IMG/VR virus record: IMGVR_UViG_3300022591_000013
Span: 1 to 53,153 of that record
Length of the DNA stretch: 53,153 nucleotides
From: a virus
Strand: one strand, 5' to 3'
The notes under the pieces were generated by a model. The model did not search any database, had not been told where the DNA came from, and saw only the letters and a list, made by a program, of their open reading frames with translations. A program made the translations under genes and the position numbers. Shown piece by piece: positions 1 to 53,153 of this stretch. The number at the start of each line of letters is the position of its first letter. Position 1 is the first letter of the stretch.

Positions 1-1
1 G

Positions 2-910
2 GTGGTTGAGATCCACCCGCAGATGTTGATCAGCTTCTTCTACAAGAAGCTCCTCGACCCGTTCATTCCATATTTCGACTATGGCAAGCCCAGGTCAATG
101 CAGTTCATCCTCGACAGCGGCGCATTCTCAGCACGCAATAGTGGGAAGGATATTGACCTGGACGAATATTGTGCGTTCCTGCATAACACCATCGAGTATT
201 GGGATCACTATGTGAATCTCGACGTCATTCCAGGAACCGGAGGCAGAGAGGTCACTGAAGCAGAGATCGACCGCGCAGCATCACTGGGATGGGAGAACTA
301 CAAGTACATGAAGGCGGACGGTCTGGATCCCATTCCCGTGTATCACTACGGCGAGCCGCGCAAGTGGCTGCACAACATGCTTGATGCAGGCTGTGACTAC
401 ATAGGTCTGGGAGGCATGGTAGGGCTTGACGGGACTGGCAGGAAGAGGTGGCTGGATAGCGTCTTCCGAGATATCACGGACGTCCATGGCAACGTGCTAG
501 TGAAGACACACGGTTTTGGCATGACCGCAGTGCCGCTCATGCTGCGATATCCGTGGTACAGCGTCGATAGCATCTCGTGGAAGATTCTCACGATCAACGG
601 GTACGTGGATGTGCCGCGCCTCGACGACAACGGGAAGTTCAGGTTCGACGTGCCATCGCGCACCTTCACGGTGTCGACACAGCACTCCCATTTCAAGCAG
701 CAGGGGAAGCACGCAACGCACGCAGGTATAACTGACAAGGAGGTCATAGAGCGATGGCTTGAGCATTGCGGCGTGACGTGGGGAGAGGTGGCAGAAGACT
801 ACACCGCACGTGCCCGCTGCAATCTAATTCTGTACAGCAGTTTCGCGAAGCACAAAAAGGAAGCAGGCGTCGTTGGCGCCCGCTTTGTCCAGGAATCATT
901 CTTCGACTAG
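2..910 (+). CDS. dpdA: DpdA-like DNA 7-deazaguanine transglycosylase, copy 2 (3' part; gene starts at 53014)
   Basis: Predicted to exchange guanine in phage DNA for a 7-deazaguanine base, as Tgt does in tRNA. Across the circular junction the gene runs from the ATG at 53014 to the TAG at 908-910, giving 316 aa; the window break removes the first 14 codons. Seen: a Tgt-type LDSGAFSA block with Asp52 (position of the Tgt general acid/base), a YIGLGGM phosphate/glycine loop near 148, KTHGFGM near 182, and YPWYSVDS with Asp203 (position of the Tgt nucleophile). The Tgt zinc cysteines are absent, as expected for phage DpdA. The upstream gene at 52139 is a paralogue sharing all these blocks, including a long KADGLDPIP-x-YHYGE-x-RKWL stretch. 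The stop lies 11 nt before the sliding clamp gene, so modification and replication genes are co-transcribed. The family call is fairly safe; the exact base inserted is unknown. Confidence 0.82.
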   Translation: MVEIHPQMLISFFYKKLLDPFIPYFDYGKPRSMQFILDSGAFSARNSGKDIDLDEYCAFLHNTIEYWDHYVNLDVIPGTGGREVTEAEIDRAASLGWENYKYMKADGLDPIPVYHYGEPRKWLHNMLDAGCDYIGLGGMVGLDGTGRKRWLDSVFRDITDVHGNVLVKTHGFGMTAVPLMLRYPWYSVDSISWKILTINGYVDVPRLDDNGKFRFDVPSRTFTVSTQHSHFKQQGKHATHAGITDKEVIERWLEHCGVTWGEVAEDYTARARCNLILYSSFAKHKKEAGVVGARFVQESFFD

Positions 911-921
911 GAGCAACAGCA

Positions 922-1986
922 ATGAGCGACATCAACCGAGAGCACCTTCTTCAATCACTGAACTTGGCCAAGGCAGCAGTCGCCGGTCAAGCCTATGTGC
1001 CAGCACTCACCCACTTCGCCTTTGATGGCTGGGGGGTGCTCGCATATAACGACGTCTCTGCCATCGGCATACACGCGCCCATTGACATGCCTGTGTGCCT
1101 TCCTGCCGAGATGCTGATCAAGACGTTGAACAGCATGACTGCCGAGAGCATCCTGATCACCGAGACGGGCGAGGATGCAGTCGTGGTGGCAGCAGGCAGA
1201 TCCAAGGTGAAGATCCCGTTCCTGCCGCTTAACTCATTCCCGTTCGAGTTCCCGCCGGTGTGCTATGACGACGGGTTCATTGTCACTGCCGATATGCTGA
1301 AGGGCATTGAGAAATGCCTGGTCGGGGTTGGCACAGATCCGACGCACCCAGCGCAGATGGGAGTCACCCTCGAGGCCACCGAGTTCGGATGCGTCCTGTA
1401 CTCCACGGACAACTTCACGATCTCCCGCTACAAGTCGAAGTCGCACATCAAGCTCCCGGGCAATGTGCCGATCATCCTGCCTGCATTCTTCTGTAACCAA
1501 ATGCTGGCGCTGGCCAAGGCATTCATGGACGAGGAGATTGCCGTAGGGCTCCCCAAGGGGGCAATCTGTGCCAACTTCGGCGGGCAGGCGATGCTATTCA
1601 CGAAACTGCTGGTGGATCTCGAGCCACTCGACTTCGCGCGCCTGTTCAGCAAGTATCTTCAGGGAGCAGGTACGGACGACGCCGCGGAGATTCCCAACGG
1701 ATTCGAGTCGGCACTAGACCGCGCCCTGCTGATCCTCTCGACCGAGATGGACAAGGCCACCAATATCAGCGTCGCCGGCGGCAAGATGCGACTGTTCTCA
1801 TCCTCCGGCCAAGGCGAGGCGACGGACCTGTTGGCATTCGAGCACCCCGACACGGATTCGTTCCTAGCAGACCCCGCCCTGGTATCGCGTGCGTCCAAGA
1901 CCTGCCGCAAGATGAAACTTCTTGAGAAGGTCATGCTGCTTACGGATGGGCAGTTCCTGCACCTCATCGCACACTGCTCCGTCTAG
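922..1986 (+). CDS. dnaN: DnaN-like DNA polymerase sliding clamp
   Basis: A 354-aa protein, close to the roughly 366 aa of bacterial beta clamps. It is predicted to encircle DNA and tether the phage polymerase encoded just downstream. The ATG at 922 is chosen because AGGAG lies 8 nt upstream and the N-terminus then begins with a beta-clamp-like first helix (LLQSLNLAKAAV) followed by alternating strands. Further repeats of the same helix/strand pattern (for example DMLKGIEKCLVGVGTD near 120) fit the three-domain clamp fold. No exact active-site motif exists for this family, so the call rests on length, pattern and context: a clamp-loader ATPase is encoded at 4799. A fold other than a clamp is possible but less likely. 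Confidence 0.72.
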   Translation: MSDINREHLLQSLNLAKAAVAGQAYVPALTHFAFDGWGVLAYNDVSAIGIHAPIDMPVCLPAEMLIKTLNSMTAESILITETGEDAVVVAAGRSKVKIPFLPLNSFPFEFPPVCYDDGFIVTADMLKGIEKCLVGVGTDPTHPAQMGVTLEATEFGCVLYSTDNFTISRYKSKSHIKLPGNVPIILPAFFCNQMLALAKAFMDEEIAVGLPKGAICANFGGQAMLFTKLLVDLEPLDFARLFSKYLQGAGTDDAAEIPNGFESALDRALLILSTEMDKATNISVAGGKMRLFSSSGQGEATDLLAFEHPDTDSFLADPALVSRASKTCRKMKLLEKVMLLTDGQFLHLIAHCSV

Positions 1987-2009
1987 CACTCGCCCTCAGG
2001 GAGAGTGCT

Positions 2010-4610
2010 GTGGGGTTCTTTTACAACGGGACGCGCGGGCAGGCGAAGAAGGCCACTCCGGATAGCAGGCGTATCCCGATCGACACAATGCAGAGGATGG
2101 GCTGTGACGCCTGTCCTCTGGACAAGGCGAAGCTGACGACTCCGAAGATGTCTCCTTCCGGCACGGAGCGCCCGCTGATCTACGTGCTGGGCGAGGCACC
2201 AGGGGAGAATGAAGACCTCGAGGGCGAGCCGTTCGTTGGCAAGTCTGGCCGACTGCTTCGATCGCAGTTCCCCGCCTCGGTTCTCAGGCGCGACGTTCGC
2301 ATAAGCAACACGATACGCTGCCGCCCTCCGGAGAACAGAACTCCGGAGATGCCTGAGATCGAATGCTGCCGCCTCAAGGGCCAAGAGGATATAGAGCGGA
2401 CTGCACCGAAGGTCATCGTCGGGACGGGCAACATCCCGCTCAACTGGGCGACGGGGCTTTCGTCTGTCACTGCCTGGCGCGGCAAGCTGATCGCCACTAA
2501 GATCGGCAACCACCCGTGTTGGTACTATCCCGTTCTACACCCGTCGTTTGTACTGCGTAAGCAAAGCAAGTATCGCAAGAGCGAGTTCGAGCTTTGCCTT
2601 GAGCACGACATCGGGTGGATCCTTGACAATGCAGAGCGACTTCCCAATGCCAAGGTGCATGAGGCCCCCTACGATCGCGGCATAGAGATCATCGAAGGCC
2701 AAACCCTAGCTGACTTCAACCGACTGGAGGACATTCTCAATGAGCTTGCGAAGGAACCCAGTGTTGCGATCGACCTTGAAACAGGAGATGGAAAGACAGG
2801 GCTGGGATGCCTGCGACCCTACGTGGATGATCCAAAGATTTTCACGTGCTCTATTGGGACATTCGATAGGGTGGCTGCGTTTCCGATGGATCACCCGCAG
2901 GGATGGAACAGCAGTCTTCGTCGCAGAGTCTGGGCACTTGTTGCGGAGTTCTTACTGTCATCTCGGCGCAAGATCGCCCATCACCTTGGATTCGAGCTTG
3001 AGTGGCTCACCTACTTCTACGGGCGGGAGCTTGCGAATCTGACCGAGTGGGAGGACACGATGGCCCAGGCGCATACGCTCGACGAGCGCATCGGAACCCT
3101 GAGCCTGGACGACCTCACTCGGCAGCATTTCGGGTTCTTCTTGAAAGCCCAGTCCAAGGTAGATCCAAAGCGGCTTCTCGAGTACCCCATCCGCGATGCA
3201 CTGCGCTACAACGGGATGGACTCGAAATGGACGCACCTGCTGTACGAGACGCAGCGGCCGCTGGTTGAGCGCGAGCCCAAGTTCATTCGGGAGTACGAAC
3301 GCAAGCTGAGACTTGAGCCCGCCCTAGTGCTGACACAACAGAAGGGCATCCTCGTTGATTTTGACTATGCCCGGGAGATGGAGACCAAGCTGGTCAAAGA
3401 CCTGGCGGGCATTGAGATGAAGCTGGAGAAGTGCCCCGAGATTGGCAAGTACAAAGCGCAGTTCGGAACGTTCCTGGCATCCTCACCTGACCACGTCCTG
3501 CGGTTGATGAAAGACGTATGCCACAGAGACGAGGTTCGCAAGGAGGAAGGCGGGCACACATCGGACGAAGCGGCGCTGTCGAAGATACCGGAGGGGGAGG
3601 TTCCGTCCGCCCCCTTGATCCTTGAGCACCGGTCCGTGATGAAGCTGGCTGGAACTTACATCCTGCCACTGCTGGCGGGCAGAAACGCGTACCGCGACGG
3701 CCGCATGCACCCGAAGTTCAGCAGCATGGTGGCGGTGACCGGACGCCTTGCATGCGAAGACCCCAACGCGCAGAACTATCCCAAGCGCAAGCACAAGGAG
3801 ATTCGCGGCGTTGTAGTTCCGCCGCCAGGCGAATGGATAGCAGCGGCCGACTATGGACAGCTAGAGGCCCGCGTTATCGGCATGGCAAGCCGGGATGATG
3901 CCTTGTGCAGGGCGCTATGGACGGGGTACGACATCCACGGCTTCTGGGCAAATCGTTTCATGGAGGAGTACCCGCGCATCAAGGATCGCATGATCAAGGA
4001 CTACAAGGTGGATGGTGACGATGCGAAGCTGATCCGCAAGAAGTTCCGAGACGAGATTAAGAACGGGTGGGTGTTCCCGCAGTTCTTCGGATCGGCAGTG
4101 CGGTCGTGTGCCCAGGCGTTGCAGGTTCCCGATATGATTGCCGAGGACTTGGGAAAGGAGTTTTGGGATGAGTTCAGGGGAGTGAAGAAGTGGCAGGACA
4201 AGCTCCTCAAAGACTATGAGAAGAACCTGTACGTCGAGACTCTGACCGGACGCAGGCGCCGCGGCCCGCAGTCTAAGAACGAGATCATCAATGCGCCAAT
4301 CCAGGGCACTGCTGCGGATATCGTGACGGAGTCCATGGCAGAGCTATCGGAGATGTCAGTCATCCTCGACGAGCTCGAGCTCCAACCGAACATCAATGTG
4401 CATGACGACCTGACCACCAACTTGCAGGATCCCGGACTGGAGGACCGCCTTGAGCAGATCGCCCTCGTTATGTGCAGGCACCGCTTCGACTTCATCAACG
4501 TGCCGCTGATCATCGAGTTCTCTGTCGGAGAGCGGTGGAATACGCTGCAAGAGATCGCTGTGTATCGCAGCAATGAGATGTATAGATTACCAAACCCCTA
4601 CGAGGCATGA
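2010..4610 (+). CDS. polA: Family 4-type uracil-DNA glycosylase fused to DNA polymerase I (family A)
   Basis: An 866-aa replicative polymerase with an N-terminal UDG module. GTG start at 2010 with AGGGAGAG just upstream. Residues about 30-200 look like an iron-sulfur family 4 UDG: C32-x2-C35, motif GEAPGENED near 62-70, IRCRPPENR followed about 15 residues later by ECC, and the HPS motif. A DEDD 3'-5' exonuclease follows (D255-x-E257 in AIDLE; IAHHLGFE; YNGMDS). The polymerase domain has motif A ADYGQLEARV with D614, an unusual O-helix region (IKNGWVFPQFFGS instead of the usual KxxNFGxxYG), the GRRRRGPQSKNEIINAPIQGTAAD block and motif C VHDD (D799). The N-terminus of SPO1-type phage polymerases is known to resemble family 4 UDG, so the fusion has precedent. 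Whether the UDG part is active is not shown. A dedicated clamp and loader flank it. Confidence 0.92.
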   Translation: MGFFYNGTRGQAKKATPDSRRIPIDTMQRMGCDACPLDKAKLTTPKMSPSGTERPLIYVLGEAPGENEDLEGEPFVGKSGRLLRSQFPASVLRRDVRISNTIRCRPPENRTPEMPEIECCRLKGQEDIERTAPKVIVGTGNIPLNWATGLSSVTAWRGKLIATKIGNHPCWYYPVLHPSFVLRKQSKYRKSEFELCLEHDIGWILDNAERLPNAKVHEAPYDRGIEIIEGQTLADFNRLEDILNELAKEPSVAIDLETGDGKTGLGCLRPYVDDPKIFTCSIGTFDRVAAFPMDHPQGWNSSLRRRVWALVAEFLLSSRRKIAHHLGFELEWLTYFYGRELANLTEWEDTMAQAHTLDERIGTLSLDDLTRQHFGFFLKAQSKVDPKRLLEYPIRDALRYNGMDSKWTHLLYETQRPLVEREPKFIREYERKLRLEPALVLTQQKGILVDFDYAREMETKLVKDLAGIEMKLEKCPEIGKYKAQFGTFLASSPDHVLRLMKDVCHRDEVRKEEGGHTSDEAALSKIPEGEVPSAPLILEHRSVMKLAGTYILPLLAGRNAYRDGRMHPKFSSMVAVTGRLACEDPNAQNYPKRKHKEIRGVVVPPPGEWIAAADYGQLEARVIGMASRDDALCRALWTGYDIHGFWANRFMEEYPRIKDRMIKDYKVDGDDAKLIRKKFRDEIKNGWVFPQFFGSAVRSCAQALQVPDMIAEDLGKEFWDEFRGVKKWQDKLLKDYEKNLYVETLTGRRRRGPQSKNEIINAPIQGTAADIVTESMAELSEMSVILDELELQPNINVHDDLTTNLQDPGLEDRLEQIALVMCRHRFDFINVPLIIEFSVGERWNTLQEIAVYRSNEMYRLPNPYEA

Positions 4611-4611
4611 A

Positions 4612-4806
4612 ATGCCCTACGCAGACCGCTGGCTCATCTTGCACCCCGAGAGCGATAGCCTGTTCGAGATCCACGACCATAGAGTTCTGCGCCAGTGCCT
4701 TCGTGATGGATGCCAAGACGTCACTGGCATCGAAGACTGGGAGCATATGTTCAAGAGGTACGGGAAGTTCTACATTAAACCGAGAAGGAAGCTGATCCAT
4801 GAGTAA
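4612..4806 (+). CDS. Small unknown protein between polymerase and clamp loader
   Basis: A 64-aa protein of unknown function. ATG at 4612 with GAGG 6 nt upstream; the reading frame ends at 4806, overlapping the ATG of the clamp loader (4799), so the two are translationally coupled. It is mixed in charge, rich in aromatic residues (ADRWLILHPESDSLFEIHDH) and ends in a basic tail. It has no signal peptide or membrane segment. Its position inside the replisome operon suggests an accessory role, but this is inference only. Confidence 0.6.
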   Translation: MPYADRWLILHPESDSLFEIHDHRVLRQCLRDGCQDVTGIEDWEHMFKRYGKFYIKPRRKLIHE

Positions 4807-5740
4807 CACAGACCCGCTGCATATCAAGTATCGCCCTGCCAACTTGAAGGAGGTTGTCGGGCAGAAGGACGTTGTGTCGTCCTTGCAGGCAATGATCAAG
4901 AGCAAGTCGCGCGCCCATTCGTTCCTATTCACTGGGCCAAGCGGCTGCGGCAAGACAACCCTCGCCCGAATCATCGCATCAGAGTTTGGCTGCGACCGCT
5001 CCAACATCGTTGAGGCGGATGCCGCAACCAACAACGGAATCGACGACATGCGAGGCATAACGGAGACGCTCCGCTACGCAGGATTCGGCGACTCCCCCAA
5101 CAAGATGGTCATCATCGACGAATGCCATGCACTCAGCAAGGCGGCATGGCAATCGCTGCTCAAGGCCGTGGAGGAGCCGCCGCCGCACGTCTTCTTCGCG
5201 TTCTGCACTACGGACCCAGGCAAGGTGCCGGAGACGATCAAGACCCGCTGCTTGAGCTACAACGTCAAGCCCTTGAAATACGACGACATGATGGACCTGC
5301 TTGAGGCAGTCGCTGACGATGAACGGCTTGACGTGACGAAGGCACTGCTGGGAACAGTAGCCAGGGCCAGCGACGGCTCCCCGCGGCGGGCATTGGTACA
5401 GCTTGCAATGGTGCTGGACTGCAATAGCGATGCCGAGGTGCAGACGCTACTCGAGCAGCCATTCGAGAACAAGGAGATCATCGACCTCTGCCGCAAGATG
5501 ATCGAGCGCGACCTGCAATGGAAAGACGCGGTCAAGGTGCTAGGCGACATGACCGAGATGGCGCCCGAGTCGATCCGCATCGTCGTGACCAACTACGTCG
5601 CCGGATGCCTCATGCGGCCCAAGTCGGAGAAGGACGTGCCGCGGTTGCTGGATGTACTGCACGCCTTCAGCAAGCCCTGCAACCCAACCGACAAGCTGGC
5701 GCCCATCCTTCTCGCGATGGGCCAGGTGCTCTACGACTAG
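4799..5740 (+). CDS. AAA+ clamp loader subunit (DnaX/RFC-like)
   Basis: A 313-aa AAA+ ATPase predicted to open and load the DnaN-like clamp at primer-template junctions. Seen: the N-terminal KYRPANLKEVVGQ motif typical of DnaX and RFC small subunits, Walker A GPSGCGKT (K52), Walker B IIDECH (D107, E108), a sensor I region FAFCTTDP, and TIKTRC in the position of the SRC arginine-finger motif. The C-terminal third would form the lid and collar. ATG at 4799 overlaps the preceding small gene. It is the only clamp-loader subunit in the genome, so it either forms a homo-oligomer or recruits host subunits. Confidence 0.9.
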   Translation: MSNTDPLHIKYRPANLKEVVGQKDVVSSLQAMIKSKSRAHSFLFTGPSGCGKTTLARIIASEFGCDRSNIVEADAATNNGIDDMRGITETLRYAGFGDSPNKMVIIDECHALSKAAWQSLLKAVEEPPPHVFFAFCTTDPGKVPETIKTRCLSYNVKPLKYDDMMDLLEAVADDERLDVTKALLGTVARASDGSPRRALVQLAMVLDCNSDAEVQTLLEQPFENKEIIDLCRKMIERDLQWKDAVKVLGDMTEMAPESIRIVVTNYVAGCLMRPKSEKDVPRLLDVLHAFSKPCNPTDKLAPILLAMGQVLYD

Positions 5741-5748
5741 GAGGCATC

Positions 5749-6246
5749 ATGGGAACCCGAGAGCCAATAAGCACGCTTGACGACTACCGCAGGCGGCTTC
5801 GCATAGAGAAGCACCAGCTGGACGATGAGCTCGAGCTGCAAGCCGAGCTTCTGCATAGCATCTCGGAGCACGTCGTCAGCGCGAAGTCGCGGGCACTTCA
5901 TGCCAAGGATCATCTGGAGCGCACCGAGGGCGACATCTACTCCGACGCCAAGCAGGACAACCCCAAGGCCACGGTTCCAGAGCTGCAAGGGATCACGCTG
6001 CGAGACCCCGACCGCATCAAGGCATTCGATCTGTATCAGCGGGCACGTGAGTCGCAGGAGTCGTGGGAGGGACTGCATGAAGCATGGCGGTCGCGCGGGT
6101 TCGCACTGCGCGCCCTAGTCGATCTTCGCCTTGCCAGCTACTACACCTCCGATAGCAGTGCAGCTGACGGGCGCAAGGCACTGAACCAAGCACGCCAGGC
6201 AGCACAGCAGCACAGCAGCACACCGAGGCGCCGCTCGGTTGTATAG
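5749..6246 (+). CDS. Coiled-coil protein of unknown function in the replication operon
   Basis: A 165-aa protein; ATG at 5749 with GGAGG just after the clamp-loader stop. The sequence is strongly helical and charged. Heptad-like stretches (ELELQAELLHSISEHV; YQRARESQESWEGLHE) suggest a coiled coil, and a low-complexity tail is rich in Gln, Arg and Ser. No catalytic motif or membrane segment is visible. Its position between clamp loader and ssDNA-binding protein suggests a replication or recombination accessory factor, but I do not recognise the family. Confidence 0.7.
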   Translation: MGTREPISTLDDYRRRLRIEKHQLDDELELQAELLHSISEHVVSAKSRALHAKDHLERTEGDIYSDAKQDNPKATVPELQGITLRDPDRIKAFDLYQRARESQESWEGLHEAWRSRGFALRALVDLRLASYYTSDSSAADGRKALNQARQAAQQHSSTPRRRSVV

Positions 6247-6253
6247 TTTCCCA

Positions 6254-6331
6254 TGGGGGTGGACTTTGCTGATCCCAGCCAAAGCGGCGTCCTGGACAGC
6301 GTGAGGTCTCTCACACCTGTCTGCCCCCACC
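6254..6331 (+). promoter_or_regulatory. Structured 5' leader of the ssDNA-binding protein gene
   Basis: The 115-nt gap before the gp32-like gene can fold. TGGGGGTGG (6254-6262) pairs with CTGCCCCCA (6321-6329), with two G-U pairs, enclosing the short hairpin GTGAG-gtct-CTCAC (6301-6314). T4 gene 32 is autoregulated through a structured leader in its own mRNA; a similar role here is inference. The Shine-Dalgarno sequence (AGGAG, about 6350) lies outside the fold. Confidence 0.4.
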
Positions 6332-6361
6332 TCTAACCACACATCACACAGGAGCACTACC

Positions 6362-7498
6362 ATGAGCAGAGAAGAGCGCAGCAGGGGAAGCCGTGAGCGG
6401 GAAGATACCGGCGGCAGGAGTCGCGACAGTTCGCGCGGCGTTGGGCGCGACAGCCGTGACGATACGCGCAGCCGCCGCGGCGGTGGGTTCAAGTATCAGG
6501 AGCGGTCGCCCGACACTTACAAGAAGCGCGGCGAGCAGGGAGGCGGCGACTTCGACAAGTATCTGACGGACAGCATCAAGATGTTCAAGCCTGCGGACGG
6601 CGACAACATCATCCGCATCATGCCGCCGACGTGGGAAGGAGCCGAGCACTTCGGGCTGGACATTTACGTGCATTACGGAGTCGGGCCGGACTCGCAGACG
6701 TACCTCTGTACGCACAAGATGCAAAACAAGCCCTGTCCGATCTGCGACGAGCGCGAGAAGGCATCCAAGGACGGCGACGCAGAGTATGCGGACAAGCTGA
6801 AGCCCACCAAGCGCGTCCTGATCTACCTGATCGACCGCAACAACGAGAAGGACGGCCCGATCGTCTGGTCCATGCCTTGGACCATCGACCGCGACCTGTG
6901 CAAGCTGGTCGTTGACAAGCGCAGCGGCGAGATCCTGCCAATCGACAACCCCGAGAGCGGGTACGACATCAGCTTCGAGCGCAAGGGAAAGGGCGATCGT
7001 ACGCAGTACATCGGGCTGGCAGTGGCCCGCCGCGATTCCGACCTCGGTGATCCCAAGTGGCTCGACGAGATCCAGGAAAACCCGCTGGACAAAATCCTCC
7101 AGTTCTACGACTACGATCACGTCGCCAGCGTCTTCGGCGGCCGCAGTGCCAAGCGTTCCGGCAAGGAAACGGACTTGGACCGTGAGCAGGAGCGCGGACT
7201 GCGCGAAGTCGAGGACCGGGGCAACCGTGAGCGCAGTGCCCGCAGCCGTGAGCCCGAGCTCGACTGGGATGCGATCCACTCGATGAAGTTCGAAGAGATG
7301 TCAGCACTGATCGACGACAAGCGTCTTGACATCAATCCCGACGACTCGAAGGACGACGACGAGCTCGCCGACTGGATCTGCGAAGACCTGAAGATCGAGA
7401 AGGCAGCAGCATCGCGTCGCCGCGCCTCGGCAGACGACGACAGCAGCACGCGAGGCAAGATGGATCAGCTTCGCTCCCGCCGCACGCAGGTTGATTGA
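6362..7498 (+). CDS. T4 gp32-like single-stranded DNA-binding protein
   Basis: A 378-aa phage ssDNA-binding protein predicted to coat replication and recombination intermediates. Residues 1-60 form a disordered Arg/Ser/Asp/Gly-rich tail with repeated SR and RD pairs. A core at about 66-240 follows, with KYLTDSIKMFKPADGDNIIR leading into an OB-like region. A zinc-ribbon-like cluster is present: C116-x-H118-x6-C125-x2-C128 (YLCTHKMQNKPCPICDE). The C-terminal part is acidic, as expected for recruiting partner proteins. SD AGGAG sits about 7 nt before the ATG. The next gene is the RecA-like recombinase, a natural partner. Confidence 0.85.
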   Translation: MSREERSRGSREREDTGGRSRDSSRGVGRDSRDDTRSRRGGGFKYQERSPDTYKKRGEQGGGDFDKYLTDSIKMFKPADGDNIIRIMPPTWEGAEHFGLDIYVHYGVGPDSQTYLCTHKMQNKPCPICDEREKASKDGDAEYADKLKPTKRVLIYLIDRNNEKDGPIVWSMPWTIDRDLCKLVVDKRSGEILPIDNPESGYDISFERKGKGDRTQYIGLAVARRDSDLGDPKWLDEIQENPLDKILQFYDYDHVASVFGGRSAKRSGKETDLDREQERGLREVEDRGNRERSARSREPELDWDAIHSMKFEEMSALIDDKRLDINPDDSKDDDELADWICEDLKIEKAAASRRRASADDDSSTRGKMDQLRSRRTQVD

Positions 7499-7500
7499 TC

Positions 7501-8538
7501 GTGGCCGTCGCTAAACCGCCCACGGTCCGCCGCAAGCGGGTCTCTGTCGACACGCCGGTAGCGAACTACTTCGCCTCCGGCACCGACAAGGACTTGCAGT
7601 TCATCTCGACGGGGTGCTCTGTCCTCGACTCGGTGCTCGGCGGCGGGTATGTGCTGGGCAGAGTCTGCAACATCGTCGGAGATAAGTCCAGCGGCAAGAC
7701 GCTACTGGCCATCGAGGCGTGCGCCAACTTTGCTCACCAGTATCCCGACGGGTTCATCCGGTACGCCGAGGCTGAGGCAGCATTCGACGAGCGGTACGCC
7801 GCTGCTCTAGGGATGCCCGTAGATCGCGTCGAGTTCGCGGATGACATCTTCACGATCGAAGACTTCTTCGAGGACTTGACGAAGGTTATGGACAAGCTGG
7901 GCGACCGCCCGTGCGTCTATGTCCTCGACTCTCTAGACGCGCTCTCCGATCGCGCAGAGCAGGCTCGCAAGATTGATGAAGGATCGTTCGGCATGACCAA
8001 GCAGAAGAAGCTGGGGGAGCTGTTCCGTCGTCTTGTGCAGCGTCTCGAGAAGTCGCGCGTGTTCCTGCTGGTCATCTCGCAGATACGGGACAAGATTGGC
8101 GTCAGCTTCGGAGAGACCAAGACGCGCAGCGGTGGCAAGTCGCTCGACTTCTACGCTAGCCAGGTGGTCTGGCTCTCGGAGATCGAGAAGATGAAGCGCA
8201 CGATCGACAAGGTAGATCGCGTCACGGGAGTCCGCGTCCGCGCCCGCTGCAAGAAGAACAAGATCGGCCTTCCGTTCCGCGAGTGTGAGTTCCCAATCCT
8301 GTTCGGGTACGGCGTCGACGACTTGACTGCTGCCGCCGAGTGGCTGATCGACGTCAATCGCGAGGACCGGCTCGCAGAGATCGGACTGAGCAAGGCGGGA
8401 TACAAGATCCGCATCGGCAACATCCGAGGCAAGGGCGGCGATGATGCACAACAGCTCCGGCAGCAGTTGAAGGATATCGTGGTCCAGGAGTGGTGCGCCA
8501 TCGAGACCAAGTTCCTGCCCACGTCAAGGAAATACTGA
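7501..8538 (+). CDS. RecA-like recombinase
   Basis: A 345-aa RecA/UvsX-like strand-exchange ATPase. Seen: FISTGCSVLDSVLGGGY near the N-terminus, Walker A GDKSSGKT (K66), a Walker B strand VYVLDSLDAL near 138, and the loop LLVISQIRDKIGVSFGET with the L2-like segment SGGKSLDFYASQVVWL. Start choice: GTG 7501 has CAGG about 10 nt upstream, whereas the in-frame TTG at 7495 is only 4 nt from it; either is possible. It overlaps or abuts the stop of the ssDNA-binding protein gene (7498). With the RuvC-like resolvase and exonuclease downstream, it forms a recombination/repair block. Confidence 0.9.
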   Translation: MAVAKPPTVRRKRVSVDTPVANYFASGTDKDLQFISTGCSVLDSVLGGGYVLGRVCNIVGDKSSGKTLLAIEACANFAHQYPDGFIRYAEAEAAFDERYAAALGMPVDRVEFADDIFTIEDFFEDLTKVMDKLGDRPCVYVLDSLDALSDRAEQARKIDEGSFGMTKQKKLGELFRRLVQRLEKSRVFLLVISQIRDKIGVSFGETKTRSGGKSLDFYASQVVWLSEIEKMKRTIDKVDRVTGVRVRARCKKNKIGLPFRECEFPILFGYGVDDLTAAAEWLIDVNREDRLAEIGLSKAGYKIRIGNIRGKGGDDAQQLRQQLKDIVVQEWCAIETKFLPTSRKY

Positions 8539-8539
8539 C

Positions 8540-8674
8540 ATGGTCCCTCGCAAGCCAAGCCTATTGGAGAGCGCGGTGCGGGTGCTGTTATCCGCGCTGG
8601 CGCTGGGAGTCCTGTTCAGGATTCTCTGGGAGGCACTCAAGTTCGGTTGGTCACTGCTAGGAGTTGCACCGTGA
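8540..8674 (+). CDS. Tiny predicted membrane protein
   Basis: A 44-aa protein (MVPRKPSLLESAVRVLLSAL...) with a basic N-terminus and one or two hydrophobic stretches (LLSALALGVLFRILW; WSLLGVAP). The ATG lies 1 nt after the RecA-like stop, and the TGA overlaps the GTG of the resolvase (GTGA at 8671-8674). The tight coupling supports a real gene. Function unknown. Confidence 0.55.
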   Translation: MVPRKPSLLESAVRVLLSALALGVLFRILWEALKFGWSLLGVAP

Positions 8675-9237
8675 GAGCACTGCTTGTTGGTATCGACGCC
8701 GCCTTCTCCAATATGGGGTTCGCACGGATGCAGTTCGACAGCAACGAGAAGCCGATGCAGAACCTCCTGTCGCTGCACCTTGAATCCACCGAAGGCCAGC
8801 ACAAGAAGGAAGTCCGCAAGTCGAGCGACGACCTGCGTCGTGCCCGCCAGCTCTACCTCACTATGTGCAGGCAGTGCGAAGGGGCGCTCTTCGCGATAGC
8901 AGAGGTTCCTAGCGGGTCGCAGTCGTCCCGGGCTTCGTGGTCGCTTGGCATTGCGGTGGGGGTTCTTGCGTCCTGCCCGATCACGTTGCTTCAGGTCAGT
9001 CAGCTTGAAGTGAAGATGGCGTCGGTTGGCAAAAAGACGGCAAGCAAGGACGAGATGATCGAGTGGGCCATGTCGCGATATCCGCGTGCGGGATGGCTAC
9101 TGCATAAAGGACGGCCGGTCAAAGCGAACGAGCACCTCGCTGACGCCGTCGCAATCATACACGCTGGGATGCAGACTGATACCTTCAGGCTGGCGCTCCC
9201 AGTCTTTGAACGAAGCACCAGGGTGAAACTCAAATGA
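8671..9237 (+). CDS. RuvC-like Holliday junction resolvase
   Basis: A 188-aa RNase H-fold nuclease predicted to cut recombination or replication branch points. Acidic residues sit where RuvC has them: D in VGIDAAFSNMG near the N-terminus, E in AIAEVPSGSQSS around 75, and the C-terminal helix NEHLADAVAI with D. The start is GTG 8671 with AGGAG 7 nt upstream, giving an N-terminus (MRALLVGIDAA) that begins directly at strand 1. Its stop overlaps the ATG of the exonuclease gene. Confidence 0.8.
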   Translation: MRALLVGIDAAFSNMGFARMQFDSNEKPMQNLLSLHLESTEGQHKKEVRKSSDDLRRARQLYLTMCRQCEGALFAIAEVPSGSQSSRASWSLGIAVGVLASCPITLLQVSQLEVKMASVGKKTASKDEMIEWAMSRYPRAGWLLHKGRPVKANEHLADAVAIIHAGMQTDTFRLALPVFERSTRVKLK

Positions 9238-9962
9238 TCATTACGCGCAGACCCACCAGCAGGTTCGTTCCGCCAGTACCAACCAAGCCGTCGCTGTTCT
9301 TCGATATTGAGACGCTCCCGACGGACGATCCGGAAGTCATCCAGATACTGTCTGACAAGTGCAAGCCACCGGGCAACTACAGCAAGCCGGACACCATCGC
9401 GGCATGGGAGCGCGACGAGAAGCCCAAGATGCTGGCGGATGCTATCAGCAAGACAGGACTGGACGGGACGTACGGACGCATCTGTTGCATCGGCTGGGCA
9501 CACAATGCCCAACCCGTGAAGTCCTGCATCGGGGACGAGCGCGAAGTGCTCCAGACATTCTTCGATGCGATCGCGTCCATTGCCGGCGTGCATATCGAGG
9601 GCAGCACAATGAATACGGCCCTCACGGTAGTTGGGCACAACATGCGCGCATTCGATCTTCGCTTTGTCTGGAAGCGGGCGACCATACTCAAGCTGAAACT
9701 GCCCAAGGCGATGCCGTGGAATGCAGGATATTGGGATGAGCGCGTACAGGACACGCTGCTGATGTGGGACCCCGATCCGTCGAAGCGCATCTCCCTTGAT
9801 CGGCTGTGCAAGGTGCTCGGCGTCAAGTCTCCGAAGAACGGGTTCGACGGCTCCATGGTTGCCGATGCGTGGCTACGCGGCGAGCATAAGAAGATCGCCA
9901 CGTACTGCGAGGGCGATGTCGATGCCATGCGCGAGTGCTGGTGGAGGATGCGCGGCGAGTAG
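9234..9962 (+). CDS. DEDD-family 3'-5' exonuclease (PolB-exonuclease-like)
   Basis: A 242-aa predicted stand-alone 3'-5' exonuclease. Seen: Exo I FDIETLP (D and E), Exo II GHNMRAFDLRF, and Exo III with the final acidic pair in TYCEGDVDAM, so the DEDDy core is complete. The order and spacing fit the PolB-exonuclease-like family. ATG at 9234 overlaps the resolvase stop. Because the UDG-PolA fusion already has an exonuclease domain, this enzyme more likely acts in repair or recombination than in replicative proofreading. Confidence 0.82.
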   Translation: MIITRRPTSRFVPPVPTKPSLFFDIETLPTDDPEVIQILSDKCKPPGNYSKPDTIAAWERDEKPKMLADAISKTGLDGTYGRICCIGWAHNAQPVKSCIGDEREVLQTFFDAIASIAGVHIEGSTMNTALTVVGHNMRAFDLRFVWKRATILKLKLPKAMPWNAGYWDERVQDTLLMWDPDPSKRISLDRLCKVLGVKSPKNGFDGSMVADAWLRGEHKKIATYCEGDVDAMRECWWRMRGE

Positions 9963-9977
9963 AACCTGCGGTGCCTG

Positions 9978-10000
9978 CCTGCTGCAAGGCGCGCAGCAGG
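9978..10000 (+). terminator. Hairpin after the recombination operon
   Basis: CCTGCTGC (9978-9985) and GCAGCAGG (9993-10000) form a perfect 8-bp stem with a 7-nt loop, 15 nt after the exonuclease stop. It is followed by GATTGACTTTATAT rather than a clean T-run, so termination may be partial. Confidence 0.4.
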
Positions 10001-10002
10001 GA

Positions 10003-10031
10003 TTGACTTTATATATAACCAAAATTAGAAT
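10003..10031 (+). promoter_or_regulatory. Sigma70-like promoter for the small-gene block
   Basis: TTGACT (10003-10008), a 17-nt spacer and TAGAAT (10026-10031) match the host housekeeping promoter pattern well. The spacer contains the palindrome TTATATATAA (10009-10018), which recurs at 46440. The promoter sits about 440 nt before the first gene, implying a long leader or extra downstream promoters. Confidence 0.6.
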
Positions 10032-10470
10032 TGGAGCTTAGTAGTAGAGGTTCAGTAGTAAGTAAGGTTGTGCTGGATGTAGTCGCTAGGTCGAAAATAA
10101 ATGTCCCTAGATAGCAGCCAACCAAGTTCAAGTAGCAGTCAGCCCGCAAGGACGCCGCGCGCCACCCAATGCTTCACCGGCTCTTGCATATAGGATTCCT
10201 GACGCTAGCCGGTCCACTCGGCCCTACTGCAAAGTTTTGGCAGTGCAGTCTGTGCAATGCAGACAGCATTTCAGTATTTCTCCCCATGCCCCACCGCCGC
10301 AGAACCTGCGCGTACATCTGTAACGATGTATGGCGGCAGGTACCAACAATCAAGTGCAGATCCAATACCACCCCTCACTCGGAATAGGCGGACGGCCCGA
10401 GTACGAGCGAGGGATACTATTTGATTTCACCGCAGCGCATACCAACAGCAACACAACTAAGGAGATTCAA

Positions 10471-10719
10471 ATGAACGCCACTATTAAGCTCATTACAGAC
10501 AGCCTCGACGCGCAGCACGCAAGCGTCAAAGGTCGCAAGGCATTCACCAAGGAAGAGCAGCAGCTCCCCAAGACTCTTTCAACTGCCATCAAGTCTGGTA
10601 ATTGGGATGCACATAAACACCAACTAGACGCTTGGATCTCGAGCATGGAGTTGGGATCGGGCGGAAACGCGGATTGCCTTCGCCGGTACCGATCCTATCG
10701 CAAAGCTCTCGGTGTTTAA
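10471..10719 (+). CDS. Small soluble protein of unknown function
   Basis: An 82-aa protein; the ATG at 10471 has AAGGAGA 5 nt upstream, which decides the start. It is helical and charged (FTKEEQQLPKTLSTAIKSG; HKHQLDAWISSM), with no membrane segment or known motif. First gene of the block driven by the promoter at 10003. It is followed directly by the duplicated leader element. Confidence 0.65.
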   Translation: MNATIKLITDSLDAQHASVKGRKAFTKEEQQLPKTLSTAIKSGNWDAHKHQLDAWISSMELGSGGNADCLRRYRSYRKALGV

Positions 10720-10848
10720 CAGGTGCTGAACCAGTACGCACAGCGTCAGCTGTGCGTACTACTGCATCACCTGCCCCGGCATCCCGGGAACATAACTACA
10801 GCGAAAGGAAACACCATGAACAAGTATCAGCAGCAGACCAGCACCGTC
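10720..10848 (+). repeat. 129-bp leader repeat, copy A, with strong hairpin
   Basis: Nearly identical to 13331-13459 (125 of 129 positions by eye). It covers the 5' leader and first 11 codons of the gene at 10816. The core hairpin is a perfect 11-bp stem, GTACGCACAGC (10734-10744) and GCTGTGCGTAC (10749-10759), with loop GTCA. An outer AGGTG/CACCT pair and a CCCGGG palindrome follow. Probably an RNA regulatory element or recombination module. Confidence 0.85.
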
Positions 10849-11118
10849 GAAGAAGCCCAGCAGCAACTCGTTGGGAAGATCTCCAGCGCAGTCTTCGCAA
10901 TCCTGAAGCCGCAGCTCAAGCAGTTCATCAGGGAGCAGGTGGCGGATCAGGTTGAGCGCGTCTGCGACGACGAGATGGACCGCCGCATCACCGCCGCACT
11001 CGACGACTCGCGTCGCGGCGAGGGCATCCTGGAAAACATCCTGGACAGCCGGGATTTCTCCGACGCCGTCGAGGAGGCGGTCCGCAACATAGACTTCAAA
11101 GTGTCTGTGCGCCGTTAA
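10816..11118 (+). CDS. Small acidic protein sharing an N-terminus with the 13427 gene product
   Basis: A 100-aa protein; the ATG at 10816 follows GAAAGGAAA. The first residues, MNKYQQQTSTV, are almost the same as those of the unrelated protein at 13427 because both genes carry the 129-bp leader repeat. The rest is helical and charged (FIREQVADQVERVCDDEMDRR). No known domain. The TAA overlaps the ATG of the next gene. Confidence 0.68.
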   Translation: MNKYQQQTSTVEEAQQQLVGKISSAVFAILKPQLKQFIREQVADQVERVCDDEMDRRITAALDDSRRGEGILENILDSRDFSDAVEEAVRNIDFKVSVRR

Positions 11119-11294
11119 TGAAGCACACGGCCACCGAGATGCTGGCGGCACTTGCAAGCAAGATCAGCAAGGAAGAACTTCGCCGCCAAATAGACGAGCT
11201 ACGCCGCGATCCTGCCACCGGTGATATCCGGATGAGCACCGTCGCGGCGATTAGCGTGATACACCAACGTGAATGTGAAGGAGTAGGGAAATGA
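11118..11294 (+). CDS. Small basic helical protein
   Basis: A 58-aa protein (MKHTATEMLAALASKISKEEL...). The ATG at 11118 shares its A with the TAA of the gene before, and its TGA overlaps the ATG of the gene after (11291), so it sits in a coupled chain. Mixed-charge helices; no known motif. The coupling is the main support. Confidence 0.55.
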   Translation: MKHTATEMLAALASKISKEELRRQIDELRRDPATGDIRMSTVAAISVIHQRECEGVGK

Positions 11295-11623
11295 TCAAGA
11301 TAGATGGATTCAAGCGGCATGCTTACACGCTGCTGATCGACGGCAACGATGGCGAAGAGCAGCTCGTCATCATCACCTCCAGCGGGCAGAACGGCCAGAC
11401 TGCAATCACGGTCGTCAGCGTGCAGGTTGATCTGGGAATGAAGGTGCTGGTCAATCACGAGCACTGGATCTCGACGTACAGGGAAGGCAGCGATCTGATC
11501 CAGAAGCTTCGGCAGGTCATCCGCACCTGGGTGATCGGCGGAATACCTCCCACCGGCGGCGAGATGCGAGAGCAGTACGCAATCATCGAGCGCATTCTGA
11601 ACAAGGATATTGATCATGTCTGA
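11291..11623 (+). CDS. Unknown 110-aa protein
   Basis: A 110-aa soluble protein with alternating beta-like segments (YTLLIDGNDGEEQLVIITSS) followed by a helical C-terminus. GAAGGAG precedes the ATG. Its end overlaps the DUF2786 gene start at 11616. No family recognised. Confidence 0.65.
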   Translation: MIKIDGFKRHAYTLLIDGNDGEEQLVIITSSGQNGQTAITVVSVQVDLGMKVLVNHEHWISTYREGSDLIQKLRQVIRTWVIGGIPPTGGEMREQYAIIERILNKDIDHV

Positions 11624-12347
11624 AGATGACGTCGTCAAGGACAAGGTTCTCGCCCGCGTCCGCAAGATGCTGGCACTGGCCAACAACGAAGCCGCAACCG
11701 AAGGCGAGCGCGACAATGCGCTACGCATGGCACATGCGGCACTTGCGAAGTACAACCTCAGCCTCGGCGATGCCGAGATCGAGACCGAGCCTCGCGTCGA
11801 GGACAGCGCACAGATCAGCCCGCATCCCTGGGCACGGTATCTGATCGAAGCGATTGCTAACTTGTACTTCTGCAAAACGCTGTTTTACCTCTACCGTGAC
11901 AAGCGGCAGGTACATCATTTCGTCGGGCGCGAGTCGAACGTCGTGACTGCTATCGAGATGAGCAAGTACATCGTCGGCAGCATCAACAGGGAGGCGCGCC
12001 GCAAGGCAAAGGAAAACCCTTACATCACCGGGTACGAACGCGCCTTCTGCAAGGGGGCGGCGACTGCCGTGTATCACCGCTGCAAGCTGATTCAGCAGGA
12101 AGCCGAGCAGCAGGCATCGCCGCAGGCTAGCACAGGCACTTCGCTGGTGCTGGCATCCCTATACCGCACCGAGCTCGAAAAGAACGCACTGGTCATCGCC
12201 CAGAAGCACGGCCCGCTGAGTACGATGAAGAGGGCGGCTCGAGCAGCAGACGCCAACGCATTCGGCGCAGGGCAGCAGTACGGATCCAAGCTCAACCTGA
12301 ACCGGCAGGTCTCCGGCGGCAGCAGTAACGCAGCACGCCTGAAGTAA
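11616..12347 (+). CDS. DUF2786 domain protein
   Basis: A 243-aa protein whose N-terminus (KVLARVRKMLALANNEAATE followed by GERDNALRMAHAALAKYNL) matches the DUF2786 signature common in phages and mobile elements. A C-terminal region (WARYLIEAIANLYFCKTLFY and after) resembles the domain that usually follows. Function is unknown for the family. Start at ATG 11616, with AAGGAT upstream, rather than the TTG at 11610. The C-terminal tail is rich in Ala, Ser and Gly and looks disordered. Confidence 0.78.
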   Translation: MSEDDVVKDKVLARVRKMLALANNEAATEGERDNALRMAHAALAKYNLSLGDAEIETEPRVEDSAQISPHPWARYLIEAIANLYFCKTLFYLYRDKRQVHHFVGRESNVVTAIEMSKYIVGSINREARRKAKENPYITGYERAFCKGAATAVYHRCKLIQQEAEQQASPQASTGTSLVLASLYRTELEKNALVIAQKHGPLSTMKRAARAADANAFGAGQQYGSKLNLNRQVSGGSSNAARLK

Positions 12348-12385
12348 AGCAGGTGCCGCGCGACAGGCGGCAGTTCTGCACAACG

Positions 12386-12395
12386 CTGTATATAT
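12386..12395 (+). promoter_or_regulatory. CTGTATATAT element before the ParB-like gene
   Basis: The 10-mer CTGTATATAT, 31 nt before the ParB-like ATG, is repeated exactly at 48446-48455, 51 nt before another gene. It stands out in a GC-rich genome and may be a -10-like promoter element. No clear -35 hexamer is visible. Confidence 0.4.
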
Positions 12396-12426
12396 CCCAT
12401 AGCAACATCACTCAAGGAGATTCATC

Positions 12427-13329
12427 ATGGCAACAAAATTCGACGGCCTCATCAAGCGTTCCGAGTACCTGTGCGTAGACCCGGCGATCATCGTCGTGGC
12501 ACCTGACTTCAACCCGCGCTTCGACCAGGGCGACCTTGCCGAGATCGAGAACAGCATCAAGGTTCGCGGCTTCTTCAAGAACAAGCCGCTCGTGGTGCAG
12601 CGCACCGACGACGGGAAGCTCATGCTTCGCGGTCGCGGCGGTCGCCGCTTCACTGCTGTGCAGAACCTGCTGAAGAAGGGCCACGTGTTCGAGGACGGTA
12701 TCCCCGTCGTCGTCGAAGGCAAGGACGTGACCGACGCCGAGGCACTGATCCTGGACTTGATCGACAATAACCAGAAGCCGCTGCTCCCTCTCGAAGAGGC
12801 CGCTGCGTACAAGCGGCTGCTCGACGGCGGCATCAAGGTGAAGGAGATCGCCAAGCTGGTACATCGCAGCGAGGCCAATGTGAAATGGACCCTTTGTCTT
12901 CTTGATGCAGACGAATCTGTCAAGGACGCAATGAAGGATGGCACGATCAACTCGAGTCTTGGCAAGGACATCGCGCAGAAGGCAGGCAAGGACAAAGCCA
13001 AGCAGAAGGAACTTGTCGAGAAGGCGACAAAGGGAGGCAAGGCAGGCAAGAAGCTCGTCAAGGAAGAGGTGGCTTCAATCAAGCGCCGCCCGACGACCAA
13101 GAAGAAGCAGGAGGCACTGGTGGCGAAGGTGCTCACCGAATCCCAACTGCGTACCCGCGAGTCCGTGCTGATCAAGCACGTCACCGAGGGGCTGTCGGCA
13201 ATCGGTATCACCGAAGACCAGGCTCGCAAGCATTTCAGCGAGTACGACATCGGCGCGGCTGCATTCCACTTCGGCGTCCTGATCGGACTGCGCGCTGCAC
13301 TCGGCCTCGACCCCAAGATCACCTTGTAA
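12427..13329 (+). CDS. ParB/Srx-fold protein
   Basis: A 300-aa protein with a ParB N-terminal domain. Seen: FDQGDLAEIENSIKVRGF, KPLVVQ, the GRGGRRFTAVQ motif (GERR/GHRR position), then LEEAAAYKRLLDGG and an HTH-like KEIAKLVHRSEANVKWTLCLL. The C-terminal half is Lys-rich (residues about 185-225) and probably disordered or DNA-binding. No ParA partner is encoded, so plasmid-style partition is unlikely. Phage ParB-like proteins can be nucleases or CTP switches; which applies is unknown. AAGGAG lies before the ATG, and CTGTATATAT further upstream. Confidence 0.82.
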   Translation: MATKFDGLIKRSEYLCVDPAIIVVAPDFNPRFDQGDLAEIENSIKVRGFFKNKPLVVQRTDDGKLMLRGRGGRRFTAVQNLLKKGHVFEDGIPVVVEGKDVTDAEALILDLIDNNQKPLLPLEEAAAYKRLLDGGIKVKEIAKLVHRSEANVKWTLCLLDADESVKDAMKDGTINSSLGKDIAQKAGKDKAKQKELVEKATKGGKAGKKLVKEEVASIKRRPTTKKKQEALVAKVLTESQLRTRESVLIKHVTEGLSAIGITEDQARKHFSEYDIGAAAFHFGVLIGLRAALGLDPKITL

Positions 13330-13330
13330 C

Positions 13331-13459
13331 CAGGTGCTAAACCAGTACGCACAGCGTCAGCTGTGCGTACTACTGCATCACCTGACCCGGCATCCCGGGA
13401 ACATAACTACATCGAAAGGAAACACCATGAGCAAGTATCAGCAGCAGACCAGCACCGTC
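13331..13459 (+). repeat. 129-bp leader repeat, copy B
   Basis: Second copy of the element at 10720-10848. The same hairpin is at GTACGCACAGC (13345-13355) and GCTGTGCGTAC (13360-13370), loop GTCA. The four differences lie outside the stem, so the hairpin is fully conserved. It supplies the leader, SD and first 11 codons of the gene at 13427. Confidence 0.85.
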
Positions 13460-13876
13460 CTCGGTGCAGTTGAAGAAGCGCAGTCCGTTGCAGAGGAGCT
13501 GAAGGATGAGCTCGAGAACTGGCGCGACAGCCTCCCAGAGAACCTGCAAAGCGGCGAGAAGGCCGATGCACTGGAGGAGGCGATCAATGCCCTAGAGGAG
13601 GCGATTGACAAGCTTCAGGAGGTACAAGACTCCGACCAGCAGGCAGTGCTCGACTACGCGATCACGTATTCCCAGGTCGTGTATCCCAAGTCCATGTACA
13701 TGAGCCGCGCCAAGAGGCTCGAGGTAGCGATCAGCGGCCTTGGTGGCGTTCCCAGCGAGATGCCTGACGACCTCGAGATTCCGGAAGACGACCAAGACGA
13801 TGCTGACGAGGTATTCAACAACGTCAGCGAAGCCCTCGACGGTTTGCAGTCCGTCGAGTTCCCCGCAATGCGCTAG
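13427..13876 (+). CDS. Acidic coiled-coil protein with repeat-derived N-terminus
   Basis: A 149-aa, very acidic protein. The ATG at 13427 follows GAAAGGAAA within the leader repeat. After MSKYQQQTSTV, a long heptad-patterned helix runs to about residue 65 (VAEELKDELENWRDSLPE; LEEAINALEEAIDKLQEV). A second helical part follows, then a Pro/Asp/Glu-rich linker near 110-130. No enzyme motif. Acidic, DNA-mimic-like composition could suit an inhibitor of a host DNA-binding protein, but that is only a guess. Confidence 0.7.
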   Translation: MSKYQQQTSTVLGAVEEAQSVAEELKDELENWRDSLPENLQSGEKADALEEAINALEEAIDKLQEVQDSDQQAVLDYAITYSQVVYPKSMYMSRAKRLEVAISGLGGVPSEMPDDLEIPEDDQDDADEVFNNVSEALDGLQSVEFPAMR

Positions 13877-13887
13877 GAGCTGCTGGA

Positions 13888-14076
13888 ATGAGCCTATACA
13901 TTATCGCTCGGGAACCGAAGCTGGCGTATCGAGACAGATACGTTGTCGAAGTGGTGGTGGTAGAAGCTACGAGTAAAAAGCAGGCCCTTGTCTATTCAGG
14001 CATCGACACGAGCGGCCGTGAATTCAAGCAACCCACCGCCGAGCTGCTGAAGCTCAGCCACCACTACCTCTTCTAG
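13888..14076 (+). CDS. Small unknown protein
   Basis: A 62-aa protein; ATG at 13888 with TAGGAG 8 nt upstream. It has a beta-rich N-terminus (YRDRYVVEVVVVEATSKK) and no membrane segment. No family recognised. Confidence 0.6.
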   Translation: MSLYIIAREPKLAYRDRYVVEVVVVEATSKKQALVYSGIDTSGREFKQPTAELLKLSHHYLF

Positions 14077-14114
14077 AAGCACAACCGTCACCATAACAAC
14101 TGAAAGGAATTACC

Positions 14115-14909
14115 ATGAGCAATCGCACACAACTGATCACCCCCGAGTGGCGCAAGCCCGTCGTCGCAGTGCCGCTGACGCAGGCATTCCCCGAGCTCGG
14201 CGAAGTGAAGGAGTTCAAGTCCAAGGTCTGCTTGTTCAACCACAACCGGACGAAGGTGTTCGACGTGGTCAGCGACAAGTATCACGTCATCGACCACGGC
14301 AAGGCACTGGACGTCGTCGTAGAGGCAGTGCAGGGATACTTCAGCGATACGACTATCGAGCCCACCGTCCGCAGCATGCAAGGCGGCGCCCGGGTCATGG
14401 CCACCATCAAGCTCCCTGTGGCCCCGATCGTAGTCAAGAAGGGCGACCTGACCGACATCACCATCACCGTCGAGAACAGCTACGACCGCAGCTCGCCGTT
14501 CCTTGCCTGTCTCGGTGGCCTGCGTCTAGTCTGCACCAACGGCATGAAGATGGGAACCACCTTCGGGAGCATCCGGGCAAAGCACGTCGGCACCGCAGAC
14601 GAGGAAGCCCGGGACGAGGAGATCCATGCCAGCTTGGAGCGCATGGTCAAGAACATTCCCAATATCCAGGAGCTGTGGCGGGAATGGGCAGAGACTGACA
14701 TCGACTATGATCAAGCCCACGAACTGCTGCAAGGCAAGTTCCCCGCGAAGTATCTGGCACCTGTGCTGGACGGCTCGCGATTCCCGCGCAGCAAGTGGGA
14801 TCTGTACAACGACCTCACCCGCTTCGCCTCGCACGACACGAAGACGATCCAGCGCCGTCTGGAGTTCGATGCAGTTATCAGCCGCTTGTTCTACGGCGTC
14901 GGCGACTAA
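14115..14909 (+). CDS. DUF932 phage/plasmid-like protein
   Basis: A 264-aa protein of the DUF932 type: VVSDKYHVIDHGKALD near 55, VENSYDRSSPFLACLGGLRLVCTNGM near 120 and a helical C-terminal half. Such proteins are widespread on phages and plasmids; some appear to act in replication or repair, but none has an established reaction. GAAAGGAA precedes the ATG. It sits in the small-gene block after two acidic proteins. Confidence 0.82.
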   Translation: MSNRTQLITPEWRKPVVAVPLTQAFPELGEVKEFKSKVCLFNHNRTKVFDVVSDKYHVIDHGKALDVVVEAVQGYFSDTTIEPTVRSMQGGARVMATIKLPVAPIVVKKGDLTDITITVENSYDRSSPFLACLGGLRLVCTNGMKMGTTFGSIRAKHVGTADEEARDEEIHASLERMVKNIPNIQELWREWAETDIDYDQAHELLQGKFPAKYLAPVLDGSRFPRSKWDLYNDLTRFASHDTKTIQRRLEFDAVISRLFYGVGD

Positions 14910-14946
14910 GCAGCACAACCCATACCAACTACAAAGAGGTATCACC

Positions 14947-15309
14947 ATGAGCAAGACATTTCGCATCGCACCCGCCCCGAAAGAGGCGGCATCTGTAACC
15001 GAGAAGAAGTCCAGCGCGCCAATGTGCTGCCGCCCGCGCGAGCACATTGCCCAACTGCCGCAGACTGAGTTCAACGTCGGCCCGTTCCTCGTGCGCTGCT
15101 CCAACAAACAGCACTATCGGCTGTACAGCATCTACGCGCGGCCTGACATGCTTATGTTGGGACGGCAGGCCAGCTATCCGTCGATATTCGATTGCCTGGA
15201 CAAGCTCGAGAAGCAGTACGGAGCGGGTGCAGTGCCTCAGTCCAGGTACGAGGCCATCATCAACAGCCGCGGCGTGCAGCAGGAACTGAACGCCCGCAGC
15301 GCAGCGTAG
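14947..15309 (+). CDS. Unknown 120-aa protein
   Basis: A 120-aa protein with a Cys pair (APMCCRP) near residue 27 and a mixed alpha/beta core (FLVRCSNKQHYRLYSIYARP). AAAGAGG lies before the ATG at 14947. No family recognised. Confidence 0.62.
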   Translation: MSKTFRIAPAPKEAASVTEKKSSAPMCCRPREHIAQLPQTEFNVGPFLVRCSNKQHYRLYSIYARPDMLMLGRQASYPSIFDCLDKLEKQYGAGAVPQSRYEAIINSRGVQQELNARSAA

Positions 15310-15319
15310 GAGGGCAGAC

Positions 15320-15583
15320 ATGAACCACCAAATCTTCAACTACAAGCCGCGGGAGGTCGGCCCGCAACGGGCTCGCCTCGGCTACACCGCGGCGCTGCTG
15401 ATACTGCTGCTCGGTGCGTATGCGTTAGCGCAGCACATCACCGACCTGGGCGACGCACAGGCAAAGGTACGCGAGCTTGAGCAGTATCGAGAGAAGCTTC
15501 GCATCTTGGGCTCGTGCAGTGCCCAGCGGTATGCGTATCCGCTGATACCGCCCGCCGCCGTGAAACCGCGAAAGGAGATGTAA
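15320..15583 (+). CDS. Small single-pass membrane protein
   Basis: An 87-aa protein; ATG at 15320 after AGGAGGG. One clear transmembrane helix at about 24-40 (AALLILLLGAYALAQH), preceded by a basic stretch, then a short charged helix. Probably an inner-membrane protein with the N-terminus inside. Its stop overlaps the next start. Function unknown. Confidence 0.62.
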   Translation: MNHQIFNYKPREVGPQRARLGYTAALLILLLGAYALAQHITDLGDAQAKVRELEQYREKLRILGSCSAQRYAYPLIPPAAVKPRKEM

Positions 15584-15813
15584 TGCCCAAGACGATCCAA
15601 GACGAAGCGCAAGTCCTCAACGAGGCGTGCCGCATCGCCAAGGCATTCGGCATGTACGTGGTCGTCAAGGAAGAGGTTCGCAATGGCCTGCTGGTGAATA
15701 TGTACCTGCTGTGCCGCAGACTGCCCTACGGCGGACACGGTACGGTGCTGGGGAAGCGCAACTCGCCAGCGGGCCTGCTGAAGCTCGTGAACAAGTGCAA
15801 GGAGGTGAAATGA
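15583..15813 (+). CDS. Small unknown protein
   Basis: A 76-aa protein; the ATG at 15583 overlaps the TAA of the membrane protein, with AAAGGAG upstream. It has alpha/beta character (KAFGMYVVVKEEVRNGLLVN) and a basic C-terminus. No recognised domain. Confidence 0.58.
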   Translation: MPKTIQDEAQVLNEACRIAKAFGMYVVVKEEVRNGLLVNMYLLCRRLPYGGHGTVLGKRNSPAGLLKLVNKCKEVK

Positions 15814-16136
15814 AGACCAAGTGGAAAGTTCATCCCGCCCCCACCGGAAGATACCGCTCGTTCGAGAGCCGGGGCTGGCCGTACCTGGAATATGAGGACG
15901 GCCAGCTTGCTGCGTCGATTCAGTGCGGTGAGAACTATTCTTTACGGAAAGCAGCCAGCAAGGAGCATGGCAGGCTGACGGTGATTGTCTATGACTACAG
16001 GCAGGGCTCTTCGGACCGGAAGTTCCTCAAGGTTGCCCACACCTTCCCCGACCTGCCCAGTGCAAAGCGGGCAGCAGAGAAGGTTCTCGATGAGTATCCC
16101 GAGTTTCTACCATCGAAACGAAAGGAGCTAGCATGA
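15810..16136 (+). CDS. Small unknown protein
   Basis: A 108-aa protein; ATG at 15810 with GGAGGTG directly upstream, overlapping the preceding stop. Basic and aromatic-rich N-terminus (KWKVHPAPTGRYRSFE), helical C-terminus. Its TGA overlaps the next ATG. No recognised domain. Confidence 0.58.
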   Translation: MKTKWKVHPAPTGRYRSFESRGWPYLEYEDGQLAASIQCGENYSLRKAASKEHGRLTVIVYDYRQGSSDRKFLKVAHTFPDLPSAKRAAEKVLDEYPEFLPSKRKELA

Positions 16137-16351
16137 CAGATGCCCACATCACTGCCGACCGCAGCCTCGAGATCCTCGTGGCACTTGCGGATTACCACGG
16201 CATATACCGCGCACCTCTTCGGGACCTGCTGCACAAGCTGATACGCACAACGGAGCAGGCGACGATCCGCGCCTTCTACAAAGAGTTCCCGTCGTGCGTA
16301 TGCCCTACCGACGCCATCCTGCTGTGCATCATAGAGGAGCTACGGAAATGA
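16133..16351 (+). CDS. Small unknown protein
   Basis: A 72-aa, mostly helical protein with a C-terminal Cys pair (SCVCPTDAILLCIIEEL). SD AAAGGAG; start and stop overlap its neighbours. Function unknown. Confidence 0.55.
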   Translation: MTDAHITADRSLEILVALADYHGIYRAPLRDLLHKLIRTTEQATIRAFYKEFPSCVCPTDAILLCIIEELRK

Positions 16352-16626
16352 ATAAACCACTGCTGTACTTTGCGGGACACCCCGTGCATCTGAACGACGA
16401 GTTGATGGTGACGCGCACCGTCGAGGAGATACCGCGAACGTGGCGCGAAAGACTTTTCACCTGGCCCTGGCGCCCACTGCGGAGAACGAGAACCCAGGTC
16501 ACCGAGGTACCATCCCGCGCCGTTATGTTCATCAACGACGACGCGCTGGTCATGCACTCGGAACTGTGGCGCGATATCCAAGCGGCCGTGAAGCGCAACC
16601 AGGAGGCGGCAGCAGAGCTGTGGTAA
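16348..16626 (+). CDS. Small unknown protein
   Basis: A 92-aa protein; ATG at 16348 with AGAGGAG upstream. A Trp/Arg-rich stretch (TWRERLFTWPWRPLRRTRT) near 31-49 could bind membrane or nucleic acid. No recognised family. Its end overlaps the next gene. Confidence 0.58.
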   Translation: MNKPLLYFAGHPVHLNDELMVTRTVEEIPRTWRERLFTWPWRPLRRTRTQVTEVPSRAVMFINDDALVMHSELWRDIQAAVKRNQEAAAELW

Positions 16627-16958
16627 GCCGCCGCCAGACAACGGTGGAACGCATCCGCCAGCTACGCCTGAACATGCTCGTCCATTCGTACATCTACTAC
16701 ACGATGAACGAAAGCCTCATCAGCGACCACGAGTGGCAGCGACGTGCAGACGAACTGGTGGCACTGCAAGCACAACACACCGCGAAGATAAATTGCTACG
16801 ACGCCGCATTCGACGGGTGGGATGCCAGCACCGGATACCACCTTCCCGCAGATCACTGGGTCCAGTCGAAGGCGGACTATCTTCTACGGCACTTCTCGAC
16901 GACGTATGTACCTCCGCAACCAGCACCACGTCGCCGAGGACTGCTCGATAGCACCTAG
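16620..16958 (+). CDS. Small protein resembling the N-terminal (Ia) domain of NAD-dependent DNA ligase
   Basis: A 112-aa protein. The segment SYIYYTMNESLISDHEWQRR followed by ADEL resembles the LigA domain Ia pattern (YYxxDxPxISDxEYDxLxxEL), which binds NAD+ there. No adenylation domain follows, so this is not a complete ligase. Start is uncertain: GTG 16620 has AGGAGG 13 nt upstream and overlaps the previous stop; GTG 16644 is the alternative. Last gene before the strong terminator. Confidence 0.55.
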   Translation: MVSRRQTTVERIRQLRLNMLVHSYIYYTMNESLISDHEWQRRADELVALQAQHTAKINCYDAAFDGWDASTGYHLPADHWVQSKADYLLRHFSTTYVPPQPAPRRRGLLDST

Positions 16959-16965
16959 CACCACC

Positions 16966-17028
16966 AGCGGGGTTTTCCTCCTCCTTCCCCGCTGCTTTGC
17001 CCCGCCCTCACCGGCGGGGCTTTTTTTT
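16966..17028 (+). terminator. Double-hairpin rho-independent terminator
   Basis: A first hairpin, AGCGGGG/CCCCGCT (16966-16972 and 16987-16993), is followed by the main terminator CCCCGCC (17000-17006)/GGCGGGG (17013-17019) and eight T residues (17021-17028). It closes the small-gene block and insulates it from the late genes. Confidence 0.9.
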
Positions 17029-17304
17029 GACCCTATAACCATGCAGGGCGGTATGGTATTGTACGTAAAAGAGCCTCATAGCGCGATAATTATGTACGGG
17101 GCCGCTACCCTACCAGCTGGGCTCTACATAAATGCCCGCAAACGAGCGTTTTGAGCCTGCCACGTCAAAGGAAAACCCAGCCCAACCCTGCCGGTATTGA
17201 CTTTCCCAGCTCAATAGCTATGCTCCGCGCCGAACAAGCAGAGCAGCCCGTGACGGGTGCTAGATAACACTGCGATCAACTCAGCACAGATATGGTGGGA
17301 TGCC
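17029..17304. other. Intergenic region between early and late genes
   Basis: It lies between the terminator and the terminase small subunit. It holds the late promoter (17197-17224) and an open frame of 37 codons from ATG 17041 without a ribosome site, which I do not call. Nothing else was recognised. Confidence 0.55.
17197..17224 (+). promoter_or_regulatory. Sigma70-like promoter for packaging and structural genes
   Basis: TTGACT (17197-17202), a 16-nt spacer and TATGCT (17219-17224). It lies between the terminator and the terminase small subunit gene, with no other start signal for the structural block, so it probably drives the late operon. Confidence 0.6.
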
Positions 17305-17679
17305 ATGGGAAGGAAGATTCATGCAGGCATGTTCAAGAAGGGAGTTGGCGGCAACCCAGCAGGACCGAAACCGGGATACAAGCACAAGCGGACCATCTTG
17401 CGAGAGGCAATGATGGCGAATCCGAAGTACGCGAAGCTGGATCCCATCGAGTTCATGCTTGAGATGCTGTCAGACCCGTCGTACGGACTGAGCAACAGGA
17501 AGTGGGCCGCGATGCAGGTGGCGCCCTACGTGAGGAGCAAGATGCCGATCAAGGTAGAGACTGCACCAGCAGCAGACGATTCAGCAGCGCAGATACGCGA
17601 GACGCTTGCCGCGCTCAATGCAGTAACGGAAGGTGAAGCACCCCCAGCCCGTAAGCGGGTGAAACTTCTTGAGGACTGA
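17305..17679 (+). CDS. Terminase small subunit (DUF5681-like)
   Basis: A 124-aa protein directly upstream of the large terminase. It contains GVGGNPAGPKPGYKHKR, a version of the GNPAG-x-P signature seen in DUF5681 phage proteins at the terminase locus, then a helical part. Predicted to recognise phage DNA for packaging. Start is uncertain: ATG 17305 (GGTGGGA upstream) is preferred over GTG 17257; the internal ATG 17329, giving MFKKGVGGNPAG, is also plausible. Confidence 0.68.
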   Translation: MGRKIHAGMFKKGVGGNPAGPKPGYKHKRTILREAMMANPKYAKLDPIEFMLEMLSDPSYGLSNRKWAAMQVAPYVRSKMPIKVETAPAADDSAAQIRETLAALNAVTEGEAPPARKRVKLLED

Positions 17680-17681
17680 TC

Positions 17682-17786
17682 ATGGCATGGACAGATGAAG
17701 CAAGAGCCAAAGCAGCAGCAACGCGCAGGGCGAGAGCCAAACAACCTGCGAAGGGTGCGAAGGCCACGGCCGGTCGCCGCAAGTAA
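17682..17786 (+). CDS. Tiny Ala/Arg/Lys-rich basic protein
   Basis: A 34-aa protein beginning MAWTDEARAKAAATRRARAK, probably one basic helix that binds nucleic acid. GAGG lies 8 nt upstream of the ATG. Its start resembles the protein encoded just after terL (19171; MAWGEAARRAAAMTRQ), so the two may be related copies flanking the terminase. Confidence 0.5.
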   Translation: MAWTDEARAKAAATRRARAKQPAKGAKATAGRRK

Positions 17787-17792
17787 CACACC

Positions 17793-19169
17793 GTGACCAC
17801 TGCTGCACTCACTCCCCGTTGGACTTCTCTGCGACCACATCCGGTCCAGCAGGCGTACTGGCACAGCCCGCACCGCTTCAACACGGTGCCGAGCGGACGC
17901 CGTAGCGGGAAGACTGAGCTGGCCAAGCGCAAGCTGATCAAGCGCGGACTCGCAGCCACGACGGCGTGGAAGCCGCGCTTCTTCGCGGGCGCACCTACGC
18001 GTGACCAAGCCAAGCGCATCTTCTGGGAAGACCTGAAGGCCCTGGCACCGAAGCACCTGCTCGCTGGCGTCCCGTCCGAATCCGACTTGATGCTGCCGCT
18101 GATCAACGGCGCACAGATATGGGTTGTCGGGCTCGACGTTGCAGCGCGGATGGAAGGGCAACCGTGGGATGGCGGCGTCGTCGATGAGATCGGCAATGCG
18201 AAGAAGGAAGTCTGGGGCGCCAACATCCGTCCTGCACTATCCGACCGTAAGGGCTGGTGCGACCTGATCGGCGTACCCGAGGGCCGCAACCACTACTATG
18301 ATCTCGACCTGTCTGCACAAGCGCAGTTCAAGGAGCTGGGACCCAAGTCGCCGTGGGGACGCTACCACTGGAAGTCCGCCGACATCCTTGATGCCGAGGA
18401 GATCGAGCAGGCACGCCGTGACCTTGACCCGCTGACGTTCCAGCAGGAGTACGAGGGAAGCTTCATCAACTTCGAGGGCCGCGCGTACTACGTATTCATC
18501 GTTGAGAAGCACACGAAGCCCTTGAAGTATGATCCCAAGCGCGAGCTGATCTTCTGCTTCGACTTCAACGTAGATCCAGGCGTCTGTGCAGTCTGCCAAG
18601 AGCAGAACCTGCCTGGGCAGTATCACCGCGACGACAAGGGCGTCCTGCTGCTGGACAAGCCGATCTATGGCACGGGCGTCATCGCCGAGGTCTATATCGA
18701 GCGCAACAGCAACACGCCCGCGGTATGCCGCAAGCTGGTGCAGGACTGGGGCAAGCACGCAGGCAAGGTGACGTGTTACGGCGATGCGACAGGCGGCGCC
18801 CGGGGCACAGCGAAGGTGCAGGGCAGCGACTGGGATCTCATCAAGGCAGAGCTGAACCCAGTCTTCGGCGGCAGGATCACGTACGATGTACCTGCTAGCA
18901 ACCCAACCGAGCGCAGCCGCATCAATGCAATGAACACCCGCTTGCAGTCTGCCAGCGGCGAGATCCGCATGCTCGTGGATCCAGTGAAGGCACCGCACGT
19001 CGTGAAGGACTTGGACGGCGTTGTGCTATTGAAGGGCGGCAGCGGCGAGCTCGACAAGAAGGCGACGCCGATGCTCACGCACATATCCGACGGGCTTGGC
19101 TACTACATCGCCAAGAAGTTCCCGATCATTCCGCAGGTCATGCACCGAGTTGAAATGGGGGGCACATAA
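17793..19169 (+). CDS. terL: Terminase large subunit
   Basis: A 458-aa DNA-packaging motor. ATPase: Walker A SGRRSGKT (K40), Walker B GGVVDEIGN with catalytic Glu near 123, and GAPTRDQAKRIFW between them. Nuclease, RNase H fold: CFDFNVDPG near 253, CYGDATGG near 329, and a final acidic HISDGLGYY near 431. GTG start at 17793, with no ATG nearby. It moves DNA into the procapsid through the portal encoded at 19515. The packaging mode (cos, pac or terminal repeats) cannot be decided by eye. Confidence 0.95.
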   Translation: MTTAALTPRWTSLRPHPVQQAYWHSPHRFNTVPSGRRSGKTELAKRKLIKRGLAATTAWKPRFFAGAPTRDQAKRIFWEDLKALAPKHLLAGVPSESDLMLPLINGAQIWVVGLDVAARMEGQPWDGGVVDEIGNAKKEVWGANIRPALSDRKGWCDLIGVPEGRNHYYDLDLSAQAQFKELGPKSPWGRYHWKSADILDAEEIEQARRDLDPLTFQQEYEGSFINFEGRAYYVFIVEKHTKPLKYDPKRELIFCFDFNVDPGVCAVCQEQNLPGQYHRDDKGVLLLDKPIYGTGVIAEVYIERNSNTPAVCRKLVQDWGKHAGKVTCYGDATGGARGTAKVQGSDWDLIKAELNPVFGGRITYDVPASNPTERSRINAMNTRLQSASGEIRMLVDPVKAPHVVKDLDGVVLLKGGSGELDKKATPMLTHISDGLGYYIAKKFPIIPQVMHRVEMGGT

Positions 19170-19170
19170 C

Positions 19171-19518
19171 GTGGCATGGGGAGAAGCAGCACGCCGCGCA
19201 GCGGCAATGACGCGACAGGCGCACGCGCAGTACAAGAAGCAGTTCGCGCAGAAGGGCTGGGAGCGTAACCTGTCCGCCGATACCTCGAAGGGCGGTCGGA
19301 AGGATCTCGCCCGCAGACTGCGCGAGCTCCGTCGCGGGCCTGGCACCTTGGCGAACGGGACGAAGCTTCCGATCAGCGAGTACCGGATTCATGATGCTGC
19401 CAGCAACGCTGCGGCCAGCACCCGGCTTCGCAATGCAGCCAGGAAAGCAACGAGCACCACGACCAAGGCGTCGAAGCAGATCAAGCTGAGCCGAGTTGTA
19501 GGCAAGGGGAAGAAATGA
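19171..19518 (+). CDS. Small basic protein between terminase and portal
   Basis: A 115-aa, Arg/Lys/Ala-rich protein. GTG at 19171, 1 nt after the terL stop; the first residues (MAWGEAARRAAAMTRQAHAQ) resemble the tiny protein at 17682. The C-terminal third (AARKATSTTTKASKQIK) is very basic. Its stop overlaps the portal ATG at 19515. Possibly DNA-binding or a packaging accessory; family not recognised. Confidence 0.6.
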   Translation: MAWGEAARRAAAMTRQAHAQYKKQFAQKGWERNLSADTSKGGRKDLARRLRELRRGPGTLANGTKLPISEYRIHDAASNAAASTRLRNAARKATSTTTKASKQIKLSRVVGKGKK

Positions 19519-20948
19519 GCGTCCGCTCCACCCACCCGCAGTATGACTCCTATCTTCCGAAGTGGAAGAGGTGCCGCCATGCCGCCGAAGGCCAGGACTC
19601 CGTGCATGCTGCTGGCACAGACTATCTGCCCAAGCTCAAGGATCAGAGCCAAGACGACTACAAGGCGTATCGTGACCGCGCTGTGTTCTTCAACGCGACG
19701 TGGCGCACCTTGTCCGGTCTCTCTGGCATGCTGTTCCGCAAGCCGCCGAAGATCGATTGCCCTTCCGTTACGGAAGCACTGCTGGACACGGTTACGGAGG
19801 ACGGCCAACCCCTCGGCATCTTCGCCCGCGAGGTGGTCGAGGAGTGCCTGATGGTTGGGCGTACCGGCGTGCTGGTGGATTATCCGGAAGTTGATGCCGC
19901 TACCTTGACCAAGGCGGATGCCGCGGCGCTGAACCTGCGGCCGACGATGGCGGTGTATCGCGCCGAGAACATCATCAACTGGAAGCAGGCAGTCATCGCC
20001 AACCGCCGCGTGCTGACGATGGTCGTGCTCGAGGAAGAGTGCGAGACGCCGAAGGATGAGTTCGAGAGTACCTGCGAGACCCGCTATCGGGTGCTGGACC
20101 TCGTTCGAGGCGAGAAGGGCATGACCTACCGCATCCGAGTCTTCAAGTGCGACGAGCAGACCAAGGCAGATACGCAGATCGGCCAGGACGTATTCCCGAC
20201 GATGAGCGGCGCGAAGCTGGACTTCATCCCGTTCTACTTCCTGTCGGCAGACGACACCGGCGTTACGCCCGACGATCCGCCCATGATCGACTTGGTAGAT
20301 CTCAACCTGTCGCACTACCGCGTCACGGCGGACTACGAGCACGGGTGCCACTTCACGGGCCTGCCGACCGGGTACATCACGGGCTATACGAAAACCGAGG
20401 GCGAGAAAATCTACCTGGGATCGCAGAAGATGATGATCTTCCCAGGCCCCGAGGTGAAGGTAGGGTTCCTCGAGTTCAGCGGTGCGGGTCTCGGATCGCT
20501 ACAGGCCAATCTCGAGCGCAAGGAAGCCCAGATGGCAGTCCTCGGGGCGCGCATGCTCGAGGCGCAGAAGAAGGGCGTCGAGAGCGCAGAGGTCGCTGGA
20601 ATCCACCGAGCAGGAGAGAACAGCCTCCTTGCAGGCATCGCCCAGGCAATCTCGCTGGGCTTGACTGCTGCATTGCAGACGTTCAGCAACTGGGCTGGCG
20701 GCAGCGGCACCGTGATGGTTGCGCTGAACCGAGACTTCTTCCCTGCGCCCATGTCCGCGCAGGATCTAACAGCACTGGTGATGTCGTGGCAGCAGGGGGC
20801 AATCAGCAAGCAGACCTTGTTCGACAACTTGCAGGCAGGGCAGATCATCTCCGAGGGCACAACCTTCGAAGCTGAAGAGGTTCGCATCAACGACCAGTTG
20901 ATCACCGGGCCTGCCCCTGCCGCACCTCCTGCCGCGGGAGCTGCGTAA
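19515..20948 (+). CDS. Portal protein (DUF4055 type)
   Basis: A 477-aa protein expected to form the dodecameric DNA entry ring at one capsid vertex. The N-terminal region (YLPKWKRCRHAAEGQDSVHA; YLPKLKDQSQDDYKAYRDRA; ATWRTLSGLSGMLFRKPP) and the middle ECLMVGRTGVLVDYP are typical of DUF4055 portal proteins. The C-terminal part is helical with a Pro/Ala tail. It lies between terminase and MuF genes, as expected. Confidence 0.88.
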   Translation: MSVRSTHPQYDSYLPKWKRCRHAAEGQDSVHAAGTDYLPKLKDQSQDDYKAYRDRAVFFNATWRTLSGLSGMLFRKPPKIDCPSVTEALLDTVTEDGQPLGIFAREVVEECLMVGRTGVLVDYPEVDAATLTKADAAALNLRPTMAVYRAENIINWKQAVIANRRVLTMVVLEEECETPKDEFESTCETRYRVLDLVRGEKGMTYRIRVFKCDEQTKADTQIGQDVFPTMSGAKLDFIPFYFLSADDTGVTPDDPPMIDLVDLNLSHYRVTADYEHGCHFTGLPTGYITGYTKTEGEKIYLGSQKMMIFPGPEVKVGFLEFSGAGLGSLQANLERKEAQMAVLGARMLEAQKKGVESAEVAGIHRAGENSLLAGIAQAISLGLTAALQTFSNWAGGSGTVMVALNRDFFPAPMSAQDLTALVMSWQQGAISKQTLFDNLQAGQIISEGTTFEAEEVRINDQLITGPAPAAPPAAGAA

Positions 20949-21175
20949 TGGCTGAGACTCTTTCGCCAACTGCATTTGAGCAGGCCGATACGTATCGCCC
21001 CGGTGAGCGCATCCAATCGAAGAGGACGCACCGCATAGGAACTGTGATTGAATGGCCTGTTGGGCAGGAGTACCCGCCCGGCCACGGCGCTGTGCATGGT
21101 GCCGTTATGGTTCGCTGGGATGATATGCCGCATAAGCCGACACATGCTTGGCGGCACCAAATTCACCGCATCTGA
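20948..21175 (+). CDS. Small protein between portal and MuF
   Basis: A 75-aa protein; its ATG overlaps the portal stop (TAATG). The beta-rich pattern RTHRIGTVIEWPVGQEYPPG, then GAVMVRWDDMPHKPTHAW, suggests a small SH3-like barrel. Function unknown. Confidence 0.6.
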   Translation: MAETLSPTAFEQADTYRPGERIQSKRTHRIGTVIEWPVGQEYPPGHGAVHGAVMVRWDDMPHKPTHAWRHQIHRI

Positions 21176-21188
21176 AAGGAGCATGATC

Positions 21189-22226
21189 GTGGCACTATCC
21201 GCCGCAGAGCTGAAGATCGCTGACGACCTGCTGTCGCACAACCTGGACTTGCTCCGGTTGAATGCCAGCATGCGCCAGGATGCTCTGCGGGCGCTCAAGG
21301 CACTAGAGCAGGAGCTGACCGCACGCATCTCGACGGGAACGCTGACCGAGTACAGCAAGTCGGCCGCAGACTATCTAATCGCCTCGGCACGGGCTGTCGT
21401 GCAGCAGTATTACGCAGACATCAGCGCGACTGCGGAAGAGGCACTGGCGGGCTTGTCGCAAGTCCAGCAGGCAGTCGTGAGGGCGGCGTTCATTGACGTA
21501 GGGTTTGGTGCGGCACTTGCCCCCCTTACGCAGTTCGCCACAGCCCTCTCCGATATCATGATCGAAGGTGCTCCGTCGAAGGAGTGGTGGGCCAAGCAGT
21601 CTGAGGAGCTGGCGTTCAAGTTCTCCAATGCCGTGCGGCAGGGAATCATCCAGGGGAAGACCAACGCCACGATCATCGCAGACGTGCGGCAGGTTATCGA
21701 CATCGGCCGCGCCAATGCGGCTGCACTCGTGCAGACCTCCGTGCAGACGGTAGCGAACGTGGCGCGTCTCGAGTTCTTCCGCGCCCACGCCGACATCATT
21801 GACGGTGTGCAGCAGTTAAGCACGCTTGATAGCCACACCACGACAATCTGCATGGCGTACTCCGGGGCCGAATGGGACTTGGAAGGGAACCCGATCGAGG
21901 GCACGAAGCTCCCCTTCAACGGTGGGCCACCGCGGCACTGGAACTGCCGCTCAATCTTGGTGCCAAAGACCAAGACGTTCCAAGAACTTGGTATCGACGC
22001 CAGCGAGGTTCCCGAATCCACTCGCGCAAGCATGGACGGGCAGGTGGCGGCGAGTACGACGTTCGAGGCATTTCTCGAGCGCAAGGGCAAGGCATTTCAG
22101 GATGAGATGCTAGGCAAAGGAAGAGCACAGCTATGGCGGGACGGCACGATCACCCTGCCACAACTGCTTGACCTGAAGGGCAACCCGCTGACGTTGGCGG
22201 AGTTGAAGGCGAAGTACGTGAAATGA
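21189..22226 (+). CDS. MuF-like head morphogenesis protein
   Basis: A 345-aa minor capsid protein. A long helical N-terminal region is followed by a MuF-type C-terminal domain: TSVQTVANVARLEFF near 185, STLDSHTTTICMAYSGAEWD and GGPPRHWNCRSILVP (the PxHxNCRC-like signature). Start: ATG 21183 is only 1 nt from the GAAAGGAG ribosome site, while the in-frame GTG 21189 has normal spacing (7 nt), so the GTG is preferred. Such proteins often sit inside the head and may be injected with DNA. Confidence 0.88.
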   Translation: MALSAAELKIADDLLSHNLDLLRLNASMRQDALRALKALEQELTARISTGTLTEYSKSAADYLIASARAVVQQYYADISATAEEALAGLSQVQQAVVRAAFIDVGFGAALAPLTQFATALSDIMIEGAPSKEWWAKQSEELAFKFSNAVRQGIIQGKTNATIIADVRQVIDIGRANAAALVQTSVQTVANVARLEFFRAHADIIDGVQQLSTLDSHTTTICMAYSGAEWDLEGNPIEGTKLPFNGGPPRHWNCRSILVPKTKTFQELGIDASEVPESTRASMDGQVAASTTFEAFLERKGKAFQDEMLGKGRAQLWRDGTITLPQLLDLKGNPLTLAELKAKYVK

Positions 22227-22264
22227 CGCGAGATGCGTCCAACATAATCCGGGAAGGATAGATC

Positions 22265-23026
22265 ATGGGATTGGCACTTGTAGTTGATAAGCTCGACGCG
22301 GTAGCTGAGACGGCCCGCGCGCTGTACGTTGAGAAGGACGGGAAATTCCACCTCGACGTTGATGGGCTGGAAGATACCTCTGGCCTGAAGACTGCCTTGC
22401 AGAAGGAACGCGACGCTGCCAAGGAAGCCAAGCGCATCGCCAAGGAAATTGAGCAGCGGTTCGAGGGCATTGATCCCGCCAAGGTGCGCGAGATGATGAC
22501 CAGGCTCGAGAACGACGGCGAGGCCGCGTTGATTGCAGCAGGCAAGATCGACGAAGTCATTGCCAAGCGTACCGAGAAGTTCAAGGCAGAGAGCGCACGC
22601 CAGATCGCCGACGCACAGGCCGCTGCGAAAGCCGCGGACGCCCGTGCCGCGAAGTTCAGCCAGCGCGTACTCGACAACCATATTCGGCAGGCCGCTACCA
22701 AGGCAGGTCTGCATCAACATGCCATTGAAGATGCCCTCTTCCGTGCGCGCAGCATGTTCACCCTCGGCGACGATGGCGATGCCATCCAGCTGGGGGCAGA
22801 CGGCGCCCCGGTACTCGGCAAGGATGGCAAGACGCCCTTCAGCCCCAGCGAGTGGCTCGAGGGCATGAAGGAAACTGCACCGCACTGGTTCCCCGCTGGG
22901 AGCAGTGGCGGTGGCGGTGGCGGCAATGGCAAGGGAAGTGGCGGCAACGGGAAGGACTTGTCGCACCTTCCGCCCGCAGCCCGTATGGCGGCAGCACGCG
23001 AAAGGCAAGCCGCTGGGCGGCGTTGA
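22265..23026 (+). CDS. Capsid scaffolding protein
   Basis: A 253-aa protein just upstream of the major capsid gene. It has a long charged coiled coil at about 35-150 (LQKERDAAKEAKRIAKEIEQ; AADAQ-type alanine-rich helix), a Gly-rich linker near 215-232 and a basic C-terminus typical of capsid-binding ends. Scaffold is inferred from position and composition. No protease gene is seen in the genome. Confidence 0.78.
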   Translation: MGLALVVDKLDAVAETARALYVEKDGKFHLDVDGLEDTSGLKTALQKERDAAKEAKRIAKEIEQRFEGIDPAKVREMMTRLENDGEAALIAAGKIDEVIAKRTEKFKAESARQIADAQAAAKAADARAAKFSQRVLDNHIRQAATKAGLHQHAIEDALFRARSMFTLGDDGDAIQLGADGAPVLGKDGKTPFSPSEWLEGMKETAPHWFPAGSSGGGGGGNGKGSGGNGKDLSHLPPAARMAAARERQAAGRR

Positions 23027-23146
23027 TTCAGGCAGTAACCGCGCCACAGGGATTGTGACGCATCGTAGCTTCTGACCGGGACGGTCATGCACCACACAGC
23101 AACAGAGCGCAGCACAAACTGACCATCACTCACGAAAGGAACTACC

Positions 23147-24205
23147 ATGCGTCAAATCCTGCAATACAAAGCGGTCGTGTTTCTCGCGACCATCGTCGGG
23201 TTCTTCGTCGGCGTTGCAGAGCTTGCATACGTCAAGCTGACGACCCACCTGAATCGCCAGGGAATGCTGCTGACGGGGATGACCCTCGTCGAGGCGGCGA
23301 AGATGGAGACCGGCGACGTCGTTCGCCAGGCCATCATCGAGCTGTATGCGGGCTCGAGCGATATCCTGATGAACCTGCCCTTCGATACGATCCCCGGCAA
23401 CGCGCTGAAGTACAACCGCGAGGATGCCCTGCCTGGCATCGGCTTCCGAGGCGTCAACGAGGCATACACGGCCAGCACCGGGGTCTTGAACCCGCTGACC
23501 GAGGCCCTGGTGATTGCCGGCGGCGACCTCGACGTCGACAAGTTCATTGTCGATACGATGGGCATGGCCCAGCGCAGCACGCATGAGGCGATGAAGGTGC
23601 GCGCCCTGTCGCTTGCCTGGACCAAGAAGTTCATCAAGGGCGACAACCAGTCCGATCCGCGCGAGTTCGACGGCCTGCAAGTCCGTATCACCGGCAACCA
23701 GAAGATCGCCGCAGGCACGACCAACGGCGGTGATGCGCTGTCTCTGGCCATCCTGGACCAAGCGATCGACCAGACGCTGAACCCGACGCATCTGATTATG
23801 TCCAAGGCGATGCGCCGCCGCTTGACAATCGCAGCGCGCACCTACACGATCGGCGGCTTCATCACGTATCAGAAGGATGCGTTCGGGCGCCAGGTCACGA
23901 TGTACAACGACCTGCCGATCCTGATCTGCGACCTGGACAACGCCAGCTCGGCGATCCTGGGCTTCACCGAAGTCAGCAACAACGTCAGCGCGGCCGCCAC
24001 TGCCACGTCGCTCTATGTCGTCAGCTTCGGCGATGGCATGCTGAGCGGCTTGCAGAACGGCGGCATCGACGTGCGTGACCTTGGTGAGCTGCAAACCTCG
24101 CCTGTGTTTCGCACCCGCGTCGAGTGGTACAACGGCTTCGGCGTCTTCAACGGCCGCGCAGCGACCCGCATATGGTCGATCGCAGACGCAGCAGTCGTGG
24201 TGTAA
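23147..24205 (+). CDS. Major capsid protein (HK97 fold)
   Basis: A 352-aa protein expected to form the icosahedral head. Typical features: SSDILMNLPFDTIPGNALKY near 72, YNREDALPGIGFRGVNEAYT, KKFIKGDNQSDPREFDGL, LIMSKAMRRRLTIAAR and GFITYQKDAFGRQVTMYNDL. GAAAGGAA precedes the ATG at 23147. Odd: residues 8-29 (KAVVFLATIVGFFVGVAELA) are strongly hydrophobic, unusual at a capsid N-terminus. The true start could be a later codon, but none has a better ribosome site. Confidence 0.9.
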   Translation: MRQILQYKAVVFLATIVGFFVGVAELAYVKLTTHLNRQGMLLTGMTLVEAAKMETGDVVRQAIIELYAGSSDILMNLPFDTIPGNALKYNREDALPGIGFRGVNEAYTASTGVLNPLTEALVIAGGDLDVDKFIVDTMGMAQRSTHEAMKVRALSLAWTKKFIKGDNQSDPREFDGLQVRITGNQKIAAGTTNGGDALSLAILDQAIDQTLNPTHLIMSKAMRRRLTIAARTYTIGGFITYQKDAFGRQVTMYNDLPILICDLDNASSAILGFTEVSNNVSAAATATSLYVVSFGDGMLSGLQNGGIDVRDLGELQTSPVFRTRVEWYNGFGVFNGRAATRIWSIADAAVVV

Positions 24206-24260
24206 TGGCGTAAGCCAGCGCCACTGAACAAACCCCCACATCACGAAAGGAAGCAGCATC

Positions 24261-24713
24261 ATGGCAAACCTTCACTCGCAATACACGTACGACGACGCGC
24301 TGAAGCTCAAGGCAGCAGCGTTGGTCGCCGCCACCGCCAACGGCTCGATCATCCTGGACCTCGGCAACGGCAAGATCGACACTGACCTTGTCGTGGATGT
24401 CACGGCCCTCGAAGTCGATACCAACGACGAGAGCTACGAGATCATCGTCCAGGGCTCCCCCGACGCCGCCTTCGGCACTGCTGCCAACATCCGGCCGCTT
24501 GCCTGCATGACGCTCGGTGCCGCAGGCTCTGCTCGCGGCGCTGCTGGCGTCCTGGGCATCGGCGCCAACGATGCCATCGGCCGCTACGTCCTCTCGTTCC
24601 GCAACGAGCGCAATGGCACCACGTACCGCTACATCCGCATCCGCACGGTCGTGGTCGGCACGATTGCAACGGGCATCAACTATTCGGCATTCGTTGCCGC
24701 CAAGGACCAGTAA
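24261..24713 (+). CDS. Bbp16-family capsid cement protein
   Basis: A 150-aa protein next to the major capsid gene. The pattern ILDLGNGKIDTDLVVDVTAL followed by EVDTNDESYEIIVQGSPDAAFGT matches the Bbp16 family of Bordetella phage capsid cement proteins. It is predicted to form trimers that brace the capsid surface. GAAAGGAAG precedes the ATG. Confidence 0.82.
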   Translation: MANLHSQYTYDDALKLKAAALVAATANGSIILDLGNGKIDTDLVVDVTALEVDTNDESYEIIVQGSPDAAFGTAANIRPLACMTLGAAGSARGAAGVLGIGANDAIGRYVLSFRNERNGTTYRYIRIRTVVVGTIATGINYSAFVAAKDQ

Positions 24714-24730
24714 CCGCGCCTGACGAATAT

Positions 24731-24751
24731 CCCGGGGGAAGTTCCCCGGGG
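24731..24751 (+). terminator. GC-rich hairpin after the cement gene
   Basis: CCCGGGGGAA and TTCCCCGGGG pair almost perfectly (one unpaired base) around a short loop. There is no T-run, so it more likely stabilises the upstream mRNA or weakly attenuates than terminates. Confidence 0.4.
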
Positions 24752-24779
24752 TGCTCTCAACTGAACGAAAGGAAGAAGC

Positions 24780-25397
24780 ATGAGAATCGTACAAGCGCAG
24801 GTTCCGGTGTCGGCAGTAAATGCGGCGGCGGTTAGCTTGCAGAACGTTGATCTGGACGCATCGCAGCTGGGATTGGGATTCATTCCCGATGCGATGAAGC
24901 CCTACATCACGGCGGTGGAGAAGGGTGATCCCTCGGGCGTCTTTCATCAGACCACCCTGACCCTCACCAACCTGCCGCAGACCATCGTCAATGGCGCATC
25001 GGAGTGGGTGGGAACCGAGATATTCGACTTCCCGCTGGGCCGTATCAACGTGCAGGGAGTTGCATCGTCGCTGGCTCCGACCACCACCAGCACCCTTGCA
25101 TCGACCATCACGACCGGCACCACGGGCGCGGTATCCCTCGGCACGGTGACGGACGACGGTACGCACAGCACGACCAAGGTGGATCTTGGGGCTGATACCG
25201 CCTACACGTCCTCCACCACTATCAACGTTGCAGCCGCCGCCGTCAAGGTGCTATTGGCGGCCGAAGCTAAGTTCGACGGCTCCGCCACTGCGAAGAAGAT
25301 GTTCCTCAACAACAAGATCGCGACCAACACCAACGACGGCACCATGACGTGGTCTGGCACGATCACCATCAACTGGGCCAACCTCGGACCGAACTGA
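24780..25397 (+). CDS. Structural protein, probably head or head-fibre component
   Basis: A 205-aa, Thr/Ala-rich, beta-type protein between capsid and connector genes. GAAAGGAAG precedes the ATG. Low-complexity Thr-rich segments (TTTSTLASTITTGTTGAVSL) and a C-terminal GTITINWANLG strand are typical of phage surface or decoration proteins. No exact family recognised. Confidence 0.62.
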   Translation: MRIVQAQVPVSAVNAAAVSLQNVDLDASQLGLGFIPDAMKPYITAVEKGDPSGVFHQTTLTLTNLPQTIVNGASEWVGTEIFDFPLGRINVQGVASSLAPTTTSTLASTITTGTTGAVSLGTVTDDGTHSTTKVDLGADTAYTSSTTINVAAAAVKVLLAAEAKFDGSATAKKMFLNNKIATNTNDGTMTWSGTITINWANLGPN

Positions 25398-25424
25398 GCA
25401 CCACGTAGCAGCAGTGCAGAAGAG

Positions 25425-25442
25425 CGGGGCCTCTGTGCCCCG
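25425..25442 (+). terminator. Hairpin between structural genes
   Basis: CGGGGC (25425-25430) and GCCCCG (25437-25442) form a 6-bp stem with loop CTCTGT; no T-run. Possibly an mRNA processing or attenuation signal. Confidence 0.3.
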
Positions 25443-25476
25443 TCTCCCGCAAACCCAACCCTTAGGAGACAACGCA

Positions 25477-25683
25477 ATGAAAACGATCTACCATACGGCC
25501 ACAGGTGAGGCATTCGAGCGCGAGCCTGTCGACGCCAACGAGATGCTGGCCAGCGGCCAGTACCAATCCGAACCGCCGACCGAAGAGCAGATGGCCGAGG
25601 CCGCTGCGAAGGCCGCAGAGGTCGAGGATGTCGTCGTTCGGAAGGCCGCAACCAAGGCCGCGCCCAAGAAGTCCGGCAAGTAG
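25477..25683 (+). CDS. Small Ala/Lys/Glu-rich protein
   Basis: A 68-aa protein; ATG at 25477 with TTAGGAGA upstream. A short folded N-terminus (MKTIYHTATGEAFEREPVDA) is followed by a low-complexity Ala/Lys tail (RKAATKAAPKKSGK). Similar small proteins occur between head genes in many phages; function unknown. Confidence 0.6.
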   Translation: MKTIYHTATGEAFEREPVDANEMLASGQYQSEPPTEEQMAEAAAKAAEVEDVVVRKAATKAAPKKSGK

Positions 25684-25711
25684 CACAACGCCACTCGCAC
25701 TTGCTGCAATC

Positions 25712-26635
25712 ATGGCCGCAATCGGCACCCTGACCCAGCCCGGCGGAGTCATTCCGCCGGTGCATACCGGCACCGCGCAAGGCGCGGCGTATGGCTCGCT
25801 GACGTTGGCCGCATCCGCCGACGCCACAACGGACGCCTACAAGTGGTATTGCGTCCGCATCACCGGCGGCGCCGGGGCGGGGCAGGAGCGAACGATTCTG
25901 GCGAGCCGGAAAAACTTGCTGAAGTACTCGGAGGACCAGCGCAACACCGCCGAGGCCGGATCGTCAAGACCTTGGGCACAGTTCAATAACGCCGATATTG
26001 ACGTTGCCCAAGTCGCAGCGAACACGCCATCCGGTGTTGCGGGCACGGTTAGCAGGCTCCAGTGTTCGACAACCGGGGCTCTTCAACGGCAGACGATCTA
26101 TAGCATCAGCGGACTGGCCGACACCACTGCGTATTGCTGGTCTGCCTACGCCAAAGCGGATCAAGTGCCAGCAGTCTTTCATGTCTTCAAGAGCAAGGCG
26201 GGCAATTTCCCAGGTGTCCGATTCAACCTGCTGACAGGGGCTATGACCAGCATCGCGCACGCAGGAGAATCAGCAATCGCTTACGGCATAACTCCTGCGC
26301 AGGAGCCGGGATGGTATCGGACGTGGTCAGCCTATGACACTAAATCCGGGGGGAATACGCCGAATATAAACTTCGAGTTGATGACCACCAGTGGCGGCTT
26401 CTACAACGCTACGAGCATTGGCCACGGCCTGCTGATGTTCGGCGCGCAACTCAACGTCGGCAGCGCCCCCGACGAATACATTCAGACCGTCGCCAACGCC
26501 GCCGTCGGCGTGCAGATCGACCGGCCGTGGCTCGTGATGCCGGATGCGACAAGCACCTACGAAATCTACAGTCCCAGCGCGTCGGCCATCGGCGCGCTTT
26601 CGCAACCTGTCGGCGCCATCGGCGTAGTGGGGTAA
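25712..26635 (+). CDS. Structural protein with an inserted carbohydrate-binding-like module
   Basis: A 307-aa protein. The outer parts look like one small beta domain: residues 1-63 (AIGTLTQPGG ... GAGQERTI) and about 263-307 (VQIDRPWLVMPDATSTYEIY ... AIGALSQPVG). Between them lies a module of about 200 residues starting NLLKYSED and containing SAYAKADQVPAVFHVF and WYRTWSAYDTK. Modules of this look are common in phage tail fibres and spikes as jelly-roll, carbohydrate-binding-like domains. A capsid- or neck-attached receptor or mucus binder is plausible. ATG 25712 has no clear SD, so translation may depend on the gene upstream. Confidence 0.62.
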   Translation: MAAIGTLTQPGGVIPPVHTGTAQGAAYGSLTLAASADATTDAYKWYCVRITGGAGAGQERTILASRKNLLKYSEDQRNTAEAGSSRPWAQFNNADIDVAQVAANTPSGVAGTVSRLQCSTTGALQRQTIYSISGLADTTAYCWSAYAKADQVPAVFHVFKSKAGNFPGVRFNLLTGAMTSIAHAGESAIAYGITPAQEPGWYRTWSAYDTKSGGNTPNINFELMTTSGGFYNATSIGHGLLMFGAQLNVGSAPDEYIQTVANAAVGVQIDRPWLVMPDATSTYEIYSPSASAIGALSQPVGAIGVVG

Positions 26636-26639
26636 CGGC

Positions 26640-27002
26640 ATGAGCACCATCACCATCGATCGCGGCGAACTGGTAGCGATCCCCTTTTCGATCACCGACG
26701 CTGCCAACGGGCTGGCCGGCAAGCGAGTCACTTGGTCCGTGGCCAGGGCCGCTAACGGGCAGCGACTTCTTCGCAAGGTGGGAGGTCTTCCAGGCAGTTC
26801 GGCCGATATAACGATCACTGTGCAGAATGCAGGGGCTATATCTGGAACAATCAATATGCTCTCTGCGGACTTTGCGCTGCTCCCTGCGGGCAGTTATGCT
26901 GTGTCGCTATGGACAGACGACGGCATCGGAGGGGATCAGTGCGTAACAGCAGGCGGCACAGACACCCTAGTGATACAGCCAACTGTGGCGCGCGCTGCTT
27001 GA
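26640..27002 (+). CDS. Ig-like structural protein
   Basis: A 120-aa, beta-rich protein starting 5 nt after the preceding stop. The pattern (ITIDRGELVAIPFSITDAAN; SADITITVQNAGAISGTI; LLPAGSYAVSLWTDD) resembles the immunoglobulin-like N-terminal domain of baseplate or surface proteins. It may be the partner or mount of the module protein upstream. Confidence 0.58.
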   Translation: MSTITIDRGELVAIPFSITDAANGLAGKRVTWSVARAANGQRLLRKVGGLPGSSADITITVQNAGAISGTINMLSADFALLPAGSYAVSLWTDDGIGGDQCVTAGGTDTLVIQPTVARAA

Positions 27003-27023
27003 ACTTAACAGCGGGAGGTTGAA

Positions 27024-27545
27024 ATGGCACTTGTAGTTGAAGATGGAACCGCCAAGTTAGATGCAGAGTCTTACATCAGCGTGGCCGATGCCGACACCTA
27101 CCATGCGGCACGAGCAAACGTTGCCTGGGATGCAGTCGGTGAAAAGGAAGCGGCGCTTCGCAAGGCCACGGACTACATGCTACAGACCTACCGCGACGCG
27201 TGGAAGGGGGTTCGCATGAAGGCGACGCAGGCACTGGACTGGCCGCGCGCCTTTGTCTATGCCGAGCCTGCGCTGACCGGAAGCTCCGGGGCGTATCCGT
27301 ACCTCATACCTGACGGCATCGTGCCAGTAGAGGTGCAGCGTGCCTGTGCAGAGCTTGCCCTGCGGGCCGCATCGGGCGAGCTGAATGCCGACCTCGAGCG
27401 CGCAGTGTCGAGCGAGACTGTAGGCCCCATCTCTGTCACGTACGAGCAAAGCTCTCCGCAGTACAAGCGGTACAGGTCTGTGGATATGCTGGTCGCGAGG
27501 TACCTCACGTCCGTGGGGTGCTCAGTCCCGGTAGGGCGGTCATGA
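27024..27545 (+). CDS. Head-tail connector (DnaT_2-like Ad1 adaptor)
   Basis: A 173-aa protein with the pattern ESYISVADADTYHAARA ... KEAALRKATDYMLQTYRDAW ... KATQALDWPRAFV, which databases often label DnaT-like ssDNA-binding but which in phage head-tail regions is the first adaptor below the portal. GGGAGGTTG precedes the ATG. Its stop overlaps the next ATG. Confidence 0.78.
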   Translation: MALVVEDGTAKLDAESYISVADADTYHAARANVAWDAVGEKEAALRKATDYMLQTYRDAWKGVRMKATQALDWPRAFVYAEPALTGSSGAYPYLIPDGIVPVEVQRACAELALRAASGELNADLERAVSSETVGPISVTYEQSSPQYKRYRSVDMLVARYLTSVGCSVPVGRS

Positions 27546-27745
27546 GCGGCGCTGATAACAAGCTCGTAGGGATCCAAGGCGGCAGGGAGAAGAACCCGGC
27601 CTTGGATGCCATACGGCAGATCCAACACAACCTTGCGTTCTACTGCGAAGCGCAAGCGGCACTTGCGGCAATGACTCGATCCAAGTATGAGGCACTGCTC
27701 AAGGAAGGTTTCACGGAATCGCAGGCACTTGAACTCTGTAAATAA
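27542..27745 (+). CDS. Small connector-region protein
   Basis: A 67-aa helical protein; ATG at 27542 overlaps the adaptor stop. The C-terminus YEALLKEGFTESQALELCK looks like a phage helical tail motif found in small neck-region proteins. Function unknown. Confidence 0.62.
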   Translation: MSGADNKLVGIQGGREKNPALDAIRQIQHNLAFYCEAQAALAAMTRSKYEALLKEGFTESQALELCK

Positions 27746-27761
27746 CCCACCGGAGCAAACC

Positions 27762-27944
27762 ATGAAAACTGTGTATGACGATCGAGGTGTAGCGTACGAT
27801 CTGGATGACGCCGAGGCGGATGCCCGCGTCGCTCGCTACGGGTTCAGCACCACCTGGCCCCCTGCGGCGCAGGAAAAGCCCGCTGAGGAGGACGCGCCCG
27901 TTCAGGATGCTCCGGCACCGATCGACTTCGGCGCGGATCAGTAA
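27762..27944 (+). CDS. Small acidic protein in the connector region
   Basis: A 60-aa, acidic, Pro-rich protein; ATG at 27762 with CGGAG upstream. A short ordered start (MKTVYDDRGVAYDLDDAEAD) resembles that of the protein at 25477 (MKTIYHTATG), and both have low-complexity tails. Function unknown. Confidence 0.58.
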   Translation: MKTVYDDRGVAYDLDDAEADARVARYGFSTTWPPAAQEKPAEEDAPVQDAPAPIDFGADQ

Positions 27945-27946
27945 CC

Positions 27947-28315
27947 ATGAGCAACGCGTTGTACGTCCGGCTGGCGGCATCCACACTCAGGATGCTGACC
28001 ACCTATGGGAGCGCCGTAACGCTGCGCTCCTATTCCGGCGGTACGTACAACCCGGCAACCATGGCCGCAGCTCCGACCGTCTCCAACTCCTCCCGAGTGG
28101 CCGTCGTGATTGCCTACAAGTCGGGCGACGTCTTGGCATCGGGCGGGCTGATCCAAGACTCCGACCGCCTCTGCATCATGGGGGCTGAAGGTGCGGCACC
28201 AACCTTGAGCGATAGGGTTGTAGTCGGTGCGGTAGAGTACGCGATCAAGGCAGTTAAGACGATCGCCCCAGACGGCATCACGCCCGTCCTTTACGAGCTT
28301 CAATTGCGGGCATGA
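27947..28315 (+). CDS. Head-closure or second adaptor protein
   Basis: A 122-aa, beta-rich protein in the position of the stopper/head-closure gene, between the Ad1 adaptor and the gp10-like protein. Typical segments: VTLRSYSGGTYNPAT, DSDRLCIMGAEGAAPTLSDR, YAIKAVKTIAPDGITPVLYE. Role assigned by position and pattern. Confidence 0.65.
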   Translation: MSNALYVRLAASTLRMLTTYGSAVTLRSYSGGTYNPATMAAAPTVSNSSRVAVVIAYKSGDVLASGGLIQDSDRLCIMGAEGAAPTLSDRVVVGAVEYAIKAVKTIAPDGITPVLYELQLRA

Positions 28316-28812
28316 GTTTTCACCTTGATATCCGCGAGTGGTGCAAGAAGGCGAAGGGGCGCACGGACCTCGTTGTTCGGAAAGTGCTCATTGACCTTGG
28401 AACCCGACTGGTGGAGAAGTCTCCGGTGGGGAACCCTGATCTCTGGGATTCGCTCTACGACACTGCGGATGCAGGATCCGGCGCTCAGCGCACGGGCGCA
28501 CGCCGCAAACCTCCCGCAGGGTACGTGGGAGGTCGCTTTCGCGGGAACTGGCAGTATGGAAACCTTGGCCAGCAGTCTGTGCCGATGCAGAGGCTGGACG
28601 ATATCGATCCGTCGGGCGCGATCAGCATCTCGCGGATCACCAAGGGGGTTCTCGAGGCTGAGCCTGCCAACATGCACTATCTCGTCAATAATCTTCCGTA
28701 TGCACAACGCTTGGAGAACGGGTGGTCCAAGCAGGCGCCGCAGGGAATGGTGGCGCTGACCGTTGTCGAGTTTCAGGACATAGTACGGGCCGCAACCGGA
28801 GGCAGGGAATGA
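28312..28812 (+). CDS. HK97 gp10-like tail completion protein
   Basis: A 166-aa protein; ATG at 28312 overlaps the preceding stop. It contains VLIDLGTRLVEKSPVGNPDLWD, GGRFRGNWQYG and YLVNNLPYAQRLENGWSKQAPQG, the signature of HK97 gp10-type neck/tail-completion proteins. Its stop overlaps the next ATG. Confidence 0.82.
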   Translation: MSFHLDIREWCKKAKGRTDLVVRKVLIDLGTRLVEKSPVGNPDLWDSLYDTADAGSGAQRTGARRKPPAGYVGGRFRGNWQYGNLGQQSVPMQRLDDIDPSGAISISRITKGVLEAEPANMHYLVNNLPYAQRLENGWSKQAPQGMVALTVVEFQDIVRAATGGRE

Positions 28813-29228
28813 GCAGCAATGTCGTTGATGTTGGGAGCACGCTTGAGGCCGCACTGGCTGCGATGCCGCAGGTCATTGCGATTGCTTCCGAGAACACTGC
28901 CTACACCCCTACGGCAGGGGTTCCGTACTGCGAGGCGAATCTACTGCTGGCACAACCCTCGGACCTTGAGCTTGGGTCGCAGGGTGCGTACCGAGAGCAG
29001 GGCGTCTTCCTCGTCCGTCTCAACTATCCTCTTCAAGTCGGCAAGGGCCAGAGCCTGGCCTTCGCGGCACTGCTGCGCGCCTATTTCAAGCGCGGCACAA
29101 CCTTCGCTGGCAGCAATGGCGTTCAGGTCACTATCGACAAGACCGCTGAAATAGCACCGGGGTCAGTCGATGGCGATAGGTGGGTCACCCCGGTGCGAAT
29201 TCGGTTCTACTCCAACGTAACGCAATAA
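28809..29228 (+). CDS. Tail terminator protein (DUF4128-like)
   Basis: A 139-aa protein directly before the tail tube gene. Pattern: VPYCEANLLLAQPSDLELGS, YREQGVFLVRLNYPLQVGKG, LLRAYFKRGTTF. This fits the DUF4128/tail-terminator family that caps the tail tube at the head end. ATG at 28809 overlaps the previous stop. Confidence 0.75.
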   Translation: MSSNVVDVGSTLEAALAAMPQVIAIASENTAYTPTAGVPYCEANLLLAQPSDLELGSQGAYREQGVFLVRLNYPLQVGKGQSLAFAALLRAYFKRGTTFAGSNGVQVTIDKTAEIAPGSVDGDRWVTPVRIRFYSNVTQ

Positions 29229-29246
29229 TCACTGAAAGGAACTGCC

Positions 29247-30479
29247 ATGCCGCTCACCGCGCAAGGAATCAAGAAGCAACTCGTTATCAAGAAGCAGGTG
29301 TCCCTCGGCTCGCTGGCCTCGGGCTCCGGCGGGCAGGTCCTCCGCCGCCGCACCTCCATATGGGAGCAGAAGAAGGCGGAATACAAGTCCGACGAGATCG
29401 TCAGCCACCAGCAATCGACAGGCGCGCGCTATGGCATGGGAACAGTGACCGGGAAGCACTCCGGTCTTCTCTCCCCTGGCACCTTCAAGCTGTGGATGGC
29501 GGCGGTATGCCGCAAGGACTTCGCGGCCGGGGCGGCGACCGGTGCCATCGCGACGGTGACTGCTGCGGTTACTTCCGGCGCCGCAGGGACGTTCACGCGA
29601 TCGGCAGGTTCGTACCTGTCGGACGGCTTCAAGCAGTTCGACGTTGTGCGCTGGGCTGGCTGGGCCACGACGGGCGTTCCGAACAATGCTCACAACTTCT
29701 GGATTACCAGCCTGAGCGCAACCGTCATGACTGTGCTGGCACTGGATGGCGTTGCAGTTGGTGCCAAGGCGTCGGGCGACTCCGTCACTGGCACCGTTGT
29801 CGGCAAGAAGACGCTGGTCCCGCTGACCGGGCACACCGACGACATCTTCACCGTCGAGAATTGGCATCCCGATCTGTCGCCGGTCGTCTCCGAGCTGTAT
29901 GGCGACGTCAAGGTGGATGCAATGTCAATCGGCATCCCTGCCAGCGGCAACGTAACAGTCGATTTTGACTTGAACGGCCTCAGCGAGAGCGTGACCGCCG
30001 CACAGGTGCTGACTACCCCGACAGCTGAGACCACCACGGAAATTCTCAGCGCAGTGCGCGGCTCCATTTCCGTCAATGGTGCGCTGCAAACAACGATCAC
30101 CGGCCTCACGGTCAATGTCAAGGCCAACACCAGCGTCGACGGCCCCGTGATCGGCACCAATGCCGGCCCGAACGTGTCTCGCGGTAAGGTCGAAGTGTCC
30201 GGGCAGTTTCAGGCATATTTCACCGACTCTACCCTTATGCTTCTGCTGAGCAACGAGACGAACATTGGCATCGGTGCGGTCGCTACCTGCGACAATACTG
30301 CCACCAGCGACTTCATCGCCCTCAGCATGACTCGCGTCAAGATCGCAACGGACACTCCGGACGATGGCGAGAAGGGCATTATCCGCACCTACAACTTCAA
30401 TGCCGAGATTGACTCAGCAGGCGGCGCCGCGCTGGCAAACGACCAAACGATCATTTCGTTCCAAGACAGCGCCGCTTAA
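29247..30479 (+). CDS. Major tail tube protein
   Basis: A 410-aa protein, large for a tube protein, between tail terminator and tail chaperone. The N-terminal half begins QLVIKKQVSLGSLASGSGGQ followed by VLRRRTSIWE; the C-terminal half has repeated beta/Thr-rich strands (SGNVTVDFDLNGLSESVTAA; GKVEVSGQFQAYFTDSTLML). Extra Ig-like surface domains could explain the length. GAAAGGAA precedes the ATG. Confidence 0.82.
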   Translation: MPLTAQGIKKQLVIKKQVSLGSLASGSGGQVLRRRTSIWEQKKAEYKSDEIVSHQQSTGARYGMGTVTGKHSGLLSPGTFKLWMAAVCRKDFAAGAATGAIATVTAAVTSGAAGTFTRSAGSYLSDGFKQFDVVRWAGWATTGVPNNAHNFWITSLSATVMTVLALDGVAVGAKASGDSVTGTVVGKKTLVPLTGHTDDIFTVENWHPDLSPVVSELYGDVKVDAMSIGIPASGNVTVDFDLNGLSESVTAAQVLTTPTAETTTEILSAVRGSISVNGALQTTITGLTVNVKANTSVDGPVIGTNAGPNVSRGKVEVSGQFQAYFTDSTLMLLLSNETNIGIGAVATCDNTATSDFIALSMTRVKIATDTPDDGEKGIIRTYNFNAEIDSAGGAALANDQTIISFQDSAA

Positions 30480-30512
30480 CTCGCAGCGCACCCTCAACCC
30501 AAGGAGATCACC

Positions 30513-30917
30513 ATGAATCAAGACCAGCCGGTGTCAATCGACGCCCTCAATGCCGTACAAGCCTGCGATGCCGGGTTCGAGTTCGAGTACATCGGACCTG
30601 ACGGAAAAGGCAGTGGGCGCTTCTTCACTGTAATCGGAGAGCAGTCCGAACAGGTGCAGGAGTGGATTCGCAAGAGGCTGAACAAGCTCCGCCGTGACGA
30701 GGATATGGCTCGCCGACGCGGCAAGGAGATTCAGCGGCTGGTTGAGACCGATCAGCAGTTCGGGATCGAGTCTGCTGCGATCAGGATCACGGGCTGGCGG
30801 GGCATCTCGGAAGAATGCACCTTCGACAATGCGGTGCGCCTCTGCACGATCAACCCGCTGATTCGGGCGCAAGTCCTGGATGCATCCGCAGACCTGGGAA
30901 ATTTTATGAAGGGCTGA
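30513..30917 (+). CDS. Tail assembly chaperone, short form (gpG-like)
   Basis: A 134-aa protein; AAGGAGA precedes the ATG. By position (tube, then chaperone, then tape measure) it is the lambda gpG counterpart, a cytoplasmic chaperone for the tape measure. Its 3' end contains a -1 slippery site at 30896-30905 and stops soon after. Ribosomes that slip make the long form ending at 31264. Confidence 0.85.
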   Translation: MNQDQPVSIDALNAVQACDAGFEFEYIGPDGKGSGRFFTVIGEQSEQVQEWIRKRLNKLRRDEDMARRRGKEIQRLVETDQQFGIESAAIRITGWRGISEECTFDNAVRLCTINPLIRAQVLDASADLGNFMKG

Positions 30918-31264
30918 TCTCGCAGCTCTGCAAATTCGCAGAGCGAATCTTCCTCCTGGCAACCAAGCAGGAGGATGGTTCAACCTTGCGAGCTCACCTC
31001 AAGTCGCTATGGCGGCAAACCGGTGAGAAGCCAGAGCTGCTTGAGGTCCCAGAGTGCCCCGAAGAAATATCCCACGTTTGGACGTGGTTCGAAGAGTTGA
31101 ATGCTGCAAGGTCAAAAGGGGAGTTGGCGTCGATGCCTATTACGTATGCGGATATTTGGTACTGGTCCTCGCTTACCGGGGTCCGTCCAACCGCACTCGA
31201 GGTTCGAGCCCTTAGGACGTTGGACGGCATGATGCTCAACCCTAAAAAAGGTACAGCAAGATGA
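30513..31264 (+). CDS. Tail assembly chaperone, frameshifted long form (gpGT-like)
   Basis: Predicted product of -1 programmed frameshifting: frame 1 to 30902, then the -1 frame from 30902 to the TGA at 31264, about 250 aa. After the shift the sequence reads FYEGLISQLCKFAERIFLL and continues as an open frame without its own start or ribosome site. This is the expected layout for a gpGT T domain, which binds the tape measure. The end overlaps the tape measure ATG. Confidence 0.85.
30896..30905 (+). promoter_or_regulatory. Overlapping -1 ribosomal slippery sites
   Basis: In the zero frame the sequence reads G-GGA-AAT-TTT: GGGAAAT (30896-30902) and AAATTTT (30899-30905) both obey X-XXY-YYZ. Lambda uses GGGAAAG at the same place. 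The stop of the short form is 10 nt downstream. Confidence 0.88.
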
Positions 31265-34200
31265 GTGACTCCGGCGCCGCAGATATTGCCTCTCTAGGAC
31301 TGAGCGTTGATGCGACTAGCGTCGACGCTGCGGCCAAGTCGTTGGATCGGCTGAGCGAGGCATCTGATCGCAACAGCAGCTCCACCGAGCGCCAGATGCA
31401 GAACATGCGCGGCGTTGCTGCCAGCATGAAGCAGCAGGCGACCTCTGCCAACGAGGTGGCCGACAACGTACAGAAACTACTGAACAAATACGACCCGCTT
31501 GGCACCAAGCTCCGCTCCCTTGAGTCGGAGTTCATCGCCTTGAACAAGGCCGTGGCCAACAATGCCGTAGGATCCACCTCTGATGCGGCATTGGACAAAA
31601 CCTACGCGGCACTGAACAAGGAAATTGCCAGCACCAAGACCCTGATGGAAAACGCCGCGAGCGCCACCACCAAGTTCAGCATGTCGGCCAGCTACGCATC
31701 GCGCGAGTTGATGGTCCTAGGGCACGAAGCAATGAACGGGAACCTGAGCAGGATTCCAGGAACCTTCATGAGCATGCTGGCACACTCGAACTTCTTCGCA
31801 GCAGGATTGGCGCCCGTGCTGGCGGGGGTGCTGGCGGTTGCTGTGGGCGTGGGAGTGCTCGGCAAGGCGGCATACGACGCCCACCACAACCAGGAACTTC
31901 TGGGCAATTCCCTATACGTCAGTGGCAACTACGCCGGGAAGACTGCTGGTCAGTTGGATGCGATGGCCAGCAGCATGGCCAGCAGCGGTGAGATTGGCAA
32001 CAATGCCGCGAACAAGATCGTGGCTGGCTACGCGGCCAGCGGGCAGATAGGAGGCGAGGCACTCGAAAAACTATCGGGGCTGACACTTGACTATGCCCGG
32101 ATCACCGGACAGACCGCAGAGAAGGCGGCGGAGCACCTGACGAAGATGTTTGAAGACCCTAAGAAGGGCGCAGAGTCTTTCGCCAAGTCGACGCACGACC
32201 TGACGCTTGCGGAATACGACCTGATCGTCGCGATGCAGGAGCAAGGCAGGCAGGGTGAGGCCCAACTGCTGCTGGGAGAGAAGCTCAGCACCTGGACCAA
32301 CAAGCACAAGGAAGAGGTCGGCCTCTTGGCATTCACCTATCGCTGGTGGAAAAGCGCCATCAGTGAGGCCGACACCGAGCTTGGGAAAATCCTGATGGGA
32401 ACCCACTCCTTGCAGGAGGTAATCGCCGCGCAGGAACGCTCCATAGAGAGCTCCCGGAAACTTGGGATTGACCCTGGCGTCATCAAGATGGCAGAGGAAA
32501 AGCTCGAGCTTCTGAAGGGCGAGCTGGCGATTCTCGGCATTCAGACCAAAGAGCGCGAAGAGCAGAGCAAGCTGAACGACGCAGACCTAGCCAACCGCAA
32601 GCTGGTCGCTGCATCGGATCAAGGTCGCCTTGCCACCTTGCAGAATCAGATGAAGGCAATCGCTGATACCGTGCGGATAGGGGCCGACGCTGACGTCGCC
32701 ATGCAGGCATCCGTCACGGTGCAGAAGCAGATCGACGAGCTCATGGACCGCATGGGCACCAAGGGCCGGCAGCGGGCACAGGAACAGATCGAGTTGCAGT
32801 CCAGGCTGAACGAGATCTCGATTGCCGCAGCGCAGAAGGCCAACGATCACGAACTCAAGATGGGCGCGATCACCAAAGAGCGGCATGATCAGAACAAGCT
32901 GGACCTGGACCTGCGTAAGAACGGGATCGAGCAGGTGAAGGAAGCAGAGCTTGCCGCGATCAGCTCCGTTATCTCTGGTGAGCGTCGTAAGCATCAACTC
33001 AAGCTACAGGAGCTGGTCGCCGAAGCGGAGGCAATTAAGCTTCAAGGCGGGTATGCAACGGACGAGGAGAAAAAGAAGTCGCTCGACGATGCACTGAAGA
33101 AGCAGCAGGAGCTGGACAAGCACGAGCTTGATGCCCTGGACAAGAAGATCGCAGCGCAGCAGCTGTACAACGCCGAGATCGGGAAGACGCAAGCGCAGAA
33201 GGATATTGAGAAGCAGCTGGTGGAAGAATCCGGGACGCGCGAGCTCGAGATCCAAGCTGAGGCGTTCAGGAACGTCGTCGCATTGAACATACTGTCCGCA
33301 GACGAGCTGAAGATCTACCAGGAGAAGCTGACGACGCTGGACGCCGAGATCGAGAAGCGCAAGGTGCTGGCCACGCTGCTTGGACAAGCCTCTGTGCTCC
33401 AGAAGCAGGCTGACGGCATCAAGGAGACGAAAGCTTCTTGGAAGAGGCTGACGGATGACGTAGAGCGCAGTCTGACGGATGCCTTGATGCACGGGTTCGA
33501 TAAGGGCAAGGGGTTCTTGCAGAGCTTCACGGATAGCATCAAGAACTCGCTGAAGTCCTCGATCATCAGTATTGGCGTGAGGGCAGTGGTCAGCCCAATC
33601 ATGGGCGCGATTGGAAGTGCCCTGGGAATTGCCGGAGATGCGGCATCCGGTGGCGGCGGTGGTATGAGCGGAACGAGCATGCTGTCCTTGGGGAGCAGCG
33701 CGTACAGTCTGGCCGGCGGAAGCAGTCTCTACTCCAGTTTCGCGATGTCGGGGATGGGGCAGGCTCTTGGCCTGAGCACCGCTGGCTCTATGATAGCTCC
33801 TGCGGCGGGAACAATTGTCTCCGGCGCCGCAGGTTCGATCCCGACGGTATTCGCGGCGAATATGGGGACTGTCATTGGTGGGACGGCAGAAGCTGTTGGT
33901 ACAACGGCGGCGGCTGGTAGCATGACCGCCCTAGGATCTGCCATCCCCTATGTCGGGGCGGCGATTGCTATTGCATCCGCCCTTGGCCTATTCGGTGGTG
34001 GCAATGACAACGCAGAGCCTGCTGGGCCTCCCAATCAATACTGGGTAAATCTCAAGGGCATGGCGTCCGGCCTGGCGGCGAAGGGCGGTGCCAGCTATGG
34101 GTACATGGGACGCCGCAATGATGGTGGCGAGTATGACGGCAGTGGCGGCTTTTCCGCAGCGCAGCAGGCATCCATCAGCTCGACGATAGCAGGGTTGTTT

Positions 34201-35178
34201 GCCGGGTACAAAAGCATAGCGAGCAACATGGGCCTGAAGCTTCCTGACCTAGTGTCGAACACCCCCGGCTCGGCATCCTTCACGGGAAGCAACGGCGAGA
34301 TGGTAGGATCGCGCGTCGGCACGTCGCTGGCGGACGCGCTGACAAAATCTCTTGACGACTTGAGCATGGCAATAGCCATGAAGATGATTCCCAATCTCAA
34401 GTCGTTCCAAGCAACCGGTGAGACGCTTACAGCAACCGTACAGCGGCTGAATCAGGAGTTCAACCTGACCAACCAAATAACCGCACTGTCCGGAAAGGAC
34501 GGGACTGCGGTGTTTGGCAAAGGGAACCTGAAGGACCGTGACCAGCTGGTCAGCATGCTGGGAGGTTTATCGAATGCCTCCTCCTCCGTGGGCTCGTATT
34601 ACAACGCATACCATAGCCAAGCCGAGCGCACTGCCGATACGCGTGCGAGCATCGCCAGCACTCTGAGGTCTCTAGGGATAGCAGACGCCCCAACAACTCG
34701 AGGGCAGTTCCGCACCTTGGTTGAAAGCCAAGACTTGGCGACTGAATCGGGTCGCAGGATGTACGCCACCTTGATCTCTGTAGCGGATGCGTTCGCAGGC
34801 ATCACGGATGCGGCAGCAAACGTCTCTAAGGCACTCGACCCGTTCGACGAGAGCAGGTTCAAGACGCTTGCGGCATACCGGTACGCCAACCTCAGGGCCG
34901 GACGCGTCCCTGCGTTTGCCGCAGGCGGCTCCTTCGATGGAGGAATACGCGTCGTCGGAGAATCAGGCCCCGAGGTCGAATTCACCGGCCCTAGCAGGAT
35001 CGCGAGCAATGCGGACAGCAGGCGGCTTCTAGATAACTCGCAGGTGGTCCGAGAGGTGCAGCTCCTGCGCGACGACCTCCGCCGCGGGCAACTGGTTATG
35101 GCGCAGCACCTTCGTGTCATGTCACAGGTACATAAGAGCTGGGACGGCAATGGCCTCCCAGCGACGAGGACCGTGTAA
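31261..35178 (+). CDS. Tape measure protein
   Basis: A 1305-aa protein, the largest in the genome, that sets tail length; at about 0.15 nm per residue the tail would be on the order of 200 nm. It has long coiled-coil segments (about 400-700), a hydrophobic stretch near 180-205 (APVLAGVLAVAVGVGVLG), several Gly/Ala-rich hydrophobic segments at about 760-920, and the typical end GIRVVGESGPEVEFTGPSR. ATG at 31261 overlaps the chaperone stop. No lysozyme or peptidase motif was seen inside it. Confidence 0.93.
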   Translation: MSDSGAADIASLGLSVDATSVDAAAKSLDRLSEASDRNSSSTERQMQNMRGVAASMKQQATSANEVADNVQKLLNKYDPLGTKLRSLESEFIALNKAVANNAVGSTSDAALDKTYAALNKEIASTKTLMENAASATTKFSMSASYASRELMVLGHEAMNGNLSRIPGTFMSMLAHSNFFAAGLAPVLAGVLAVAVGVGVLGKAAYDAHHNQELLGNSLYVSGNYAGKTAGQLDAMASSMASSGEIGNNAANKIVAGYAASGQIGGEALEKLSGLTLDYARITGQTAEKAAEHLTKMFEDPKKGAESFAKSTHDLTLAEYDLIVAMQEQGRQGEAQLLLGEKLSTWTNKHKEEVGLLAFTYRWWKSAISEADTELGKILMGTHSLQEVIAAQERSIESSRKLGIDPGVIKMAEEKLELLKGELAILGIQTKEREEQSKLNDADLANRKLVAASDQGRLATLQNQMKAIADTVRIGADADVAMQASVTVQKQIDELMDRMGTKGRQRAQEQIELQSRLNEISIAAAQKANDHELKMGAITKERHDQNKLDLDLRKNGIEQVKEAELAAISSVISGERRKHQLKLQELVAEAEAIKLQGGYATDEEKKKSLDDALKKQQELDKHELDALDKKIAAQQLYNAEIGKTQAQKDIEKQLVEESGTRELEIQAEAFRNVVALNILSADELKIYQEKLTTLDAEIEKRKVLATLLGQASVLQKQADGIKETKASWKRLTDDVERSLTDALMHGFDKGKGFLQSFTDSIKNSLKSSIISIGVRAVVSPIMGAIGSALGIAGDAASGGGGGMSGTSMLSLGSSAYSLAGGSSLYSSFAMSGMGQALGLSTAGSMIAPAAGTIVSGAAGSIPTVFAANMGTVIGGTAEAVGTTAAAGSMTALGSAIPYVGAAIAIASALGLFGGGNDNAEPAGPPNQYWVNLKGMASGLAAKGGASYGYMGRRNDGGEYDGSGGFSAAQQASISSTIAGLFAGYKSIASNMGLKLPDLVSNTPGSASFTGSNGEMVGSRVGTSLADALTKSLDDLSMAIAMKMIPNLKSFQATGETLTATVQRLNQEFNLTNQITALSGKDGTAVFGKGNLKDRDQLVSMLGGLSNASSSVGSYYNAYHSQAERTADTRASIASTLRSLGIADAPTTRGQFRTLVESQDLATESGRRMYATLISVADAFAGITDAAANVSKALDPFDESRFKTLAAYRYANLRAGRVPAFAAGGSFDGGIRVVGESGPEVEFTGPSRIASNADSRRLLDNSQVVREVQLLRDDLRRGQLVMAQHLRVMSQVHKSWDGNGLPATRTV

Positions 35179-36092
35179 TGAAGATCGTTCAGCCTATAGC
35201 GGTAACAGATGCAATCCTGTCGTCCAGCAACATCCCCGAGACTGAGTACGGGATCTACAGCGCCCTGGCGACGTATGCAGCAGGAGACTCTGTAATCGTT
35301 CTCTCAACGCATCATATCTACAAGTCTCTTCAGGCTGGGAATATAGGTCACGACCCAGTGGCGGATTCCGCCCTAGAAACACCGCTGTGGTGGGTCAATA
35401 TGGGTGCAGATAACAGGTGGCGCATGTTCGACGGTGCAAGCGTCAATGTATCGAGTGCCGCGGACCTGATCTCCTGCGGACTTCAGATGCCAGTCGGGAA
35501 CAGGGCAGACAGCATTGTGCTACTGAACCTGGATGGCGTTTCCGCCGAGGTCACGGTAACAGACCCCGTAGAGGGAGTTGTGTATGACACGACGCATTCC
35601 CTAATCTCCAATCTCGGAATCACGGATTGGTATTCCTACTTCTTTGAGCCGATCATCCGGATCACGGAGCTCGCAGTCACGGACCTTCCTCCGTATGCCG
35701 CAGCATTGATTGGCGTAACCATCAACGCAGCAGGGCAGACAGTCAGCTGCGGTGAGCTTGTCGTGGGGCTTTCCAAGTTTATTGGCAACAGCCAGTACGG
35801 AGCACAGCTCGGAATTCAGGACTACAGCGTCAAGCAGACAGACCCTTTCGGGAACTACACGATCCTGCAACGGGCATTCAGCAAGAAGGCAACATTCCAG
35901 GTTTGGGTTGATGCGGCGCGCGTAGATTCTCTTAACCAACTCTTCGCAGATTACAGAGCGACTCCGATTGTGTGGATCGGAGCAGACGAGTATTCAAGCA
36001 CCATCATATACGGGTTCTACAAAGACTTCTCTGTTGAGATTGCGTACATGGAAGTCTCCATTTGCTCACTTGAAATAGAAGGACTGACATGA
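35178..36092 (+). CDS. Distal tail protein with N-terminal CBM5/12-like segment
   Basis: A 304-aa protein coupled to the tape measure (TAATG overlap). Residues about 25-75 (YSALATYAAGDSVIVLSTHH, then ending PLWWVNMG) resemble a small CBM5/12-like aromatic module. The rest is beta-rich and ends FYKDFSVEIAYMEVSICSLE. Position suggests the tail-tip hub. The next gene overlaps its stop. The distal-tail role is inferred. Confidence 0.65.
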   Translation: MKIVQPIAVTDAILSSSNIPETEYGIYSALATYAAGDSVIVLSTHHIYKSLQAGNIGHDPVADSALETPLWWVNMGADNRWRMFDGASVNVSSAADLISCGLQMPVGNRADSIVLLNLDGVSAEVTVTDPVEGVVYDTTHSLISNLGITDWYSYFFEPIIRITELAVTDLPPYAAALIGVTINAAGQTVSCGELVVGLSKFIGNSQYGAQLGIQDYSVKQTDPFGNYTILQRAFSKKATFQVWVDAARVDSLNQLFADYRATPIVWIGADEYSSTIIYGFYKDFSVEIAYMEVSICSLEIEGLT

Positions 36093-37591
36093 CCATCTCT
36101 ACGTTACCTGCCGCACCCTCCCGCAACGATTCTCCCGATGTCTTCGTTGGGAAGAGCGATACGTTTGTTGCTGCACTTCAGACGCTCGTGACGGAGATCA
36201 ACGCCACAGTCGTCGGATTCAACGTCACCAAGTGGATCACCGGAACTACTTATGGAATCGGCGATCTGACCTGGTCTCCGATTGATTACCAGACCTACCG
36301 CCGCAAGACGGCTGGCGCTGGCACCACGGACCCCTCTGCCGACACCACGAACTGGGCGTTGCAGTTGATCTCCGGCGCAGCAATTCAGGCGCAGACCTAC
36401 ACTGCATTCACGACCGGAGGAACTTCCGGGTCATTCACCCTTTCTCCGGCGCCTGCCCTTGGCAGCTATATCGCGAACCAGAGATTTCGTGTCAAGTTTC
36501 ATACCGTCGGGAATGGTAGCGACAACCTGAATATCTCAGGGCTTGGCAACAAGGCCCTGAAGCAGTATGACCAGCTGGGAAATAAGAGGTCTCCACGAAT
36601 CTATTCTGGAATGCAGACAGATGTGGAGTACGACGGCACGGACCTGGTGATCCGCGACCCAGTGCCGGCCGGGGCGCTGCTCAGTGACACTTGGTACGCC
36701 ACGCCGGCCGCAAACCAAGTGACCTTGATACTTGGCGGGCAGGTATCCCCATCGGGATTACCCGTCGCTATATTCACAAATAACCAGGCGGTGGTGTTCT
36801 CTACGACCGGAGCGTTGCTTTCGCCTCTGGTGGCTGGCACCATTTACTACACAGTGAAATCCACTGGTTCCAATTTCTATGTGGCGGCAGAACCGGACGG
36901 CGCACCCATCGTGTTCACCGGAACTCAATCCGGTACGCAGACCATCTCCAACGCGCCCTATAACAAAGCCACAAACAATCCCGCGCGCGTATTGATCGAG
37001 ATGGTTGGACCGGGCGCCGGCGGCGGAAATGTCACCGCGGTGGCCGGTGCAGCCGGAAGCGGTGGAGCTGGCGGCAACGCAATTGTCATTGACACTCCGG
37101 CGAGCAGGCTTGCAGCGGGAAATATTACGCTCACGACCCCTATAGGCGGCACGCCGGCGGCCGCCCCGATTGCAGGCACGTCCGCCGATTTTTTCGGGAC
37201 CGGCAGCATCAGTACAGGGATCGCAAACCCCGGCCTGACATCGTCTGCGGCGTCTGTTTCAAAGCAGGGTGGGGCTCCTGACGTAAATGGAATACCTGCT
37301 GCCGTCTATGGAAACTCTGCGATGCCAGGAGTCGCCCCCCTCCATATAGATTTTTTCTCAGGTGACGGCGGCGGTGCCTCGTTTTGCACTGCGGCAGTGG
37401 CGACGGCGGTGCCTGGAACGGGCGGGGCTGCGGCGCTGTATAGCGCCGTAGCAGTGGCCTTCGTCGGTGCGACGACGCCAGGAAACTCCGCCAACAGTTT
37501 CGGCAGCGGAGGTTCCGGCGCCCTCGGCGCCACGGCAAATAATGGCGGGCACGGCCGAAATGGCTGCATCCGCATCCGGGAATACGCATAA
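36089..37591 (+). CDS. Tail fibre or tip protein with Gly-rich C-terminus
   Basis: A 500-aa protein and the last recognisable tail gene, so a probable receptor-binding protein. An N-terminal helical attachment part (about 1-45) is followed by a CBM5/12-like segment (WITGTTYGIGDLTWSPIDYQ ... TTNWALQL), then beta-rich repeats. From about 310 a Gly/Ala-rich C-terminal domain runs to the end (GPGAGGGNVTAV; FGSGGSGALGATANNGGHGR). Gly-rich tips of this kind occur in phage adhesins. Confidence 0.7.
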   Translation: MTISTLPAAPSRNDSPDVFVGKSDTFVAALQTLVTEINATVVGFNVTKWITGTTYGIGDLTWSPIDYQTYRRKTAGAGTTDPSADTTNWALQLISGAAIQAQTYTAFTTGGTSGSFTLSPAPALGSYIANQRFRVKFHTVGNGSDNLNISGLGNKALKQYDQLGNKRSPRIYSGMQTDVEYDGTDLVIRDPVPAGALLSDTWYATPAANQVTLILGGQVSPSGLPVAIFTNNQAVVFSTTGALLSPLVAGTIYYTVKSTGSNFYVAAEPDGAPIVFTGTQSGTQTISNAPYNKATNNPARVLIEMVGPGAGGGNVTAVAGAAGSGGAGGNAIVIDTPASRLAAGNITLTTPIGGTPAAAPIAGTSADFFGTGSISTGIANPGLTSSAASVSKQGGAPDVNGIPAAVYGNSAMPGVAPLHIDFFSGDGGGASFCTAAVATAVPGTGGAAALYSAVAVAFVGATTPGNSANSFGSGGSGALGATANNGGHGRNGCIRIREYA

Positions 37592-37600
37592 CGACTTCCT

Positions 37601-37631
37601 GACTGCCGCGGCCATCTCCTCCTCGGCAGTC
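37601..37631 (+). terminator. Hairpin after the tail fibre gene
   Basis: GACTGCCG (37601-37608) and CGGCAGTC (37624-37631) form a perfect 8-bp stem with a 15-nt loop, 10 nt after the fibre stop. It is followed by TGAAAAC rather than T residues, so it may only be a partial terminator. Confidence 0.45.
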
Positions 37632-37702
37632 TGAAAACAAGTGCCGGCCCTTGCGAAGATGACCGGCAAGAGAAAACAACGAAGGACTGTTTGGAGAATG
37701 TA

Positions 37703-38197
37703 ATGTCTGAAGCCGAAAACGCGCAAGCCACCCTTGCCACGCTGCAAGCCGAGATTCGCGCCTTGTGCGAGAACGTGCAACGCCTGTCGAATGTGGTCGA
37801 GCAGAACACCGCCCAACTGTCGAAGCTGGCCGTGCTGGAGGAAAAGCACAATAACCAGTCGCAAGCCCTTGACCGCGCCTTCGCGTCGGTGCGCCACCTT
37901 GAGGAGGACATGACGCAACACGGCAAGGATGACGTGGTTGTTCACGACAAGCTCGCCGCGCAGACCGAGGCATTGAAAACGGACATTGCCCTACAGCTAA
38001 AAGAAGTGAAAGAGGCGAACGACAAGGATCACAAGTGGTACGACCGAGCCATCAACATCTCTCTCGGGTTCATGCTGGCGGTGTCGGTGGGCTGGACGAT
38101 ATTTGGCTTCCGCCTTCAGCACGGCATGGACGAGTTCGACTCGACCCGCTTGGAAATGCTGATCTATCTGAGAACCCACAAGCAGGTGACGCCATGA
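37703..38197 (+). CDS. Coiled-coil protein with one transmembrane helix, possible holin partner
   Basis: A 164-aa protein; ATG at 37703 with GGAG 6 nt upstream. Residues 1-110 form a long coiled coil (LQAEIRALCENVQRLSNVVE), followed by a single membrane helix near 120-140 (INISLGFMLAVSVGWTIFGF) and a short tail. The coiled-coil-plus-TM layout resembles XhlA-type lysis proteins. Its stop overlaps the DUF5675 ATG. The lysis role is inferred from position. Confidence 0.6.
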   Translation: MSEAENAQATLATLQAEIRALCENVQRLSNVVEQNTAQLSKLAVLEEKHNNQSQALDRAFASVRHLEEDMTQHGKDDVVVHDKLAAQTEALKTDIALQLKEVKEANDKDHKWYDRAINISLGFMLAVSVGWTIFGFRLQHGMDEFDSTRLEMLIYLRTHKQVTP

Positions 38198-38673
38198 TCG
38201 GAACAATCCGCAGAGGGAAGTCCCAACCATGGGGCACGCCCGGCAAGCTGGTGAGCAATGCCGGTTTCATGTGCGACACGCTCGAACTGCCGTGGCGTAA
38301 CAATCTGCGCGGCGTGTCTTGCATTGTTGCGCCGGACAGCTACATCGGCTACCCGTGGGAAAGCCCGACGCTTGGCCGGACGGTGATCCGGCTGATCGAC
38401 AAGAACGGACGGAAGGACTGTCTGCTGCACAACGGGACGTGGGCTGGCGACACCGGCCTCGACATCGATGGTGACGGCAAAGCGGGTGACCTCGTGACTC
38501 AGGTGCATGGCTGCACGCTGGTTGGACGCGGCTTCGGGATGATCCAGCGCCCTGATGGGGCAATGCAGATGGGCATCTACAAGAGCAAGGACACCCTGGC
38601 CGAGTTGATCAAGCACTTCGGCCCCGGCCAGCATTCGTTCCTGTACCTATGGGATCCGGGGTGCGAGCCGTGA
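38194..38673 (+). CDS. DUF5675 protein, candidate cell-wall enzyme
   Basis: A 159-aa protein of the DUF5675 type: GFMCDTLELPWRNNLRGVSC followed by IVAPDSYIGY, then CLLHNGTWAGDTGLD and TQVHGCTLVGRGFG. The conserved His and the HGC triad resemble the catalytic HGC of L,D-transpeptidases, although family members have no proven activity that I know of. It lies exactly where an endolysin is expected, between small membrane proteins, and no other endolysin candidate was found. ATG overlaps the previous stop. Confidence 0.68.
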   Translation: MIGTIRRGKSQPWGTPGKLVSNAGFMCDTLELPWRNNLRGVSCIVAPDSYIGYPWESPTLGRTVIRLIDKNGRKDCLLHNGTWAGDTGLDIDGDGKAGDLVTQVHGCTLVGRGFGMIQRPDGAMQMGIYKSKDTLAELIKHFGPGQHSFLYLWDPGCEP

Positions 38674-38894
38674 TGATGAACTGGAACTCCATCGACTCTG
38701 CCCCGAAGGATGGCTCACATATCCTTGGGAAGCAGTATCGCGGCCCCGCAACCATCAGTCACAATATGTCGCCGCCATACGTCATGCACTGGTTCGAGCC
38801 GGAAAACCGTTGGTGCCTGTCGAACGGAGATATGGGCACAGACCTACTCCCAACGCACTGGTGCCCAGTGCCAGCGTTCCTGTTCGCGGCATGA
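38673..38894 (+). CDS. Small DUF551-like protein
   Basis: A 73-aa protein; start ATG 38673 (GTG 38670 is an alternative) overlapping the previous TGA. The pattern WNSIDSAPKDGSHILGKQYR ... HWFEPENRWCLSNG ... PTHWCPVP is the common phage W-x-x-I-x-x-APKDG family. Function unknown. Confidence 0.68.
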   Translation: MMNWNSIDSAPKDGSHILGKQYRGPATISHNMSPPYVMHWFEPENRWCLSNGDMGTDLLPTHWCPVPAFLFAA

Positions 38895-38898
38895 TGCT

Positions 38899-39168
38899 AT
38901 GACTGAACAGCGCAAGGCATCCCTACGCCGCGACCTCAACGACCTCGTGCGCTCTCCAGACGGTAAGGTGTCTGAGGCGAAAGCGTACGTCGTCGCATTC
39001 AAGGGGGTTTTGCTCTACACCTTCCTGCACAACGTCGAAGTGATCCTGGGCGGCTGGGAGATCCTGTCGATCTTTGTGCTGGCCTTCATCGCCCCCGACG
39101 CACTGAAGAAGATCCTAGCCATGAAATTCGGTGCCACACCAACTGCAACGAAAGAGAGCAAGACATGA
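38899..39168 (+). CDS. Small membrane protein, possible holin
   Basis: An 89-aa protein with a charged N-terminus and one or two hydrophobic segments (VVAFKGVLLYTFLHNVEVIL; EILSIFVLAFIAPDALKKIL). Size and position near the DUF5675 gene suit a holin. No clear SD; it starts 5 nt after the previous stop. The holin call is tentative. Confidence 0.55.
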   Translation: MTEQRKASLRRDLNDLVRSPDGKVSEAKAYVVAFKGVLLYTFLHNVEVILGGWEILSIFVLAFIAPDALKKILAMKFGATPTATKESKT

Positions 39169-39752
39169 CGCGCACCCAAATCGCTATCGCAGCGGCCCTC
39201 ACGATCGTGCTGATCTGCCTTGGAGTCGGATTGGGCTGGTACGCATTTCATCCCGCGAAGGTCATAGAGACGGCCAAGCCCCCAGAAGTGCAGAAGGACG
39301 GCTCCTTGATCGTTGAGCGAGAGGCGACAACCCCCACTGCCAAGCCCAAGCAGCAGGTGCCAAAGGGAGGCAAGGTAGAGCGCATTGGGTCAGTCACTGC
39401 CCAAGGCATCACCCCCGATGCGATAAAGGCATGTACGAGCGTTCCGTGCCCGCCTGTGACGATTGATACGAGCTTGGTGCGGATGCCGGACGGCAGCAAG
39501 CGCGTTATCGTCTCAAGTGCTGACGGGACAATCCTGAAGGGCGTCGATATCCCCGTCGATACGCAGGAGGTGCCAGAGCCCAAGGTATGGGCGGCTGGTA
39601 TCGCGATGAACCCGATGAATCAGACGCTGGGGGTTTGGGTTGAGCGCGACATACTGCGCGCCCGGGTGGGAGTAGAGATCAACCAGACCCGGCAGTCGCC
39701 GGTGGCCCCGACGGGAGCCGAGATTCGCCTGCGGGCTGGCTGGACGTTCTAG
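39165..39752 (+). CDS. Membrane-anchored periplasmic protein
   Basis: A 195-aa protein with an N-terminal membrane anchor (IAIAAALTIVLICLGVGLGW) and a predicted periplasmic domain with Pro-rich linker and C-terminal beta strands (WVERDILRARVGVEINQTRQ; AEIRLRAGWTF). AAAGAGAG precedes the ATG. It could be an i-spanin-like protein but lacks the usual coiled coil. The stop codon shares the palindrome CTAG with the stop of the opposing gene. Confidence 0.55.
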   Translation: MTRTQIAIAAALTIVLICLGVGLGWYAFHPAKVIETAKPPEVQKDGSLIVEREATTPTAKPKQQVPKGGKVERIGSVTAQGITPDAIKACTSVPCPPVTIDTSLVRMPDGSKRVIVSSADGTILKGVDIPVDTQEVPEPKVWAAGIAMNPMNQTLGVWVERDILRARVGVEINQTRQSPVAPTGAEIRLRAGWTF

Positions 39753-40099
39753 AGGCGGGTGGTAAGACCCACCTTCTCCGAAGTCGCGTTGAACTTGTCG
39801 CGCACAGCCTGCGACAAGACAATCCCCTCCGCCATGCAGATCAGATCAACGCAGATAACGACGTCGGCTAGCTCTTCCGCCAGCCGCTCCTTGGTGGATC
39901 TGCTGCCGCGAATTCCCATGCGCTCGCGGTCGAGCTTCTTAATTTCGTTGCAGGCCTCGCCGCATTCCCCTGCCAGCTCGTTCCCGCGATACGAAAGGGC
40001 GATCTTGTCACTAGGGTCCCACTCGCGCTGGCGGCGGATGTTCGCAGAGCGAAGGTCGTCGAAGTTGATGCCAAGCGCGGCGCTATTTCCCGCTCTCAT
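39749..40099 (-). CDS. MazG-like nucleotide pyrophosphohydrolase
   Basis: A 116-aa all-alpha NTP pyrophosphohydrolase. Seen: NELAGECGEACNEIKKLDRE (the ExxE part of the MazG metal site) and ERLAEELADVVICVDLICMA (the second E/D pair), with a helical end. Phage MazG proteins hydrolyse (d)NTPs or affect host ppGpp; a role in clearing unwanted dNTPs would suit a phage with modified DNA. The ATG overlaps the TGA of the upstream minus-strand gene. Convergent with the plus-strand gene at 39165. Confidence 0.78.
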   Translation of the reverse strand: MRAGNSAALGINFDDLRSANIRRQREWDPSDKIALSYRGNELAGECGEACNEIKKLDRERMGIRGSRSTKERLAEELADVVICVDLICMAEGIVLSQAVRDKFNATSEKVGLTTRL

Positions 40100-40389
40100 G
40101 ATTCAACCTTCAGCAAGGTGCGCCGCATCACGCGTACCTCGGGCTCCTGCACCAGCTTCGTGCGGTGCGGTAACAGCCTGCCGCGCCACCGCAAGACCTT
40201 GATGAGCTCGAGCTTGTAGTGCTCTGCCCAGGACTTGGCTTTCCAGAACCCCCACTGTCCGAGATGTTTGTCCCAGCTTGCGGTAGTTTCCTCCTCGGTG
40301 ACCAGGTCGGTCATTACAACTACATCGTAGATCCCCGGATTGACCGGGGCAACATCGCCCGGGAACCAGTCTGTTTTGATCTGCTCCAT
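40096..40389 (-). CDS. Unknown 97-aa protein
   Basis: Second gene of the minus-strand trio; AGGGAGG lies before the ATG at 40389. Trp-rich, soluble (IKTDWFPGDVAPVNPGIYDV; WDKHLGQWGFWKAKSWAEHY) with a basic C-terminus. The pattern PGDVAPVNPGIYDVV is reminiscent of small phage proteins of unknown role. It is probably co-transcribed with queD and the MazG-like gene. Confidence 0.6.
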   Translation of the reverse strand: MEQIKTDWFPGDVAPVNPGIYDVVVMTDLVTEEETTASWDKHLGQWGFWKAKSWAEHYKLELIKVLRWRGRLLPHRTKLVQEPEVRVMRRTLLKVES

Positions 40390-40399
40390 TTCGCCTCCC

Positions 40400-40852
40400 T
40401 TAGAAGCCGTTGTCGGTGAATGCGTCGAGATCGTAAGACGCAGAGCACTTGCGGGTCTCTTCGATCCGAACCTTGATCAACAAGCAGCCAGTCCCCTTCA
40501 ACTGCTGAGGACCAACTTCAAGCACAAGATAGCGCGCCATGTTCTCTGCCGTAGGGTTGAACGGAACCCAGACAACCCCCTGCGGATCTGCCATCGTCAG
40601 CGCATCGCGTAGCGGGTCGGAATCAAAAACCAGGAACTTGTGATCCCAGTGCTCCTCTAGCCAAGCGCAGAGGTGCGACTTGATCGCGGAGAAGTCCAGG
40701 ACGCGCCCGACTTCATCGACGCCCCCGTCCGCGTCAATGACGGTGAAGTGGATGCGGTAGTTGTGCCCGTGAAGGTGCTCGCACTTGCCGCCCTGCCCTA
40801 CGACCCGGTGGCCGCAGGAAATGTCGTGGTAACGCTCTGCCGTAGTGCTCAT
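40400..40852 (-). CDS. queD: QueD, 6-carboxytetrahydropterin synthase
   Basis: A 150-aa enzyme that converts dihydroneopterin triphosphate (the FolE product) to 6-carboxy-5,6,7,8-tetrahydropterin, the second step to preQ0. Zinc ligands H15 (CGHRV), H28 and H30 (HLHGHNY) and the catalytic C24 are visible, followed by VLDFSAIKSHL, EEHWDHKFLV, PTAENMARYL and RIEETRKCSASY, all canonical. The start is the ATG at 40852, with AAGGAG upstream; a longer in-frame extension to 41029 is rejected. It lies apart from folE and queC and is transcribed from a divergent promoter region. Confidence 0.92.
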   Translation of the reverse strand: MSTTAERYHDISCGHRVVGQGGKCEHLHGHNYRIHFTVIDADGGVDEVGRVLDFSAIKSHLCAWLEEHWDHKFLVFDSDPLRDALTMADPQGVVWVPFNPTAENMARYLVLEVGPQQLKGTGCLLIKVRIEETRKCSASYDLDAFTDNGF

Positions 40853-40883
40853 TGGAACTCCTTGGAAGTGGGTGATGCTGAGG

Positions 40884-40920
40884 ATATATACGCCCGCCCA
40901 ACGCATCGCAGCGTATATAT
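40884..40920. promoter_or_regulatory. Divergent promoter/operator with perfect 10-bp inverted repeat
   Basis: ATATATACGC (40884-40893) and GCGTATATAT (40911-40920) are exact reverse complements separated by 17 bp. Each arm can act as a TATATA -10-like element, one toward queD and one toward the HTH gene. The neighbouring HTH protein is a natural candidate to bind it. Confidence 0.55.
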
Positions 40921-40958
40921 ATAAACGCAGCATACAGAACCTAACGAAAGGAGCAGCA

Positions 40959-41207
40959 ATGGCAGCGAAGCAGCAGGCAGTGATGAAGGACTGGCTGACG
41001 ACCAAGGACGTATGCCGGATCTTGGACAAGACGCCGATGATGGTTTATCTCTACCGTCAAGGTACGTGCAAAACAACGACGCCGCTTCCGCACTACGTAC
41101 AGGGCCGTGGGAAGCGGCATTTCGTGCTCTACAAACCCTCCGACATTCGTGCCTGGGCCAAGCACAATGGTTTCACCGTCGTTGAGTCTGCATTTCCGCG
41201 GCAATGA
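40959..41207 (+). CDS. Small helix-turn-helix DNA-binding protein
   Basis: An 82-aa protein with a winged-HTH/excisionase-like pattern: DWLTTKDVCRILDKTPMMVY, LYRQGT, then LPHYVQGRGKRHFVLYKPSD followed by IRAWAKHNG. GAAAGGAG precedes the ATG. It is encoded next to the divergent inverted repeat and may autoregulate it. No integrase is present, so an excisionase role is unlikely. Confidence 0.75.
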   Translation: MAAKQQAVMKDWLTTKDVCRILDKTPMMVYLYRQGTCKTTTPLPHYVQGRGKRHFVLYKPSDIRAWAKHNGFTVVESAFPRQ

Positions 41208-41848
41208 ACATAAACCCGAAAGCCGTAGGGGAGAACAAAGGGCGGGATGGAATGGAACCCACCCACCCCTTTAGGGGTAGGGGTGGGGTTCCATCCCGCA
41301 CTATCCTCCCCGTACGCGGTAATGACGTAGAAGTGGTGAAGGGATTATGTCGGACACTTGATGTACGTCAGCGAAAGGAGGTACGTGACTACATCGCCTA
41401 TCTCGACAAAGAGCAGGGCCAAGCAAACCTCTTGAGCGCGAGAGCAGGACAAGCCCTTGAGCGCGACGAGGAGATGTGGGCCGACAGTCTTGAGCAGACG
41501 TTGGGCGAAGCTCTAGGAAGCCCGCCGTCAGCCCGCAAACGATCGCCAGCGATCCTTGGGTCACTTAGGGCTAGCTACGCTGTTGTTGGTGCCTTTGTTC
41601 AAGCCCTAGGTATCGTGCAGCCAGTCAGCTACAACAGGAAAGTGCTGTACAACCTGCTGGCTGGGTTTGTAGTCGAGTATGCCAAGCAGCTCGCGGCCAA
41701 GATCGGCGCGCCGCTGACATTCAAGTTCGTGTTGCAGAACGTCGAAAAACTTCCAGCCCTATTCGACCGGGCGTACCCCGGGTACGCGCAAGCTGGGCTG
41801 GCGTGTATAGTTGTAGAGCATCTCATCAACCCAAAACCAAAGGAATAG
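41204..41848 (+). CDS. Unknown 214-aa protein
   Basis: ATG at 41204 overlaps the HTH stop. The first 40 residues are basic and disordered and are encoded partly by a strong hairpin (41244-41297); the rest is helical (LDVRQRKEVRDYIAYLDKEQ; LYNLLAGFVVEYAKQLAAKI). The true start could lie after the hairpin, for example the GTG at about 41336. No family recognised. queE follows at once. Confidence 0.58.
   Translation: MNINPKAVGENKGRDGMEPTHPFRGRGGVPSRTILPVRGNDVEVVKGLCRTLDVRQRKEVRDYIAYLDKEQGQANLLSARAGQALERDEEMWADSLEQTLGEALGSPPSARKRSPAILGSLRASYAVVGAFVQALGIVQPVSYNRKVLYNLLAGFVVEYAKQLAAKIGAPLTFKFVLQNVEKLPALFDRAYPGYAQAGLACIVVEHLINPKPKE
41244..41297 (+). other. Strong GC-rich inverted repeat inside the 41204 gene
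   Basis: GGGATGGAA (41244-41252) is the exact reverse complement of TTCCATCCC (41289-41297). Inside it, CCC/ACCC/ACCCCT faces AGGGGTAGGGGTGGGG around a TT loop, so a long stem forms. It contains three G4 tracts, one short of a standard quadruplex. It could attenuate or process the mRNA between the HTH gene and queE. Confidence 0.6.
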
Positions 41849-41849
41849 C

Positions 41850-42572
41850 ATGTTCGGCACAAACCCAATTCGGAAGCAGGATCTCAAGGACGGCGCAACG
41901 CTCCGCGTGCAGGAGATATTCAAGACGGTGCAAGGCGAAGGGCCGCATGCGGGGCGACCAGCAATCTTCGTTCGGCTGGCAGGCTGTAACCTGCGCTGCA
42001 CCTTCTGCGATACAGACTTCGAGAGCGGCTACCAAAACCAGCTCTCAATCCCCGACATCATGCAGATGATCGCCAATGCCAAACAGGAGTCGCACATATC
42101 CCTGGTCGTGATCACGGGCGGCGAGCCGCTGCTTCAGAACATCATCCCGCTGATCAAGCTCCTTCGTCGGTCCGCATACGATGTGCAGATAGAGACGGCC
42201 GGGACGGTCTGGATCCCCGAGCTCGATCAGCTTCTGTTCTTCCTAGGTGCAGATTCGCTGGTGTGCTCGCCCAAGACCCCTAAGATCCACCCGGACGTGT
42301 CGCGCATGTGCAGTCACTGGAAATACATCGTCAGTGAGACGAACGTGTCGGACGAGGACGGACTGCCAAACATGAGCACCCAGCCTGGCGCTGCCAAGGA
42401 AGGCCCGCTGTACCGCCCGCCGCCCAACTCCCACGGCGTGATCTGGGTGCAGCCGCTTGACTCCGGCGACAAGGAGCAGAACATACGGAACCTGTACGCC
42501 TCGATCGAATCCTGCATGAAGTTTGGGCACCGCCTGTCCGTGCAGATCCACAAAGTGATCGGGCTCCCGTGA
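41850..42572 (+). CDS. queE: QueE, 7-carboxy-7-deazaguanine synthase
   Basis: A 240-aa radical SAM enzyme that turns 6-carboxytetrahydropterin (from QueD) into 7-carboxy-7-deazaguanine. The cluster motif C46-x3-C50-x2-C53 (CNLRCTFC) is visible, with the typical QEIFKTVQGEGPHAGRPAIF upstream, VVITGGEPLLQ near 88 and SPKTPKIHPD near 140. AAAGGAAT precedes the ATG. The stop overlaps the GTG of the flap nuclease gene. Confidence 0.94.
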   Translation: MFGTNPIRKQDLKDGATLRVQEIFKTVQGEGPHAGRPAIFVRLAGCNLRCTFCDTDFESGYQNQLSIPDIMQMIANAKQESHISLVVITGGEPLLQNIIPLIKLLRRSAYDVQIETAGTVWIPELDQLLFFLGADSLVCSPKTPKIHPDVSRMCSHWKYIVSETNVSDEDGLPNMSTQPGAAKEGPLYRPPPNSHGVIWVQPLDSGDKEQNIRNLYASIESCMKFGHRLSVQIHKVIGLP

Positions 42573-43468
42573 ATCAGCGCGTCCTGCTGGCCGTCGATTT
42601 ATCGAACCAAGCATACAAGGCGGCAGCGAGCCACCCGCTGCTGTCTTCCGGTGATACCTTCACCGGCGGTCTGTACGGGTTCCTGGGTGCAATGCAGAAG
42701 GCGATTGCCGCGGTCGATGCAACAGACATCGTCATCTGCGAGGATCGAAAGCCCTACGTCAGGTCTGACCTGTACCCGCAGTACAAGGAGCTGCGAAAGA
42801 CCACGCGCGACCCCGAGCTGTATGAGAAGGCGCAAGCCACGATCGCGCTGATCAAGAAGCTGCTAGCAGTTACGGGGTGGCCGCTGTGGGCACTGCGCGG
42901 GTTCGAGTCGGACGACCTGATCAGCCATGCTGCGATCAAGTATCGCAACCGCTACAAGCACGTCATTGCCATGAGCAACGACAGCGACCTGTACCAGCTC
43001 TTCAAGTATCCGGGCTTCGCGATCTGGAAAGGGAAGAAAGGGCTCTACACCCGGCCCGAGTACGAGCGCGAGTTCGCCGGACTTCCGCTTGAGCACCTTC
43101 CGACCGCACTTGCGCTGATGGGCACGCACAACGAGGTGGAGGGTGTGCGGGGCATAGGGATCGTGACGGCGGTCAGTATAGTTTCCCATCCATTCAAGTT
43201 ACGGCAGGCACTGGATCAGCATGCTGATATCGTCGCACGCAATCTTGAGCTGATCCACCTGCCGCACAAAGACTTCCCGCGTGAGCTGTCAATCCCTGCG
43301 TACTCGAGGCAGTTCGTCGAGCGCGAGCTGCTTCGGTTCTGCGGCAGGTACGACATCAACGTGACCAGAGATATGTGCATCGCATTCGAACGCATAGGGA
43401 CAAGCCATGAAAGAGGAGTTGCTATCAGGGGCGCTACAAGAAAACATATTGACCCTGCTGGTCTTTGA
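42569..43468 (+). CDS. 5'-3' exonuclease / flap endonuclease
   Basis: A 299-aa FEN/PIN-fold nuclease that would remove RNA primers and flaps, a function the UDG-PolA fusion lacks. Seen: LLAVDLSNQAYKA near the N-terminus (first Asp), EDRKPYVRSDLYPQYKELRK, RGFESDDLISHAA (ExxDD), MSNDSDLYQL, and the helix-hairpin-helix-like GVRGIGIVTA. GTG start at 42569 overlaps the queE stop. Confidence 0.88.
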   Translation: MNQRVLLAVDLSNQAYKAAASHPLLSSGDTFTGGLYGFLGAMQKAIAAVDATDIVICEDRKPYVRSDLYPQYKELRKTTRDPELYEKAQATIALIKKLLAVTGWPLWALRGFESDDLISHAAIKYRNRYKHVIAMSNDSDLYQLFKYPGFAIWKGKKGLYTRPEYEREFAGLPLEHLPTALALMGTHNEVEGVRGIGIVTAVSIVSHPFKLRQALDQHADIVARNLELIHLPHKDFPRELSIPAYSRQFVERELLRFCGRYDINVTRDMCIAFERIGTSHERGVAIRGATRKHIDPAGL

Positions 43469-44849
43469 CGATGAGTTCTGCCCCATCGTCCGTAACACGG
43501 TCAGCGCCAATCTATTCGAGTCGAAGATATTCAAGGAGATTGCATCGCATGCGATTGACTACTTCGACCAGTTCAAGGAAGCAATCAAGGAGCACCTAGC
43601 AGATGAGCTAGAGGGCATCCTCGACGGAACGGACAAGCGCAAGGCCGCGAGCTACAAGCGCGTCCTCGATAACCTATTCATGGCCAAGGACGGCATGAAC
43701 AGGGAGTACGTCGTATCCAAGCTCAACGTCTTCGTCCGGCAGCAGGGGCTGAAGTCCGCCATCGTCAAGGCAGTTGAGGCGGTGGAGAGCGGCAATATCG
43801 ACCAAGCCGAGATAGAGCTGAACAAGGGGCTGTCGTCGCAGATGGTCTCCTTCGAGCTTGGCACGAACTTCTCCGATCCCAAGCAGTCGCTCCAGTTCTT
43901 CGACCACGTTGCAGACGGGATACAGACAGGCATCGGGCAGTTGGACCGACGCGATATCTGCCCGCGACGGCAGGAGCTGTTCATGTTTGTTGCCCCTGCG
44001 AAGAAGGGCAAATCGTGGGCTCTCATCCAGGTGGGGAAGTACGCACTGCTTCAGCGCAAGAAGGTGTTGCACGTTACGCTTGAGATGTCGGAGCAGCGGG
44101 TCAGCATGCGCTACATCCAGAGCTTCTTCTCGATCTCCAAGCGGGAGGCGAAATTGCAGTGCCCGAAATTCACCTTGGACGAGTATGGGCAGTTCAGCAA
44201 CATCACCATGGAGGAGATCGTCCGCCCTACGTTGAAGGATGCAGGCATCCGCGCCCACCTGACTTCCCGACTGACGCGAGAGTTCAGGAAACGCCCGCCG
44301 CTAATCATCAAGCAGTTTCCCACCGGTTCGCTGACCATACCAATGCTCAATGCGTACCTTGACGGCCTCGAGAGATTCCACAAGTTCGTGCCAGACGTGC
44401 TGATCGTGGATTATCCCAAGCTCATGAAGCTCGACGCGCAGAACCTGCGGATAGAGCTGGGAGGGATTACGGAGAAGCTCCGCGGGGTAGCGGTGGAAAG
44501 GAACCTAGCACTTGTCACGGCTGCACAAGGCAATCGTGATTCGGCCAGCGCCCAGATCGTGACGGACACGATGATCGGCGAAGACTACAGCCAGATCGCT
44601 ACCGCAGACAACGTCGTCACCTACACGCAGACAGCGCAGGAAAAGGCCCTAGGGTTGGCTAGGCTGTACGTGTCGAATGGGCGCAACGACGAGGACAAGT
44701 TCGTCGTGCTGGTATCGCAGTCTTATGCGATAGGGCAGTTCTGCCTCGACTCGGCAATGATGGCGAACCACTACGACGATCTCCTTGAGCGGCTATCTCC
44801 TACCGCAGAGGGGAGGCGCCGCAGGCGTGCAGCAGGCGACCGCGAATGA
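43407..44849 (+). CDS. DnaB-like replicative helicase
   Basis: A 480-aa hexameric-helicase-type protein. The helical N-terminal domain runs to about 150. The RecA-like C-terminal domain has Walker A APAKKGKSW near 196, VLHVTLEMSEQRVSMRY, Walker B DVLIVDYPKLM near 333, and LVTAAQGNR as motif H3. GAAAGAGG-type SD. It overlaps the flap nuclease gene by 62 bp, an unusually long overlap here, so a slightly later start is possible. It works with the primase at 46462. Confidence 0.88.
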   Translation: MKEELLSGALQENILTLLVFDDEFCPIVRNTVSANLFESKIFKEIASHAIDYFDQFKEAIKEHLADELEGILDGTDKRKAASYKRVLDNLFMAKDGMNREYVVSKLNVFVRQQGLKSAIVKAVEAVESGNIDQAEIELNKGLSSQMVSFELGTNFSDPKQSLQFFDHVADGIQTGIGQLDRRDICPRRQELFMFVAPAKKGKSWALIQVGKYALLQRKKVLHVTLEMSEQRVSMRYIQSFFSISKREAKLQCPKFTLDEYGQFSNITMEEIVRPTLKDAGIRAHLTSRLTREFRKRPPLIIKQFPTGSLTIPMLNAYLDGLERFHKFVPDVLIVDYPKLMKLDAQNLRIELGGITEKLRGVAVERNLALVTAAQGNRDSASAQIVTDTMIGEDYSQIATADNVVTYTQTAQEKALGLARLYVSNGRNDEDKFVVLVSQSYAIGQFCLDSAMMANHYDDLLERLSPTAEGRRRRRAAGDRE

Positions 44850-46432
44850 TTGCCAAGGACGCCCTCAAAGCGTACATGTCTCGGGAGCTGGACTCCTGCA
44901 CTTGGATGAAGAAGCTCCCGCGCGAAGTGCTCGAACGGGAGCTTCGTGGTTTCAAGGTGCGCCCCAAGTTCAAGGGCCGCGATCCTTGGACGCACCAGCT
45001 GGCCTGCTTCCTGATCGGGTGCAGTTATCCCGAATACTTGTTTCTTCTCGACATGGGATTAGGCAAGACGCGCATTCTTCTCGACCTGATGACGCAGCGC
45101 CAACGCGAGGGCAGGTTCAGCAGGGCAATCGTGACTGTTCCTCGGCTTGTCAATCTGGGGTCGTGGGAGGATGCGATTAGGGAGTATTCGGACTTCGAGC
45201 CCAACATCGTCAGCGGCAGCGTCGAGGAAAAGTGGGAAGCACTATCCAACCCGAAGGGCGATATCACGGTCATCGACTATCCGGGGCTTCAGCATGCACT
45301 GTCGTCGCGCCTGTCCGGAAGCAAGATGTCAGAGAAGGGCCAGCGCGCAGGTAAGAACTTCGAGTACGGCAAGGATGACAAGCGCATCCGGCAGGTGGCG
45401 AAGCTGTACTCGTTCTTCGGGATGGACGAGAGCCACAAGTCGAAGAACAAGGATGCCCTGCGGTTCAAGTTATTGAAGCGGCTGACGGCGACAATGCCCT
45501 ACAGATACGCCACGACAGGAACGCTCTTCGGCAGGAACCCCGAGGACATCTGGGCACAGTTCTACTTGGTAGATCACGGCGAGACATTCGGCGACACGCT
45601 AGGGATGTTCCGCGCTGCATTCTTCCGCGAGGTTGAGAACTACTGGAAGCAGGAGTTCGCCTTCAACAAAGGCATGACGCGCGAGCTGTATCGGTTCCTG
45701 CACCACCGCTCTATTCGGTACTCCGAGGACGAATGCCTTGACCTCCCGCGCCGCAGGCACGTGACGATACCGATTCGATTCACAGAGGAGCAGCGTGACC
45801 ACTACATGCGCGCAGTGGATGGGCTGATCAATGCAAGAGGTGAATTGAAGGAGCTTGACTCGAACTATCTACGCATGCGGCAGATATGCGCTGGGTTCCT
45901 CGAGTGGCGCGAGGGCGACGAGAAGGCCCGCGTCATATTCCGCAACAACCCGAAACTGGACGCCCTCGAGCGGCTGGTCGTCGAGTCTGGGGACTCCAAG
46001 CTGGTGGTCTCCCACGAATACACTCTGTCCGGGCAGATGATCACGGAACGCCTCGACGAGATGGGCGTCAAGTTCGAATGGCTGTATGGCAAGTCGAAGG
46101 ACCCAATCAATGCCGTGCGCCGCTTCCTAGCAGACCCCGACAAGCGCGTGTTCGTGATGAACAGCGAGTCTGGCGGCACAGGTACGGACGGACTCCAGAA
46201 ACAGGCGCGGTATCTTGTCTTCTACGAAAGCCCCGTATCGCCAATAACCCGCCAGCAGGTACTGAAGCGCGTGCATCGCCCCGGGCAGGAACGCGAGCCC
46301 GTGATCTACGACCTAGTCATGGAGAAGTCGATAGACGCTCGCATTCTGGGCTTCGTAAAGGAAGGCCAGGACCTACATGCGGCAGTGGTAGATGGGCGCG
46401 TTGATCCAAGAAGTTTTTCACTGTTGCGTTAA
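44846..46432 (+). CDS. SNF2-type SF2 helicase/ATPase
   Basis: A 528-aa helicase. Motif I FLLDMGLGKTRIL near 68, motif II FGMDESHKSK (DESH) near 195, motif III-like YATTGTLFGRNPEDIW, and in the second domain VVSHEYTLSGQMI, VMNSESGGTGTDGLQ (motif V) and QVLKRVHRPGQE (motif VI). It resembles phage SNF2-like DNA translocases used in recombination or replication restart. ATG overlaps the helicase stop. Confidence 0.9.
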   Translation: MIAKDALKAYMSRELDSCTWMKKLPREVLERELRGFKVRPKFKGRDPWTHQLACFLIGCSYPEYLFLLDMGLGKTRILLDLMTQRQREGRFSRAIVTVPRLVNLGSWEDAIREYSDFEPNIVSGSVEEKWEALSNPKGDITVIDYPGLQHALSSRLSGSKMSEKGQRAGKNFEYGKDDKRIRQVAKLYSFFGMDESHKSKNKDALRFKLLKRLTATMPYRYATTGTLFGRNPEDIWAQFYLVDHGETFGDTLGMFRAAFFREVENYWKQEFAFNKGMTRELYRFLHHRSIRYSEDECLDLPRRRHVTIPIRFTEEQRDHYMRAVDGLINARGELKELDSNYLRMRQICAGFLEWREGDEKARVIFRNNPKLDALERLVVESGDSKLVVSHEYTLSGQMITERLDEMGVKFEWLYGKSKDPINAVRRFLADPDKRVFVMNSESGGTGTDGLQKQARYLVFYESPVSPITRQQVLKRVHRPGQEREPVIYDLVMEKSIDARILGFVKEGQDLHAAVVDGRVDPRSFSLLR

Positions 46433-46439
46433 TCAAAAG

Positions 46440-46449
46440 TTATATATAA
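46440..46449 (+). promoter_or_regulatory. TTATATATAA element before the primase gene
   Basis: The palindrome TTATATATAA ends 12 nt before the primase ATG and recurs at 10009. As a -10-like element it would place the mRNA start at or very near the ATG, and there is no Shine-Dalgarno sequence, so the primase message could be almost leaderless. Confidence 0.4.
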
Positions 46450-46461
46450 ATTCGGTCATCT

Positions 46462-47475
46462 ATGGCATCACCTCTCAACTGGCTGCGCGTTCTCAACTCG
46501 TCTGGAATCGAGTACGTAGAGCGCGGCAGCAACGTGGCAAAAGGCCACGTCAACATCCACTGCCCGTGGTGCGGTTCGGCTGACCCGTCGCACCATCTCG
46601 GCATAGAGCTGTCAACGGGATACTGGGGGTGTTGGCGAAACGCCCAGCACCGCGGCAAGTCACCACTACGCCTGCTGGTACGCCTGCTAGGGGTTTCGTA
46701 CTACAAAGCCCGAGAGATAGCAGGGCTGACGGACGACTACGCGGACCCTGAGGGATTCGATGCGGTCGCAGCTCGAGTTATGCAGCGCGGGCAGGTAGAG
46801 ATCGAGCAGCTCTTCAAGCGCAACGCCCTCAAGATACCGGAAGGGAACCGGCCGATCGTCAATAGCGGCGCCACCCGCAGGCATTGGGAATACCTCGTGT
46901 ATGATCGCGGCTTCCTGCCTTGCGACATCCCGCTGCTGCTGGACTGGTATCTCGTTGTCGGCAGCGTCAGCGGGACGTACCGGGATCGGGTGCTCTTGCC
47001 TTATGTCATGGAGTGGGAGCTCGTGGCATGGACTGCGCGTGCGATCGCGGACGCCAAGATCAGATACCTGGACCTGTCGAAAGACGAATGCGTCGTCGAG
47101 CCCAAGCAAACGCTGTACAACCACGATGCGGCATTCGCAGGCGGGCATACGCTGCTGGTGGTAGAAGGCCCGTTCGATGCCTTGAAGCTTGATCTGTACG
47201 GGCGCGATTGGGGGGTGCGCGCGGTTGCACTCTCCACGAACAGCATCCAGGACCAGCAGATCTACCTGTTGGAGGAGGCGGCACCAAACTTCTCGCAGGT
47301 GCTAGTGATGATGGATAACGCAGGTCAGTTGGGAGTGGTGGATTCAATGCGGATGCGGGAGCTTCTATCGCAGGTACCAAACCTGGGATTCGCGCCCGTG
47401 CCCTACGGAAGGAAGGACGGCGGCGATCTACTGCCGAATGAGGTTATCAACTACGCAAGGAGCATAACAACATGA
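46462..47475 (+). CDS. DNA primase (zinc-binding and Toprim domains)
   Basis: A 337-aa primase. Zinc motif: C34-x2-C37 (HCPWCG), then C57 and H63 (YWGCWRNAQHRG). Toprim: LVVEGPFDALKL (Glu) near 233 and MMDNAGQLG (Asp) near 279. It lacks a helicase domain; the DnaB-like helicase is separate. No SD precedes the ATG at 46462; an AT-rich TTATATATAA lies just upstream. Its stop overlaps the next gene. Confidence 0.88.
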   Translation: MASPLNWLRVLNSSGIEYVERGSNVAKGHVNIHCPWCGSADPSHHLGIELSTGYWGCWRNAQHRGKSPLRLLVRLLGVSYYKAREIAGLTDDYADPEGFDAVAARVMQRGQVEIEQLFKRNALKIPEGNRPIVNSGATRRHWEYLVYDRGFLPCDIPLLLDWYLVVGSVSGTYRDRVLLPYVMEWELVAWTARAIADAKIRYLDLSKDECVVEPKQTLYNHDAAFAGGHTLLVVEGPFDALKLDLYGRDWGVRAVALSTNSIQDQQIYLLEEAAPNFSQVLVMMDNAGQLGVVDSMRMRELLSQVPNLGFAPVPYGRKDGGDLLPNEVINYARSITT

Positions 47476-47867
47476 AGTACAGTCTGGGCAATATCAACGG
47501 GAAGCCGCTGCTGGCGGAAGCAGAGGACCCGCACAAGGGGAGGACAATCCGCGCGTACTACATCAATTCTGACACCGAGGTTCAGCTGCACGACGGGATC
47601 GACTCTTGGATCGCTACCGTGGGAACCTGTCTTCCCAGCATGAAGCTGGCGGACAAGATCGCTGCACTGCGCTCCGGCGGAATGCCGCTTGCTCGCCCGC
47701 GCGTTCGGGTTCTAGAGGACGACGAGCCTGATCGGTTCTGCATCACGACTCCCGACGGTGACTGCATCAGTGACGATCCTCGGTGCATGCACAACAAGCA
47801 GCTGTCTGTTGATGAAGGAGGGGTGGGTATTCGCCGTCGCCCTCGGAGGCGCGCCCATGTCGGCTAG
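47472..47867 (+). CDS. Unknown 131-aa protein
   Basis: ATG at 47472 overlaps the primase stop. N-terminal beta-like half (MKYSLGNINGKPLLAEAEDP), a middle TPDGDCISDDPRCMHNKQL with two Cys and a basic C-terminus (GIRRRPRRRAHVG). The last codons overlap the start of the sigma-like gene. No family recognised. Confidence 0.6.
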   Translation: MKYSLGNINGKPLLAEAEDPHKGRTIRAYYINSDTEVQLHDGIDSWIATVGTCLPSMKLADKIAALRSGGMPLARPRVRVLEDDEPDRFCITTPDGDCISDDPRCMHNKQLSVDEGGVGIRRRPRRRAHVG

Positions 47868-48441
47868 TCCGCGGCCTCGCAGGTACATACCCAAGTTCGA
47901 GGGCGCGATAGAGGGCTATGTCGTGAATTTCCTACGCACCAACTTCTGGCGCGTGCAAGGCAGCATGGAATTTCAGGACTGTATGCAGGAAGCCCACTAT
48001 CTGTTTCTTCGCCTTGCTGACCGCTACGGTGTGCTGGATACGCCGCAGCATTTCATGGGCCTGTTCAAGCGGGCCTGGCACAACCACTTCACCGACCTAT
48101 CGAACATCGACACCAAGCTACGCGCAGAGGTATCCGAAAGCCAGCTCTCGCTTGAGGAAGAGTCCGGCATGACGTACATCAGCCTAGTCGAGCGGCTGGT
48201 CGGAGATACAGACTGCGCTGGATATATCGCGGTCATGTTGCAGCAGGCACCAGCCGACGTCAGGACGGTGCTGTCGTTCTTTGTTGTGGCTCCGCAGGAT
48301 CTAGTCGATCTCACGTTCAGCTCATGGCGCAAGTCGCGCCGAAAAAAGGAAGGAGGTAACAACATGCTCTGCCAGGTTCTCGGGTTTGCCCCGGGAACCG
48401 ATCTTCTCGGCAAGGTGGCAGACTATTTCAAAATGACGTAG
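47857..48441 (+). CDS. Sigma-factor-like protein
   Basis: A 194-aa protein. Residues about 30-90 (FQDCMQEAHYLFLRLADRYG, FMGLFKRAWHNHFTDLSNI) resemble sigma region 2, which binds core polymerase and the -10 element. A second helical part could be region 4. The start is ATG 47857 with GGAGG 7 nt upstream; longer in-frame starts lack a ribosome site. It could direct host RNA polymerase to phage promoters, perhaps those with TATATA boxes. Similarity is by pattern only. Confidence 0.5.
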   Translation: MSASPRPRRYIPKFEGAIEGYVVNFLRTNFWRVQGSMEFQDCMQEAHYLFLRLADRYGVLDTPQHFMGLFKRAWHNHFTDLSNIDTKLRAEVSESQLSLEEESGMTYISLVERLVGDTDCAGYIAVMLQQAPADVRTVLSFFVVAPQDLVDLTFSSWRKSRRKKEGGNNMLCQVLGFAPGTDLLGKVADYFKMT

Positions 48442-48445
48442 TGGC

Positions 48446-48455
48446 CTGTATATAT
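48446..48455 (+). promoter_or_regulatory. CTGTATATAT element, second copy
   Basis: Exact copy of the 10-mer at 12386-12395, between the sigma-like gene and the acidic duplicated-domain gene (ATG 48507). Candidate -10-like element; TTTCAA 17 nt upstream is only a weak -35. Confidence 0.4.
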
Positions 48456-48506
48456 GAACACTGGGCCTAAACCAGTAGAACCCTCTCAACGTACAAGGAG
48501 CAGCAC

Positions 48507-49472
48507 ATGAGCAAGATTCAACAGGAGCTGGCGGCATCAACGGAAGTCACGAAGAAGCGCGGGCAGGATGACCAGGAGTATCTGAAGGCATTGATCAAGG
48601 CCACATCCGACCTGGCCGACGCGCAGTGGAACAAGCTGAGCACCGAAGCCCAGGACTGGTTCAACGAGGCTGCGGACGCCATGAACTCCAAGAAGGACAT
48701 TCCGGCTTTCCCCGATGCGGTCAAGGAAGAGAAGGAAGAGACCACGACCCGCCGCCGCGGCGCTGCCAAGGAAGAGACCAAGGCCAGTCCGGTGGTGGGC
48801 GATAAGGTCACGATCGTCACCTTGCGCGACAAGACGATCAGCGGCAAGGTCGTCGAGATCGACAAGGAGATCATCGTGGTCGATTCCGACGGCGAGGAAC
48901 TCGAGGTCGCGCACGACCGCATCAAGTCTCTGACCATCGCGTCTGCCGTTGACAAGCCCTCCCGCCGCAAGGCAGCAGACGACGAGCCCGAGGCCCCGGC
49001 GGTTGCCGAGCCGAAGGTGGGTGACAACATCACGGCCGTCACCGCCCGCGACAAGGAGTACTCCGGCGAGGTGATCGAGGTCGATGACGACTTGGTCGTG
49101 ATCAAGGACAAGGACGGCGAGGAACTCGAGCTGACCCCATCCAAGCTGAAGTCGCTGGTCATCGCTGCCACCGAAGTCAAGTCTTCCCGCCGCAAGGCAG
49201 CAGACGACGGCGAGGCCACGACCCGCAGTGCGAACAAGGACGCTGCGGCCGGCGACAAGCCCAAGCGCACCTCGGCGAAGGACAACGGCGGCGTCAGCGC
49301 CACGGTCAGGATGCGCGAGCTGATCGTCGATGACATGGAAGCCAAGGTCGATGACATCGCCAAGGCACTGAAGAAGGAAGGAATCCAGTATCGCGACAAC
49401 ACGCTCAACCTCGTCTTCGCCGATGTGCATAAGTTGCTGGCCATCATGCGCGCCAAGAAGGTCATCAAGTAA
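48507..49472 (+). CDS. Charged protein with a duplicated SH3-like domain
   Basis: A 321-aa protein; AAGGAG precedes the ATG. After a helical N-terminus (1-65) two similar units of about 47 residues occur: VVGDKVTIVTLRDKTISGKV and after, near 95-142, and KVGDNITAVTARDKEYSGEV and after, near 169-216. Both continue to a D(G)EELE...IKSL/LKSL ending. Each looks like a KOW/SH3-type barrel. Basic-acidic linkers (SRRKAADD) follow each unit, and a helical C-terminal domain ends the protein. It may be a nucleoid-like or DNA/RNA-binding protein. It has its own promoter-like element and terminator, suggesting high expression. Confidence 0.68.
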   Translation: MSKIQQELAASTEVTKKRGQDDQEYLKALIKATSDLADAQWNKLSTEAQDWFNEAADAMNSKKDIPAFPDAVKEEKEETTTRRRGAAKEETKASPVVGDKVTIVTLRDKTISGKVVEIDKEIIVVDSDGEELEVAHDRIKSLTIASAVDKPSRRKAADDEPEAPAVAEPKVGDNITAVTARDKEYSGEVIEVDDDLVVIKDKDGEELELTPSKLKSLVIAATEVKSSRRKAADDGEATTRSANKDAAAGDKPKRTSAKDNGGVSATVRMRELIVDDMEAKVDDIAKALKKEGIQYRDNTLNLVFADVHKLLAIMRAKKVIK

Positions 49473-49506
49473 CCCCCCTTCTGGGCCAACAGGTCTTAAT
49501 AGGCCG

Positions 49507-49542
49507 CGCCTGCGGGAGTGATCTCGCAGGCGTTTTACTTTT
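49507..49542 (+). terminator. Rho-independent terminator
   Basis: CGCCTGCG (49507-49514) and CGCAGGCG (49525-49532) form an 8-bp stem extended by GGA/TCT, followed by TTTTACTTTT. It separates the acidic-protein gene from the modification operon. Confidence 0.9.
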
Positions 49543-49559
49543 GAAAGAGAGGAATTGAA

Positions 49560-50507
49560 ATGTCCATAATCAGCCTCGACAGATGCAAGGCCGCAGCAGA
49601 ATCCTTGGGCCGTCGCATCAACGAGCTCTACGGGATGAACCCCATGAACATCTGGGGCATCCCGCGCGGCGGGTTCAACGCGGCGATGCTGCTTAGTCAG
49701 AAGTTCTGGCACCTCAAGATGGTCGAGGATCCATTGCATGCAACTCTTGCGATTGACGACATCGTCGATACCGGAAGCACCGCCCAGCAGGTCATGCAGT
49801 TCTACGGCCTCCCAACTGCGACGCTGTTCGCCCACGACTTCAAGATTTTGGGAGACGAGGTGATCGCGTATGGGGAGCTGCTCACCAAGGAAGACGGGTT
49901 CGTCAATTTCCCGTGGGAGTTCATGTTCAAGAGCAACGACTTCGACTCCGCACACGACTCGGTGGTCCGCATGTTGCAGGCAATCGGCGAGGACCCTGCC
50001 CGCGAAGGGCTCAAGGAAACGCCCAAGCGCGTTGTCAAGGCGTGGGGCGAGTGGTTCAAAGGGTACGGGCAGAACCCCGCCGACGTGCTCAAGGTATTCG
50101 AGGATGGTGCCGAGGGGTATGGCGAGATGGTGCTCCTCACGAACATCCCTGTCTATTCGCACTGCGAGCACCACATCACCCCCTTCGTCGGCGTAGCGCA
50201 CGTTGCCTACATTCCCAACGGCAAGATCGTCGGCTTGTCCAAGATCGCCCGCGTCGTCGAGATATTCTCCCGCCGTCTGCAAGTGCAGGAGCGACTGACC
50301 AACCAGATCGCCGACGCATTGGTTGCGAACTTAGAGCCGCAGGGGGTGGCAGTAGTCATTCAGGCGAAGCACTTCTGCATGGCTACCCGAGGCGTCAAGA
50401 TGCCGAACGTTGATACGCACACCTCTGCAATGCGCGGCGCCTTCTTCGATAGCGCAGCAACGCGCGCGGAGTTTATGAGTCTGATTCGCGCTGCTCATCA
50501 GCCATGA
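49560..50507 (+). CDS. folE: Phosphoribosyltransferase-GTP cyclohydrolase I (FolE) fusion
   Basis: A 315-aa two-domain protein. Residues 1-120 look like a small purine-type phosphoribosyltransferase: [15 protein letters not shown] near 31 and the PRPP loop [12 protein letters not shown] (D66, D67), ending VNFPWE near 115-120, as small xanthine/guanine-type PRTases do. Residues about 125-315 are Fol[14 protein letters not shown] (zinc C202 and H205), [20 protein letters not shown] and HFCMATRGV (C273). FolE turns GTP into dihydroneopterin triphosphate, the first step to preQ0. Start ATG 49560, with GAGAGGAA upstream. First gene of the modification operon; its stop overlaps the next ATG. Confidence 0.92.
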
Positions 50508-50755
50508 AAGTATTGGCCTATGATCTGGACGGAACTTTGCTTGCAAGAGAAAAGCCGATCCAGCACATGATCGAGGAGGTGAATGCTGCGTTCGAAGATG
50601 CAGATAATTTCATCGTCATCTACACAGCACGAAGCTACACCCTTTTTCATCAGACGAGATCACTTCTTCTGAAGTATGGCATCAAGCATCACGCCCTCGT
50701 CATGGAGAAGATGCGCGCCAACTGCTACATCGATGATCGTGCGAGGAAGCCATGA
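50504..50755 (+). CDS. Minimal HAD-superfamily phosphatase-like protein
   Basis: An 83-aa protein with all HAD landmarks in miniature: DLDGTLL (D7, D9), IYTARS as motif II, the Lys of MEKMRANC as motif III, and YIDDRA as motif IV. There is no cap domain. ATG overlaps the FolE stop and its TGA overlaps the next ATG. The place in the 7-deazaguanine operon suggests a phosphate-handling step or nucleotide housekeeping; the substrate is unknown. Confidence 0.75.
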
Positions 50756-51423
50756 GAACAGTCCAGCTGTATGGAGGCGGCATTGACAGCCTCTGCATCT
50801 CCTACCTGGTAAAGCCTGACGTGAAGGTGTATTTCAATCTGGGTACAGAGGAAGCACCGCATGAGGAGAAGGTCGCCCGCAGGAGAGGTGCCATCATCGA
50901 CTATCGTTTCACCCTTAAGGACCAGGTTCTTCCGAATAAGATACTGCCTCTGCGTAACCTGCTCCTTGTCGCTGGGGCTGCGTACTACGGCAACTACATC
51001 ATCGTCGGAAGCACTGCCGGAGATACTACGAAGGACAAGGACGAGAGGTTCATGGTCCTATGCACGGAACTTCTACAGCATGTTCTTGTCGGAGATCCTG
51101 ACAAGTCCTTGCCTTGGTTCAACGATGGTGTTGCCGTGGTCGCGCCTCGCCGCAACTCAACCAAGGCCGAGCTAGTTCGGGAATACCTTACCGCAGGAGG
51201 GAGCGCTCAAGACCTCATCATCAACTCAAGGTCGTGCTATCACAGCGGCGCTTTGGAATGCGGCGTCTGCCGAAGCTGTGTCCGGAAGTATGTAGCATTG
51301 AAGTTGAATGGCATCACCACCGAGGCATTTCAAAGCAAACCTGACCTTCAGGAAGCGTATGACTATGCCTTATCTCACAACCGCGGCCGCGAGGCCGCTG
51401 AAATCAAGGAGTGCTTCAAATGA
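50752..51423 (+). CDS. QueC-like PP-loop ATPase, copy 1
   Basis: A 223-aa member of the QueC (7-cyano-7-deazaguanine synthase) family. PP-loop GGGIDS (8-13) in place of the usual SGGxDS, LPLRNLLLVAGAAYYGNYII near 66 (QueC GRN region), and the zinc site C162, C170, C173, C176 (SCYHSG...CGVCRSC). It is followed at once by a second QueC-like gene. The altered PP-loop and LPLRN in place of the GRN motif suggest specialisation, for example stopping at the amide or acting on another substrate. Confidence 0.8.
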   Translation: MRTVQLYGGGIDSLCISYLVKPDVKVYFNLGTEEAPHEEKVARRRGAIIDYRFTLKDQVLPNKILPLRNLLLVAGAAYYGNYIIVGSTAGDTTKDKDERFMVLCTELLQHVLVGDPDKSLPWFNDGVAVVAPRRNSTKAELVREYLTAGGSAQDLIINSRSCYHSGALECGVCRSCVRKYVALKLNGITTEAFQSKPDLQEAYDYALSHNRGREAAEIKECFK

Positions 51424-52121
51424 AGAGAGTTATCATGGCAACTGGCGGCATGGACAGCACCGTGCTGCTGTATATGAGCATGCTGGTCGACAAGGTCAGG
51501 CCGCAGATCGTCACCGTCGATTACGGGCATCTCGCATTCAAGAAGCAGCTCGAAATGATCCAGCATCACGTTGACATCCTGAAGCTGGATTCGCCGCAGG
51601 TGATCACCATCAACTATCAGGGCTGGCAGAAGAAGCCAGCCCTCTTCTCCGGCACTGGCCTTCGGGATACCGATGCTGACCACCCGATGAAGGGCAAGCG
51701 CATCTTCGACGACCAGGAGATGCGATACGCCGAGATGTTCGTCGAAGGCAGGAACCTGATCATGGCGGCGTACTGCATGGCCTACGCCAGCAGCATTGGC
51801 GCCGACGAGCTGTGGGCAGGCTATCTCCGCGGGCCGGCTGAGTGGGCGAACCAACGCAGCTACAAGATGATCACCGGCGACAACAGCCCGCAGTTCGTCG
51901 ATGCCATGAATACCATGAGCTTCATGGGGTTCAGCCATCAAGTCCGCATGCGCGCCCCTTACTACGAGGGACGCCTCAGCAAGAACGATGTTGCCAAGCT
52001 CGGTGCCAAGCTCGGAGTTGATCTCAGTCTTACGCACAGCTGCTACTGGCCCGAAGCTTGCGGCGAGTGCGATAACTGCCTGCTACGAGCCGAAGCACTG
52101 CGCCGGCTCACTCAGGTCTAA
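51420..52121 (+). CDS. queC: QueC-like 7-cyano-7-deazaguanine synthase, copy 2
   Basis: A 233-aa PP-loop enzyme. Motif ATGGMDSTVLL (PP-loop TGGMDS at 8-13), VEGRNLIMAAYCMAYASSIG near 108, a GADELWAG strand, and zinc site C208, C214, C217, C220 (SCYWPEACGECDNC). This copy is closer to canonical QueC than the one at 50752. QueC uses ATP and ammonia to convert 7-carboxy-7-deazaguanine through the amide (ADG) to preQ0. ATG at 51420 overlaps the stop of copy 1. Confidence 0.87.
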   Translation: MKRVIMATGGMDSTVLLYMSMLVDKVRPQIVTVDYGHLAFKKQLEMIQHHVDILKLDSPQVITINYQGWQKKPALFSGTGLRDTDADHPMKGKRIFDDQEMRYAEMFVEGRNLIMAAYCMAYASSIGADELWAGYLRGPAEWANQRSYKMITGDNSPQFVDAMNTMSFMGFSHQVRMRAPYYEGRLSKNDVAKLGAKLGVDLSLTHSCYWPEACGECDNCLLRAEALRRLTQV

Positions 52122-52138
52122 CCCCGGGAACAGCTTCG

Positions 52139-53017
52139 ATGATCTTCTGGCCTGGTGGCACCATCCGCAGTGATCTCTACAAGTCGCTGCGGATGGCAGA
52201 CTTTCGACTGCACCTATTCAGCTTCTACCACGAGCACAACCGCCGCTTCGACGAGATGAAGGATCCGATGCTGGACTTCAGATACTTCGCGGACAGCGGC
52301 GCCTTCTCTGCCTGGACTCGCGGCGACCCAATCGACATAGAGGAGTACAGCGCGTTCGTTCGCTATCACGCGGGATACCTCGAGGCGTACGCTGCGCTTG
52401 ACGTGATCCCCGAGTCGACGCATCCATCCGAACTTGAGCGGGCAGCAGGCAGGTCGTGGCAGAACTATCTCGACATGAAGGCAGACGGCCTCGATCCCAT
52501 TCCCATCTACCACTACGGAGAGTCGCGCAAGTGGCTGGACATGCTGCTAGGAAGCGGCTGCACATACATAGGGCTGGGAGGCATGGGAAATGCGAACAGA
52601 GCCGAGCGCGCTGCATGGCTGGACAGCGTCTTCCACGATCTGCCCGACGGCATCAAGGTGCATGGGTTCGGGGTATCTGCAATCAACCTCCTCTTCCGGT
52701 ATCCGTGGTACAGCGCAGACAGCATGACGTGGCGCCTTGCCGCGAACAACGGGAACGTATTCATCCCGCTGCACGACGGGACGCAGTTCCTTTACGACCG
52801 ACCGCCATACCTTGTGCATACCAAGGAACTTCTGACCACAGCATCGGACGAGATCGACGAGTGGCTGCGTATTGTTGATACAGATCGTCAGAAGCTGTTC
52901 GACGATTACCGCCACCGCGGCGCCTGCAATGCGGTATTCATGCGCGAGGTCACTGCACACCATGCAGAGCACGGCCCTAAGAAGCGCAGCAGCGCACAAC
53001 AAGGGTTCTTCAAATGA
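52139..53017 (+). CDS. dpdA: DpdA-like DNA 7-deazaguanine transglycosylase, copy 1
   Basis: A 292-aa Tgt-fold protein predicted to insert a 7-deazaguanine into phage DNA. FADSGAFSA carries Asp52 (general acid/base position), YIGLGGM near 143 forms the glycine loop, KVHGFGV lies near 173, and YPWYSADS carries Asp194 (nucleophile position). No Tgt-type zinc cysteines. It is a divergent paralogue of the next gene, which it overlaps (ATGA at 53014-53017). It follows the QueC genes in the same operon. GGAA near 52128 is a weak SD. Both DpdA copies keep both key Asp residues, so both may be active. Confidence 0.83.
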   Translation: MIFWPGGTIRSDLYKSLRMADFRLHLFSFYHEHNRRFDEMKDPMLDFRYFADSGAFSAWTRGDPIDIEEYSAFVRYHAGYLEAYAALDVIPESTHPSELERAAGRSWQNYLDMKADGLDPIPIYHYGESRKWLDMLLGSGCTYIGLGGMGNANRAERAAWLDSVFHDLPDGIKVHGFGVSAINLLFRYPWYSADSMTWRLAANNGNVFIPLHDGTQFLYDRPPYLVHTKELLTTASDEIDEWLRIVDTDRQKLFDDYRHRGACNAVFMREVTAHHAEHGPKKRSSAQQGFFK

Positions 53018-53153
53018 TTCTGTGGATCGGCACTGGGCAGGAGTACAAGGAGCTGGTGGTTGAGATCCACCCGCAGATGTTGATCAGCTTCTTCTACAAG
53101 AAGCTCCTCGACCCGTTCATTCCATATTTCGACTATGGCAAGCCCAGGTCAAT
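53014..53153 (+). CDS. dpdA: DpdA-like transglycosylase, copy 2 (5' part; continues at 2)
   Basis: The first 41 nt (53014-53054) add the N-terminus MILWIGTGQEYKEL, after which the sequence repeats bases 1-99. The reading frame joins that at position 2 exactly (53056 corresponds to 2). See the entry at 2-910 for the motifs. ATG overlaps the stop of copy 1. Confidence 0.8.
   Translation, partial: MILWIGTGQEYKELVVEIHPQMLISFFYKKLLDPFIPYFDYGKPRS
53055..53153 (+). repeat. 99-bp terminal direct repeat identical to 1-99
   Basis: The last 99 bases equal the first 99 exactly. The repeat is inside an open gene that is intact only when the ends are joined. This indicates a circular map of 53,054 bp. 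Confidence 0.97.

Follow-up and report, generated by a model that had tools for sequence, protein, structure and literature searches.

The window, by which we mean the whole stretch of DNA that was analysed, is a phage record of 53,153 bp with a direct terminal repeat of 99 bp (positions 1-99 are identical to 53055-53153), which gives a circular or terminally redundant map. On its plus strand lie two tandem genes of the DNA-guanine transglycosylase family (phrog_887). DpdA-A occupies 52139-53017 and encodes 292 aa. DpdA-B overlaps it by an ATGA stop/start (53014-53017) and crosses the circular junction, with its first 46 codons at 53014-53153 and the remainder at 1-910, where codons 15-316 are read from base 2 and the stop is found at 908-910. 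Joining the reading frame via the terminal repeat yielded a protein of 316 aa. The interval 52139-53153 given for the pair in an earlier note on this DNA thus contains DpdA-A and the first 46 codons of DpdA-B, while the rest of DpdA-B continues at 100-910. The same note deduced from the ATGA overlap that both proteins are made in equal amounts; the overlap is present, but it shows only probable translational coupling. The junction between both genes is real, because a second contig (IMGVR_UViG_3300022594_000325, hereafter L003), which is 99.9% identical to the window across 8.9 kb, carries DpdA-A and DpdA-B unbroken, the latter at L003:2913-3863. An assembly artefact at the circular junction was therefore ruled out. 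Nine differences separated the window from L003. Four of them fell within 32 bp of DpdA-A (52355-52386), affecting three codons, all of which changed the amino acid, and three fell within 15 bp of the polymerase gene (3277-3291). These clusters may represent clustered variation or assembly noise.

Genes of preQ0 synthesis lie upstream of the pair. On the plus strand, we found FolE (GTP cyclohydrolase I, 49560-50507; PF01227, 4.6e-73), a small HAD-like or polynucleotide-kinase-phosphatase-like protein of 83 aa (50504-50755; PF08282, 2.3e-5, above the cut-off; phrog_1238 and phrog_415), a first QueC-like PP-loop protein (50752-51423; PF06508, 35.5 bits with a cut-off of 22) and a QueC of the 7-cyano-7-deazaguanine synthase family (51411-52121; PF06508, 101.6 bits). 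QueE, a radical SAM protein of the 7-carboxy-7-deazaguanine synthase family, was located at 41850-42572 (plus strand; phrog_2076, 9.1e-49) and QueD, of the PTPS family, at 40430-40828 on the minus strand (PF01242, 83.3 bits, above the cut-off). Judged by these profile matches, the genome encodes a complete preQ0 pathway consisting of FolE, QueD, QueE and QueC. QueF, ArcS and a glutamine-amidotransferase partner were not found among the scanned genes, which were part of the window's genes. In FolE, residues about 52-124 form an N-terminal stretch that resembles phosphoribosyltransferases (NCBIfam match). The cassette formed by the HAD-like, QueC-like PP-loop and QueC genes (50504-52121) is conserved in two other loci (L040:3089-5071 and L066:2739-4359). 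Near the DpdA of L015 and L029, the sole relative found of the window's QueC proteins was the first, QueC-like one. Downstream of DpdA-B lie a DnaN-like clamp and then a family A DNA polymerase (2010-4610). This polymerase presents an N-terminal domain of the uracil-DNA-glycosylase superfamily, and a similar protein occurs across the DpdA phage group.

Both the DpdA family and the preQ0 pathway are already known. The phage DpdAs of Enterobacteria phage 9g and Escherichia phage CAjan (Hutinet 2019, PMC6884629) belong to the same family, share its motifs, including the histidine discussed below, and are likewise encoded beside folE and queD, upstream of clamp and DNA polymerase genes; however, these phages have one DpdA gene whereas the window has two. 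Relatives with the same layout as the window (helicase, primase, sigma-like protein, phrog_38529 protein, FolE, DpdA, clamp and polymerase) also carry a single DpdA. Among them, Edwardsiella phage vB_EpM_ZHS and a single-copy clade (L005-L015 and L024-L035) have the nearest DpdAs, ZHS gp65 being 48% identical to DpdA-B and 39% identical to DpdA-A.

Family assignment and catalytic residues of DpdA-A and DpdA-B

The phrog_887 profile (queuine tRNA-ribosyltransferase) matched DpdA-A and DpdA-B with E values of 8.8e-40 and 7.5e-48, respectively. Neither protein was detected above the cut-off by Pfam or NCBIfam models and no significant match was obtained for either with PDB sequence profiles, so we relied on PHROG together with fold evidence. 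AlphaFold2 models reached a pLDDT of 85.6 for DpdA-A and 84.7 for DpdA-B. Foldseek searches with the DpdA-A model retrieved TGT 2nso (2.4e-7) and the bacterial DpdA 7ui4 (8.8e-5), and the best PDB match of the DpdA-B model was TGT 4gh1, with a weaker value of 1.6e-3. In these models, both proteins have a TGT-like (beta/alpha)8 fold. A profile alignment with the solved structure 7ui4, not significant alone (E = 1.5), paired DSGAF with GDCGAF, LDVI with LDHI, LGGM with MGGM, VHGFG with VHLLG and VDS with IDS. The bacterial enzyme thus shares the fold and the aligned motifs, but it has 436 aa and comes from a bacterial DNA-modification cluster. On this basis, both proteins are predicted to be DpdAs that exchange G for a 7-deazaguanine in DNA.

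The likeness between both proteins is not due to chance, since they are 37% identical with an E value of 5e-66, and DpdA-B is 45% identical to DpdA-A across residues 46-291 of the latter. Identity is unevenly distributed. Numbered on DpdA-A, it amounts to 21% in residues 1-50, 55% in residues 51-130, 53% in residues 131-210 and 24% in residues 211-292, so that divergence is concentrated at both ends of a core (residues 51-210) that is about 54% identical. The strong divergence that had been noticed in the C-terminal part was thus confirmed, and it extends likewise to the N-terminus. The shared blocks named in the earlier note were all located, at the following positions in DpdA-A and DpdA-B, respectively: DSGAF (52/52), KADGLDPIP (114/118), YHYGE (124/128), GLGGM (145/149), HGFG (175/184) and YPWYS-x-DS (188/197). 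Asp52 carries the same number in both, as the note had stated.

Its central claim, that these are two divergent tandem DpdA paralogues with intact catalytic residues, also stood. In an alignment of 50 DpdA sequences, 14 out of 14 family-invariant residues were kept by both proteins: D52, S53, G54, S57, A58, Y70 and D88, with the same numbering in both, and H125/H129, H175/H184, S192/S201, D194/D203, S195/S204, W198/W207 and G205/G214 (DpdA-A/DpdA-B). They include both TGT catalytic aspartates and the base-pocket aspartate (D52, D194 and D88 in DpdA-A; D52, D203 and D88 in DpdA-B). The aspartate of the DSGAF block in DpdA-A (Asp52, 52292-52294, plus strand) aligns with the TGT-type general acid/base and with GDCGAF in 7ui4, while that of YPWYSADS (Asp194, 52718-52720, plus strand) aligns with the TGT-type nucleophile and with SIDST in 7ui4. 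The DpdA-B equivalents, Asp52 in DSGAF (113-115, plus strand) and Asp203 in YPWYSVDS (566-568, plus strand), occupy the same invariant columns. These roles are the ones that we take the aspartates to play from established TGT chemistry. The motifs therefore do not support that one copy is dead. At the positions aligned with the base pocket (D52, D88, GLGGM and HGFG), both proteins are identical, and we predict that they share the pocket itself as well as the TGT-type exchange reaction. Position 196 of the 9g enzyme, a histidine within KVHGFG, corresponds to H175 in DpdA-A and H184 in DpdA-B. The DpdA2 type (Vibrio phage nt-1) is distinguished from DpdA by the lack of this histidine (PMC6884629), which sets both proteins apart from that type.

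Outside the invariant positions, the two copies differ in how far they depart from their relatives. DpdA-A lacks the VSxxxPKxxxxGKH loop that follows the second catalytic aspartate in DpdA-B (residues about 238-250) and nearly all relatives, as well as two short conserved insertions, and DpdA-B carries R59 at a position that is W in 96% of the family. Of the 115 positions that the single-copy clade conserves, DpdA-A departed alone at 25, DpdA-B alone at 10 and both at 16. Because so many of these departures, including the lost loop, are private to DpdA-A, a reduced activity of this copy is possible.

Origin of the pair and two-DpdA loci in other phages

DpdA-A and DpdA-B grouped as sisters within the single-copy phage clade in three trees (support 100/96, 96/80 and 98/75, the last from the careful tree on a shorter alignment), while a quick tree left their fork open. 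These topologies indicate that the pair arose when one phage DpdA gene was duplicated in tandem inside that clade. Acquisition of either gene from elsewhere found no support, as both grouped together in the three trees, although both branches are long. Branch lengths ranged from 0.72 to 1.36 for DpdA-A and from 0.45 to 0.97 for DpdA-B, exceeding those of the single-copy relatives several-fold, which points to fast divergence after the duplication.

According to the earlier note, no phage system with this arrangement is known to have been described. Among the papers covered by our literature search, none described two DpdAs in one phage, and the statement held for these papers; sequence records, however, contained such tandems in Microbacterium phage Megan (gp2/gp3) and about nine other viral contigs, which rules out that the arrangement is unique to the window. 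The Megan record (NC_073368), annotated gene by gene, already contained it. In a preQ0 operon, this cultured phage carries two intact DpdA genes in tandem, which likewise overlap by ATGA; its copies are 46% identical, are followed by a QueC-like protein of 455 aa and arose by a duplication of their own within the DpdA branch of actinophages.

Our scan covered 375 loci with short flanks, taken from collection scans of at most 80 loci each and comprising 221 DpdAs that were distinct under the key applied. Among the loci so covered, 15 had more than one DpdA match, a ratio (15/221) that, given this sampling, is descriptive only. Ten further phages or contigs presented two-DpdA neighbourhoods, with complete pairs in L036, L043, L251, L259, L297, L302, L305, L317/L339, L320 and Megan, whereas the neighbours were truncated, degenerate or split in L058, L102 and L119. 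In most pairs, the stop codon of one copy overlapped the start codon of the next (ATGA or a single base in common), whereas the copies of L297 lie 1.3 kb apart. In every complete pair, the equivalents of D52, D88 and D194 were kept by both copies. According to the trees, the duplication occurred in place for DpdA-A/DpdA-B, L043 (with L036), L317, L302, L320 and Megan, while the two copies came from different clades in L251, L259, L297 and L305. Duplication thus occurred independently at least five times, and four of the pairs are of mixed clade. Other members of the clades that supplied the DpdA types of the mixed pairs were found as single copies. When L317 was compared with L339, the dN/dS values for the two copies were 0.135 and 0.083, indicating that purifying selection maintains both. 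L036 and L043 (IMG/VR) have the same layout as the window and two intact tandem DpdAs that originated in an independent duplication, and a barrel segment appears shifted to their C-terminus. Between its two intact copies, L036 contains an extra DpdA gene (L036:7099-8196) that has lost both catalytic aspartates (D52 to T and D194 to S, with DSGAF changed to TSGAH and VDS to ASC).

Possible roles of two DpdAs in one phage

We propose, at about even probability, that two separately active DpdAs insert a single kind of base, but in differing DNA contexts. FolE, QueD, QueE and QueC would produce preQ0, possibly modified further, and DpdA-A and DpdA-B would probably be translated from one coupled message. 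Each would then replace guanines of the phage DNA with that base through TGT-type double displacement, using catalytic and base-binding residues common to both proteins. Their N- and C-terminal parts, which have diverged, for instance through the loop lost by DpdA-A, would serve to recognise distinct DNA contexts, which would likely extend protection to more guanines or restriction motifs. A single DpdA is already context-limited, with GA and GGC reported as the contexts of CAjan (PMC8306585, citing Kot 2020). This limitation, the intact pairs and the mixed-clade pairs together favour two active enzymes with different contexts. In particular, the pairs of L251, L259, L297 and L305, whose members come from otherwise single-copy clades, argue for independent function. 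That the two enzymes may read two sequence contexts appears the best-supported among the options that the earlier note had raised.

Against this proposal stand the departures private to DpdA-A and its three codons that differ from L003, all with a changed amino acid. The diverged C-terminal part could equally be a protein-protein interface. DpdA-A and DpdA-B might form an obligate or preferred heterodimer in which catalysis falls to one subunit and placement of the DNA to the other, as in TGT dimers acting on tRNA, and the ATGA overlap and the divergent ends, which could hold the interface, would fit this arrangement. TGTs act as dimers and the eukaryotic enzyme is the QTRT1/QTRT2 heterodimer (PMC6165067), likewise two TGT paralogues in one organism. 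The extra L036 copy resembles QTRT2 in lacking both catalytic aspartates and is possibly an inactive subunit of that kind. However, the QTRT enzyme acts on tRNA, and both active sites are intact in DpdA-A and DpdA-B and in all other complete pairs, unlike QTRT2. That both active sites have been retained in many independent pairs speaks against a division of labour with a degenerate subunit, and the origin of several pairs from different clades, together with the separated genes of L297, argues against an obligate partner. The analogy with QTRT1/QTRT2 drawn in the earlier note was weakened accordingly, and we consider a heterodimer unlikely. A benefit of redundancy or dosage, in which the duplication was kept as more DpdA helps while one copy drifts, seems quite unlikely to us. 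The long branches of both proteins and the loop loss of DpdA-A would fit relaxed constraint, yet every catalytic position has been kept despite the large divergence, intact pairs recur in many lineages and both L317/L339 copies are under strong purifying selection. The proposal that the two enzymes insert different 7-deazaguanines (e.g. preQ0 and its precursor in carboxy or amido form), with the two QueC-like proteins as their source, draws on the presence of two such genes in the window and on HVTV-1 and nt-1, single viruses with several 7-deazaguanines (PMC8306585). It received little support: the base-pocket residues are the same in both proteins, the HAD/QueC-like/QueC cassette accompanies a single DpdA in L040 and L066, and a single QueC accompanies the two DpdAs of contigs L036 and L043 in the stretch covered. 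QueC-like and DpdA genes do not vary together in number, and we regard the insertion of two bases as improbable.

By selecting the guanines that are replaced in the phage genome, DpdA also determines which restriction enzymes are blocked. The repeated occurrence of two-DpdA operons suggests that the context range of one enzyme is often insufficient. Because the same doubling arose repeatedly in other phages, it is probably a useful trick, e.g. for marking more kinds of DNA sites, rather than a one-off. More broadly, we tentatively suggest, at somewhat less than even odds, that phages have repeatedly evolved two-enzyme DNA transglycosylase systems, in which one 7-deazaguanine is written into two distinct motif sets or the two enzymes work as a heterodimer, with an inactive scaffold or regulatory copy in some operons such as L036. 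The two-DpdA operons constitute natural paralogue pairs for mapping target choice by part swaps and, as Megan is a cultured isolate, the question is directly testable.

Other DpdA-related elements in the compared loci

Arthrobacter phage Sonali gp81 (L130:915-1532), a protein of 205 aa annotated as queuine tRNA-ribosyltransferase, lacks DSGAF and was excluded from the count of second DpdAs; by its sequence, it is probably a different or diverged TGT-like protein. An element of about 60 aa (MKIYLATW...RLISYYFL...YIKTG) was found either as a separate small gene beside DpdA (L051:6889-7068, L068:7204-7371, L075:7450-7650 and L090:7029-7208) or fused to the DpdA C-terminus (L036 and L043), in association with DpdAs whose N-terminus is the DSGAF strand itself. 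A weak HMM match (best CRB2 3e-5) relates the element to the strand-helix-strand unit that opens canonical DpdAs, which suggests a split or circularly permuted barrel in these proteins.
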